From Piper betle (lineage: Eukaryota > Streptophyta > Magnoliopsida > Piperales > Piperaceae), in contig JAURVB010006561.1 of assembly GCA_033002965.1 (NCBI GenBank), positions 1 through 64,000 on the forward strand: a stretch of 64,000 bases of DNA, given 5' to 3'. This document shows positions 1-64,000 of this stretch, one piece after another. The notes under the pieces were generated by a model, which was given only the letters and a program-made list of their open reading frames with translations, made no database searches and was not told the DNA's origin. A program made the position numbers and the translations under genes. Positions within the stretch are counted from its first letter, which is position 1; each line of letters starts with the position of its first letter.

Positions 1-763
1 CAGTGGCTCCTCAGTAGTGCCCTTCAGAGTGTTCACGTGGAGTATGATGTTTTCTTTCATATGAGAGTTTGCTCTCATAGCCAGCTTGTTATAGTTATTT
101 TATTTTCCGGACCAGTAACACTTGTTACTGACGTGTTTTATACTATATGTAGGTAATAATCACGAGTTGAAGGAGCCAGCTTGGACGGAGGAGCATTTTT
201 GTCACTTGCACACATGTTAGTCGATTGAGTGTTTATATTTTATTGATGATGCTATCATATTGTGAATGATGTGAAATACTAAGACATGATAGGATATGAT
301 TAAACGCAACGAGATAATGTTATGACATGATGAAAAGCTAAGATATGATGATAAGAGGTGAGATGTGATCAGAGTGCGTAGCAGAAGTATGGCCCAAGTT
401 CTATAATGAATATACAGTATATTAGATTATGTGTGATTAAAATTATTGATATATGCATATATATTGGTATGTATTGTTTTGACAGGGTGGATCCTAATTG
501 CACTTTTAGGGGAAATTCTGTCCGTTTTATTTTAGAATTTTTATTAAGTTTAATCGTAATGGTATTGGTGTGTGCTTGAATTGCATGTCATTCATGTAGT
601 ACCACGTTAGGGTTGTATATTCATCAATGCATTGCGAGTCGTATCTTCATCTTAAGACGCCGAGATTGGATCCGCATGAGTTAGGTTCGGGTTAGCCGAC
701 CTAACCGGGGCCTGTAACATGCCGGTTCGGTTCACGAGTGTGGACCGGATTTCGGGTGTTACA
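1..763 (+). repeat. 3' part of an LTR, cut by the window edge
   Basis: This stretch is closely similar to 47671-48397, the 3' part of the complete solo LTR described below, and ends in the same GGGTGTTACA. The 5' part lies outside the window. It appears to be inserted in an older copy of the same LTR, whose remaining 3' end follows directly. No coding sequence is visible. The family name is inferred only from LTR ends of the TGTAA...TTACA type, common in plant Ty3/Gypsy elements. Confidence 0.8.
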
Positions 764-1064
764 GGTGGTCCCTATTGTACTTTTAGGGGGGGAGACTCTA
801 TCCGTTTTATTTTTAAAAATAGTTATTTTCTTTAAATTTTTCACTGGTTTGATTTGTTTTTACAAGATCGCATATCATTGCATGTATTTAGAACAACGTT
901 AGAACTAAACATCACATCCAAGCATTGTATGTTACGTTACCAGTTTGAGACGCCGAAGGTAGATCCGGATAGGCTTAATCGACTCAAGTAGAATAACGAA
1001 TAGTTCGAGTCGCCGGTAGCATTTTTGGGTCGGTTCATTGGTAAACTGAAATGAGGGTGTTATA
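764..1064 (+). repeat. 3' end of an older LTR of the same family
   Basis: The sequence resumes at the motif GGTGGTCCCTATTG, which matches the internal GGTGGATCCTAATTG of the copy before it (about 487). It ends with a decayed GGTGTTATA. This is what one LTR inserted into another would leave, with GGTGG as the likely 5 bp target; the other copy of that target is outside the window. Confidence 0.65.
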
Positions 1065-1960
1065 CCTATATTTAAATTGTCTAATTTTTTTTCTTTTTAC
1101 ATGAATTAACAAGCATGTTGTTGTTTTGAAATTAATTTTGTATTCAATTAATGCATTTATCATGATTATAATTTAAATATAGATCTGGATAGATGTAATA
1201 GAATTTGATAAAAAAAATGGTTACTATATCAAATCTAAATAATCGTATCACTCTAATCCTAAGAAAAAAACAGTCTTTGATCTTAGACTACGGCTCTTTA
1301 TACCAATATTAGATCTTAATATAATTAATTAAAATAAAAATAATAATATTAAATACCTAGATCGACGTAGGATGTTTTCCAAGGTTTCCATAATCAAGGT
1401 TTGATTATTAGTACCAAACCTATTTTCATAACTTATCTCTCTTTTTCTATAATACTATAAAATAATATTTTTCTTTATTTTCTTTTCTAAAATTATATGT
1501 ATGTATCCTTATATAAAAGAGATGATAATTATCCTTCTCATCGTATATAGCTATATGTAGATTTAGATAAAATCTATTAGATATATTCATTTGATTTGGA
1601 TGGGATACACCTATCTCTGCGATATACGCCAACTCATACATTACTACTATTTAAGCCCATTGGTTACCAAAATTACAACTATTCAATTGGTTCTTAGCCG
1701 AGTACCGGCCACCTTTCACCTTCTCTATATATTTATGCTCAACTGTTGAGAGAAAACGCCGATTGGATTTTGTACTTTGGTCTGCATCAGAACGCTGGTT
1801 GGTGATCGATCCTGTAGTTTAACCTGTGAATTATAGCGATTTTCGGTATATAATTTTATCATACTTTTATTTATTAAATCCTGCACTTGATTAAATCAGA
1901 CGTTTTATCTTCACCAACAAAGAAATCTCTCTAATTCTTATACGTATTGTTAGGCCAACA
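1065..1960. other. Intergenic, promoter side of the SKP1-like gene
   Basis: AT-rich sequence with no coding signal. The last 240 bases hold a TATA-like box and presumably the 5' UTR of the SKP1-like gene. Confidence 0.5.
1726..1732 (+). promoter_or_regulatory. TATA box of the SKP1-like gene
   Basis: TATATAT in a pyrimidine-rich setting, about 230 bases before the ATG at 1961. Position and sequence fit a core promoter; no other evidence. Confidence 0.4.
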
Positions 1961-2410
1961 ATGGTGACTTTCACGACCTCCGACGAGAAGGTGTTCGATG
2001 TGGAAGATGGTCTGTTCATGGAGTCGCCCTTGATCACAAGCATGGTCGAAGGCAACAAAGAGCCTCTGAAAATCAATGTTAGCTCAGACATCTTCTCCAT
2101 TGCCATGGAATACTACAAGAAAAAGAAGGCTTCAAGCAGCAAAGAGTTGGGCAGAGTCATGATACTAAATTGTGACAAGAAGACTCTCATCGAACTCATC
2201 GAAGCCGCCGTCGATTTGAAGCTGGCAAGTCTGCTAAGTTGTGCTCTTGATTGCGTGAGAGAATTGGAGTGGTGCAATATGGAGAGTATGCATGACCGGG
2301 AGTTCCTCGTCAAGCTCATGGAAACGGGTATCACCCAGAAAAACTACACTCTAGTATCTTATGCTCTGGATAAGATTCCTGCAATGTTGACATCCGAAGT
2401 TCTGAGATAA
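1961..2410 (+). CDS. SKP1-like protein (divergent, 149 aa)
   Basis: Single-exon gene. Residues 1-56 resemble the SKP1 POZ domain: VTFTTSDEKVFDVEDG, then MESPLITSMVEG, then IFSIAMEYYKKKK, matching the order of the plant ASK proteins (LKSSDGE.FEV, ES.TI.HM.E, VIEYCK). Residues 67-95 (LNCDKKTLIELIEAAVDLKLASLL) match the start of the SKP1 dimerisation domain, which binds F-box proteins. SKP1 links F-box proteins to cullin-1 in SCF ubiquitin ligases. The C-terminal helix region is divergent and lacks the usual WAFE ending, so F-box binding is not assured. Length is close to normal for ASK proteins (about 150-170). The ATG chosen opens the POZ domain. A TATA box lies upstream. Diverged SKP1 paralogues are common in plants; it could be expressed or decaying. 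Confidence 0.75.
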   Translation: MVTFTTSDEKVFDVEDGLFMESPLITSMVEGNKEPLKINVSSDIFSIAMEYYKKKKASSSKELGRVMILNCDKKTLIELIEAAVDLKLASLLSCALDCVRELEWCNMESMHDREFLVKLMETGITQKNYTLVSYALDKIPAMLTSEVLR

Positions 2411-2559
2411 ATGAATTTTCTTTTCTGTTAATATTTATCAAGTTCAGTGGACATACATTAATTCAATCTATATGCCTTCTATCTTCTACCTGCTATCTTC
2501 CATCTCTATCTTCTTCTTCTATATATAATAAATAAGAGAGCGATTTTGGAAGAGTCTCA

Positions 2560-3560
2560 ATTTAATGAGAAATTAGCAAATGCCAATTTTTGATTGGTTA
2601 ATTAAAATAAAATATAAAAATTAAAAAAAGATAATTACGTGTGTGATATAGATAAAGATCATAAGATAAACACCAGTAAAGAGATCCAAATACGTAGATA
2701 AATACGTGTATATATATATATGTATATATATATATTAGAATTCATTTAAAATTTTATTAATATTATAATTTCCGGAAATTTTAATTAATTAAATTGTAAA
2801 TATCACAAAGATGGAAAATCCATTCTTTTAAATTTTTATTCATAATTTTCGAAAATTTTAATTAATTAAATCAACAAATGTCAATTTTTGTTTTGTTAAT
2901 TAAAATAAAATATTAAAAATTTTAAAAAAGATCATTAAGTGTGTGACATAGATATATAAAGATCATAACATAGATTCCAATAATATTTTAGAATTTATTT
3001 AAAATCTTATTAATATCATAATTTTTGGATTTTTTAATTGATTAAATTGCAAATACGATAAAGATGGAAAATGTAATCTTTTAGATTTTTACTCGTAATA
3101 TAAGGAACTTTAAATTAATTAAATTGCAAATATGATAAATAAGCAAAAAATAAATCCAAATACATGCATAGATAGATAGAGATACGTAGATAATTTTTTA
3201 TAATTTATTTCAAATCTTATTGATATCATAATTATCGAACTTTTTAATTAATTAAATTACAAAATGATAAAGATGAAAAATCTAATCTTTTAGATTTTTT
3301 CATAATCTTCGGAATTTTAATTAACTAAATTGCAAATATGATAAAGAAGGAAAATCTAATCTTTTAGATTCTTTTATATTATTTTGGAATTTTTCAATTA
3401 ATTAAATTAGAATATAATAAAGATGGAAAATAAGAGAGATAGACACCATTTCTTGATTACTTTCAGAATTTTTTAATTAATCAAATTATAAATCCAATAA
3501 ATAAATGAAATATGACAAAGATGAGAAGATAAATACCAAAAAGATCCAAATACGTTGATT
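2560..3560. repeat. AT-rich degenerate tandem repeat
   Basis: A unit containing TTAATTAATTAAATTGCAAA, GATAAAGATGGAAAATCTAAT and CTTTTAGATTTTT recurs at about 2770, 2850, 3030, 3110, 3250, 3320 and 3400. Larger blocks begin with TTATTTAAAATCTTATTAAT at about 2740, 2995 and 3205. Spacing of blocks is roughly 210-255 bases, with smaller units of about 80-95. The units are diverged from each other. No coding sequence. Confidence 0.6.
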
Positions 3561-5030
3561 GTATTAAAAATGATTGAAATTAAAAATGGTCAAATTTTAA
3601 ATATAGTTCGATTGTATTACAAGTTTATTCACTTTTTTGAAACGTATAAAATTCAAACAAAGTGAATCACTTTAAATAGGGTTAATTCGAATTTTAACAA
3701 AGATATTAATCATTATAGTTTTAATATATATATATATATTAAATATAATAAAATAGAAAAATGTAATAAATCAACTAGAATGGGCACCGCACTATGCGCG
3801 AGAACATTTTGAAAAAATACAGTTTAGTAAGGAATATATTTCTAAATATATATATATTTTAAAAAAATGATATAATATAAATGAATTTAATTAAATTATA
3901 CTATAATTTTAATTTAATATAATATCTCTTAGTAAACAATAGATTCAAATTTGATATGGTTTGGTACCTAATATATAATTATTGCCTGATTGATTTGTTA
4001 TTTGTGAAATATTGTTTTTGACCTGTTAATTCGGGGTATAGTGTGTGTGTGTGTGTTTTTTCTTTTTAATCTTCCGGAAAAAGTATTTTAAATTTGTCCA
4101 AAAAATTCTTAAATTTTGTAGCAGTCACTTAATAAAACGATATTAAAACCATCCAAAAATTATTTGAATTAACAATTTTCAAATGGAAGGTAAACTCTTA
4201 ATTCAACAACAAAACAGTAATACATAACCAAAAAAATAATACTCGTAATATTTAGCCACAAGTTCCTAGTAGAAATAGTCTGTTACATTGAGAAAAATAA
4301 ATTAACTACTATGAGTCTTCATATTTAATGAATAATTTGAGAAAAATCGACTAGATTTTACATTTAAAATGCAAAAAATCTGATTTTTTATACATTAAAT
4401 ATAATTATAATAATATTAATAAATAAAATAATTATATTTAACAAACATACTTCAAGAATGATCCATCTAATTTAAGTAGGCTATAATACATAACAATCTT
4501 ATGTAAAGATTATTAAATTAAATAAATTAAAATTTTTGTTTGCCTCACAATGCATGGCCAGTTAATTGACTATAAAAAGAGTTTTTTTATCGAAAAAAAG
4601 ATATTTTTGGATATTATCACGTGGTGGAAAGATTATACTTAATTGCAAAGAGAGGAAGTATTCAAATAATAACCGGAGTACATTCTGATTTTGTTTTAAA
4701 TTTTAAAATAAATTAATCTAATCCAAATTAATTTAAATTTATAAGTAAAAAATTTTTTTTAAAAAAAATGTAGCCATAGTCGTCAATTGGCCACTTGTCA
4801 TTGGCCAAAGAAAAGTACATAGATTTAGTGGTCAGGACTTAAAGCAATATGAGATCTGCCACGTCAAGGTTAGTACTCTTCCCCTTGAGGCAGCCAAACT
4901 TGGCCACCCAAAGTTGAGGGTTGAGTCTGACCATGAACGGCGATTAGGTTGCTTTACGATTAGTTTTTTAAATATTAAATATATTTTTTAGGATATTTTA
5001 GGTGATTAATATTTTCCCTCATTCTTTTCT
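3561..5030. other. AT-rich intergenic sequence
   Basis: No gene seen. A short GT run lies at about 4040-4054, and many TA-rich stretches are present. A less AT-rich segment around 4780-4960 has no recognisable open frame. Confidence 0.5.
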
Positions 5031-6560
5031 AAGGGCTGTAAATAAATCAAACATGCTTGCAAGTATTTTATGTTTGACTCGATTTAGCTTGAAATCGTGC
5101 TCGTTAATTTTATGTTTAAAAAAAATACTCGGTTCGAAATAGATAACTAGTTAAACAACGAACAGAGCTTAAGTTAATGAGTGTTTGGCTTGGCTTAACT
5201 CAAAATTCGAGTTCAACGTGTTCAAACTAAAAAAAATACTCGGCTCGTCAATATTGTTGAGGTCACATTGAACTTATATAGTATTGGAAAAAAAATTTTG
5301 ATCCTATATAAGTCGAGCAAGAGCTAAACACAAACATTTGCTCACTTTGAAAATATAGTGAGCCGAACACTAGCCAAGTCCAAACACCATAAAATTTGGA
5401 CAAACTGCTCGACCCATAATAAATCAAAGGCTCATCGAGCACTCAAACAAGCTGAAACCATAGTCGTAAAAATCGGCTAATTATACTCGGAATTGGTCGA
5501 TTTAAATCGAATCAAAATGATCCCGATCCAAAAAAACATAAAAATCGGTCCTAAAAAAATCGGTCCCTAAATCGATCGAGTTGAGCCGATTCTACCTGAG
5601 TTGAGCCATGAATCGGCCGATTCGGGACCGATTCAGGAGGGCAGGACCGATTCAGGAGGGGCATAGGGAGGGGGCAGGGTGGTGAGGGCGAGTGGACAGG
5701 GTAGCGACAAGGGGCAGGGCTGTGACAGGGGGCGGCGATCGGGGTCACCCAAGTAGTGGCCTTTAGCCTGTTTCGGTGGCAACATGCAACAGAGGGATGA
5801 CCAGATCTTCGAAACGGAGACAGTGTCAAGGCGGTCGGTGGTGCTCGAGGTGGCACGGCGGCGACGGAATCGCGTTAAGAGGGCGTGAGCTCACGACCTT
5901 CTTCGGGTTGTGGAGACCGGGCTGCGGCCAAAAAGATAGGGACGACTCGGGGATGTGTTAGCGGTGACCGGCGAAAGGGGGGGAGGGGGAAGATGAGGGC
6001 AGTGATGCGGGGGCTGGGGGCGACATCGATGGCGGCGAGAGTGGTGGTGTGGGGGGGAAGGGGGAGAGAAGTGTCAAGTGGTTTAAAAAAGGTCAGTGGC
6101 AATATAATAAATAAAAGTTGACTCAGATTTCAACATGAGTAAAAAATAATAACTACACCATAATAAATTTAAAAAAATTCAAAAAAATTAAAAAAATTAA
6201 ATAAAATATAATATACACCATAACATCATAATGATATATTATATAATTAATAACCTACCTAAACTACTTTATAACGTATCATAATATGTTATATAATTCT
6301 ATCAATTTTGGTTGATTCAAGTAAATCGACTTGTGTTTGATTTTTGATGAATTAAGCTAATTCAATGACTCTGTTCAAGTCTGTTTCAATGACTCCCTTT
6401 AAATCCGATTCTAACTCTTAATTTTAATTTTTACAACTATGGCTCAAATATGCTTGCAAAAAATCGTGTCAAATTCAAAAATACTCTTCTTAGCTCGGTT
6501 CGGCTAGATTACACACTTACTTTAATTAAACCTGTTTTTTCCGTAATATTAATTTTTTCG
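5031..6560. mobile_element. Old element rich in CTCG motifs, interrupted by a hAT-like insertion
   Basis: 5031-5458 and 6442-6560 share repeated GCTCG/CGAGC, AAACATGCTTGCAA and GGCTCG motifs, and the text on the two sides continues naturally if 5459-6441 is removed. The family resembles the 61079-61747 element in its CTCGA-rich composition. Exact termini are not resolved, although the GGGCTGTAAATAAA at 5033 is a plausible end. Confidence 0.4.
5459..6441. mobile_element. Non-autonomous hAT-like element, copy 1
   Basis: Begins CATAGTCGTAAAAAT and ends ATTTTTACAACTATG, imperfect terminal inverted repeats. Flanks are GCTGAAAC on the left and GCTCAAAT on the right, six of eight bases shared, as expected for an aged 8 bp hAT target duplication. 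The centre is GC-rich and purine-biased on this strand; short open frames there have no recognisable domains. A relative in opposite orientation lies at 22733-23441. The superfamily is inferred from target size and TIR type. Confidence 0.65.
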
Positions 6561-6712
6561 TTTTATGGGTAAAATTCTCCTATAAAACCCACAATTTTGT
6601 AACAAATAAAAAAGTAATTAGTCATAATCACATTAGAGGTTGGTCCAATCAAGATGAAAGGGCATTTGCGTAATTTCATTAACAAGGCCTTCTCTTAAAT
6701 AGGGCCAAGGGG

Positions 6713-6718
6713 TATAAA
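6713..6718 (+). promoter_or_regulatory. TATA box of the TFIIA small-subunit gene
   Basis: TATAAA inside GGTATAAAAGC, 142 bases upstream of the start codon at 6860. It is followed by a pyrimidine and GC-rich 5' UTR. A good match to plant TATA consensus. Confidence 0.7.
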
Positions 6719-6859
6719 AGCTAGGGCAAACAATTTCCTTCCTCCCGCTCAATCTCCGGCCACCTCCTCCGGCGAGCCTCGCCGACCTCCGCCGTCGCAA
6801 CGCCGGCGCCGCTGCCGATAGTCCAATTCGAGGTTTTTTTCCGGCCAGTCTTGGGAAAG

Positions 6860-9800
6860 ATGGCGACTTTCGAGCTATACCGCCGGTCGACCATCGGGAT
6901 GTGCTTGACTGAGACCTTGGACGAGATGGTCTCTAATGGCACGCTGAGCCCGGAGCTCGCCATCCAAGTTCTTGTTCAATTCGATAAGGTTTGGGTTTGA
7001 ATTCTTGTTTTGGGATTTTTGGTGGATGGTTCACTTCTTTTGCGGTTTCGTTTTGTGTCTGATTTGTTGTGGTATCTTGCGCTGTTGTTGGCGGTGGTGG
7101 TTTGGTAGTCTATGACGGAGGCGTTGGAGACGCAAGTGAAGAGCAAGGTCACCGTCAAGGTACGTCCTTTGAAATCCGAATGCTTTTCTATGAGGTTGTT
7201 ATGGTGCAATTTTGTTCAGGCTTTGCGAACTTTTGGTGTCACTCTTAAAGAAGATGGAGCTCTGATAGTCAATAATGTTCTTGGTTTAGTCAGTTTTATG
7301 GTTAGCTTAGATATCTTATGGAGTAGCTGGGTTTCTTGTGATTGTCTGACTCGAGTATGACTGTATGGTTGTTTATGTGGGGGCGAAAACTTGCAAGGTG
7401 TAAGCAAGGTACAAGGGTATCGGATTTCCTTATTGATTGTTATTCAGTGTTTTATGGCACCGTTGTATTCTAGGCTTACATTTTTCACAACATAGTATGT
7501 ATTGATTGAACACTAATTGGGTCTAACTATGATGGGAATTTCTTTTTCATCCCCGCTTGAATTTTTTATGTGTAGTATATATGTTGGTGGAAGATATGGG
7601 ATTTATATTTGGGGCGGTAAATGGTATTTAAGTTAAATAATAATAAAGAAAAAGCACACTAGGATTTGAACCTTAGCCTTATGTACGCCACTCACGAATT
7701 CAACCTTAAATACTTAAAGAGTAGTTTTGGCTTGCTTATCTTATCATGACTAAAGACCCTACTTGTCTTAAAGAGACAATAAAAATTGATTATAAAACTT
7801 CAAATAGAAAGGATAAAGATTAGTTAAAAATCTAATATAAATTCAAGACCTACTCATTTAAATATATCTTATAAGTTATAAGATGCAAAATTAAAATATT
7901 ATAGGAGATTTGCAATTTTTTTTATGGAATTTTGTTGTAGTATATTGCAAGCCTTGTATGGCCACTAAGGTTCAGGCTTTTTACTTGATCCAATGAAAGT
8001 TAGTTTTCCTTCACAAAGTTTTTTTGTTGAGGATCAGTTAAGAGTGGTTGTCTATACTTGTGTATTCTAGATTTATGCTGATAAATAAAAGCTGAGAAAC
8101 ACCTAGTAGAAGATAAAGCCTGCCCACACATGCAACGATCCAATTAATATCTGTTGTAAATTACAGTACCATCTAAACTTCAATGTATTCTATGTTCTAT
8201 TTCTTGAAGTAGTACATAATGGATCTGGTGAAATTATCTTTTACTCTTACATTATGAATATCTCTTTGTTAATATTTAAGAGCAGCAACTTTGTTTGTTT
8301 TCAATTTATTGACCTGTTTGACTTGTTTACTACTTTGTGAATTCATGACTATGCTTGCTTTTGGTTGAAAGGTATATTTTTCATAAGATTAAAATTAAGT
8401 TGATAATAGGATTACTTTGTTTGCTTCATTAAAATTTTTTTTTAGAATTACGTACTTTGAGATTTCTCTGTTCATTTGATATAACTCATACAAATTTTTG
8501 TTTGTAGTAATAGTATTACTTTGTTTGTTTGATGGATTTTTCTTTAGTAGATTTTAATCTGGATTTATGTCCAAACTAGATAATGTATCTAAGCGTGGTT
8601 GTGTGATACTTAGATTTTATCATTTCTGTGAAGAAGCAGAGAGCAAAAATTCGCAGAACCTTGTCCATTTGATATAACTCATCTGGAGTTTTACTTTCTG
8701 CTTTGATACATGCATAGGCTATTTGAGATTATTCTTTGTATTTAAGACTTTTCATTTGATGCCTCCAGTTGATTGTATGTAATGGAATGAAATTGCCAAC
8801 GAATGTTTTCAGATATAGTTGCTGCCGAAATACAAAGTGGCTTAACCATTGAAATACATCTATAATTGCTACTGACTCATTTATTACTGGTCCCATGCCC
8901 TAATAAGACTATAAATCTGTTTTCAGCAGAATGGACCCCAAAGTAGAGGATGGCAACATGCACTTTCTTATATTGTGGTGATTTGTAAATAATCTTTGAG
9001 TTTTTTAGCAGAAAATGAATTTTTTTATATTAACCGACAGTGAAAATTTTAGTATAATTACTGAAAGAGGGGAGATGTTATGAATTGTCTTTAATACCCT
9101 TAACCTTAAATTTAGTTTAAGTTTTTTAAAAAAAGAGATCATGGCTGCCGTGGCAGCCAAACGCCGGTGGAGGTGGCCTTGGCTGCCTCATGGCCGGCCT
9201 CCCATGGCCAACCTTGGGGCGGCTGGATCTGGCCGCCCCAAGGGCTGGGGTGGCCAGATTTGGCCACGGCCAAGGCAAGTTCCAGAGTGCTGCTCCAGCT
9301 GAGGTTTTTCAAAAAAATAATTAGTTTTTTTAAATAGGTTTTTTAAAACCAAAAATAATTTGGAGGACAGTTTTATCATTGTAATAAATTTTCTCCTTTT
9401 CTGATAATTATACCTGATTTTTCAACTGTCTGGTAATATCAAATAATTTCTTCCCTTTTGGTAAAAAACTCGTAATCTTTCATTGTCATTGGTGAACTTC
9501 ATGGTTAACTGAATTTATGCACCATAAATTCTCTTATAGTTCTTGCTCCTGGTGGCTTAAAAACATGGAACAGTCTTGATATTTAAGTTCTGTAAAATTT
9601 AAAGATCAGTAATAAGCCATAGCCCATTAATGGTTGAATGAATTCTTGGCCTGTTAAGTGAATTTTGGATGAAGAAGTAAACTGAAGTTTGTGTAGCTAA
9701 AAGGGAATAAATGAATCTGCCATGAAGATGGGAGTTTTTGTGGAAATTCATATTTCTCAATAAAATCATATTTACAGTTTCTCTAATCTTATAGAGTTCT

Positions 9801-10159
9801 GCATTGGTGATCTGTGAAGCATATACTCGAATTTGTCTCTTATGCTACTGGTAGTGGTACGTCTGGTTTGAACATTTTGTTGTATGCCAGAACGGGTTCT
9901 AGTCGAGATTTCTCATTAGTGTTTGCGTTATATTTTGATGCTTGCTAAAAGATTATTTGACATGACGTTCTAGTTTGGCGAGCTTTCTTGACTATTTTTT
10001 TTTTTACAATGACAACAGGGTCACCTACACACATATCGATTCTGCGACAATGTGTGGACATTCATCTTACAGGATGCCATATTCAAGAACGAAGAAACTC
10101 AGGAAAATGTTGGAAGAGTCAAAATTGTGGCTTGTGACTCCAAGTTACTTACCCAGTAA
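6860..10159 (+). CDS. TFIIA-S: Transcription initiation factor IIA, small (gamma) subunit
   Basis: Three coding exons: 6860-6988, 7109-7159 and 10019-10159, all with GT-AG introns and matching phases. Together they encode 106 aa, the usual length. The protein starts MATFELYRRSTIGMCLTETL, contains the helical bundle segment LSPELAIQVLVQFDKSMTEA, and ends with the beta-barrel part: GHLHTYRFCDNVWTFIL, then VGRVKIVACDSK. TFIIA gamma pairs with the processed alpha/beta subunit, binds TBP on the TATA box and stabilises the preinitiation complex in the nucleus. No frame is broken and every key segment is present, so the gene looks functional. The second intron is about 2.86 kb and contains a transposon at 8998-9472. 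The first intron is 120 bases. Confidence 0.95.
8998..9472. mobile_element. MITE with long imperfect terminal inverted repeats in the TFIIA intron
   Basis: A 475 bp insertion flanked by perfect TAATCTTT copies at 8990-8997 and 9473-9480. The outer ends are GAGTTTTTTAGCAG on the left and the complement of CGAGTTTTTTACCAAA on the right. The inverted similarity continues inward for about 100 bases through ATATTAACCGACAGT and AGTATAATTACTGAAAGA. The centre (about 9140-9300) is strongly GC-rich (GGCCGCC, GGTGGCC motifs) unlike the AT-rich intron. An 8 bp duplication suggests hAT, while the long TIRs would also suit a Mutator-like element. No transposase. Confidence 0.75.
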
Positions 10160-10734
10160 ATAGCATTTTGATTTGTCTTTCCTCCTGCTGAATTTGAGAC
10201 ACCCAAAAACCTTACTGGTTATTTGCCAAATTTGGGAAGATGTAACTTGTTAACATGTATCTCTACCATAATATGGTATATGAAACCCTTGCGTGTGTTA
10301 ACGCTTGTCAAGTACCTTTTCTGGAATTTTCAAGCAAAAAAGGTGCGTAAAAATATAGCATTTCTTCAGGCTAAACTTTTCAGGGATATTGAGGCGTTTT
10401 ATGGGAATCTTTGGTTGGTGTAATTCTTTTTCTTCCATGTAGTTTCTATACATCGTTTTAAGCGAGAGCTTCGTCTTTTGTGCATTGGGAAAACGATTCC
10501 GCCGATTCTTTGATAGACATTATTGCAGACTTGGACCCAACTTTTTATTTTTTGAATAAGTGCATGATTTACTCGGATGAATTGTGCTCGGCCTTCTGGA
10601 CCACTGGATATATATTACGCACCGCAGTTCAATTACACTCTTAGTATAGAAAATGTGCACCCGCAAAGCCTTGAGAGAACACTGTCTTATGAGTAAACAT
10701 GATACACAAACTTATAAAAAGAGTCCAGGTAGAT
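10160..10734. other. Space between convergent TFIIA and caleosin-like genes
   Basis: Contains the 3' UTR of the TFIIA gene (plus) and the 3' end of the caleosin-like gene (minus). No additional gene is visible. Confidence 0.5.
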
Positions 10735-12049
10735 TCACAGGAACCAGTTTTTGGGGAATCTACGCCTTCTTTGGGCGAGAGCTCTATTTTTTTCCAGCTG
10801 CTCAAACAGGCTGCCATCAAAGGCTCCTCTTACAGTCTCTCTGTGCGGCAATCCTTCCTCATCCTTTTCCCAAATTGTAAAGAGGATTCCATTCTGATTG
10901 ACTCATAATCCTGCAAGCAACGAAGATTTTAGTTGATTGTTCACATTGACATAACAAAAGCAAATGATAGATATATAGAACACACATTCATTGAAAAAGG
11001 ATATACAAATCACCAACATGTACTCACCGTCCATTGAAATCAGAATAATTGCGGTTAGCTATGAGTATTGTTTTCAGTTTCTCTTTTGTCAAGGCTTGCT
11101 GGTATCTTACCATACTTGCTGAAAATCGCATCGAATTTTGAGTTCAAATCTACATTGCAAATTAAAGCAAACATTTCGGTTATATATAGCCCAAATCTAA
11201 GCAAGTCAAGTCCAACCAAAATCTCATGTGCTCACCTTCCCTCCGTATCATATGTTTCAGAGTCACTTCCATGCTTGCATTTGTGGATGTTCTTGATATG
11301 TATGGGTAACAAAAGGGATGGGATGTAAACCTGAAATTTGTTGTTCAAGCCAAACAAATGAAGGGGATGGAATTCATTCATGAGTTTCACCAAAAGTGCA
11401 AGCCCAAGATGGAATAAGAAAGTTTGAAACATATTGGTAGGGTGCTGTAGCTAAGTACACCGTTTATAAGGAAACTTGCCGAGAGAGATACCATAAAGGT
11501 ACAGCCAATTGCTCCAAACCTTTCACCATGGCAAGAAGAATTTCTAGTTAATCAGCCCTTTCAGTTTTGAGAATGGAAAGAAAAATTAAGAACAAAGAAC
11601 ACAACAACCTCTTTGCAAAGAAATTGTACTATGGAAAAATCTTTGCTCGTGTATAAATTTATGTAATTTAGTTCAGAATAAAATGAAGGAAAATCAAAGA
11701 AACCTTGAAAGGCCTCCCATGGATACACGATACCATCCTTGTTTCTATCGAAGAAAGAAACATGTTGTTGAAGTACTGATAGGTTGCGATGATCTTTCCC
11801 CTCAGTTCCATTGGGATGGTCTGGATCAGCTGCCACTAGAGCCCTTGCAAGATCTGCATGTTAAAATCAAATTAAACAACAATAACGACTGTGAACAAGG
11901 CATGCTTAAAATTATGGTGCATTGGTTACAAGGCTGTGGCATCCGGTTTTGGAGGTTGACGTTGAGCTTCCGTTCGCGGTGACCAGAGCTCCGGCGGCAA
12001 TTGTCTGGAACATGAAGTCTTCATTGCTGTCTTTGCTTGAGGACGCCAT
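10735..12049 (-). pseudogene. Caleosin/peroxygenase-like gene with several frameshifts
   Basis: Six exons are readable on the minus strand: 12049-11930, 11853-11704, 11519-11431, 11330-11236, 11149-11028 and 10910-10735. Family landmarks are in order: RKLNVNLQNRMPQPYLARAL, the EF-hand [12 protein letters not shown] preceded by QQHVSFFD (haem-binding histidine region), the membrane segment and proline knot [16 protein letters not shown], then [47 protein letters not shown] and [16 protein letters not shown]. Caleosins are lipid-body or ER peroxygenases that oxidise fatty acids using hydroperoxides. Exon 1 loses one base between ALVT and ERKLNV. Exon 3 is one base short at its start, exon 5 has two shifts, and exon 6 reads into a stop before [12 protein letters not shown]. 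The 3' end keeps a normal stop. The gene is therefore a pseudogene, unless the indels are assembly errors. Confidence 0.8.
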
Positions 12050-12800
12050 GAATTATTCACCATTTCAACTAAGAACGTGGAGATGATATATAATAGCAAG
12101 TAGTAACATGGTTTGAACTTTAAAGAGTTATTATTTTATTTCATTTCTTATTATTATTATCATGGCCGAGCAACTTGCCTTCATATTTTCTGGCGAAGAA
12201 AATGATGCACAATTGGACGTGCCAGCCTCTAAAACCATTTCCTAATTATTGATCAATTCCATTGCTGTGTAGATCAGTATGCAACTTGTAAAGCTAGAAC
12301 CGATCCAACCAATTATATATTAGATGTTTCGAAATATATTAATGTTAATGACTCTTGATGATTTTGCTGGGAATTAAAGATATATATTAATTAAAAAACT
12401 AGCCAGCTAATTTATTCAGTTTAATATTTTGGGTTCCTCATTAGGGTACATTAATTTGCATATGTGGTTAGTGCGCGCTTTTTATTGGGTTTATCACACA
12501 TCAGTCATAAATATTGTTGGTGATTTATATATAAATTAATGAAAAAAATTTATTTCTTAAACTAATTTTTAAATTAAGAGACATCTATAAAACCTGTTTC
12601 AAGTCCCTTTTAAGAGCCGATTGGGCCAACACTTCTTTATACTCAATAATCTCACTACACAATGTGTACATTTTGACCCAAGTTGTTTTGTATAGTATTG
12701 AAAAAACCATTAATATATAGCTTTACAAGTTAGAAGTTAGAATTACTTCTTGTGCTTTATACTAAAAAAACAATTTAGTGCCCGAATAATGGAGATTAAA
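12050..12800. other. Upstream region of the caleosin-like gene
   Basis: AT-rich, with ATTATATATC near 12080-12092 on the minus strand as a possible TATA box. No gene seen. Confidence 0.4.
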
Positions 12801-12803
12801 AAA

Positions 12804-12927
12804 TTTTGGGTCCGCCTGGGAGTGACGCCGATGGAGATGCCGTGCATCTCCACCATCGATTCCAGGGATGATCTACGGTGGAGACGCATGGCGTCTTCAT
12901 CGGCATCGCTCCCGGGCGGACCCAAAA
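12804..12927. repeat. Hairpin with 51-base arms
   Basis: Arm 12804-12854 is the inverted copy of 12877-12927, with a 22-base loop. The arms differ at seven positions and every difference is a transition. Most differences still allow G-U pairs if transcribed. GC content is high compared with the AT-rich surroundings. It could be a short foldback transposon or a young small-RNA precursor; the sequence alone does not distinguish these. Confidence 0.7.
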
Positions 12928-13184
12928 CCCACTCGTGGAGATTTTATGAGATTTAACCGAACAGCCAATAGCTTGTATATTAAGCATCAATTAGAGACTT
13001 GTACGTTATCGGTTCGAAGGTGTTGATTTTTTAAGTTAACTATATTAAAGATTACATAGCCACTAGAATCGCAGAACCACCAAACCAATATATAAATAGC
13101 AACTATTGAACGATACCTTCTTTAGCATCAAATCATTTTTAAAAAAATTTCATATTATAATCTTAGCATCGGCAATAAGGGTGT

Positions 13185-13300
13185 TCGTATTTCGATTATA
13201 AATATTCGACAAAACTCAACTCGGAACGGTGGCACAAGTTTACATATATTGGCTCGACTCGTTTATCAACCCAAATTGAATCAGAATCACGCTTCATGGC
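13185..13300. repeat. Weak relic of a CTCGA-type element
   Basis: The segment reading GGGTGTTCGTATTTCGATTA, then CTCAACTCGGAAC and GGCTCGACTCG, resembles the ends of CTCGA-rich elements elsewhere in the window. Termini are not defined. Confidence 0.25.
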
Positions 13301-13332
13301 AAACACGTCTATTCATTTTCATGATAAGTTGT

Positions 13333-13727
13333 AACTACAAAAAAGAAAAAAGAAAAAAGAAAGAAGACTTATCTCCATATTTTTCTCCACACTTTCTCCG
13401 TCATTTTTTACCGTTGAGAGAGAGAAACTCTAATTTTTTTATATATTGAGAAATATTTAAAGGTGATCGTGTGCTAATTTTTTAAACTTTTCTCCACTCT
13501 AAAATGTGGTTTTTAATTTTAAATGGTAAAAGAGGTGGAGTACAGAAAAATAGGTGGAGAAAAATTGAAAAATTGACACGTACATATCTTTAAAAATTTG
13601 TAAATATAAAAACTAATTATAAATTTTTTCTCAACGGTAAAATTGGTGTGGAGAAGACTCGAAGAAATGTACCATTTTTCTCTACGTCATTTTTCTAAAA
13701 TATAGAGAAAAACCTAATTTTTTGTAG
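13333..13727. mobile_element. CACTA-like non-autonomous element (candidate)
   Basis: The right end reads TTTTTTGTAGTG, the complement of the common plant CACTA terminus CACTACAAAAA. The left end reads AACTACAAAAAAG, a one-base variant. Subterminal TTTTCTCCAC and GTGGAGAAAA motifs recur in both orientations, as in CACTA elements. No transposase. A clear 3 bp target duplication was not established. Confidence 0.45.
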
Positions 13728-14160
13728 TGTGCTCTTAGAGGTGTTCATTCAATGGCAAAGAATGTGCTGAAGATTTGCTGAGCTAAAATTGCTTGTATAT
13801 TTTTTCCAATTCGAAGTGAAAGCCTATTATTAATTGAATTTATTTAAATTTAAGTTAATTTCAAGTCAACTTAATTCATTGTATTTTCATAATTTTATAA
13901 AAATATTATTGCTTAATAAACTAATAAAAAAATTGAAATGCTTTGTAATATTTCAAACAAGATTTTGAGCTTTGAATATAATCGAGCTAGGCATAAGCCA
14001 AAGCACAAATAACCTTTTATTGATTCGGACACCGACAGGCTCACACGAATGGGAGATGAGTGGTCATGAACAAGGTGTAGTCGGACGGACGCATGTGACA
14101 CTCGTTTGACTTTTGCGGCTTTCTTCCGCGTCGTTGACGCGTGGCATGTTATGTTATCTT

Positions 14161-14166
14161 TATAAG
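14161..14166 (+). promoter_or_regulatory. TATA box of the glycine-rich A3-like gene
   Basis: TATAAG in CTTTATAAGCTCTCCC, about 105 bases before the 5' UTR exon end at 14269. Supports a transcription start near 14190. Confidence 0.5.
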
Positions 14167-14269
14167 CTCTCCCACGACCATATTTATATGTCATCAAGCT
14201 CATTATTATCCCGAGATCCAAAGAGACAATAATTTTTTGGTAGAATTTGAAGAGTTTCTTGGATTTCAG

Positions 14270-15764
14270 GTATGTGTCTTTGAAGCTCTTTTCGTTTTTG
14301 ATGTTGTGGGTCGTGTTCTTTTTATCCTGTTTCTGCAATCATGTGTGTGTGGCGTTAATTTCAGTTTTTTTTTAAATATGGTTATTTGTTATTGATGATG
14401 ATAATATTTTGGTGCCTTTCATGTCCCCGATTCATCTTTGCTACTAGTTGCTCATTGTTTGTGTTTTTTAGATTGATTGTTTGAATGATCATAATTCATG
14501 CCAAATGATATGATCTTCGCAGGGTACGATTTGTATCCTGCTGTCACCTTGTTTTCATATAAAAGAATGGAAGATGTACTTTTATGGCTTGTGCATTGAA
14601 GAATGCTGTATGGATGAAATTAGTTCTCTTCGCTTTACTCTGTTTGACTTGGCCATAAGCTTTACTGAAACAAGGGCTATTACATTCTCGATGTGCTCTA
14701 TGGCTTGATTTACTCAGTTTTTTCGTTTGCGTTTCTGTCCTTGCAATTGATTTATGTTATTCTATAGGCATTTGAGAGCCTTCGTATAGAGCTAGCTAAA
14801 TGCATTTAGGCGAATCGCAATTTTGTGAGGCTAAGGAGATAACGACCTCAATTTAGCGTCATGTGCATACAGGCATTTTTCGTGTTTGTTGCATGAATTG
14901 AGCTGATTCTTACTTGTGATGCAATCCTTCTGTGTTCACGGATATTTGATATAGATCTATAAGAATGTCGAGTGCTCTAAGTTGGATGCGCTACTTGCTC
15001 CTTGTCATGGAGTCACGAATGTCAATCTTCGTTCTTCAGCACAATGTACTTGATTCAGACAATTTTATGGAATTTACACCCTTTGAAATCAGAGCTTAAC
15101 AATTTAAAGACCCTTCCCCCATTTAATGGATCCTGATCCTTAGCTTTGAATGACTTAGTTGGATCCCTGGCTAGTTGACTTCTGATTGAGTTTCCTATTT
15201 CGTAGATTTGAGGATCTTACAGTGGTGTTGCTTTTATAATTTGCTCTCTGTGATTTTGACACTGGTAGCAATCTAATGTCCTTTGGAGACTCGTGTTTGG
15301 TAATTGAATGATTGAATTGGATAAGATCAAGTTTTGTTGAATTGTTGCATCAATTGTTTTTGTGGACATAATATATCATGCGGGGCATTTTATGCTTGGA
15401 AGAAAATGTTCCTTGCCCAACTATCCTCATTAGCTAACCTATTAAATAAGAAATTATGTATTTTTATCTCACTATCACCTTTTTAAATGGTTTCATCAAG
15501 AGGAGCTTATATTGCTTCTCTTTTTACATGCACGAAACAAATTTTAGTTGAGTTGGACAGTTAAGAATTATTGCATGAGATAAAGTTCTTGTTGTTAAAT
15601 CTCATATATTCAATATGAGGTGGTTGTGGTGGTGATGATATTGGTAAGCGATGATGTTGCGGTGCTGGGACAAAAGTTTGCATCAATAACATACTTTAAA
15701 TAGTTAGGATGCTGAATTTGTTTGTAACTGTAAAAACCACTTTCCATTTTGATAACTTAATTAG
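14270..15764 (+). other. 5' UTR intron of the glycine-rich A3-like gene
   Basis: Donor CAG|GTATGT at 14269/14270 and acceptor TTAG at 15761-15764, nine bases before the start codon. The stretch is T-rich and has no sustained open frame. Long leader introns are common in highly expressed plant genes and can raise expression; for this gene that is an inference. Confidence 0.6.
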
Positions 15765-15773
15765 TGAGAAAAG

Positions 15774-16414
15774 ATGGGAGGTGGAAAGGATAAACAGAAG
15801 GACAAACACGAAGATGGTGATAAAGGCTTGCTATCTGGGATTGCTCATGGTTTAGCTGGGCACTATCCCCCTGGCCACGCGCCACCACCTGGGGCTTATC
15901 CTGCTCCTCATGGGTATCCTCCTCAAGGTTACCCACCGCAGGGGTATCCTCCTCAAGGTTACCCACCGCAGGGGTATCCTCCTCAAGGCTACCCTCCGCA
16001 GGGATACCCTCCTGGTGGTTATCCAGCTCCTCATCACGGTATTGATGCCTACGCAATTCCCGATAGATTGTTTTGTTTCTGCAATTGTGTCATTTGCTGT
16101 CGAAGTTGAGAATTAGTTGGATGTTAAACTTATTAAACATTTCGAACTTTTTAGGCGGGCATGGATCATCTGGCATGGGAGCAATGCTAGCAGGTGGCGC
16201 TGCAGCTGCCGCAGCTGCCTATGGTGCTCACAAACTTGCTCACGGGTCTCATGGCCCTGGTCATGGTTTTCCTGGTGGCTATTCCGGGCACCACGGTGGT
16301 GGTAAGTTCAAGCACCACGGTGGGGGCAAATTCAAGAAGCATGGGAAATTTGGTGGTAAGCATGGGATGTTTGGGGGAAAACATGGTGGAGGCAAGTTCA
16401 AGAAATGGAAGTGA
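15774..16414 (+). CDS. Glycine-rich protein A3-like (YPPQG repeat protein)
   Basis: Two coding exons, 15774-16038 and 16155-16414, joined in phase to give 174 aa. The start is MGGGKDKQKDKHEDGDKGLL, followed by repeated GYPPQ units (residues about 40-80), then the hydrophobic GMGAMLAGGAAAAAAAYGAH segment, and a C-terminal Gly/His/Lys-rich tail with repeated GGGKFK and GGKHG units. This layout is that of plant glycine-rich A3/XYPPX-repeat proteins. Their molecular role is poorly known; the alanine-rich stretch may be a membrane-associating helix. No signal peptide at the N-terminus. A leader intron precedes the start. The near-exact nucleotide repeats (about 15910-16015) suggest recent unit expansion. 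Confidence 0.85.
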
Positions 16415-17480
16415 TTATTTTCTGCTTGTAAGCTGAAACCCTCACTATCTGCAATGGCAAGTCCATGTCATTGAAGTTAGAAGCTTATCTATCGTTGTCT
16501 TGCAATGCGCGTGTTTTGTTATTATGACCGCAGCTGAATTGAGACTTACAAAATAATGATGTTTTCAGTGTCGAAGACTTGACTGTATTTTTCATACCGA
16601 TAACAATGTATGGGCCAATCGTAGAAGGCGAAACACTTGAGGTAAAGTGGCTGTTAATATATAAAGGAACTTCATATGATTGAATTTGGTGGATATAAAT
16701 TGAAACAGGGCCCCTGAAAAGTGGTTCAAGTGCCTTGGAGAGACCCTTACAGCAGTATGGCTATCATGCCCAACGCTGCTACATGTTATGATACATTTCT
16801 GGAGTGGATGCATCGCCTGTAGAGGTCGAGGCTCTTGTACTTAAGGTATTATTTGGCACCTCCCATGGCCATTTCTTTTATGCAGCCCATACCCACGGAG
16901 TTTGGTCTAGTGGCGCTCAAAACTCATTATGACTATGGCCTCACCAATCGCCTTAAAGGATTGAAGTTTGTCCTGTTTTTGCATCCCGAACTGGCTGATT
17001 GGATTGGATGCAACGTTAAATGGCACATCTTGCGATGGTCCAAGTTGTCTAATGTGAATCCCAAGTATCATTAACTTTCACATCTTACGAAGGCTCGATC
17101 TGACACAAATTCTCCGCTGCCTGTGTTACATACGTCCGACCATGAACTGTTTTCTCGGAAATGAGAACAGACCGAGAGATTCTGAAGGGGCAGAAACATG
17201 ATTCAATCTTTTAGACCTTCATCAAATCTGCCAGACGATAAAATCTCAAGCCAAACCGTAACATATATATTCATTCAAATGCCGAAATGCAATGTCTTGT
17301 TCAATATGTACAATTGTAAATGAATGGATGGAAGGACAGCAGCCAAATTCCTCAAAGCTGCACATGATTGTTTTACATGCACGGCCTTTCCTATCACACC
17401 ATTGTTTATTGATCTGTTTCTTCAAGCTATCAAGCTTTGTCTAAATGGGATGGAAGCAAAGGTTGGGGTACCCAATATCA
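16415..17480. other. 3' UTR and intergenic sequence
   Basis: The first part is presumably the 3' UTR of the A3-like gene. An open frame at 16835-17074 has no recognised relationship and is probably chance. The right part is likely the 3' UTR of the minus-strand gene that ends at 17488. Confidence 0.4.
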
Positions 17481-17487
17481 AAGTCGG

Positions 17488-18240
17488 TTATAGAGCAATG
17501 CTCTCCGCCACCGGAATCGCTTCGTCGCCGCCGCCGAGCCAGAGAACGCCGAAGAGGCAGCCGAAAGCTTGGGAGATCGCCGGAACCACCCTTAGCCGGA
17601 AAAAATGGAGGCCGGCAGCGAAATGGTCGCGGAGATCGCCGGCGATCCTGGAACAGAGCCGATGGAAGACGCCGCCGGCGGTGGACTGGGACGAGGCGGC
17701 CATGGGCTGGAGGTAGGCCCAAGCAGCCTGCTTTACGAGGCGGTTTCGGATTGGGATCTCGCCCCGGCTGTGGCCGGCGGCGGCGGCGGCGGGGCCGGCC
17801 GCGGCGGCGGGGGACATGGGCGTCGGCGATGGGAGGGTGGGGATGATGTCCTTGAGGCTGGTGTATTCGAACGAGGCGTTTCCAAAGGAGACGAGCTCCA
17901 CGTCCACGGCGAGGCCGGTGGCCGTATTGGCGGGGAGGGGAGGCCGAGGAGCTTCGCCGGGGGCCCGCCGGCGCCGGCCAGGGGGAGGCGGCGGCGGCGG
18001 AGGGAGGAGGTGGGGGAGCGGTCGGTATGGGGCGCGAGGGAGCTCATATTGGAGGAAAGATTGGATTTTGGGGCGGGAGTGGTGGGCGGCGGCGGCGGCG
18101 GCGGCGCGGCGGGCGGCGGTGAACGTCGTCGGAGGAGCGGGAATGATTGGGAAGGGATGAACGGAGTAACAAAGGTGCGTTTTCGTAGTCAAAGTCAAAG
18201 AAATAATATTAGTAAAGTATGGTGGGGGTGGGCTTTCCAC
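17488..18240 (-). CDS. Uncharacterised plant protein
   Basis: The C-terminal half holds the recognisable conserved parts: VDVELVSF, then YTSLKDIIPTLPS, then GEIPIRNRLVKQAAWAYLQP, then a leucine/valine-rich tail ending near RVVPAISQAFGCLFGVL. I recall this arrangement from small plant-specific proteins with no known function; I cannot name the family securely. The N-terminus is uncertain. The longest in-frame start is at 18240 (MESPPP), giving 250 aa. A start at 18047 (MSSLAPHTDR) in another frame looks more natural and would imply a one-base shift in the GC-rich proline/arginine stretch. The sequence is very GC-rich, unlike the flanks. Confidence 0.55.
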   Translation of the reverse strand: MESPPPPYFTNIISLTLTTKTHLCYSVHPFPIIPAPPTTFTAARRAAAAAAAHHSRPKIQSFLQYELPRAPYRPLPHLLPPPPPPPPGRRRRAPGEAPRPPLPANTATGLAVDVELVSFGNASFEYTSLKDIIPTLPSPTPMSPAAAAGPAAAAAGHSRGEIPIRNRLVKQAAWAYLQPMAASSQSTAGGVFHRLCSRIAGDLRDHFAAGLHFFRLRVVPAISQAFGCLFGVLWLGGGDEAIPVAESIAL

Positions 18241-18324
18241 GCTAGCCCCTCGGGGTGGTCCACAATTTGTTGTCCTTCGGATTATAAATTTAATTAACTC
18301 TTTCCTGGTAGTAGTTTAATTTTA

Positions 18325-18965
18325 TTTAGGGCTGAGCACCACGATTTAATTAATCGGACAAATTGATTAAATTAAACCCATTTCTAAAATTTGATTTAGT
18401 TTGGTTATAATTTGGTTGAAACCTGAAAGTCAACTGAATTTAACTCGGTTAATTTAGTCGATTTTCTGACAAGAGAACATATAAATTTAAATAAATCAAT
18501 AATAAAATTTACGTAACTTTCTCAGGTGAGAGGGTGGTCATGATGTATAATAAAAATATAAAATTATCATTTTTGTTTGATCTATCAAAAATGTTTTATA
18601 TGTGTACGTGGAATAGACAAATGTTTAATACATTATTAATTATACATCTATTATACAATGTTTTAAAGAGGAACCTTTTTACAAATAATTTTGTAATTAG
18701 GCCCCAAATACGTGCTAACATATTATTTCATAAATAAGATTTAAGAAAGAGGAGAGTAAACATTAAAAAGTGAACACTTAGTGATCCAAGAGTATCACTT
18801 ATCATTTTGGTTATATTGTTTAATTAAATTGAACCAAATCGAATCCGTTTGCCTTGGCCGGTTTAGTTATCAATATTAATTTGGTTTAATATTTAATTAA
18901 TCAAATTACCTCATTTATTTTAACCAAATTGATTAAATGATCAACCTTAGGTTTATTCTCACGTA
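18325..18965. mobile_element. Possible degraded MITE
   Basis: GGGCTGAGCACCACG on the left and AAATTGATTAAATGATCAACC on the right are weakly inverted. Both halves are rich in TTTGGTTT, AACCAAAT and CGGTT motifs, typical of GGGCTGAGCA-type plant MITEs. The target duplication was not found. Confidence 0.3.
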
Positions 18966-20320
18966 AATGTACATTCAAAATCGAATCAAACTTAACTTTA
19001 ATAAAATATGCTATGAGGTAACAAAAAATAAAATATACTATATGTTACATCTAATACCTATTTAAATATAATATAAAAAAGTTTTTTCACAATTATTCTC
19101 ACGAACCCTTATTTTCTCCTTTTTTTACGCATTTTCAGAAAATGATATATATAACAAACTTTTTATGAAAACTTTTGATTTATGAAGAAATAGTCTGTAC
19201 TATCCCACTGTAGGCTCCGTTTTCTGTCCTATAATTTTTCAGAGAAATTTTTTTACCCTTTCTTATAATAGTTGCATTTAGGGCTTGTAAATTTTCTTTT
19301 AGCTCTGGAAATCACTCTTCGATCTTTATCATCGATAACTAATTGGAAGATAAAACTGATAAATATATTTAATTGACCTATTGGTATAAACTTTTAAGTA
19401 TTTAATATATTTTTAGTATATACAGTTCAGATAGATTTTCGCATATTTCTTTAAATTATTATGTTACTCTTTTATAGGAAGCACTATAAAAATTCTAAGC
19501 TGCTAATTCAAAGATAAAGATCATATATATATTTTTCATTCACATACACACCATATAATAGAAAAAATAAAAAGTTATTTTTGAGGTTGGTAGGTTGTAA
19601 CTTTAGCTTACAAACCCAAAAAGAATATTGATGAAAGAGTTCATCCAACTTATATTTTATAGGTGAAGATCTCTGCGAACTTGTTTTTTCATGTGAAAAT
19701 CTTGCCAGTGTTCTTATAATTGATAGATCTCCTAACTGAATATCTACCAGCAAATATTTTAGAATAGGAAAAAATGTCATGCATATTCCTAATTGAAAAT
19801 AACATATTTTGCCTGTCTGTAGATATAGAGATGTAGGGGTCATTCAAATGACATTTTGTTGAGTTCTAATTACGTTTTTTTTGGAGTTCCTCAAGTTAAT
19901 AGATAATGAGCACAGAGTTAGGCTAACCACCCTAATCTAATCAATTTGCAAGGGAAAGAAAACAGTGTAACAAGCTCTCAACATTTCATGTTGCATTGCG
20001 CATCATCAATAGGCTTAGATTGCATGCCTCATTCAGGAAAATTAATTAATTCCTCCAAATTATTAATAGCAGAAGTTGGGCTTTCATTACAACCCATCTA
20101 TTAATGGGCCCCCAAACTTGCGAGCCCATTAGCAACACAGCCCATATATACAAGTAGAGGATGTTCCGAAGAATCGAAACAAAGCTTCCAATGGTACGCC
20201 GCCGGCGACGACGACGCCCGGCGGCCGACGGCGGCGGAGATGGGCAGGCGGTGGAGAACAAGACGGCGACGGCGAAGGCGAAGGTGATACCGTAACGAGG
20301 TCATACCTGGTCGAGAAAGG
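18966..20320. other. AT-rich intergenic sequence
   Basis: No supported gene. The minus-strand open frame at 19508-19843 has no recognisable domain. The final 200 bases become GC-rich as the PPR relic begins. Confidence 0.4.
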
Positions 20321-21811
20321 ATGAGCAGAATCGATACTCTCCTTATTAACCTTCTCCAAGGCCGCAACGGCATGCACAAGCTCCGCCGTATCCATGCACA
20401 CGTGCTCGTCCATGGCTTCCACCACGAGCCTGCCATTTCCGAGAAGCTCCTCAACTTCTGCGCCGTCTCGATTGCCGGCGTCCTCGCCCACGTCGGCATC
20501 GTCTTGGGTCAAATCCGCCACCGGCGAACTTAAGCTTGGAACTTCATCATCAGAGGCCATGCTTTGCGCGATGGCCATCATCTTCTCGACGCCGTCTTTT
20601 TCTTCTACAACCGGATGTTGAGGGTGGAGTTTGCCGTCCCGACACTCACTCCTTCTCGTTTCTCTTGAAGACGTGCGAGAGAGGCAAGGTTGACGGCAAG
20701 TGCAGGGAGGCGCATGGCGCGGTTGTGAAAATTGCGTGCTTTGCTGATATGGCCGTGCGCACCAGCCTTGTGCGGGCGTACGCCGGTAATGGCTGCTTGG
20801 AGTGTGCACGAAAGGTGTTCAATGGAATGGTTGAGAGGGACTTAATTGCTTGGAACGCGATGGTCTCCAGCGACGCGCAAGCGGGGCTACATGCCCAGGC
20901 GATGGAGGTTTATCGGATGATGGGAAGGTGTGGTGTCCATGCCGATGGGTTCAGTGTGGTGAGCTTGCTGTCTTCTTGTGCACAAACGTGTGATTTGAGC
21001 TTGGGGGTTGAGTTGCACAGCTTTGCGGTGGATGGTGGTTTGTTGCAGACTGTGCTTGTGGGGAATGCGCTTCTAAACATGTATGCTAAGTGTGGTGAGC
21101 TCAACAAGGAGCGACAGGTTTTTGATAGGATGGAAAAGAGAGATATTTTTACGTGGAATTCGATGATCTCTGGAATGGGCATCCATGGCCGTGGGGAGGA
21201 TACTATATTGGTTTTTAAGCAGATGTTGGCGCCGCCTGAGTTCTTCTACATTTGTTGGCCTGCTAAGTGGATGCAGTCATCAAAGTTTGGTTGAGCAAGG
21301 CCTGCAGTATTTTCAGATGATGCAGTCGGAGTTTGGCATCCAACCCAATGTTAAGCATTGCGGTTGCATGGTGGATCTGCTTGGCCGTGCTGGTAGAGTT
21401 GTCGATGCACTTGATTTTGTGAAAAGCTCTGAGTTAAAGGATGGTCCTATCCTGTGGAGAACACTGCTGAGTGCCTCCCGGGTTCATAAAAATGTGCTTG
21501 TGGGGGAAGTTGCTATGGAGTGCTTGTTTCACCTCGAAGCTGCAAATGCCGGGGATTGTATCCTTCTTTCTTGCGTATATGAAAAAGCAGGAAACATGCA
21601 AGGCATGGCTAGGATGAGAAAGATGATCAAGAACAGTAACGTTAAGACTACTCCTGGTTGGAGTCAGATCGAAGTTGATAGAATTCTTCATAAGTTTATT
21701 GTAGATGATGAATCACGTTGTGACTCTGATGATATTTACTCGATGGCGAAAGAGATTATACATCGGGCATCAGTGACAGGTTATGAAAGGGAGATATCTT
21801 CCATGTTATGA
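20321..21811 (+). pseudogene. PPR protein relic (PLS class, E/E+ tail)
   Basis: Pentatricopeptide repeat protein, normally an organellar RNA-binding or editing factor. The N-terminal frame starts MSRIDTLLINLLQGRNGMHK and hits an in-frame TAA at about 20531, just before AWNFIIRGHALRDG continues in the same frame. A shift near 20620 moves into GGVCRPDTHSFSFLLKTCER, followed by good repeats such as ARKVFNGMVERDLIAWNAMV and RQVFDRMEKRDIFTWNSMIS. Another shift near 21235 leads to FVGLLSGCSHQSLVEQGLQY, then MVDLLGRAGRV and the E/E+ tail TTPGWSQIEVDRILHKFIVD. There is no intron, as usual for PPR genes. At least one stop and two shifts make it non-coding as given. No DYW domain. GC content is high in coding parts. 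Confidence 0.85.
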
Positions 21812-22732
21812 AAGGGCATCAGCGAGGAAGACGATATGGGTGGAGAGGTTGATGAAGTCTGTGTAGGAATGAATTGAATTGGTAGATTCTAAAAGTTGGA
21901 AGAAAATAATACACCAATTTGTACCATTAGGGATGGATAGAGATTCAAAGAAGAAGAATGATTTTATCTATGCCTTAATGAGGTTTGACTTTAATTGGCA
22001 AGGGGTATATAAGTTTTTTAATTTTTCTGGGCAAGGTTGTATATATATTGTGATCATATTTTAATATTTTGACTTTATCTAATATTTTAAAATGCCCATG
22101 ATATTTAAATGCACTAAAAAGAATGGGTATTAGTGACAATAAAATCTGGTGCTAAGGTGAAGAAAATTTTGAGTTTTTGTGACAAATTTATTATAGACTA
22201 TGTATTATTTTCTTGTAGCTGTTGTCTTTCTGCCTAACAAGTAACGAGCAATTAAAAAAGCTAGTTTCATTTTTTTTTACATCTGAATGTCAATTCAAGT
22301 TAATTAATTGCTTTGAAAATAACATTTGCTGTATTACTACCATTTGATTTGATTTGATGATCTTTATAAAATATTTGGTAGAGCATTTAGTGAGACAAGC
22401 TTTTATTGATTTGTGTCAACTCTACTATTTGTTATTGGCTTGTAAATAATATCTATCACTCAAACTTGGCTACAAATAAATGCTTTGAATATCACTTGAT
22501 CAACTGCAAACATTTATACAAGTATTTTGTACCCCCATTGAATTTACTTTAGTATTTTTTTCCTCATAGTTAAGTAAGTGAAAAAAAGACGTTTAAACGT
22601 TTCAATCAACTCCTGTTTCCGTTATTGTTGACTCAACCATTCATTTTGGCTTGTTGATAAAAAAGAAAAAAACAATTCATGAAAAGAAAACGTCCCGCTT
22701 GTAAAAGAATTTTATATTTAATTATCTTCATC
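21812..22732. other. AT-rich intergenic sequence
   Basis: Holds the 3' end of the PPR relic. No gene or clear repeat seen. Confidence 0.4.
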
Positions 22733-23441
22733 TATAGTTACAAAAATAATAATTAGACGTTGAATCGGATCGGAAAGGAATCATTGAATAGGACTTATTC
22801 ATAATAAATCAAATAAAAATCTTTTTATTTGAATCGGTCAAAATCGATGAGTTATTATTATAAAATATATTATTTTAATATTATAGTATGTATTATATTT
22901 TACAATATTTTATTATTATTTTTTTAAATTATTTAAAGTTAGTTATTATTTTTACTCTAGTCGGAGTCGAGTAAATTTTTAATTATAAGAATACCATCGA
23001 CTATTTTTTTTATTCTCTGCTTGCTCCTCCCATTGTCTTCGCCCTCATTACCCTGTCCCGTCCCCCTTTATCGCCATCCCTCCCCCCCCTCTCCTGTCAC
23101 CGCTCACCGTCCCAAACCAGCCCTGCCCTCCCTGCCCCCAACCGTCGCCGCCCTACCTAACACCCCCTGTCACCCCCTGAATCGGCCTTGCCGCCCCCGC
23201 CCCCCCCCTCCCCCTCTCACCCTGTCCCCACCCTCGCCACTCACCCTAGCCACCTGTCTTTCCCTAGTCGCCCTCCCAAATTGGCCGATTCACATACGAG
23301 CTCAAATCAAGTGGAATCGGCTCAAATAAGCTAATTTGCGAATCAATTTTTATCATAATCGATTTATATATATATTTAAACCAGAATCCTTCTGTTCCGA
23401 TTTAAATCGGCTAATTTCACTTGTCGATTTTTACAACCGTG
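22733..23441. mobile_element. Non-autonomous hAT-like element, copy 2
   Basis: Left end TATAGTTACAAAAAT and right end ATTTTTACAACCGTG match the ends of the element at 5459-6441. Flanking octamers TCTTCATC (22725-22732) and TATTCATC (23442-23449) agree at seven of eight bases. The centre is C-rich (CCCTGTC, CCCCC) and the inner segments share GATTTAAATCGGCTAATT with copy 1, in inverted orientation. No transposase coding. The second copy supports the element boundaries. Confidence 0.7.
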
Positions 23442-23449
23442 TATTCATC

Positions 23450-24555
23450 CCATCTGTCACCTGCTTTGTTTTCATGACATATATATTTGTAGCATGTGGA
23501 TTGAAACAATTCTTTAAAAATTTTCCTTCTTTTTTATACATAATATAAGAGTAACACATCACCTTTTCTTCATTCAATGGTCAAGGATCAAGAAACGGCG
23601 TTCACAATAATAAAAATATTATTTTATTGGGGTCCTAGAAGGTGAGTCAAAGTTTTGATTAGCTCTCCTCCCTTCTTGACGCCATTGTTCACATTCATCA
23701 ATCGTCAGGCAATGCTTGCTTTCCAGAATCTGCCTCAAAAATGAGAAATTTGGCCCAAGCAAGAATCTTGCTCGGGAGTTGAAATGAGAGGACACATAGA
23801 TGAGTGGCAAATTTTCAGATAGAAACACTGATTCGCTTACCAAAATCGAACATAAAAATTGTGATTCACTGATTTGTGGCGTCGGAGAGGAGCACATTGT
23901 ACGGTCTATTTATGATGCCCATGGGCAACACAAATGGTTATTTTCATGCCTATCTGGCCCATGCAAGTAAATATTTGTATGTGTGAACGTTAAATTTGTA
24001 AGCCCGTTAGTGCATATATCGAACAGTCTCTTCGTGACTTGTAAAGTGGGCCGGCATTGCAACAGCTACATAACCGATCATGCTTCACTAACGGACCTCT
24101 TCAACTGGAGAGCAATTGATTGATTGATACTATTTTTTCTAACAAAAAAACGAGTTGGATAATTTATTTTTATACATAGATTTTTTTCAATCGATTCTCG
24201 CTTTTATTAAATCACTTTGTGCTAGTTCTTTTATATGGACAGGACAATCAAAGCCAATCATCGATAAATAAAACCACACTTCACTCAATCATAAGATTTC
24301 TTCCAAACCATTGCAAGCATTCCCCAATATCAACCTCAAAATTAATATAGCCATGGGCTCGTCGTAATTTGACCGATTACAACTGCATCCCCCCTGCCAA
24401 AAAAATTCAAAACCATATATAAGAAATGACAAGGTGACAAGGCATGAATGGCTTCCCCTTTTCGTGTGTACTTGGAAGCAAAATATCATCACATTCTATG
24501 TACGTTATATGTTGAGCCAAAAAACAGTACTACTTTCAATTGATTCACGTCCACA
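23450..24555. other. Intergenic, 3' side of LOG
   Basis: No supported gene. The minus-strand open frame at 23619-23897 is not recognised. Confidence 0.4.
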
Positions 24556-27500
24556 CTAAGTGGTAACTTCTGTAGCTTCTGTCACATAGCTCATCTGGCC
24601 CACTTCCCATATCAGCTTGGATGTGATCTCGTCATACTCTGGAGCATATTCCTGCACACGTGTATGGGGACTATATTTAAAACATTGCTCTTTTCAAACA
24701 TTGTATTCAATGTTCTGTAATGACCAAGAAAAGTTAATTAAGTACTGGGCAAAGAGATATTATTGCGCAATTTTAATAAGTTTTTCCGAGCTAGGTCTTT
24801 CACTTCTACGTCACTCTGTCACTAATCTTATGTGGACCTGGCTGTCCTGATTATCAGCCTCATGACTTGCTCGTATGAAATAAATGATACAAGGATAACT
24901 CCAAACAGCTCCCTTAAAAAATGCTTAATTAGTCGTCTTATAAATACATCCGAGTTGACGATTAGGCCGTACAACGACGCAAGTTGTTATAGAAGTTGTC
25001 ACAGAGAATGACCCATGTGAAGTTTTATTGATCAGCCTTAGAAGAGAAGTTAAGAATTATAAATGTATGATCAGGAGTTTACCTCAAGCTGTCTAACCAA
25101 GTCCTTGGCTGTTGGGGCGGATATTATAATACGACGAGCAGAGGATGATATAAATCCTTCATCCACTGCCTTGTCTATGAAAGAGAGCAAGGAATTATAA
25201 TAACCATCCACATTCAAAAGTCCCACCTGCCAAAAAGCAATCAATCAGATATGTGTTATCTATCAACCACTCTGCCACTTTCATCTTCTAAAGGCAAGAG
25301 TTGACTGACTTAAACTTGAAACATGCTTCCTTACACAACTTCTTTCTTTAATTCCCATTACTCAAAAAGATAGATAGCAAAGGCAACAACACATCACTAG
25401 ACTTTGGTGTTCCCCTTTTTCAAGATTGGAATGCAGCACCTTTTTCCCAGTTGCAAGGAATCATTCTCGAAGAACACTACTTGTCACGTTTGATAGAAAA
25501 AATTCATCAAACTTCTATATATATATATATATATATGTTGGTGTGCATGAGTCATATTTAGCTTGGACACTTAATGGTAGATATGAAATGGCTAAAAGGT
25601 GTGGCCTTTGCATTGACACTGCCATTATTGGTACCTTCCTTCCAATTTCTTCAGAGATTAAACAAATCCCCAAGCTTAAGATAACATCGTGTTGCAATTG
25701 GACAGGCAAAGCGTGGCACAAACTATGTCACACACTAGTGATTATTTAAGCCCATCCCGAAAACTAATATGCCTTTTTTAATGGAAGCACAAACAAATTA
25801 ATATGCTGTGGTGTAACATGGGGCACTATGCCATCCATTATATATGCATCTTCTCTGGTTTGAGATCATTAAAGCAGATACTCTATATCAAAGACGTATC
25901 AACTTGATCATCAACTCTATTCAACGAAGCAGCCAACAACTAGAACATAAAAAGACCAATTCTAAAGATTGCCCTAAAAGACATTATCCGAATCTGTGGA
26001 GAATTATTAGTCCTCAATTATCCAACTAACTTTTGAGTCTTTTAAATAACTAGCAGCCAAGCCAGTAGTATGAAACGCATCCAACACGATAAATGAATAA
26101 TAATATGGTCGAGGCAAGATTTTTACCGGTTTCTTGTGGATACCAAGCTGTGCCCAGGTGATAACTTCCAGCAGTTCTTCAAGTGTTCCATACCCACCTA
26201 TAACCAATTGGTTAAAATACAGAAAGAGATGCATGATTTGGAGACAGCAATTTCTAGTGTTATAAAGTACCAGGTAGAGCTATGAATGCATCTGCCATCC
26301 GGGACATTTCAGCTTTCCTTTGGTGCATGTCAGAAACAGCCCTCACCTCACCAACAGGCTCTCCGGTTATCTGTCATTTCATCCAATATAAACAAGCGTA
26401 CACATATTTCATTACACCACAATTTCAGCTTTTTGATATGCTCTTTCCACTCCATATATGCAAGGCCACCTTTTGGAAAGGAAGGGAAATGGGACCTTAT
26501 TTTTCACACAAACACAAGAACCACCAGACAAAACTCTCGTTCATATTTCCACAGGCTATCTTCTCTCTAATTTTTTAGGACCGCAAAACTAGAAAATTAA
26601 AGATGCAGCTTCCACAGGCTTCTCACAATTATTATGAACATTATGGAGATAGGAAGGAGTGGAAAAAAGAAGGAACAAGAAGGCCCAGCTAAAGAAAACT
26701 CATGAGCACACTAGTTATCTTGAATCGATCAACTCCAGCTATACAGAGCTGTCTATTTAGAGAATCGAAACCCCACTCATTAAAACCTCTCATATCACCA
26801 TGCATGCCTACTATATGGAAGGATTTAGTTCCCTACCTCTCTCGGCATAAGAGTCCTCGGAATGACGCTGCAAAAGTCAGAAATAAAATCATCAGGGTAC
26901 ATAGAATGATTAAAGTAGTACATCCAATCCCCGGACTGGAGTAAATAGCTGTTTTTCACATCTTCTTCAAAGTAGCTTTTGTAAAGAAAAATACAAAATT
27001 GAAACTATGGAATACTAATCTATAAGTAAGTCACAAGTTTTGAGAACAAAAAATATATGCCCATGGCAGGAAAAAACCCCTTCTCGTCAAGCAGCATCAT
27101 GTCATGAAAAGCATTCAATGATGGCGCCTTCCAATCTTCCATGCAGCACCATTATGGGACAAGCTCAAAGATAGAGGGAATGACAGAGTGAGAGTGAGAG
27201 AGCAGACCCTAAGACATGGCGACCTCCATCATGAACCGCCTGAGAAACGAGGCCCATTAGTCCCACGCTTCCACCACCATAGACAAGATCAATCCTTCGC
27301 TCCACCTTCCACCACATTGAAACAAACCAAATCTTAATATTCTATCACAAGTACTGCTAATATTTATGCACATCGACAAGTCCAATTTAAGTGAATGTTA
27401 TAAATTCTATGCAGTTCTAACTCTTGAAGGCCAAAGCTTTGGAGGGAAAACATGAAGAGAGTTATCTTTTGGCCTCGGGTGATTAGCCCAAGAAGGAAAC

Positions 27501-28164
27501 ATGCTCATGGGTCATGATATATGATAAGCACGTCTGCTCCCTAGGGAAAAGCATGAACTCTTTTTTCCGAGTAAGTTTGTTTCATGGACTAAGATCATGC
27601 AAAGAAAGCAGTCCATAAGAACAGCCAATAACAGCTTGCAATCTTTCACGCCAAATTTGACCAGAACTACCAAGTACCATACGAGCTTTCAAAGCGATTC
27701 CAAGTCCTAATCACAATAACTATCATGATATATCTAATACATAACATCCAGCTAGCCATTAAAAATCTGTAATCAGTATCAGGATAAAAAACAAGTGCAA
27801 AGTGAAAGACAAGCATCAAGTTGAAACGGGTATCACAAACAAAATCTACGTTGTCTTCTGATACAAAAGATGTCCTTTCCGACCCACAAAGCCCAAAATA
27901 CGATATATCCTTCTGGTAGCTAGTACCGAGATAGAGAAGAACTTTTTTCTTCTACAAATAATTCAAATAGGTTAGATGTTTAAATCAACAGTACTAATCC
28001 AGACAAGAAACAAACACAAGAATAAAACTACGAAGAGGACGGATTGTATCTTCTACCAACTCATTTCCCAACTGCACAGCAGCTTCTTGGTAGCTACTCT
28101 TCTTCCCGGGGCTGCTGCCACAGAAGACACATATCCTTTTGAATCTGGACTTCATCTCCTCCAT
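24556..28164 (-). CDS. LOG: LOG cytokinin riboside 5'-monophosphate phosphoribohydrolase
   Basis: Seven exons on the minus strand: 28164-28057, 27305-27208, 26867-26837, 26370-26271, 26197-26127, 25226-25083 and 24651-24556. All have GT-AG borders and consistent phases, giving 215 aa without a break. The protein starts [20 protein letters not shown], has the nucleotide-binding [16 protein letters not shown] segment, [18 protein letters not shown], then the signature PGGYGTLEE, and ends with [12 protein letters not shown] enzymes cut ribose 5-phosphate from cytokinin nucleotides to release active free bases in one step, in cytosol and nucleus. The signature Arg, Lys and Glu residues are all present, so it should be active. 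The start chosen gives the standard N-terminus. A TA run at 28296-28313 lies upstream as a possible core promoter. The first intron is about 750 bases. Confidence 0.95.
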
Positions 28165-30900
28165 GGCCTCCCTTGCCCAGACAACCTCACCTCTCCCTTG
28201 TCTTCTGCTTTTTCACCAATCTTCCTTGGACAAGACAAGACAGGGATGATAGATAGATAGACGCAATAGATAGATAGAAGCAGATTCTACGAAGGATATA
28301 TATATATATATATCTCATCATCAATTATATAGAGTTGCATATAGAAAGGCGGTAGCCCATGTAGGATGCCAACTCTAACAAGAGCTCTTGCAAAGTGCAA
28401 CCTTCCAATTATACATGACCAATCAATATAACCATTTTTGCTTAATTAAATAATATGGCACTACTGTTTGTATGAGCTTTTCATATATAATCACAATAAC
28501 CACTAACCAATAACTAAGAATTAGTGGTAGTAGTTCACGTTGTTCACGTGCAACGTTTTAAGAGTATTTTCCAAGCAGTGAAAGGTTCATATTTGCTTTA
28601 AAATGAAAATTGGTTTGGATTTTGATGGCTTACTTGTAACCGGTGACTCGGAATGATTAGACAAGTTTATTAAACAGAGTAAAAAAGCAAAAAAATCGTG
28701 CGCTCCAACTGCATTGGTATAATTAACTTAAGATAATGGGAGGATTAAGAAGTGTTTAACTGAGTTGGTTTGAATTAGACTATGCTTGGTGATGGGTTTG
28801 TTGGGCAATTAATAGAGGGACCATCGCGTACGTGGAGAAAGGAGAAACATGTACGCGGTCCGCCTTGGTTGACCAAAGTTCGAACAGCGATGGGTCCGGC
28901 TGTCCGATTAATATGTTGTCGTAATCAACTGGCCCTGGTGATGATGCTTATTACTAGAAATGCTTGCCCTTGTTCAGACCCACCACGTGGATTGATTTGT
29001 TTTCTAAGCCACGTGAAAATTGAATCGCTGCAATTTGCAAATCAAGCCGGGTAGGCCACGCCAATTTAAGGAAGCCAAGTTGTTCTTGAACAATCCGGGT
29101 TTTGGAAGGTCAGACTCGTGGGTTGAAGTTTGTGGTCATGCATGATAGCTATGTGCCATAAGTTTGCAATTAACATGCTTGGGTAAAAAAAATCGAATTA
29201 ATATAATAATACACCTAAGGCTGATCTACTCTCAAACCATTTTTTGTCCGAGCTAAGCTCGACATATTTGCTGCTAAATCTTTCGGTTCAGCTCGGCTTG
29301 TGTAAGTAAAACCGACATTTGAGCTAACGGCAGCGTTATAAAGCGTCTACAGTTCTATTTGAAGTAAGACTCTTTTCAAATTGAAGTTTATATTATTAAT
29401 ATTATATTTATGAAAAATTATCGTTTGCTTAAAAAATACTACCATTTATTAAACAGTCATTAACTACCTCTTCACTGTTCATAAATATACCTGATTGATT
29501 GACAATTCTCATGATCTTATGACTCAATGTGTGGACAATATTGATTTTTAATCTATAATATTCCTTAGACTGCAGTATATTTTCTGCGACGTAATCTAAG
29601 GTAAATAATTAATATATCATTTTATACTTGATTCAAATTAAAAGTGTTTAAGCTTCAATAATTGCATTAAATGTGTTTAATCTTCTAGAGTTATAATCAA
29701 ATTTTTACAAGGTTGACAATGGGACGACTCTCGTCCAAAATGAAAGTTCACATTATTATTATTATTATTTATTATATATATTCTTAAAATAATGAAACTC
29801 CTACGAGAATAGTGATAAAGATACAGAAATATAATAGAGCCAAGGTATAAAAAGTCTCCAAGATAGTGATAAAGATCAGAAGGGAATTTTGTATTAAATA
29901 CAGGGCAAGATACACCAATCTTAATAGTTTTTTTTCCAAAAAGATTTATGGGCTTCGGCAAATAGGCCATGGAGATCAGATTTTTATGGCTTAACAATAA
30001 TAAACTAAACTCATTAAGCTTGGACATGGATTTTTGCCCCATTCTCAAGTGGAGCTGCTGCGCTCATACGAGCTAAGCCGGCCACATCAGGTTCGAGCTC
30101 TCATCTGTTTTTAGACTACAATGATTATATAAGAATATCAAAATAGCTAATGTTTTATATTTAAAATAAAAAATAATCTTCATTAAAAAGGTATTAACTA
30201 GTAAAAGATATTGATTTTAGTAAAATATTAATATTTGAATAGAATTTATCAATTTCTAAGATTTTTAATTTGGATAAAATTATGCTTTAAATTTTTCGTG
30301 ACAATAATTAAATACATATTATTAAGTAATAAAATTTAATTAGAATAATATGATTATAAGTTTACAAGTAAAATTTACCAATTTCTAAAGAATTTTTGAT
30401 TAGGGTAAAATTATATTTGGAAGTTTTTTCTAATAAATAAATAAATAATAATAACAATACTAATGATAATTTTAGATTAATTAATTATTAATGAGGTCAT
30501 AAGCCTATGGGGCCAGAATTAGCCACAACACAAGAAAGAATGAAACATAACAAGAGTTGATTTGTCTATAAATCATTGATATTAACTATTTTTTTCAATA
30601 TAAAGGGGGTGGATTTATCTATTTAACTAGCACGTTACACGCACATTGCACAGATTATGAGAATTAATTTTTTTCAAGATATTTAATTTTTAAAATTTAA
30701 ATAAATATAGTTCTACTAAAATACATTATATTAGTATGTAAATCAAATAAATTGGGATAATAAATCAGATAATAGGTTAAAAATCTTTAAAAATTACTAT
30801 TGGAGCTATGGTAGATAAAAATAGTAAATTTGTAATTAGAAATTGAATTTAAATATAATTAGAAACATAAATTTGCTATTATAAATATAATGAAATTGGC
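28165..30900. other. Intergenic, LOG promoter side
   Basis: No recognised gene. Short open frames at 28782-29054 and 29677-30048 show no known domain. 29220-29335 has AGCTCGAC and CAGCTCGGCTTG motifs, a relic of the CTCGA-type element. The rest is AT-rich. Confidence 0.4.
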
Positions 30901-30939
30901 CCAGGAGATAAAGAGGCAAAAGAGCTGAGGGAGAAAAGG

Positions 30940-31205
30940 AGTGAATATTAGATTAAATTGAAGACTAAGATTATTTAAAGTCTAATCTAAGCTGCTAATA
31001 TAATTTAACGGTATATAACCTTGGCCTCTAAAATTCTCTCAATTCAAGAAACAAATTACATACAAGTGAAAAGAAAGAAGCCGAGGAATTGAGAGAGTTA
31101 TTATAATAAATAAAAGATTAAGATTATTTAGAATCTAATCCTACTCTATTTATGTAATCTAACAATTTTTATAGCTTTAGTCTCTAAAATTTTTCTAAAT
31201 TTAAT
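30940..31205. repeat. Diverged direct duplication
   Basis: TAAGATTATTTA followed by the TCTAATC and CTCTAAAAT context occurs at about 30966 and again at about 31122, about 155 bases apart, with imperfect similarity across the unit. At 31240 and 31325 another short repeat, GTACTGGGAG, occurs. AT-rich and non-coding. Confidence 0.4.
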
Positions 31206-31611
31206 AAAAATGTAAATAAAATATGGAAAATACTTATAAAACACTGATGTACTGGGAGATCTTGGTAACTAACTAAATAAATAAATAGAAATAAATAAAA
31301 TAATTAATTTTGAATAAAACTCGTGTACTGGGAGAGGTCTTAGTTTGACATTTTAACTTTGGAGGTAACTTGATGCAAAGTTCAAACACAGTAATATAGT
31401 ATCAAGCAATTGTTTTACTTTTTTTTTTTACAGAAAAACGAGTTCAAGTTCTCTTAGAAAACTGCTTTAGTTACGCTCAACATCGACGTACGTACATCTA
31501 TAAATTTTCCCGAGCCGCTTCTTTGTGCACATCCTTACAACCATTTGCTCTCTCCCCCTTTTTTTCTTTCCTACAACCTTCTTTCCGATTTGATTTCCCC
31601 GACGGAAATTT

Positions 31612-31726
31612 TTGATTTGGGGCCGTGAAGACATTCGGGTTGATGTCCATCAAAGTTGGAATATCGAATGTCAAAGAGATTCCCGAGGGGAAGCATCAAA
31701 TCCGAATCAAGCCAGGGAACAAGTAT
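31612..31726 (+). pseudogene. CUL1: Cullin-1 retropseudogene, N-terminal fragment
   Basis: The frame reading FGLMSIKVGISNVKEIPEGK aligns with the CUL1 N-terminal pattern GW..MQ.GI.KLK.ILEG. It runs up to PGNKY and is then cut by the insertion at 31727-35063. The next cullin residues (YSALHK, then AYNLSTQNQPHNYRQQLYDR) follow directly after that insertion. The rest of the relic is at 35064-35769 and 36786-38046. Normal CUL1 genes have many introns; none is left here, so it arose by retrotransposition. Confidence 0.65.
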
Positions 31727-31730
31727 GCAG

Positions 31731-33185
31731 ACTCAAGGACCCAAAATTTTCCGATCCTAACCAGTCCGCGCGGCGTATTCTCGACCCGAGAACACCAGCC
31801 TAACACCAAGAATGCAGCTTTGAAGAGACTACGGAAGCCTGCACGCCAACACCAACCTGTGTTCGGCCAACCTCAACACCCCGAGGTTGCTGCCTTCAAC
31901 CCTTCGCTCGATCACAGAGTGTCTGCACCGCACCAAACACCGACACAACACTTCTGGCTACCGACACGCCTTGTCGATAGGCTGTTCCAGAAGTCAAACA
32001 GCACCACACGCAGCACTGCCCGATCGCCCAATCTGCAACACGCGTATTGGGTTCGTGCCGTCTGCCCTTGCTCGTCTCAGCACCAGTTCCCACATCTAGC
32101 TGCCTTGTAAACTTTGACCGTGACCAAGGATACACAAGTTCCCTGTCTATAACGCCAGCCAACAAGCAAAACACAGATTACGGGAAAACACTTCCCTACC
32201 TTATATCATTCACTCGATCATAAGGATTTTACAAGCACTCGAACTCTCCTCTCAAGCACTTGCTCGGCTTGTGGACAGCCCCCACAGCCTCGCCCCAATG
32301 TACCCACAAATATAATGGCGCACAAGAATTACTCCCCGAGTAACTCTATCCCGATTGCCAACACAAGCAACCTAACAACGTGTACCTGGTTTCCAGCAAG
32401 CCAATGGAATTCCAGCGCTCACCACGAACACCGGCTGTAGCAACTCCACGCTTCTTTCTCACCAGCCGCACCACGTTGTTTTCTCACAAAGGAAGACGAC
32501 TGGGATCTCAGGAACTCTCCTCCTCACCGGACTTGATTCCACTCTTGATCCACTCCCACGTCTGTCCTTTGGATCTGGCCTGATTACTCCTGAATCACAC
32601 GACCTTCTTTTTCCAGCATAAACCCATGCATATAAGTACGCCCTTCTGATTTCAGATAACACCGGATCCTTGCATCCTCATCCACAATGATCTGCAATAT
32701 CCACCGTATCCAGCAACCCTAGCAGCACACCGCGTCCAGGTTCTTCCCAACGGCCTTGTGGTTATCTTCAGAAGTCTGTTGCAGCCTCCATGTCTGGAGA
32801 TGGATCATATCTTCCACCAAGATACACCCCCAGCATAAAGCTTTATCACAAACCCCCTTGGCTGCACCGCTGGTCATCCCTTCTCGCCCACCGGCTCGAC
32901 CCCAGCAACGTCCAGACATGGTCCAACCTCCCTCAGCAATCCACTGAACATATGGTGGCAAAGGTCCACCAACAACGCCCAACAACAGACCTGCCGCTCG
33001 TGCATGCCCATGCACCGCCACGCGCACCAGCACCCGCTCGCGCGCGCGCCTACGAGCACACTCGCGCGCGGCCGCTCGCGCGATCGTCCGCCGCGCGCCA
33101 TCGCGCGTTTGCTTGCGCCCGAGCGCTCGCGCGCCCGTGCACCCGCGCAGCGGCGTGCTCTGTCGCCACTCGCGCACACACCAGC
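31731..33185 (+). repeat. Left arm of the giant inverted repeat
   Basis: Matches the complement of 33597-35053 along its whole length, from TCAAGGACCCAAAATTTT to the inner CGCCACTCGCGC. Differences are scattered substitutions and small indels. The inner third is extreme in CG dinucleotides (GCGCGC runs at 33035-33140). Confidence 0.85.
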
Positions 33186-33596
33186 CCTAGGTTCCCATCG
33201 TCCATGAGGGGGTAGCGGTAGCTATCCGAGTGGTGGAAACAACATGCCGAGGCTAACCCGTGTTGAGTTGCAGGTTACAAACCGTAGGTGCACGAGGCTG
33301 CCGAGTAACCGAGCATGGCGATGGAGCATGGCGTCGGGTTACAGCAGTGGTGTCGGCACATGGGTCGGTATTTGGTGTATCGAGCATGTGGCCGAGTCCG
33401 GTCGAGAAACCTCAAGTGGCTGCTGATCGGTGTTTGGGTCGGCAGATTGAGGTTGTGGTTGCAACCGTGGACCGAGCAGCCTACGAGCCGAGTACGCAGC
33501 ACAGAATGCCAAGCAGCCACTAGTACCGAGCAAAATAGCGGAACTGTGTTGGAAAGCAGTACCGAGCACTGTAGCGGGCGAGCGCGAGGTCGTGCG
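33186..33596. other. Spacer (loop) of the giant inverted repeat
   Basis: Unpaired with itself. Has repeats of the type ACCGAGCA and GGTCGG but no recognisable gene. Confidence 0.6.
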
Positions 33597-35053
33597 CGCT
33601 GGTGTGCGCGCGAGTGGCGACAGGCGCGCTGCTGCGCAGGGGCGTGCGGGCGCACGCTGCGTGGTTGCCGTGGGCGCGCGATGGCGCGCATGGTGCGATC
33701 GCGCGAGCGGGTGCGCGCGGGTGTGCGCGCAGGCGTGCGCGCGAGCGGGTGCTGGTGCGCACGGCAGTGCATGGGCATGCACGAGCGGCAGGTCTGGTGC
33801 TGGGTGTTGTTGGTGGACCTTTGCCACCATATGTTCGGTGGATTGCTGAGGGAGGTTGGACCATGTCTGGACGTTGCTGGGGTCGAGCGGCGGGCGAGAC
33901 GGGATGACCAGCGGTGCAGCCAAGGGGTTTGTGATAAAGCTTCATGCTGGGGGTGTATCTTGGTGGAAGATATGATCCATATCCAGACGTGGAGGCTGCA
34001 ACAGACTTCTGAAGATAACCACAAGGCCGTTGGGAAGAACCTGGACGTGGTGTGCTGCTAGGTTGCTGGATACGGTGGATATTGCAGATCATTGTGGATG
34101 AGGATGCAAGGATCCGGTGTTATCTGAAATCAGAAGGGCGTACTTATATGCATGGGGTTATGCTGGAAAAAGAAGGTCGTGTGATTCAGGAGTAATCAGG
34201 CCAGATCCAAAGGAGAGACGTGGGAGTGGATCAAGAGTGGAATCGAGTCCGGTGAGGAGGAGAGTTCCTGAGATTCCAGTCGTCTTCCTTTGTGAGGAAA
34301 GCAGCGGGGTGCGGCTGGTGAGAAAGAAGCGTGGAGTTGCTGCAGCCGGTGTTCGTGGTGAGCGCTGGAACTTCATCGGCTTGCTGGAAACCAGGTACAC
34401 GTTGTTAGGTTGCTTGTGTTGGCAATCGGGATAGAGTTACTCGGGGAGTAATTCTTGTGCGCCATTGTATTTGTGGGTACATTGGGGCGAGGCTGTGGGG
34501 GCTGTCCACAAGCCGAGCAGGTGCTTGAGAGGAGAGTTCGAGTGCTTGTAAAATCCTTATGATCGAGTGAATGATATAAGGTTGGGAAGTGTTTTCCCGT
34601 AATCTGTGTTTTGCTTGTTGGCTGGCGTTATAGACAGGGAACTTCTGTATCCTAGGTCACGGTCGAAGTTTACAAGGCAGCCAGTTGTGTGGAACTGGTG
34701 CTGAGACGAGCAAGGGCAGACGGCACGAACCCAATACGCGTGTTGCTGGTTGGGCGATCGGGCAGTGCAGCGTGTGGTGCTGTTTGACTTCTGGAACAGC
34801 CTATCGGCAAGGCGTGTCGGTAGCCAGAAATACTGTGTCGGTGTTTGGTGCGGTGCTAGATACACGGTGATCGAGCGAAGGGTTGAAGGCAGCAACCTCG
34901 GGGTGTTGAGGTTGGCCGAACACAGTTTGGTGTTGGCGTGCAGGCTTCCGTAGTCTCTTCAAAGCTACATTGTTGGTGTTAGGCTGGTGTTCTCTGGTTG
35001 AGAATACGCCACACGGACTGGTTTTAGGGCGAAAATTTGGGTCCTTGAATCAG
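33597..35053 (-). repeat. Right arm of the giant inverted repeat
   Basis: Inverted copy of 31731-33185, about equal in length. For example 34376-34396, with CTTGCTGGAAACCAGG, mirrors 32380-32401 with CCTGGTTTCCAGCAAG. Confidence 0.85.
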
Positions 35054-35063
35054 GCCCGTGACA

Positions 35064-35769
35064 CCAGGGAACAAGTATTCAGCTCTACACAAAAGCCTAC
35101 AATCTGAGCACACAAAAGCCTACAATCTGAGCACACAAAATCAACCCCACAATTACCGGCAGCAGTTGTATGACAGGTACGACGGACTCTTGCGCCACTA
35201 CACATTCAAGACGGTACTGCCTTCCCTGAGAAAGGTGCACGACGAGGTCATGTTGGCCGAACTTGTCAGGAGGTGGCAAAATCACACTCTTCACCGATGT
35301 CTGTATCGTTACTTCCATTACCTGGATCGTTACGTAGTTCCTAACAATCAACTTGAACCGATTCATGAAGTTGCATGGTCTCGAATCGTGGATTCGATCG
35401 TTCTCCAGTTAAGAACGTGCTGGGCATGTTTGTCGAGGCTGGGGTACGAGGGGGCGATTGCACTACGTGCATGGTTTTGAAGATGGGATGCTTCAAGATT
35501 CCCGGGACTCCTACTCTTGAGGCTTCGGTTTGGATTGTGGAGGACTCCTGCCCAGATTACATGCTGAAGGCCGAGGAGTGTTTAGACGAGAGAAGGAACA
35601 GGTTGCCCATTATTTGCATTCGAGCGGCGAGACAAAGCTATTGGAGGAAGTAAGGAGCAGGTGGCTCTCTGCACATGAAAATTGGCTAATTGAGAAGGAG
35701 CGCTCGGGATGTCTTGCCTTGCTAAAGAACGACAAGGTTGATGACCTTGCAAGAATGAACCGCCTGTAG
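35064..35769 (+). pseudogene. CUL1: Cullin-1 retropseudogene, middle fragment
   Basis: Reads YNLSTQNQPHNYRQQLYDRY, then FKTVLPSLRKVHDEVMLAEL, then LYRYFHYLDRYVVPNNQLEP, in line with CUL1 ([20 protein letters not shown] and so on). After shifts come VKNVLGMFVEAG, then VEDSCPDYMLKAEECL, then REKEQVAHYLHSSGETKLLE and LLKNDKVDDLARM. No introns. A 23-base unit is duplicated in tandem at 35091-35136, and several frameshifts are present. The fragment stops at NRL, where a CACTA-like insertion begins. Confidence 0.85.
35091..35136. repeat. 23-base tandem duplication in the cullin relic
   Basis: Two perfect copies, 35091-35113 and 35114-35136, each containing CTACAATCTGAGCACAC. It adds residues after TIYNMC-equivalent positions and shifts the frame. 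Confidence 0.85.
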
Positions 35770-36785
35770 AGCAATTGATTATTCAATTATTCAATTATTA
35801 TTCACTTGATTAATTATTCAATTATTCCCAAAAAATGTCACCTTAATCCTAAACCCTAAATTGAAATACGGCAATTTTCACAAAAAATTAATTGTCAACA
35901 TTAACACACCCTAAACCCTAAAATCAATTATCCACAAAATTAATTTTAATCACTTTCCATCTTCAATTTCCAAATTGATTTCCTCAATTAATTAATTTAT
36001 TTTTCAGCAAATTTACAACAAATTTGTAAAAACAATTATAACATACACAATTTTCAAATCATGTAATTTTCAAATTTAACACATACAATTTTACAATATA
36101 TATTTAAATCTAATAAATCATTTCCAATCTCAACAATTTTCATCTAATTCTTAGAAAATTTGAAAATCAAAAGTTTTCTCAAACCACCATCAACCATTTA
36201 TCAATCAAAATTTTCCACAACCATTAAGCTATAACAAAGGAGCTAGCATTGACGTGATGAGGGAGAGGGGACTGACAGGGACGAGCCAGCAGCTGTCGGG
36301 ACATTCCGGGAAGGCGAACGTCGTCTTGAGATAAGGGGCAGGGAGGGGTATGTGGTGGCGACGGCAAATGGCGGTCCCCCCTCCTTCATTTGCCTTAATT
36401 TGAAATTCTATCACCAAATTTTGGTGACCACTCCTTAATCACCAACTAGACACCGAAAATATTGGTGTCGTATAACTGTTACCGATAGTAACTATTTAAT
36501 TTAGTCACCGAAATTTTGGTTAACCAACTTGCCACAGAAAATATTAGTTAGCAAAACTATCACCAATATTCGGTGACACTTAAGTGACTATTTTGTGTAG
36601 TCACCTAAGTTTTAGTGGCAGTTCAATGGGTTTCAGATTGCATGCCCCCCTGTGCCAATATTGAGTGACTAGTCAATGATTAAATTATTAACCACTAAAT
36701 ATCTGTGTCAGTTTAGCGGCTAAATTTGTCACCGAAAATTCATGTGATAGATTGTTTTCCCACTGGTGTGTTTTCTATGGTGTAG
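35770..36785. mobile_element. CACTA-like insertion in the cullin relic
   Basis: Interrupts the cullin reading between DDLARMNRL and AQIFKQHV. The right part (36410-36780) has many GGTGAC, GTCACC and ACCGAAA motifs in both orientations, as in CACTA subterminal regions, and the right terminus TATGGTGTAGT is the complement of an ACTACACCATA end. The left end (starting AGCAATTGATTATTC) is AT-rich and not clearly a terminus. No transposase. Possibly truncated. Confidence 0.5.
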
Positions 36786-38046
36786 TCACAGACCCTTTAT
36801 CTTATTGCCCAAATCTTTAAACAACATGTTATCGCTGTGGGCATGGCACTGGTGAAACAAGCAGAGGATGCTGCGAGCAGTAGTCAGAAAAGAGAGAATA
36901 TGGCTGGCTTACACGAACATAATTTTGTTGGTACAAGTACTTTGGCATATGTGAGTGTGGGTGGCTGCTTCAACAATTACTCGCTCTTTCACAATGCCAT
37001 CCATGAAGCCTTCGAGGTTTTCGGCAACAAGAGTGTGGTCGGGAGCTCTAGTGCAGAGCTGCTCTCCGATTTCCGCGACAAGGTTCTCATGAAGGGTGGG
37101 TTGAACCGTTGAGCCATGAGCCCTTGAAGAGACACTTGACAAGGTTGTCACAGTGCTCGCCTACATAAGTGAAAGACCTCTCTGGCGAGTTTTATATGAA
37201 GAGGCTTGCCTGGCGTTTGCTCTCAGATAAAAGTGCGAGTGATGAACATGAGAGGAGCATTATACTAAAGCTTAAAAAGCAATGTGGTGGGCAATTCACG
37301 TCCAAAATGGAGGGCATGATTACAGACATGGCATTGGCAGCAGGCCTTCTTCGAGGGGTATCTAAATGCTAATTATCCTAAGGTTAGAATGGCACGGATT
37401 GACTACAATGTCACAGTGCTCACGATTGGATTTTGGCCGAGCTACAAATCACATGATGTGAAGCTTCCCTAGCAAATCGTTAAATGTGTGGAGGTTTTCA
37501 AGGAGTTCTATCAAGCAAATACCAAGAATAGGAGGCTGTCATGGATATATTCCATGGGTTCATGCCACATTGTTGGTAACTTTGAGAAGAAGCTGATGGA
37601 ATTGGTGGTGACTACTTACCAGGCCTGCGTATTGATGCTGTTCAACTCTTGTGATCGGTTGAACTTCTCAGAGATTGCCATGACTTGACCGAAGATGATG
37701 TGAATAGGTAGCTCCATTCACTCTCATCCGCCAAGTGCAAAACTCTAAACAAAGACGTATCATCATCCTATGTACGAATCAAGATCTCTCTCCCTCCAAT
37801 GGACGAGAAGAAGAAAGTGATGGAGGATGTTAACAATGTTCGGAGATATTCCATTGGCATTGTTCTAATAATGAAGAGCCGCAAGGTGCTTAATCATCAA
37901 CTATTGGTGTTGAAGTGTGTGGAGCAGCTTAGCCCAATGTTCAAGCTTGATTTCAAGCTCATTAAGAAGAGGATTGAAGATCTAATTACCAGGGTTATCT
38001 AGCCAGGAATGGTGATAATCCTAACGTGTTCAAATATCTGGCCTAG
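36786..38046 (+). pseudogene. CUL1: Cullin-1 retropseudogene, C-terminal fragment
   Basis: Recognisable in order: [141 protein letters not shown], and the neddylation and winged-helix region [20 protein letters not shown]. It ends NPNVFKYLA with the authentic stop at 38044-38046. Many frameshifts and small deletions break it. Absence of introns and presence of the natural stop, with what looks like 3' UTR following, support a processed origin. CUL1 is the SCF scaffold; this copy cannot make it. Confidence 0.9.
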
Positions 38047-39297
38047 TTCCGTCTCTCCATGCACTTGGTTGTCATCAAGCTTTGGAATTTTTTCAAGTTT
38101 ATTGTCGCAGACACATTTTGTGGAGCTATCGATTTGTGAAATGAAAGGTATTCTATAAATATTTTATCTGAATAGCAAAAGTTGTTGCATCTTTGTTATT
38201 GCATAACAATGCCTGGCTGGACCTCCGTTTTGTGTCGCCAAATTATTTTGCTATCTACAGATGGAAATTTTGTCAATTGATCACTGGCACAGGTAAAAAA
38301 AAATCCTGTGAAAAAAATATTTAACAGAAAATTTGCAAAATGAGAGTTATCTCCCTGCATATTTGGCTATAAAAAATCTCCTTATATATTGATTTAGCAT
38401 ACTTGTTATTAATTTGATAGCTATGTAAGTTATGCTGGAATGAATATCTATGCGTTCTTCCTGTTCTATTATTCTGCTGTTCTGGATAGAGTAGCATATA
38501 TTACCTGCAATTACGAGGGAAAAGTTTTTAGCTAGTGTCCCTCTTAACTTCTTACTGTAGATTCAGCCCGGCCAAACCTAGCTGGCTGTGAAAGTACTTA
38601 CCCATTAATTCATCCAAATATTTTTGGTGCAATTGTATTACATGTTATAACACTACTTAGAGTGATTGTTTTTTTGGAAAAATACACTTTCCAAGCGATG
38701 TGCCAGAATACACTATAGATTTGGCTGGCTATTGCGTGGGCCGCCCAATGACGTATACATGGCCCACGATTATCAATGGTCATGACTGCGTCCCCATGTG
38801 CATCCACGGGACGTACACAATTCTTGGTCAAACCATTTTTTTAAATTTTTTTTAACGTGGGCGTTTATAAAGTTTATGTTTTACATTTACTATTTGATTT
38901 GAAAATTTAAATATTTTAAAGGTAACCAAATCCTGTTTGAATTAAAAATTATATAGGTTATGTATAGTTTCATTAATTAATTCAATTTCTTTTAAAGACA
39001 AATAATTTAAATTGACTATTAATTCAGCTCGAATGGTGATCACGGCACTCTGAATGTATAAATAAGCCCGACAGCCTTTTATAATAAAGAGTAGTGTTTT
39101 ATATTCACCCTCAAAGCCCTTTGATACAAGAAGACTAGAAGGATAATGGAGACCACAAAGCTGACAGAAACTCAGTTTCGCATGATATTACACGCTAGCT
39201 ACATCCCACGAAGATGCCTTTGACACTTTATTCGACATGACCATATCTACTAGTACACGCGCTCAAGTGCAGCGCTTAGTCTCTAGCACCGACACCT
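38047..39297. other. Intergenic after the cullin relic
   Basis: The first few hundred bases may be the retrocopied 3' UTR of CUL1. No gene is seen; 38860-39000 is AT-rich. Confidence 0.4.
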
Positions 39298-39801
39298 TTA
39301 ATTGTGACTCTGGGCCTCGGCTTCCAATTCTTCTGCCTCGCCAGCATACGAGCAGCACCGGCCGTAGCAGGAGCCGTGTCTGCAACCACCGCCATATCCA
39401 CCACGGCCACCGTAGCCACCGTATCCGCCACGGCCACCGTAGCCACCGTAGCCGCCGCGGCCACCGTATCCGCCGCGGCCACCGTATCCGCCGCGGCCAC
39501 CGTAGCCACCGTATCCGCCGCGGCCACCGTAGCCACCGTAGCCACCACCTGGGTACCCACCGTACTTGGCATCCTCAACGTGAGCAGCCTCTTGCTCTTT
39601 CTCTGCATGCCCATGTTATGTAGAGATACAATTAATAAGAACATAATTATTGTTAATGGCACACAAGGTTAAATACATGACCATGTTTAATTTTTACGTA
39701 CCATTAACCACTTCGGCGAGGTCTCTAGCTGCCACCTCTGAGCAGATGACCAGAAACAGAGCAAGGAGGAGACCCATGATAAGAAGAGCCTTGGAAGCCA
39801 T
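39298..39801 (-). CDS. Secreted glycine-rich protein (GGYGG/GGRGG repeats)
   Basis: Two exons on the minus strand, 39801-39702 and 39602-39298, joined in phase. The N-terminus MASKALLIMGLLLALFLVIC is a signal peptide, cleaved probably after SEVAA, and is followed by RDLAEVVNE. The mature part has EKEQEAAHVEDAKYGGYP, then repeated GGYGGRGGYGG, a cysteine-containing GCRHGSCYGRCCSYAG and an acidic end EAEELEAEAQSHN. This layout is that of plant cell wall GRPs with a short cysteine motif. The function is likely structural or in wall signalling. A TATA box is placed normally upstream. A related gene is at 58220-58619. Intact. Confidence 0.85.
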
Positions 39802-39858
39802 GCTTAGATGCTACTTCTTGTTGGGTAATGGATGAAATGGCTTGTACGTGCAAGGGGG

Positions 39859-39866
39859 TATTTATA
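39859..39866 (-). promoter_or_regulatory. TATA box of the glycine-rich gene
   Basis: TATAAATA on the minus strand, 58 bases before the start codon. Fits a short 5' UTR. Confidence 0.65.
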
Positions 39867-39869
39867 GAG

Positions 39870-42290
39870 GCTCGAGGAGTGAACACTGAACAATATCAGT
39901 ATATGAATCTAGATATGCTAGCAGAAGAAAAACCGGGCATTTATGAGTCTCAATGATGTCCCTACAATGTAGTTGGCTGTTAGGAAGATTGATTGGTTCA
40001 ATCTTGTCAATTATTCGAGTCATGGCCTTCCAATTGTTTAGATCTCTGCCGACTTGTCAGCTTTATCTGCATGTACATATATAATGTATATACATGCCCC
40101 TGTTTGTTATCATCTCATGAGATGGGCAGAAATTCACATGCACCCTTCACTTATGGGATGAAGATCATCGATGAGTATAGGACTCTCTTGAAGACATATC
40201 GGCAGGGAAGTTGTTGCAGTCAATTCTTTTCAAGTGTTCTAGGTGAGGATAGGGAAGAAATGATATGGAGATTCGGCAACCGCATATCCCATATCCATAG
40301 TTGGTGTTAGGCATTCAAAATAACAAGAATGTTGGCTTATGCTACACATCCATCTCAACAGTGACAAGAATTTTCTTTTGCTCCCGGCCGCCATTTATGA
40401 CTTCGGCATGGTTTTGGGGTAACCCAGGTCTGAACCCTCTTTTCTGTTAAGTGACCTCTAAGAGCAAATATTCAAGGAGTAGGACTTATGCTCTCTTTGG
40501 GAAGATATACGTCTCCCTCCAAGTTTTGTCGATAATAACACCCCCAGCTTCAACGAATGAACTGCACGGCTAACTCCTTGCTTGTTTCTTGGACCGTTTG
40601 CATATGTCTACATCATTTATTTTACTCCCCTTCTCAATAATTTCTGCGTCTATAAAATCCGTTGATTGCGTTGACCCCACAAGAAAAGTGTCTCGATCGA
40701 TTTACATCTTGATCTGTTCTCAATCTTTTCTAACGCATATATTTATTTAATAGTTCCACCACCCTGGTATTCTGCGACAAAGGAAAAAAACAGAAGATTA
40801 TCTGATCAGTGTGAGACATACTCGTCTCACTATAACTTGTGAGATATTTAAGTAATTATTAATGATAAAAAGAATTAACAAGTCTTCAGAAAGCGAAAAG
40901 ACTGATCATCAAAGTCAATTTACTTTCATTTTTATTATTATATATTTATATCCGTCCACCATGTTCTTTGTTCCGGTTAACTAGTAATATTTTGGTACTA
41001 ATAAAAGATAAATTTAATACGGGTATGAGATTAAAAATATAAAAATTAATCAATTAAAATATAATAAAAATTTTTTAAAAAATATAATAAAAATACTTTT
41101 TGTAGACCGGCAAGACTTTGAATCTTATTAACTTTAAATTTATTAAAAATAAAAAAAGCTCTCCTAAAAAGTCTCCAAATTGAATACGACTAATTTTAAT
41201 TTTTAAATTTCTACTAATAAGACTCTGTTTAATTATATTGAAAAAATAAAATAAAATAATCAAATAATTTTAATTTTTTATTTAAATAAGATAATATCTT
41301 TAAAGTCAATTATAATTTATATCTAAAATATTAAATTATTATAATTATTCTTATTATTTTATAAAAAATTATATATTAAATTAAAATTTATACTATATAC
41401 GATTGTGCATGACGTAATATCTATCTGTTATTTAAGCATGTCGCATGCACATTTATGTGTCGTGGGCCCGAGGGGGGACAGCTGGGCTTTGAAGTTGCGA
41501 TGGTATCATAGATCCGCCCACCTAGCCCATATACGTGTGCGACTTTGCATCCACATGAGCACTTTCATATAATCGAACATATCTAAGAAAGTTTGATTGT
41601 GTACAGTGCACCCATATTTTTTAAGGCAATCGCAATTTTCATTATCGCACATTTGAGATTTACTGCCTTTTCTAATTTGTATACATATTAAATTAACACA
41701 AAAAATATAATGTTATTTGGGGGAGCTGCTTAGGGATGGCTTTTGATTGAATATATGCGGATCTTTGAATTGATTATGGACAGATGGAAAAAACTACCGT
41801 CTTCATGGTTGATATTGAAGCAAGATTATATAAGAGTATAAATTGTCGTGGATATTAATCATTCTTATAACTTTGACCTGAGTCAATATTTTATAATCGC
41901 CAGTCAGTCAATTCGACTATTTATTTAAATTAGTCCAATTTTTAAAACACGTACACGAGGTTTAAATCGAGTGTGTATATGTGTTATGAGAGTTTATATA
42001 TACTCGACTATACGACATTAACGTTAGATATGCAATAACAAGTTAAGTTATTAGTACATACATGAATATATGATTATTTATTTCTTAGTGTTACTTTGAT
42101 TGTAAAATTATATTAAAACTGTTAATTATATTAAAACACCTTGATTAGGATTTTAATTGAGTTAATAGTTTCTAGAACATCTCATTCATCGAATGTCAAA
42201 TTGTTTTATTTTGTCACACGTCCAGCTTGTTTGAGACGTGTTAACGATCCTTAGCATTGCTCTTTAGAAGCTCCAAAACCTCATTTTATA
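39870..42290. other. Intergenic, mostly AT-rich
   Basis: No supported gene. The block at 40986-41440 is a dispersed repeat (separate entry). Short open frames such as 39993-40310 are not recognised. Confidence 0.4.
40986..41440. repeat. AT-rich dispersed repeat, copy 1
   Basis: Shares a long ordered series of segments with 56061-56480: TAATATTGA/TAATACGGG-type start, AATCAATTAAAATA, TAATAAAAATAC, GACT, TCTACTAATAAGACTCT, AAAGTCAATTATAATT and TAAAATATTAAATTATTA, ending TAAAATTTATACTATATACG. No coding content. Could be a SINE or MITE family; the termini are not clear. Confidence 0.55.
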
Positions 42291-42299
42291 CCTATTTAC

Positions 42300-43692
42300 T
42301 GCTATCCTAATATCAAAATAATAAAATACCATTGAAAGTTCAAAAAGATTATAAAACCCTAACTAACCCACCAAATATGAAAATGTCCAGATTGCCCTTT
42401 CCTTTTATTTCCCTTCCTCCCTCTCGTACTCGATCGATCGAGTTTCTGCCCCCCGCCCACCCTCGCCGCCGGCAGCAGCGCCGCCGGCAGCACCGTCGCC
42501 GGCTAGACGCTGCCCGGGCCGGCTTCTTCCTTCCCCTACCCCCTTTTTCTTCCTCTCATTCCCCTTGCTCGATCGGCCATCCCACTGCCCAGGCCGACCT
42601 CCCCTACCCCGTGAACCGTCGCCGGTGACTGGCAGCACCGCCGGCCATTGGTCAACTCCGACCGACCAACAACTTCCTCCCCTTCCCTTCGCCTTTCTTT
42701 CCCTTCCCTTTCCTCTACCCGATCGCCCTCCTTCCTACCCTCTTGGCCGCCGCCTGGAATGACAGTTCGCGCCACCACCGCCGCCGGCTAGTCGCCGGCC
42801 AGTGGCCGCCCAGACCTCCCCCTAGGCCTAACCACAGTCCTACCCTCCTCACCCCTCGCCGTGCAGCAACAGTGGCCACAGTTCCCCCTCGGCAACCGCA
42901 ATCGCGCCGTCGCCTCCGCTTCCCGACCGCCATCGTCGCCTCCTCTTTGGGTCGTTAGGTACCCATTGTTTCCCTTCCCATTTCAGTTCATCACCATTTT
43001 TGCATTGCATCATAATCACATTTCATTATTGTGAAGGTTTTGCGGTGATTTTTGAAAATTTGGAGTTATGTATTAATTTTCAATTGTATGACTTAATTAT
43101 CTATTCGAGTGTGGTGTCAATTTGTAACGGGGATTGACGTGGGACGGTGATAATCTTAAAAATTGTGACTTAGCTACCTATTTAAAAGTGATGCCTAGTA
43201 TGTAATAATTGTTAATTGGTTGTTAGGATACAAAGAGTGAATACCTTTTTGTTATAATCTTAAGTGAGTATTGATTTGTCCATTTAAATCACTTGTTGAG
43301 TGATTAATTTTGACGTTAGTATTTATATAAAGAGTGAATACCTTTTGTTACAATGTATATAACGTAATTGAGACGATGTATAGATGCTAGATTAGAAAGT
43401 ATGTATTATGATATGAGAATACTCACTTCTTAGTTGTGAATAAAGAGGATAATTGGTTGTTGATTAAGAACCCTAAGTTTCTTTAATTATAACATGTATT
43501 AATCAATTTATATTAATATTATTAATTAATTAATTGATTCTTTAATAATTAAATGTTGATAATTGTTCAAAAATCTTTAATAAGTTGTTGGGGTCCGACT
43601 AACTATCTTTATGAACTTATATCCCTTCCTTATTTCCTCGTGGCTTCTTGGTATTTTTAGTATTTCATGTGGTTAATAATTGGTACTTGTTG
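42300..43692 (+). repeat. Probable 5' part of a fragmented LTR
   Basis: The order is as in the solo LTRs to the right: a segment like TGAAAATGTCCAGATTGCCC before a C-rich and CCGCCGGC-rich block (42410-42960), then a long AT-rich part after GGTACC. The 3' part of the same old LTR may be 52697-54265, because both pieces meet at the same 22-base sequence. The open frames in the GC-rich block show no domains. The 5' terminus is not seen. Confidence 0.4.
43671..43692. repeat. 22-base direct repeat, left copy
   Basis: Identical to 52675-52696. Similarity also extends to the left of both (CCCTTCCT and TATT motifs) with a gap. Brackets about 9 kb that holds gene fragments and nested LTRs. Confidence 0.8.
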
Positions 43693-43878
43693 ATTAGCGC
43701 CGAGGCAGCGGCGGCGGAGATCTCTGCGATGAGGGAGGGAATGCTGGTGGTCATGTCGACGAAGACAGCGTCGGGGGAAGGTGGGGAACGACGCCGGCAG
43801 GGCCGAGGAGAACGGCGCAGACGTTGGAGGGGAAGCCAACGATGGAGAAGACGACGTCATAGGCGGGGGTGAGGTGGG
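43693..43878 (-). pseudogene. 3-hydroxyisobutyrate dehydrogenase-like relic, second part
   Basis: The minus strand reads LTPAYDVVFSIVGFPSNVCA, then VLLGPAGVVPHLPP and, after a one-base shift, VFVDMTTSIPSLIAEISAAA. This is the NAD-binding domain of the 6-phosphogluconate/3-hydroxyisobutyrate dehydrogenase family: FSIVG.P.DV, LLGP.GV, VDMTTS.PSLA. It continues the fragment at 49695-49925, from which it is split by the solo LTR. The catalytic C-terminal domain is missing. No introns in what remains. Confidence 0.8.
43874..43878. repeat. Target duplication of outer solo LTR, left
   Basis: GTGGG, repeated at 49695-49699 immediately after the LTR. Confidence 0.85.
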
Positions 43879-46800
43879 TGTAAAACCCGTGACTCGAGTC
43901 AGGGTTTTACGTTACCGAACCAGTCGGTTCGACCGTTGGTTCGAGTCGAGTCAGTTTCATGAACCGCGTGCTGAGTCGAGACCAGCCGTGAGTTATGAGC
44001 GATGAGAGTCAGGTGTACCTGAATATATGATGATAACGTCGAGAAGATGGTGAGATACGAGTTATCTGAATATATGAAAGTATGCAGTATTTTTCTTTTT
44101 ATATGTTTGATCGTAGAAATAGTTTTAGGCCGAATAACGCGTTAGGACGCGTTGGATTATATTCGGGTGGGTTATTAGTTATAGAGCATGTCATTTGGAT
44201 GTTGTTGTGTTTGTTTTATTTTATGGAATTTTTCCATATTTTTCTAGATTTTTTTGGAATTTATTACGAACTAGATATTATTTTGACTCGAGTAGGAATC
44301 GAGTCAATACTTATTTACGAAACTGCCATTGAGGGTATTTTTCTCCCTCCCGACCCTTCTTCACCCAAACCCTCGCCGCCCCTCGTGCTCGCTGCCGCCG
44401 CCGCCGCCGACGTCGTACAGCCGCCGATCAACGCCGCCCCGCCCCGCCGTGCCGTCGCCGTGCCGCCACGACCCACCCCGGCCACCGTCTCGCCGCCACG
44501 ACGCCGGAATCGCCCCACGAAACCACCTCGGCCGCCGCCACTTCGAGCCGGATTCCGCCGCCGTCCGGGCCGCGCCGCCGCCGCTGTGGCCCCGACGACC
44601 ACCCCTCGCCGTCGCCGACGTTTCCCCCACCATCCCGACCGCCGTCGAGGCCGGCCGGAGCCCCGATCGGAGCACGCCGCCGCCGCCGCCCATTTTCGAC
44701 GCCGCCGCCGACGGCCATCGCCGCCCCGGCTGCTCTGTTTGACACCGCCATTGGACCAAGCTCGTCGAGCTGGTGCCGATAGACCCCCTGATTGCCCCGT
44801 CCCGAATCATCGCCGGAAAACCGTCGGAATCCGCCGGAAAACCGCCGACACTCGCCGGAAAACCGCCGGAACCGCCGAAAAATTGGATTCTTGGGAAATT
44901 CGCCGGATCATCCGCCGAACGCACCCGGTCCAATCTGATCGGACTTCGGACGTCGCTAGGTGCCGAATTCGAGTTTCGAGCCACGAAACGGAAACCCTAA
45001 CCGTCGCCGATTTTCGACGACGCGAGGTATAATTTATTTTAACTTAATTATTTGGAAGTATTGCTTATTAGAATTGCATGCTAGGATTGGTGAATTGTGT
45101 GTTATAATAATATATATAAATGTAGATTTGATTAAGGATAAAATATGAAATTTGTTTGATTGAGTGGTGTTAAAAATGGAAGCTAAGAAACTAATTAGGG
45201 TAACTAGGTAATGATCATGATCTAATGCAAACTAGCCTAAGTAGACTTGCTAGAATTGATATAGGTTGATGTGTGTTGATTAATGCGTGATTGTGTTGAT
45301 TGTGTGTGCATGCTATAGGATGTGTGATTCATCATGCGGGCGTTAGTTTTTAGCTTGATTGTGTAGGTACGGTGTAGGAGCTCGCCGCCTAGGCGCGTGG
45401 ACCCGTTTGGAGCTTCTACCAGGTCCGTTTAGGACTCGTTCTGTAAAACCCACGATTCGAGTTAGGGTTTTATATTCAGAACCGGTCGGGTCGACCGTTA
45501 TTTTTCGAGTTGAGTCAGTTTCAGGACACGTGTACCGAGCCGACGCCGGTCTCGTGTATGAGCTATGAGGGTCATGCGTACCCAAATATATGATGATAAC
45601 GTCATGAATACAGCAGAACAGAATGAGTTATCAGATATATGAGAGTATGCCAGTCATTTTTTTATTACTTTTATATATAGTGGATCGTAGAATTAATATT
45701 AGGTCGTTTACCGCGTTAGGACGCGTTCGGGCAGTTTGGGTGGGTTGATAGTTCTAGAGCATGTCATTATAATTTTTTTGGTGTTGTTTGATTTAACGGG
45801 ATTTTTCCCGATTTTTATGAAATTTTTAGGATTTAATACGAGTTAGTTATTATACTTGACTCGAGCCGGAGACGAGTCAAGTATTATTTACGAAATTGCC
45901 ACCCAACCCTTCTTCTCCACCCCCGACCTTTCTCCCCCACGCCCAAACCGTCACCATCGCGCCGCCCCTGTTCGCGCGCCACCGCCGCCACGGCCGACGC
46001 CGCCTGGCCGCCGTTCGACGCCGCCCAGCCCAGCCACGGCGTTGCCATGCTGCCCCGACCAGGTCCGGCCCCAATCGGGCCGCCGTGACGCCGGATTTGC
46101 CGTGCATAGCGCCGCGGCTAACTTTGGGCGCGTCGTTGATTTCGCCGCCGGCGACCGTCGCCGCCACGATCAGGTGGTCGCGTCAGCACCAGCGACCACC
46201 CAGTGACCCTCCCCGACCGGAACGGAGGCCAACGCCGCCCATCCCGGCCGGATCTAGCCACCGATTGCGCCGCGGCTCTGTTTTGCCGTTTTCCGGCGAG
46301 CCGCCGCCTCCATTGGTCACGCTGATGTCGTAGATGAGTCGGGCTCGCCGAGCCGGTTCCAATGGTACCCTATATGACCCCTATCCAGCTAGTAGACGCC
46401 GCCGGCGATTGTCGTCGGAAAACCACCGGAAGTCGCCGGAAAACCGCCGGAAGCTGCCGGAAAACCGCCGGAAAATCGGAATTTCTGGAATTCGCCGGAA
46501 TTCACCGGATCTTCCGCGGGGCTCACCCAGTGGAGCCCGATCGAGCTTCGGACGCCGATGAGCGCCGAATTTGAGCTCCGAGACGCGCGACGGAACCCTA
46601 GCCGTCGCCGATTGCCGACGACGTGAGGTATAATTACCTCCGATTGATTTATTTAAAATTGATGATAATTGTTAGCATAGCATGCTAGGGTTAATTAATT
46701 ATCATGATTAATGTCTTGACCATGAATAAAGTAAAGATGTGCATGATGACATTATTAGTGAATGAAGTGATCTAATGAGATGAATTGTGTATGAACATGT

Positions 46801-49694
46801 TAATCTAGTACGATGCAACTTAGAAGAACAGAATAAGATATGGTATGAGTAGTTGAGTTAGGATTATTTATTCTTATAATTATTTGATGGTTATTTTGAT
46901 GATGATTCTGTGTTTAATTGTGTTGAGTTTGATGCATCATTTAGTTAGCGGGCGTTAGTATTTAGTTTTGATGTGTAGGTACGGAATAGGAGCTCGCCGC
47001 CTAGGCGCGATGACACGCTTGGAGCTTCTACCAGGTCCGTTTAGGACTCGTCTTGTTTTACGCTTTTCTATTGTATGTTTATGTTATTATCTGCAGGACG
47101 GGTTAAGTGGCGTTTTATCGGATCCCACTTAACTCGGGCCATTTAATCGAATATTTTCCGGATTAATAACCCCTCGAGGATGAGATCCCTCGAGGATGAT
47201 TTCGAAAACAAGATCCACCACAAGTTGCCTTCGGGCCTATTATATGAATCCCTTCCCAGGCCTATATATATAGTTTTATCGAGTTTCAGTGAGACGAGAG
47301 ATGGAGAAACCGACTGCACGTACCATGCAGAGGATGCCGTGACAGTCAAAGCGGGCTCTGGATTAGTGCCAGCGGACTGTTCCATTCCCGAGGGATCCTG
47401 ACAACTCCGCGTTTGAGTTCCTCACACCCGGAGAACGTGGAGGTTTACGGGTACTGTTTAGTACAGCGCATGTCCGGACTTGTGGTTCAAAGGGTACTAA
47501 AGGCGACTGCCTGAGAGTACTCGGCCTTCGTGCTCAAGGCCAGGAGAAATATGGAGGTAAGGAGAGGGCTTAGGATAAAGTTTCACGAGAAGTACTGAAA
47601 AAGAAGTGCTGAGAGTAGCACAGTACCAGCAGCAGAGCAGTAAGTTCGGGATGCTACCGGGTCTGCAGCCCAGTGGCTCCTCAGTAGTGCCCTTCAGAGT
47701 GTTCTTGAGGAAGTATATGGTTTTCTTTCATATGAGAGTTTGCTCTCATAGCCAGTTTGCTATAGTTATTTTCTTTTCGGACCAGTAACGCTTGTTACTG
47801 ACGTTTTTCTTATATATATGTAGGTGATGAGCACGAGATGGATGTGCCGGCCGGGACGGAGGAGCAATAAGGTCTTCTGCACACACATATTGGGTGATTG
47901 AATGTTTCATGTTTTGTTTATGATGTTGTTTAATAAACATGCTATGATTAAATGTTTGAGGCATGATAATGATACGAAATGAGATGATACAGAGTAGCGC
48001 AGCAAAAGTATGATGGGTTGAAACCCAAGCTTCAGAATGAGTGTATAGTAGATTAGATTCTGTGTGAATGAAATTATTTGATAGTTGGTTACATATATTT
48101 TTATATGTATATTTGACAGGGTGGCCCCTAATTGCATTTTTAGGGGAAATTCTGTCCGTTATATTTCAAAACTTTTATTAATTTTTATCGGGATTGTTTG
48201 GTGTGTACTCTGACTTGCATGTCATTCATGTAGTACCATGTTAGGTTTGTGTATTCATCCATGCATTACGAGTTGTATCTTCATCTTAAGACGCCGAGAT
48301 TGGATCCACACGAGTTAGGTTCGGGTTAGCCGACCTAACCGGGGCCTGTAACATGCCGGTTCGGTTCACGAGTGTGAACCGGATTTGGGGTGTTACACGT
48401 TCTCTGATTTACGCTACTCTCTTGTGTATTTGATTTATTATGTCGCAGGACGAGTTAAGTGGCATTTTATCGAATCCCACTTAACTCGGGCCATTTAACC
48501 AACGATTTTCCGGATTAATAACCCTCGAGGATGAGATCCCTCGAGTTTGTTTTCGAACTTCAGATCCAGGTCACGTTGCCTTCGGGCCTATTGTATAAAT
48601 CCCAACCCAGACCTATATATATGTATAGTTTTCGTGTTTTTGTGAGAGACTGAATGAGGGAAATCTGACTACCGTGCTACGCGAGCGGGCACGTGTGTGT
48701 CGACAGTGGGCTCTGGAATGGTGTGCGGGCCGTTTCATTCCCGAGGGATCCTGACAACTCCACCTTTGAGTTCCTCAAACCCGGAGAAGTGTGGAGGTTC
48801 ATGGGTACTGCATTGCAGCGCATGTCTAGACTTGTGGTTTCAAAGGGTACTGAAGGCGACTGCCTAAGAGTACTCGGCCTTCGTGCTCAAGGCCAGGAGT
48901 AATATGGAAGGTGCAGAGGGCGGAAAGGAATGAGATTTGACGCGAGAAGCAATAGAGAAATGGCCGAGGCATGAGAATGTGAAAGATAGGGGGACGCTGT
49001 CGACCCGAGGGCGACGACTCCCGTATGTGCCCTGATGAGAGTTCTTGAGGAAGTATATGGTTATCTTTCTACAGGAGAGTTTGCTCTCCTGTGCCAGATT
49101 GATATTAGTTATTTTCCGGGCCGGTAACACTCGTTACTGACGGTTTTTCTATATATATGTAGGTGAGGAATGCGAGCGATGAAAGCTGTCGGGACTGCGG
49201 AGGAGCAGCACGGAACCGCACACACATGTACCTGCCGCGTGTAATGTATGTATAATGATGGTGTGTTATTGTTATGTAAATGATAATTTTGATGTGTTTG
49301 CTTGAATAAATTACTTGTCATGAAACGAACTAATAAATATGAATGAGTAGGGAGCCTTGGAGTTCAGACTCGGCTCGGGTAAAAACGAATGAGATAATGA
49401 TTTAATGTCATGGTAGATTGTTATGTGTTATCGTATTTTTATAAAATAGTATATATTTTCTTTTGGTTTCGCATTTGTTGTTTTGTCTTATTTTGCTTGT
49501 ACATCATAGCATGTATGTAGGACCGCGTTAGAACCCAATTGTTCCCATTCATGCATTTCACATTTGCATCTTCATCTTGAAATGCCGAGAGTAGATCCTG
49601 GTCGGCTTAACCGAATCTAGTAGATTAGCGAACGGTTCGGTCGCTGGTGACATTTCCGGGTCGGTTCACGGGTGAGCCAAAATGGGGTGTTACA
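43879..49694 (+). mobile_element. Outer solo LTR, interrupted by a second solo LTR
   Basis: Starts TGTAAAACCC and ends GGGTGTTACA, flanked by GTGGG on both sides. Without the nested copy it is 43879-45441 plus 48403-49694, about 2855 bases, close to the 2956 of the nested copy, and both share all landmarks: GACGCGTTGG, GACTCGAG..GAGTCAA, a CCG-rich block, GAGCTCGCCGCCTAGGCGCG, CCTCGAGGATGAGATCCCTC and GAGACGCCGAG-like ends. There is no gag or pol, no second LTR and no primer-binding site, so it is a solo LTR left by recombination. Long LTRs of this type are found in plant Ty3/Gypsy elements, which is an inference here. Long frames in the CCG-rich block (for example the one ending at 45032) are not supported as genes. 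Confidence 0.9.
45442..48397 (+). mobile_element. Inner solo LTR nested in the outer one
   Basis: Starts TGTAAAACCC at 45442 and ends TGTTACA at 48397. CGTTC is present at 45437-45441 and again at 48398-48402. It is 2956 bases long and is similar to the outer copy throughout, in the same orientation. The insertion is just after CCGTTTAGGACT, in the 3' half of the outer LTR. No coding region. 47671-48397 is very similar to 1-763. Confidence 0.92.
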
Positions 49695-49925
49695 GTGGGT
49701 GCCAGCTTTGAGGAGGGGTCGGGCCTTGGAGGGGGTGTGGTTGAAGACAGTGAGGGAGTAGCCACTGGCTTGAGGTGGGCGCACATGGACCGGCCCAGGA
49801 CGCAAGTGCCGATCCATCCCATGCGTGTGTGGCTTGGCAATGTGGGCTTGGCGGTGGCGGTGGATGACAACATGGTGTGGTGGATTGGGCGGCAGCAATG
49901 GTGAGGCGGCGGCGATGAGGCATGA
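49695..49925 (-). pseudogene. 3-hydroxyisobutyrate dehydrogenase-like relic, first part
   Basis: The minus strand reads MGWIGTCVLGRSMCAHLK in one frame and ASGYSLTVFNHTPSKARPLL then KAGTH in the next. This is the Rossmann start of the family (GWIGTGVMG.SM..HL..AGY...VFNRT..KA..L...GA), with the glycine-rich loop partly kept as GWIGTCVLG. Joining KAGTH to LTPAYDVVFS across the LTR restores the family order. At least one frameshift between LK and ASGY. It is transcribed divergently from the LTR. Confidence 0.8.
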
Positions 49926-50029
49926 AGAGAAGAGGGTTAAGGAGTTAGGGATTTTGACTCCTTTTGATGCCCAAACTTTGATGGGTTTACCGTTCTGTGA
50001 AGGCCCCCTCGCCTGGGCACTGATAATAT

Positions 50030-50230
50030 TAAGGTTTATAAAAGAAGTTTTAACTAAAAATATTTGTATTTTTTTTAAATTTTCGGGATGTATTTCCTAT
50101 TAACTCGTATCATGAGCAAGTCGAATTTTTATTACGAAACTACCTCCACACCTAAATCCATTTCTTCCCGCCCCTACCCCCCCCCCTTTCCCTTCTCCTT
50201 TGTTTCCCCCACCAGTGACACATTGCTGAG
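50030..50230 (+). repeat. Central piece of another old LTR copy
   Basis: AACTCGTATCATGAGCAAGT followed by ATTACGAAACTACCTCC and a C-rich run corresponds to the part of the solo LTRs reading GACTCGAG..GAGTCAA, TTTACGAAACTGCC and the start of the CCG-rich block. The rest of that LTR is not seen here. Confidence 0.5.
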
Positions 50231-50702
50231 TGCATTGCACAGTCCACCCAGTCCACCCCATCCTCTGCCACCACCTCTACCGTTGGCCTCGCCTCGATTG
50301 ATGCCACTCGATGCCAGAAACCCCCATCTGTAGTTTGCACCCCCGAAGGCAGCCCCTTTCCCAAGTACAGCACGAAGATCTTTGCCCTTGATTCCTTCAC
50401 ATTGTAATCTTTCGAAGACGATCTATGGTGTCCAGCTCTGTCAACCTCCTTTGATGCTCCGGATTGTGAATCGTCTCCTTCACCACCACAATTGAAGCCG
50501 ATGGGCTCTCCTCTTCAATAGCTTCCTCTTCCTCCTCCACTTCTTCCTATAACCCAATCCCCTTGCCACCACATCAAACTCCGGCAAGTCCAACTCCTTT
50601 GGCAGTTGCTGTGGATGCGGCATTGGTGGCAGCACCGCCAGCTCATTGAGGTCGAGCTCGTCAATGGCACGGAGGTCTCTGCCGCTAGAAGGCGGTGGCA
50701 CC
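50231..50702. other. GC-rich sequence of unknown origin
   Basis: Neither strand has an intact gene. The composition and the adjoining ribosomal protein relic suggest a captured or decayed gene. On the minus strand, ELDLPEFDVVARGLGYRKKW was seen but not recognised. Confidence 0.35.
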
Positions 50703-50841
50703 TCAAATCGACTTCTAAAACATGGTGCGGGCACCGCCAGCCGTTGAGCTTCTTGGGCTCCCAACAGCGCGGGTCGGCGATGAGGAGGGTGCGGTCGTAC
50801 CTGATGACGATGTTTGTGATCTCCAACTTGCACTCCACCAC
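50703..50841 (-). pseudogene. RPS16: Ribosomal protein S16 (uS9) C-terminal relic
   Basis: The minus strand reads VECKLEITNIVIRYDRTLLI then ADPRCWEPKK, matching the S16 tail (KEIK.I..RYDRTLL.ADPR.CEPKKFGG). After a shift it continues GARTMF, a stop codon in place of the Gln of ARFQKSYR, then KSI and TGA, so the natural terminus is visible. S16 is a 40S subunit protein at the decoding site. Only about 45 residues remain. Confidence 0.75.
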
Positions 50842-51007
50842 CGTCTCCGGCAGCCGGCTGAGTCAAACGAGCGCCGCCGCCCTGTGAACAAATGCCTAGA
50901 GGTGGTGGAGATAAAAGAATTAAATTTTCAAGCCGTTGGATAGAATCCGATGGCTGGAATCAAATTGCAGCACAGGAAACTTGCCCTCATATATATATAT
51001 ATATTAT

Positions 51008-51302
51008 AGGATAAGGACTTAAGAACTTACGAACCTAATTTTAATGTGTTTGATATAAATTAATGGTGATGACGATTCTTAAAGCAAAAGCATGATCACC
51101 ATTAATTTATATATAATAGTTTAGCCACGGGTTCTTAAGTTTTTAAGTTTTCAACCTATGATATCATAGGTTGAAAACTTAAAAACTTAAGCATTGTGGC
51201 TAAACTATTATATTTAAATTATGGTGATCATGCTTTTGCTTTAAGAATCGTCATCACCATTAATTTATATCAAACACATTAAAGTTCATTGAGTCCTTAT
51301 CC

Positions 51303-51303
<1 letters not shown>
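51008..51303. mobile_element. Long palindromic MITE
   Basis: Left end AGGATAAGGACT and right end AGTCCTTATCCT; the two arms of about 145 bases mirror each other around 51162/51163 (CCTATGAT|ATCATAGG). Arms are nearly identical (for example GGTGATCATGCTTTTGCTTT against its complement). The left arm has about 14 additional bases near the end. It lies between two TA-repeat tracts. No coding capacity. The family is not clear. Confidence 0.85.
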
Positions 51304-51344
<41 letters not shown>

Positions 51345-51352
51345 GTGAAAAT

Positions 51353-52646
51353 TGTAACGCAAGTACACGTGCCGAATTAAGTAATAAAAGTGATAAGAAA
51401 TTATCGTCTCACGAGAAATTAGTAGTAGAAATTCTCAATTACCAAAACTAATTTAATTAATTATACTTAAATGAAAGCAAATTCAAAGAGTGATCTTATT
51501 ATGAATTAAAATTAAATTAATTTAACATGCAATATTTAAATTAGATATTAACTTTAAGACGACCTAGGATTTTCAATTTCACATAGTGCTCTATATGATT
51601 AAAGTTATAACTTCTACGCATGAATTGCACATTTGGATTATTAACCACGAGAATTAATTATTCATGATAATCTCTCGATTCACCATAAATTTATCACTCA
51701 CAGCCAATTTCTATATCTCTATGAAATTGTGTATGCAAAATGATAACAGTTACCCAAGGTATATGAGTATATCTCTATCTCACATGTGAATCATCCAAAA
51801 CAAATGAACAAAGACTATTTTATTCAATGAGAAATTTAATCTTTCTATCTCTAGACAAGATCAAATCTATAGATCTAACAATATATGACCAGTCTAATAA
51901 TAACATTAAGAACATAATAAAATAGATGATTCAACATCACAATCACAAAGATAAAAATTAATAACCTTTATTAATCCATGCACTGGGTGTCATTGAAAAT
52001 CTTAGAAAAGAATTTACTCCATAAAATATTCGATTAAACTCAAGAAATTCATATCTGATATGAAAGACATCATTTAATTGCAAAGAAAACTAAATCAACA
52101 TAAGAAAAACTTTTTTGAGAAAACATCTTCTTCTTTTGATCTAGCTTCTTCGTTGTTCCTTCTCTTCTTTCGTGTCGATCGTTTAGCCGTCCAGTGTTGT
52201 TTTTTTCTTCCTCTTTTCTCTTTAAAACCCTAATCAAGTTTATAAATGATCCACCCAATAGTATAAGTGGGGACCACCATAAAATCCCGAAATACTGAAA
52301 ATTGATTTTTTTGCTGCTAGTGATCGAGTGCTCTGGTCTCGGTTATAATTACGCTCGAGCGCTCTAAATCTCAATGCTCGAGCGTTAGGGCTTTGACCAG
52401 AATACCAAAGTACGCTCTTTTGACCCGAGTTCGTTCTAAATTCGTTCTCGATCATCTTCTAACTTTTATGCCCTTCCAAAATAATATTAATTAACACTTT
52501 TTATACCAAAATTACAATGATTTATTGTTTTATTAATAATACCTAATAAACTCCTAAACTAATAAAATTAAAATAAAAATCACTCGAAACATGACAAAAG
52601 CTCAATATAAAATGAAAAGAATAATAACTCTTTTAAAGAGTTATCA
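51353..52646 (-). mobile_element. Possible solo LTR of another family
   Basis: On the minus strand it begins TGATAACTC and ends GCGTTACA, with a promoter-like and leader-like segment (GGGATTTTATGGTGGTCCCC, then AAACCCTAAT). AT-rich, about 1.3 kb, no coding. Flanking bases do not show a convincing 5 bp duplication, so the boundaries are tentative. Confidence 0.4.
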
Positions 52647-52674
52647 ATATCCCTTCCTTGTTTGTATTCCAGGC

Positions 52675-52696
52675 GGTTAATAATTGGTACTTGTTG
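52675..52696. repeat. 22-base direct repeat, right copy
   Basis: Identical to 43671-43692; see there. Confidence 0.8.
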
Positions 52697-54265
52697 TGCT
52701 GCATATATATTTTCATGTATGAATGTCTAATAGATTTACTCACTTGTCTTACCATATATCATATTTTGTAAATTGATGCTTAATGGGTTGTGATTACATT
52801 CATCCACTATATCATACATGTGTCATATAAACTATATGGGCATTAATGAGTAGCCTTGTTTGTGTAGGTACGGAGTATGAGTTCTCCGTCTTGGCGAGAG
52901 ATCACAGTTGAAGTTTATATCAGGTCCGTTAGGACTTGTCTTTTTGATTGCCGCTCTATTCCATTGATGTTTTGATTTACAAATCGTAGGACATGTTAAG
53001 TTATTTTATCAGATCTCACTAAATACGTGTCATTTAAATGTAACATTCTTTTCGAATTAATAACCCTCGACGATGAGATCCCTCGAACTGTTTTAGAAAA
53101 CTCAAACCCATTGCAAGTTTCCTTCGGGCTTATTTAAATATTCCCTTTTCCAATCATATAAATATAATTTTTGTCAAATTTTTTTATAAGTTGAGAAATG
53201 GAGAAACTCACACCTACTATGAGAAGGAGCATTTGTAAGTCACACTGGACTCTGGATTGGTGAGAGGGTCGTTCCATTCTCAAGGGATCGTGATAACTCC
53301 ACGTTTTGAACTTTTTTACACCTGGAGAGGTGTAGAGTAAACGAGTACTGTTATGTACAACGCAAGTTTAAACCTCTGTTATCAAGGAGTACTGATGGTG
53401 ACTGCATGAAAGTACACGATCTTTGTACTTTGGGCTAGGAGAAATATGAAGGTTTAGAGAGGACTTCAGATAATGGTTTTTCTTGAAAGTGAGACTTTAA
53501 AATAATGTCGAGAGTGACACAATACCAGTCAATTCGGGATATAATCTGGTCTGTAGCTCAATGGCTCCTTTGTAGTTCCCGTAGAGTGTTCAGTTAAGTT
53601 ATATGATTGATTTCTTTTATAAGAGAGTCAACTCTCATTTACTAGTTTGATATTTAGTTATTTCTAGACTAGTGATAACTGTTGCTAATATTTTTTTATT
53701 ATTTATATAGGTAAGGAACATGAGTGAGATATGTTGGCCCTCGGGGGGAGCAGAGATTGTCATTTGCACACACTGGTGCAACGTGTATTATTTGTGTGAT
53801 TTTGTCATGACATTATTTTGTGATGTGTTTTGTATTATGTCTAAAATGTCTGATATATTCTGAGATGGGTTTGGCAATTTGGTGGATGTGTTCAATAGAT
53901 GGGTCGAGACCCAGCCTATGACTCTTATTTTGCTGTTTATAACTTTATTGTGCTCTGAAAAATTGTAATAATATATTTTATTAAATAGGTTGACTTCTTA
54001 GTCCACTTTTAAAAGAAATTTTGTCCGTTTTATTTTAAATTTTTATAATTTTATCATAATTTAATTGATTTAAAGTGTGATTAATTATCATGATATACAT
54101 GTACCATCTTGTTAGGGTGTACATTTCATGCATGCATTAGTTGTGCATTGTAATGTTTTTTCGTCTTGAGACCCTTAGAGGGTATAAGTCTCTTTTGCTT
54201 AGGTTTGGTTCAACTAACTTAATTGAAGTTAGAGTTGGTTTTGATGACTATGTTTGTCACATGAG
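52697..54265 (+). repeat. 3' part of an old, diverged LTR
   Basis: Follows the solo LTR order: GTGTAGGTACGGAGTATGAG, then TCCGTCTTGGCG, CAGGTCCGTTAGGACTTGTC, TAATAACCCTCGACGATGAG, CCTTCGGGC, GAGAGTCAACTCTC, and TTTTGTCCGTTTTATTTTAA. Divergence is much greater than between the two solo LTRs. The end near GTTTGTCACATGAG is decayed. Confidence 0.7.
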
Positions 54266-54418
54266 ACCCTTGAAAAATAGTGAATATGATCCATAATTCA
54301 CTTTTTTATTTGGATTAAATATGCTTAAGCTTCAAATGGGATAAAATATAGAACATATTTTAGGCAATTGACAAATAGATGGATGTGAAACAAGAGATAT
54401 ATACATAAGATAATTGAA

Positions 54419-54454
<36 letters not shown>

Positions 54455-55800
54455 TTTGTTGATTCAGGCTCGAGTAAATGTTGCATTTGCACCGGTTAAC
54501 TAGTGACTTCAATCATGGTCATTCAGATCAAGGGTTGAGAGCCCGTTGCCTGTGGGTGCATCTGTGAGAGTTGCGATGATATCGTAGCTAGGACTGAGTA
54601 TTGCATCTGCCAGATGCGGATGCACATGGGGATGCCGGTCCTTATGATAGTTGAGGATTGTCACCCTGTGCATCTACATCTGTCGAACATAAATTTTGCT
54701 CCATATCTAGCTCAACATGTGTGCGCCTTTGTGTATGTCCATACCTAGTTTTTTATTATTTGTTGTCATAAAAAATATAGATATATGTAAAAGTAACAAA
54801 ATTCTCATTGAATATGTATCCAATCAAAATTCGGCCAATCCTAATTTGTACTCAAATATAAATCTAAATATTTTTATTTACCATATTTATATCCAACCTA
54901 ATCTGTTGAAATCTGGACCCGTATCCTATTTGAGACTTAGAAAAAATATAAATAATATAAATTTTAACAAACAATATGAGAAAAAATAGTAAAAAATTAT
55001 TATTTTAAATATTTTGAAAATATGCTCATTACATATCATATGTTCGGATCATACTATGGATCGGATTACTTAAAACCCATCTCCGAACATAATATTTGTA
55101 GACATATAATATATTTGAGTGGTGTATGAACCTGAATCCAAAGCATACTAATTTAGGTCCGATATAAATGAATCAAATAGGGATTGGATTTACATATACT
55201 AAATATTCAATGAAATATAACTATGTGACTCCTTAGAAACAAGTCAGAGATTATCAATATATATGAAAAAAATGAAATTCTTCCAAACCTTATGAACATA
55301 TATTGGCCTCACACGAGGAAGTACTTTACCCCTGTCCCATGTTCTTTATATTAAAGTTCTTGCTGTCTGGTCTTACAAATCGAATCTCACAAAATAAATT
55401 TAATGCAATTACTTACAAGCTTAATGTCCTACGAACTGCAACTAGTGATAAGAAAAAAAAAGGAAAATATTTTTCCAATTTTATTATCGATTAATTAAGG
55501 GAAAATAAATTAGATATGGTACTAGTTAAACTAAAACGTAGGGAGGTTGTTACTAGAAATATAATGTTATTAAAATGTCAACCATTTCTCTGATTAAAAA
55601 TTTTACACACAACATTACACAATTAGGATATATATTTTTCTTATTTGAAGACAATGAGATTAGCTGAAATATAAAAATTCTTGGTAAAGAAATTAAAACA
55701 TGGGCTTCAAAAGTAGATAATAAAATATAATAGTGACGAAGGCCCTTACAATTAGTGGATGAAGGCCCCCCTTTTGCAATAGTGGGCTTTTCATTTTATG
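54266..55800. other. AT-rich intergenic sequence
   Basis: A TA run at about 54422-54452. No gene recognised. Confidence 0.4.
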
Positions 55801-55829
55801 GGCTCAAAGTAGGCCTATCAAGAATCTAC

Positions 55830-56480
55830 CTAACTTTTATTTTAACTTGTCTTGAAAAAATATAATATAAACAAAATAAATGAATTATAATTCATTTTTT
55901 CATTCAAATTATATATATATAAAGACAATCATAATCTATATTTAAGATATTAAATTATTAAATAGCTATATCGCTATTCCACGAGAGTTTATGAATAAAA
56001 TTAAAATTTATTTGGTATAGGTCTATATCTAGTATAGGTCGTGTATGACGTAACATCTTATTTAGTATTAATAAATGAGAATTTAATATTGACATGAAAT
56101 TAAAAGTAGGAAAATCAATCAATTAAAATACAAATTTTTTTTAAAAATATAATAAAAATACCTTTTAGGTTTTGAGTTCGAATCTGACTAACCTAAATTT
56201 CTTAAAAAAATAATAAAAATATTTTTTAAAACTAATTTTAATTTATAACTTCCTACTGATAAGATCCTATCTATTTGTCTTGAAAAAAATATAATATAAA
56301 AAATTTGACAATTATAATTCATCTTATTATTCAAATAAAATATAACTTTAAAGTTAATTACAGTTCATATTTAAAATATTAAATTATTACCGTCTACCTC
56401 ATTATTCAATGGAAGTTTATGTATAAAATTAAAATTTATTCGGTATATATTGCACATGTCGCGACATCTTGCCTAGTTAT
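55830..56480. repeat. AT-rich dispersed repeat, copies 2 and 3
   Basis: 56061-56480 is similar to 40986-41440. The stretch 55830-56060 repeats the second half of the same unit (TTGTCTTGAAAAAATATAAT, then TATTTAAGATATTAAATTAT and the AAAATTTATT-GGTATA end), so the repeat is partly duplicated in tandem here. Non-coding. Confidence 0.55.
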
Positions 56481-58100
56481 TATAAAATCCAAAAATTTAA
56501 TTTATGATATTTTCTTTTGTATATAATATAAAAATATAATAATTTTATATAAGGAAAGATTGCAAGTCGATTACTATATTATAAAAAAAATTAACCCGTA
56601 ACGAGATTCTAAAAAGACACTTCTTTCTTATAAAGGTGAACAAGATAAGTGATCATAGAAAAAAATATGGCGATGCATATTTAGCTGCTGTCACTACAGT
56701 TATACTCAGTTTTATATATCACAACAGTAGCAAAATTAAAATGCAAACATTATATATACATCTAGGCTTATCACGAGAATATTAGAGAACTTCTAACATA
56801 GTTTTTGCAACTTATATATTAAGAGCCCTATATATGTGAGATACATTGCATATAATTTATATGAGCTAAACTTTTTATTTTGAGCAATTTATTGGGGTTC
56901 TATAATTCAAAAATTACAAAGATAAATAAAATAATAAATAATAACGATAATTATAAAATTTTAACCCAATTTAATGTTTTTAACCTTTTCATTTTAATTA
57001 TCAAAATAATTGTTATAAAAATTAATTTTAAAATATTTATTAACTTGCACATTTTAAAAAAATTTAAAAATATGTAATAATGATATAAAAAATAAAAAAT
57101 TTCAACCTCTTTCTTATGCACTTTACTATATATATAATATTATTTTTTGAAATTTATTAAAAAACTTGTAAATTAAATATATAACTTATATAAGTTATAC
57201 GAGGCATAACTCGTGTAAAAATTTACATATATTAAACATAGGGCTTTATAAATGATAAACGAATGGAATGACTAATCTTTTTGGGCCTCTAATCTTTTTG
57301 AGATCACTATGTTTGCCAAATTGAATGCCATTGGCCAAGTCCCTCAACATTCCAAATTGTCTCATGCATGCCCGCTTAAAATATCATAAAAATTTCCATA
57401 TTTTAACGTCTATGAAGTATGACTTGCGACAGTGGAAGGAAACCGGCCTTACTTGTCGACAGCTAGCAAATAGCAGTTAATCAACTTTCGAGGAGACTAA
57501 ATCAACTTTATCTTCTCAAGTTAAAATGACTCGACCTGTTTGCAGAAACATTCAACTCGTTTGATCTTCTTTCTTCAATCAAAGGACAAGTCTATCTTTC
57601 ACGTGTTTCAGTTAATCAGTTCTGTTGAATTAACTTGGTTGATAGCTGGCTGCAAGACAAGAAGGGGCCGACCCAAAAAGTCTTTGGGCACAAACATGGT
57701 AAAGATTAGAATACTCATTCCCCCCAATTGTTGGTAAAATTTCTCTTTTCCTTTGTGAGCAAGAAACCTTAAACAAACCATGTTAGCGTCTATACACTTT
57801 TTTTAAGCAAAGTATTAACAAGTAGACGCGTTGAAAAAAAACATTAACAAAGAGACGCGGTTAATGAGCATAGAATCGTATGCGATTTTCGATGCGTGTC
57901 CTTGTCTTCACCAAGACACGAAAACCCAGCAACAAATCTATTATGGAGCAATCCACCACCAAGTCGTCTATCTTTACCCACTGCAAGGAATAGAAAGATC
58001 TAACTTACGAGGGTAATCAACAGAAAAATTATTATGTATATATGTTTTACCATTATCAATTATAGCGTCATGAATACTATAAACAAGAGTATAGTATAAG
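56481..58100. other. AT-rich intergenic sequence
   Basis: No gene recognised. 57340-58020 is less AT-rich but has only short, unconvincing open frames. Confidence 0.4.
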
Positions 58101-58119
58101 CCTCCACACAACTAGCAAG

Positions 58120-58127
58120 TATAAATA
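58120..58127 (+). promoter_or_regulatory. TATA box of the second glycine-rich gene
   Basis: TATAAATA, 93 bases before the start codon. Confidence 0.65.
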
Positions 58128-58219
58128 TGGTTTAATTTTATCACCTTTGGGGTACACAAGCTCACCTAATTAAGTTCTATCAAATTCAATTGAGTGCTGC
58201 CAGCCTTTAGCAAATTAAG

Positions 58220-58619
58220 ATGAATTCCAAGGTTGTTCTTGGTCTGGCTCTTCTCATGGCTGCTCTTGTCCTGTCCTCAGAGGTTGCAGCAAGAGACCTC
58301 TCTGAAACTACTGTGGACGTTAAGTCAGGTCTTTGTTTTCCATATTCGTCTTCAACTTTTTAACATCTCTCGTACACTTATGTTGAAGCTAGCTCCATAG
58401 TTGCAATATCATGAAAATGGTCTTGAATTCGTATGTGTAGGTGAGAGCTCCTATGAGACGGAAGGTCACCATGAAGGTGGATGGGGAGGCCATTACAAGC
58501 ACGATGGCCATGGAGGTGGATGGGGTGGCCATGATGGCCACCATGGAGGTGGGTGGGGTGGTGGCCATGGCGGCCATGGTGGCCATGGCGGCCATGGCGG
58601 CCATGGTGATAACAATTAG
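58220..58619 (+). CDS. Secreted glycine/histidine/tryptophan-rich protein
   Basis: Two exons, 58220-58328 and 58441-58619, in phase. The N-terminus MNSKVVLGLALLMAALVLSS is a signal peptide ending near SEVAA, followed by RDLSETTVDVKSGESSYETE. The rest is GGWGGH and GGHGGHGG repeats, ending GDNN. Very short, about 95 aa. This is a plant cell wall glycine-rich protein. The SEVAARDL(S/A)E segment is shared with the gene at 39298-39801, and each has one intron shortly after it, so the two are probably paralogues with different repeat tails. Histidine-rich tails can bind metals, but no role is shown here. Intact. Confidence 0.85.
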
Positions 58620-58639
58620 TGCTGCAGCAAAGCTGATGA

Positions 58640-59780
58640 CCAAGCCGCTGCTGCAACGTTGGCCAGACCATGAAATCAATAAAGGAAGGCTTGTTAATGT
58701 GATGAACTATCTGCATCTTGGATAGGGTTGATGTTGTGATCTTTCCTATTACATGATTGTCTACTACACTTATGTATGATGTATCCTTATGTTTTAAGTG
58801 TAACTAGAATGTGTGATAGCAGCAATTATTGCTGCTTCATACATGGTGAATAAATAAAAAGTGGTAAAATTGTCTTGTGTTTACTTAAGCTGTGACCTAT
58901 GATTTATGTATTTACCGTCATGATAATTTGAACGCCAGTTTTTTATGAGCTGGTTCTTATTAGAATGCGAACTAGATTCTTCAAAGAAGATCAGTTCCAA
59001 ATTAACCATGAACCTGCATTGCTTAGTTGAATGATAAAGCTTATATGTCCCAAACCAGGCAAGAAGAAATTAACAAACTTTGGTCCTTTCCTCCATTATT
59101 GTTTACTTCATTTCTGAGTGCATCTCAGAAGCTGGTCGCTCTTTGGCAAACAAAAAAACACAAATAGACGTAGCTAGTTCGGACGTCGTGGCGCTTGTCA
59201 AGGCCCCCCATACAGTTGGGCCCACCCATGTGGCGCGTCTCGGTCTGTAAGTGACCCGGCCCAGACCATATTAAAACGAAATTGCCATGTCCATGAGTAC
59301 GACCACCAACTTGTACAAAATCTAACCACGTCATGGAGTAAAAATTAGGGAAAGAAACAACCAAGTCATCGGGATGATGAAATCTTCCATCTTTTGCTAC
59401 ATCGTATCAGATGTAGTTATCACCATGGAATATATAGATATGAGTGTGGTGAGTGCAAAAATAACAATCATGCAAAAAGCTTATCTATAACGAAAGATAT
59501 GATTTTTCTATGGAAATGGTGTGCATTGATTGTACTTCATTGCAAGTATATAACTAATTTTATACAATTCCAAATGACGGGAAACCAAGTTCTAATCATA
59601 AGATAAAGAGATATATGCATAAAATGTAAGAAAGATCAAAACTTAACAACACAGCAACCACACAAACAAGACAACCACACATACAAGACATTGGAACAAT
59701 TAAAGGACAATGCATTAATCAAAGAGACAAAATTCATCTAATTTGAGTTTAATATTTCCAACATCTTTTCTTAAACTCAA
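58640..59780. other. 3' UTR and intergenic sequence
   Basis: The first 220 bases are probably 3' UTR with an AATAAA at 58849-58856. No other gene seen. Confidence 0.4.
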
Positions 59781-59829
59781 ATAGGGAAATCACACATGCT
59801 TAATAATGTTTCAGCGTGAAGAAACTCTC

Positions 59830-60905
59830 CGGCTTTAAAGGCTTCGTAAATATATTTGCAACTTGATCTTTAGTCTTGCAATATTCCAACTTAATTTCTT
59901 CAATTCTTATCAAATCTTTAATAAAATGAAATTTTATCTCAATGTATTCACTTCCTCCTATGCATAATTGGATTCTTGGTCAAAGTAATAGCTAAACTAT
60001 TATCACACAAACTTGTAGTAGGCCCATGTTAATGATATTTCATCTCCTCAAACAATCTTTGCAACCAAATGGTTTGACTTGCTCAAGATGTAGCTGTGAT
60101 ATATTTAGCTTCAGCAGTAGAAAGTACAATTGTTTCTTGCATATTCGAAGATCATATAAACACAGATTTTCCAAAAGTACTCTTTCTATCATCAACATAT
60201 CTAAAATTGTAGTAGGCCCATGTTAATGATATTTCATCTCCTCAAACAATCTTTGCAACCAAATGGTTTGACTTGCACAAGATGTAACTGTAATATATTC
60301 AGCTTCAGTAGTAGAAAATACAATCGTTTCTTGCTTAGTCGAAGATCATATAAACACAGATTTTCCAAAAGTACTCTTTCTATCATCAACATATCCAATC
60401 CGATCACTATCCAAGTAGCCAACCAAAGTAACATCATTAGAAAATGAATAAAAAATACCATGAGAGAATGTACCTCGAATGTGTTTTAAAATTCTTATCT
60501 CAGCTTGAAGATGATCTTGAGTAAGTGTCTCCATATATCAGCCAAGTAAACTCACTCCATACAAAATATCCAGCCTTTTTGTAAGTGTCAAATAGTAAAG
60601 ACTGTCAATTAAACTTTTATTAAAATAAGTAGAATCTGCCATGTTTTTCGAATTCCTCTTCCATAACTTCAAACCTATCACAATCAAACTAGGGATTGGT
60701 TTGGAGTTAAACATTTTCAATTTCTCTAAAATATTTTGTGCATATTTTCTTTGATAAAAAAATCTCATCTTCACGTTATTTCACTTCAATACCAAGTTAA
60801 TATGACATAAAACTATCTTTTGATTATTTTTAGTAAAAATTAAATCATCCACATAAAAAGAAATAAACAGCATATCATCATGAACAATTTTTTTGGTGTA
60901 CTTTT
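59830..60905 (-). pseudogene. Copia reverse transcriptase/RNase H relic
   Basis: On the minus strand the catalytic YVDDLIFT motif of Copia reverse transcriptase is at about 60840, followed by RKYAQNILEKLKMF, SLYYLTLTKRLDILYG and KHIRGTFSH, VGYLDSDRIGYVDDRKS (RNase H start) and TEAEY further on. Stops, shifts and a 194-base tandem duplication break it. No LTRs were found near it. It is a decayed fragment with no mobility. Confidence 0.8.
60015..60402. repeat. 194-base tandem duplication in the Copia relic
   Basis: 60015-60208 and 60209-60402 are two copies, each starting GTAGTAGGCCCATG. They differ at about a dozen positions. 194 is not a multiple of three, so the duplication shifts the frame of the RNase H region. 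Confidence 0.85.
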
Positions 60906-61078
60906 TCATATATATGGGGACTAATTTTATTCACGTATGGGAGTAAGTTTATTTATGTATTGGGAGGGGATTATCTAGGGTTTCATTTATGATTGGAATT
61001 AATTTATAATTATAGGAGTTTGTGGGGAGATTTTCATTTAAATTATTATGTAGTAATTGATGATCTCTACAAATGGGT

Positions 61079-61329
61079 AGGGTTGCTAATTGAGCGAGCC
61101 AGCTCGTGAGCATTTAGCGTTCGGCTCGGCTTGACTCGAGTCGAAACTCGACATTTAAATGCTCGACTCGAACTCGAATCTTACGAGCCGGGCTTGAGCA
61201 AGGTCGTGTTCGACTCGACTCGACTCGGTTATAACTCGAAATCGACTCGAACTACACTCGTAGCTCGATTCGAACTCGACTCGATAAAATAATATAATAA
61301 TATAGTCTTTATATTATATTATATTATAT

Positions 61330-61376
<47 letters not shown>

Positions 61377-61747
61377 ATATAATAACAAAGATGTAAGATA
61401 GTTGATATGGTAAGTATTCACCTTGATGACTTTAAGGTTGTGGGTTTAAACCACATTGGCCTTATTTTTTTAAAGTGAAGTACTTTTGACTTTCAATCGA
61501 GTTGGTTTCGAGCTCACGAACGAGCTCATAAAAATTAAACAGTTTAAGTATATTCGAGTTCGAGTCGAGCTCGAACACATAAAAGATATTCGAGTCGAAC
61601 TGGAGCATGTATGTCTAAAACTCGTTCGATCTCGAGTCGAGTTCGAACGAGTTTCAAACTATTCGAGCCGAACTCGATACTTTCGAACTATTCGAGCCGA
61701 GCTCGAACACATATCGAGCTCGGCTCGCTCACTCAATTAGCACCCCT
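61079..61747. mobile_element. Mutator-like non-autonomous element
   Basis: Ends AGGGTTGCTAATTGAGCGAG and, inverted, AGGGGTGCTAATTGAGTGAG. The flanks carry a perfect 10-base duplication ACAAATGGGT at 61069-61078 and 61748-61757. The body is full of CTCGA, GAGCTCG and CGAACTC motifs and has a TA/ATATT run at about 61300-61374. No transposase. A 9-10 bp duplication points to the Mutator group. Relics with the same motifs occur at 5031-6560, 29220-29335 and 63590-63860. Confidence 0.8.
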
Positions 61748-61964
61748 ACAAATGGGTTATTGGCCCCCAACAATAAGCGATTAATTTTTACCCGAAAATT
61801 ATCCTTTCTCAAGTCATCGCCTCTAGGAATGTTTGTCCACACCTTGCAAGGGAAGCTGATTCCTTATCCAAAGGGTCTTTCTCTACCATCTCTCTTCTCT
61901 CTCTCTCTCGCTCTGCTCTTCGTAAGCTACACTCCCAGTTCATGACATACCGATAAAAAGTAGC

Positions 61965-62691
61965 TTGTGCATGCCCGCCATCTTCTCCGGCGAACCTCCT
62001 ATATCCTTTTCCGGCGAGAATGAACGATGGCGTACCCCATCCCATTTACTCATTCTTGTTTTCCTGGCCTCCATATTTTCAGTCGTCGCCGTCCTCATCC
62101 TCCTCGTCGCCTTCGTTTACCTGCTCCGGCGACGGTCAGCTCGCTCCTTCTTGCTCCCTAAATTCTCCGGCCAGACCCACCAAAGCCCGTCCAAGTTACG
62201 CCTCTTCTTCCTCCGGCTAAAGGAAGCCTCCTCCCAAGTGGAGCCGGCTGGGGCAGAAGAGGTGAATCTCCGGAGTACTGCGACGTGGGTCCGTCGCCGG
62301 CTGCGGTCGATGGGGCGGACGAAGGGAGAGAGTTCGAGCAGATATACAGCCATGCCCGGCTGCTGTATACAATAAAAGAGGAGTCGGAAAGCGAGAATGG
62401 GCACGAGTCGTTCCGGTTGGTCGGAGTATCGCCGTCGCCGTGGGCGGTGGGGGGCTGGTGGCAGTGACGGCGCCGGCGACGGCCGAGGAGGGTGAAGATG
62501 GGGACGGCCGCTTCTTCACGCCGTGCTCTTCGCCGCCGTTCTACACGCCGTCGTCGTCTCCGCTTCGTGCGTTCAATGTTGTCTCGGATACGGCCGGCGC
62601 GCAGGAAGACGAGGCGTTGCCGGCGGCGTGCCTTTTCCGGCATTCGGGTAAACGTGGGGCCACTTGGGGGCCCAGTAAATTGAGCTATTAA
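61965..62691 (+). pseudogene. Uncharacterised membrane protein gene split over three frames
   Basis: Frame one from 61965 reads MCMPAIFSGEPPISFSGENE, then a single transmembrane helix (LLILVFLASIFSVVAVLILL) and a basic region SFLLPKFSGQTHQSPSKLRL, up to VEPAG. After a one-base shift near 62255 a second frame reads SPEYCDVGPSPAAVDGADEG, then EFEQIYSHARLLYTIKEE and stops at about 62467. A third frame, shifted near 62445, gives FFTPCSSPPFYTPSSSPLRA and ends at 62691. The three parts together look like one plant single-pass membrane protein of about 240 aa with no known function. The shifts are either real mutations or assembly errors. GC-rich, no intron. Confidence 0.65.
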
Positions 62692-63300
62692 AACGGTCAA
62701 ATTGAATGCGTTTGTAGCCGTTTGATGCATCTTACTTGCGTGTGTATCATGATATATGTCACACATCCCCTTCCATTCCTGAAGTGGAATTGTTTTTAGA
62801 AAAAAGATTAAATGTGAACAAATATGTCATCCATCCATGTAAACAAAGAATTTATATTGGAAATTACATTTATTATTCGTTAATGATCCTATGTATTATT
62901 TCTGTCTGGGAAGATTAAAAAAATCACGTATTTTTGTCCAATTCTAGAGATTAAACTACAATGTTTTAAACTACAATGTTGTTCCTAGCTGAAGAGCTTT
63001 ATTTGAAAAAAAATAAAGGTCTTTCAATTAAAGAAAACCAGGTGCAAAAGATGACTCACGAGTCAAGTACCTAACATAAGTACAGCAAGGGTCACAGATT
63101 CCTTACGAAAGGTCTTTAGGGCTTGTTGCTCTTACTGGAGATGTCACTCGAAAATGGAGAAATGGTGGGAATCACCCGAATATCTCGCTTTTATATCATT
63201 ACTATATTTATAATTCTCTTTTTTTTCTCTTTTATTAAAGTAGAGGAAATTATTAAATAATAAAAGTTATATTCAACAAAAAAATCATGTTAAATAATAC
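62692..63300. other. 3' intergenic sequence
   Basis: No gene recognised. Confidence 0.4.
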
Positions 63301-63302
63301 GG

Positions 63303-63350
63303 TAAAATCTTCAATCCGATGCTCTCCCAACTGAGCTATGATGCTATTTT
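63303..63350 (-). pseudogene. 5' half of a tRNA-Phe (GAA) relic
   Basis: On the minus strand ATAGCTCAGTTGGGAGAGC (D arm with A box) is followed by ATCGGATTGAAGATT, which carries the GAA anticodon in the same place as in plant tRNA-Phe. The variable loop, T arm and 3' acceptor are missing. It could be a broken tRNA gene or the head of a tRNA-derived element. Confidence 0.65.
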
Positions 63351-63589
63351 GTTATTTTATTGTATATAAATAAATATAACTAGTTATAATTAAACTTATA
63401 TATATATATATAAATTATCTTAGTTGGGTATTTCTATCTCAAATTTTAATTTGAGTTGTTTGATTATAAGGACGACCTCGATTTGATAAAAAAACAAAAA
63501 ATAAAAAATAAAACACCCCACTACTAGTGCATAATTAATAATATTATTTATTTATGATTTTAAATGTATTTTGAGTAGGTAATTGATAT

Positions 63590-63860
63590 TATGTATATTA
63601 TTATACTATATTATCGAGTTGAGTTCGAATTGAGCTACGAGTCAATTTTGAGTCAAATTTAAGTTATAACCGAGTTAAGTCTAGTCGAATACTGTCTTAC
63701 TCAAACTCGACTTATAAGATTCAAATTTAAGTTTAAGCTAGATTATTTAAATATCGAGTTTTAAATCAAATTTAAGTTTAAATTATAACCAAATTGAATC
63801 TAATGAATACAGCCTTACTCAAACTTAACTTGTAAGATTTAAATTTAAGTTTGAACTGAA
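63590..63860. mobile_element. Relic of a CTCGA-type element
   Basis: Repeated GAGTTCGAATTGAGCTACGA, TACTCAAACTCGACTTATAA and TTTAAGTTTAA units resemble a diverged copy of the 61079-61747 family; part of it is duplicated (63600-63730 and 63740-63860). Confidence 0.4.
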
Positions 63861-64000
63861 ATATTTAAATAATAAATTTTAAATTAAATTTAATTGCCTT
63901 AGTCAATTAATAACCCTAATTATCGAGGTGAACGTGCATGCATTGATAAGGGAATATGTCATTTTTCACAATATGATATAAGATAACAATAATTCTGTTT

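Follow-up and report, generated by a model that had tools for sequence, protein, structure and literature searches.

One-ended integration is known mainly from experiments with HIV and ASLV. When integrase has joined only one end of the DNA in these systems, the host joins the other, often in truncated form, and this second end may also join more viral DNA in either orientation; the host sequence is duplicated over more than 5 bp, usually over hundreds to thousands of base pairs (PMC5041404). The cases described there involve HIV with integrase inhibitors or integrase mutants and ASLV with a mutated end (PMC5041404). A literature search that covered few subscription papers listed two on inverted LTRs of retrotransposons, one on Dictyostelium and one on locust.

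The locus described here lies within a 64-kb stretch of Piper betle DNA (“the window,” meaning the whole stretch analyzed), in which there are no Ns. A preliminary description, made from the sequence alone, had reported an inverted repeat with 1.45-kb arms around a loop of about 410 bases and had proposed a self-comparison of the region; run by BLASTN on the window, this comparison shows the inverted arms to be real, with 31730-33185 matching 35051-33598 on the minus strand at 93.3% identity over 1,462 columns and a loop of 412 bp (33186-33597) between them. A repeat search of the window recovered the same arms as ungapped pieces, and a global alignment that included the outer ends had 1,359 of 1,471 columns identical. 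The same 15 bases reported on both sides were also found by repeat search and exact scan: CCAGGGAACAAGTAT occurs on the plus strand of the window at 31712 (31712-31726) and at 35064 (35064-35078), and nowhere else. This direct repeat extends to 19 bp if one mismatch is allowed; the T at 31726 is ambiguous, so that a 14-bp repeat around an element starting with TG is also possible. The window contains other repeats as well: a palindrome of about 334 bp between TA microsatellites (50989-51322) that resembles a small fold-back element, another palindrome, GC-rich and about 124 bp long (12804-12927), a tandem duplication with a 194-bp step and 94% identity (60009-60398), and several diverged direct repeats of 0.3-0.95 kb, 69-78% alike, at 43879-54138 and 1-1062, some of those at 43879-54138 being common to the window start.

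The preliminary description had been unable to place the element in a known class and had proposed a genome search for other copies of an arm, with comparison of their ends. That search yielded both family copies and their ends, and the arms can now be assigned: they are LTRs of a multi-copy retrotransposon of the same genome. A left-arm query (31700-33200) had at least 54 matches in the 527-Mb genome (11,211 contigs), where the best 40 of 946 candidates were scored and all counts are lower bounds. Direct LTR pairs 4.6-4.8 kb apart on four contigs (C895, C9755, C9356, and C6665) represent complete elements, with LTRs of about 1.9 kb and an internal region of 2,717-2,721 bp in the four copies. 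All four carry GAGGTATCAGAGC after one LTR, presumably including most of the sequence at which initiator methionine tRNA would prime, and a purine tract, GGTGGGGGAGGA, before the other. Since this primer-like site and purine tract adjoin the LTRs, the sense strand of the LTR is fixed: it starts with TGTTACAG, or in many copies with TGTCACAG, and its last bases are CCCGTGACA.

The internal frame of one complete copy (L011, 884 codons) encodes a Retrotrans_gag domain (PF03732, E 1.4e-17) and aspartyl-protease domains, together with a Ty3_capsid match of 26.6 bits, under the cut-off of 29.1. In L011, the one copy scanned, there was no reverse-transcriptase or integrase domain; because of this, and because the internal region is short in all four complete copies, we call the family non-autonomous, and it is probably Ty3-like. 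A tRNA-primer scan within the arm gave nothing above shuffles, as expected for a primer site that is not part of the LTR. A protein search with the arm frame, exact scans of viral contigs with 21 and 23 bases, and one 21-base scan of prokaryote genomes were all negative.

Of the 32 loci fetched (L010-L041), 25 could be scored for target duplications, seven without both ends as a simple pair being left out. Fourteen of the 25 have exact 5-bp duplications and six match at four of five positions; the remaining five (L019, L020, L031, L037, and L039) have the primer site or the purine tract as one flank and, since such a flank is internal sequence, each is one LTR of a longer element. In none of the 25 copies did an exact repeat next to the ends exceed 5 bp. 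The preliminary remark that 15 bp is too long for an LTR duplication therefore holds for this family, in which 5 bp is the length in 20 of 20 two-flank copies (14 exact, 6 near). These 20 sites (L010-L018, L021-L030, L036, and L040) show a symmetric target preference, approximately YATG[GTWAG]CATR, around the 5-bp duplication. Compared with a normal LTR insertion, the present locus differs on both counts, having inverted rather than direct LTR pieces and a 15-bp rather than a 5-bp repeat.

The suggestion that two LTRs might be joined head to head proved correct: both arms match the family LTRs, fused U3 to U3, so that both outer ends are U5 ends. The loop and right arm together (33186-35063) align as one block with the LTRs of 15 of the 20 loci L010-L029 (as two blocks with the other five) and are 96.0% identical to L014 over 1,890 columns. 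The 412-bp “loop” is thus present as described but is not a separate sequence; it is the inner (U3) part of a right-hand LTR on the plus strand, as its match to the family LTRs indicates, and the right arm (33598-35063, plus strand) is the remainder of that LTR up to its exact U5 end (...CCCGTGACA), as comparison with the family LTRs shows. This LTR is nearly complete, lacking about 52 bp at its U3 start. The left half (31727-33185, with the BLAST match beginning at 31730) is an inverted LTR piece whose sense strand is the minus strand; about 464 bp of its U3 and the last 8-12 bp or so of its U5 are missing. At the inner junction (33185/33186), located by the alignments and a junction query, the U3 of one LTR meets the U3 of the other with no obvious common bases by eye. 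The outer end TGTCACGG, said earlier to begin as an LTR would, is in fact the reverse strand of the 3′ (U5) end of an LTR, as the primer site and purine tract make clear.

The two arms had different parent LTRs, to judge from the variants that they carry. They differ at 46 of 1,228 core sites, and the right arm is 1.3-1.6% from L017, L014, L018, and L016, whereas the left arm is 3.5-3.9% from the same copies. Polarizing the core on nine close LTRs (picked after the arm distances had been seen) assigned 36 changes to the left arm and 7 to the right, with 3 ambiguous (p 9e-6); on all 24 LTRs, the figures were 32, 7, and 7 (p 7e-5). The outermost 48 columns have the reverse bias (1 left, 8 right, 1 ambiguous). 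The load of the left arm (37/1,216) is high yet within the family range (L020 has 33/1,228), and 15 of its 37 specific bases are present in other family copies, with 22 in none; three right-specific bases at the outer end are found, among family copies, only in L015. Because inherited family variants sit on one arm only, neither arm would have been copied from the other. A close donor of the left arm was not found among the best 40 of 389 candidates, the best other match being 96% over 191 bases. Divergence in the GC-rich LTR tract (33019-33158; 27 of 75 columns in the GC-rich block) was discarded as proof of separate origin: the tract varies strongly in length and sequence among LTR copies and differs even between both LTRs of single elements (L010, L012, and L013). 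At a substitution rate of 1.3e-8 per site per year, the insertion would date to no more than about 0.6 million years ago, provided that the right arm acquired all of its private core changes (9/1,216, a count that excludes the outermost 48 columns as well as the GC block) after inserting.

The host sequence is a cullin relic, interrupted at PGNKY, and both of these points of the preliminary description stand. A profile search matched PF00888 (cullin) over 35064-35462 (E 4.6e-9), with E 6.8e-11 for a hand-joined reading of the relic and a later piece (35620-35766) under the curated cut-off at E 0.0067. Alignment with a paralogue places the relic, on the plus strand, at 31643-31726 before the insertion (ATG to PGNKY) and, together with PF00888, at 35064-35769 after it, where there are frame changes; a repeat search found a 23-bp exact tandem duplication (35087-35132, plus strand) that is absent from the paralogue. 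A 297-base query of the joined flanks identified three genomic places, namely the two flanks here and the paralogue (C9234:27215-27449; 75% identity over query 28-285), where the corresponding site is single copy and uninterrupted; by comparison with this paralogue, there is no sign of target-sequence loss at the insertion. The label “retropseudogene,” however, is doubtful, since the paralogue has a further match to 31464-31600, a stretch that lies upstream of the relic ATG (74% over 144 columns), and the relic was probably copied as DNA along with its upstream region. A protein search with the hand-joined relic, PDB searches, a tRNA scan, and Rfam at gathering thresholds found nothing. The same window carries a SKP1-like open frame (1895-2410; Skp1_POZ, E 1.7e-9), cullin being the usual partner of SKP1, and a PPR-repeat gene (20350-21811) spread over two overlapping frames, of which the second has an E motif, so that the gene is perhaps frame-broken; the best protein match of the PPR frame is from Vanilla planifolia (52% identity over 64% of the query).

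The two outer junctions are of different character. The right end is exact at the CA of the LTR, without the GA found between the LTR and the primer site in complete elements, and the adjoining target, TCAAG[CCAGG]GAACA, falls in the top 0.66% of window positions when scored with the symmetric motif of the 20 family sites (0.46% with a 17-site motif and 0.61% against the flanks of family copies), while the best of 17 other offsets tested reaches 6%. In a leave-one-out test of the 20 family sites, 13 scored above the 99% level and 17 above the 95% level. The score rests on 20 sites from one genome and the match is imperfect, the target site ranking 12th of 915 positions in the relic. The right junction is thus what integrase would leave. 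The first 5 bp of the left target repeat (CCAGG) fit an integrase duplication and the other 10 bp do not; the left junction does not look like the work of integrase, because U5 has been trimmed there and the target duplication runs on for 10 more bases.

The locus is a chimera of two LTRs from different family members, joined U3 to U3; on balance, we lean toward the view that it resulted from an aberrant one-ended integration. In such an event, the 3′ end of the U5 of one cDNA would have been joined to the motif-like target at AAG/CCAGG by an integrase supplied by another element. The other end would have gone without integrase joining: there the host would have extended the target strand by some 15 nt, where 5 is normal, and linked it to a second cDNA at that cDNA's trimmed U5 end. 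The broken U3 ends of the two cDNAs would have been joined to each other. What marks one-ended integration is seen here, that is, an exact integrase-like end on one side and, on the other, a truncated and rearranged end with a non-standard duplication; likeness to HIV and ASLV makes one-ended integration the most likely step. Several points count against it: many joining steps are needed, the outermost 48 columns reverse the left/right bias of changes, none of the best 40 of 389 candidates closely matches the left arm as a donor, and a 15-bp duplication is short beside the HIV cases.

A somewhat unlikely course, though one that accounts for the motif and the exact right end and for the greater number of changes in the left arm, would have had two steps: insertion of an LTR element at CCAGG with a 5-bp duplication, reduced to a solo LTR, and a later break at the U3 edge, in whose repair 10 bp of flank (GAACAAGTAT) were copied, followed by an inverted older LTR from elsewhere. 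For a template switch, however, it would be a coincidence that the left arm stops no more than about 12 bp short of the LTR's U5 terminus, and the places scored contain no close donor for that arm.

We consider it unlikely that the 15-bp repeat arose at a staggered double-strand break, where overhangs some 15 nt long would have been filled in and the ends of two LTR cDNAs captured by end joining, without integrase. Fill-in at 3′-overhang breaks does give small duplications (PMC8355091), and breaks in mouse zygotes capture retrotransposon sequences (PMC4516963), but this course would leave the right end's exact CA terminus and its motif match as coincidences. Human L1 also makes 15-bp duplications (PMC4245944), so that the length of the duplication alone did not exclude a LINE-type (target-primed) insertion; this candidate was rejected since, by eye, neither end has an A-rich tail or a T-rich nick site.

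The inner junction itself bears on whether the structure exists and whether it is mobile. A 171-base query across the left-arm/loop junction was spanned at one of the 40 places scored (the best of 709 candidates), namely this locus; the other 39 match the loop side only, from query base 86 or 87. The left side of the query is mostly the variable GC tract, and no match enters its last 26 bases, which are well conserved. Among the 32 fetched LTR loci, none has LTRs on both strands. The fold-back therefore looks like a single accident rather than a new kind of mobile element, at least as judged from these copies. A junction seen once, in an assembly of 11,211 contigs, could also be an assembly error, but we hold this very improbable: a single relic supplies both outer flanks, which line up in register with the C9234 paralogue, and only inner sequence could for that reason be missing or misjoined.

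It is hardly credible that one LTR cDNA folded back and copied itself, making one arm from the other. The near-equal arm lengths and the continuation of one arm into the loop would suit such a snap-back, but the arms would have been identical at birth and should have aged equally, which the 36 versus 7 core changes and the family variants inherited on one arm do not fit, and by eye the inner ends offer no pairing able to prime copying. To a mobile fold-back family with target duplications of about 15 bp we give next to no credence, for although the overall anatomy (long inverted arms, loop, and flanking repeat) would fit it, the arms are ordinary LTRs, the junction is spanned at one scored place, and no fetched locus has LTRs on both strands. 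A fold-back DNA transposon of the MULE/FARE-like kind was rejected too, there being no repeated family with the same inverted structure in the places scored. This leaves no grounds for proposing a new class of transposon here.

A transcript through the locus would be predicted to pair over long stretches, the longest exact run between the arms being 96 bp, with 575 of 1,436 21-mers common to both. A motif scan confirmed a TATA-like motif in each arm, as described earlier, but the sense-strand motifs point away from the hairpin: ATATAA at 34574-34579 (plus strand) points outward to the right, and its counterpart in the left half at 32201-32206 (minus strand) outward to the left. An antisense TATA-like motif at 34149 points inward. 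Since the sense promoters of the LTRs point outward, away from the loop, they would not transcribe the hairpin, and read-through from a flank would be needed, as has been proposed for Mu killer (PMC3440606). The fold-back is probably inert DNA, and hairpin RNA could arise only via read-through from outside. By analogy with Mu killer, the locus might be a natural silencer, in which read-through from upstream of the relic would give a 1.4-kb LTR hairpin and siRNAs against related LTRs; we think this improbable here. More generally, inverted LTR pairs are possible seeds of small-RNA silencing.

Among known systems, IS481EU elements share with this locus target duplications of about 15 bp and TGT...ACA ends; unlike it, they are transposase-coding elements of parabasalids with inverted repeats mostly shorter than 50 bp (PMC10045372). 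That identity was rejected, the arms being LTRs and no repeated fold-back having been found. Mu killer of maize resembles the locus in being an inverted transposon duplication beside a gene or relic, where read-through is possible; its silencing was shown genetically (PMC3440606), whereas the sequence here is a non-coding LTR. Within the family itself, solo LTRs and complete elements have the same LTR, with the right end of the locus lying exactly at the LTR terminus, but they carry single or direct LTRs and 5-bp duplications. The closest likeness that we draw for its origin is to the aberrant integrations of HIV and ASLV, with one exact end, the other end truncated and followed by inverted element DNA, and a duplication longer than 5 bp; unlike those cases, this is a plant LTR element with two parent LTRs, only LTR sequence left, and a 15-bp duplication (PMC5041404). 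If our preferred reading of one-ended integration is true, inverted LTR pairs can arise without a fold-back transposon, and the locus would be a natural record, left in the germ line, of a plant retrotransposon that integrated by one end only.
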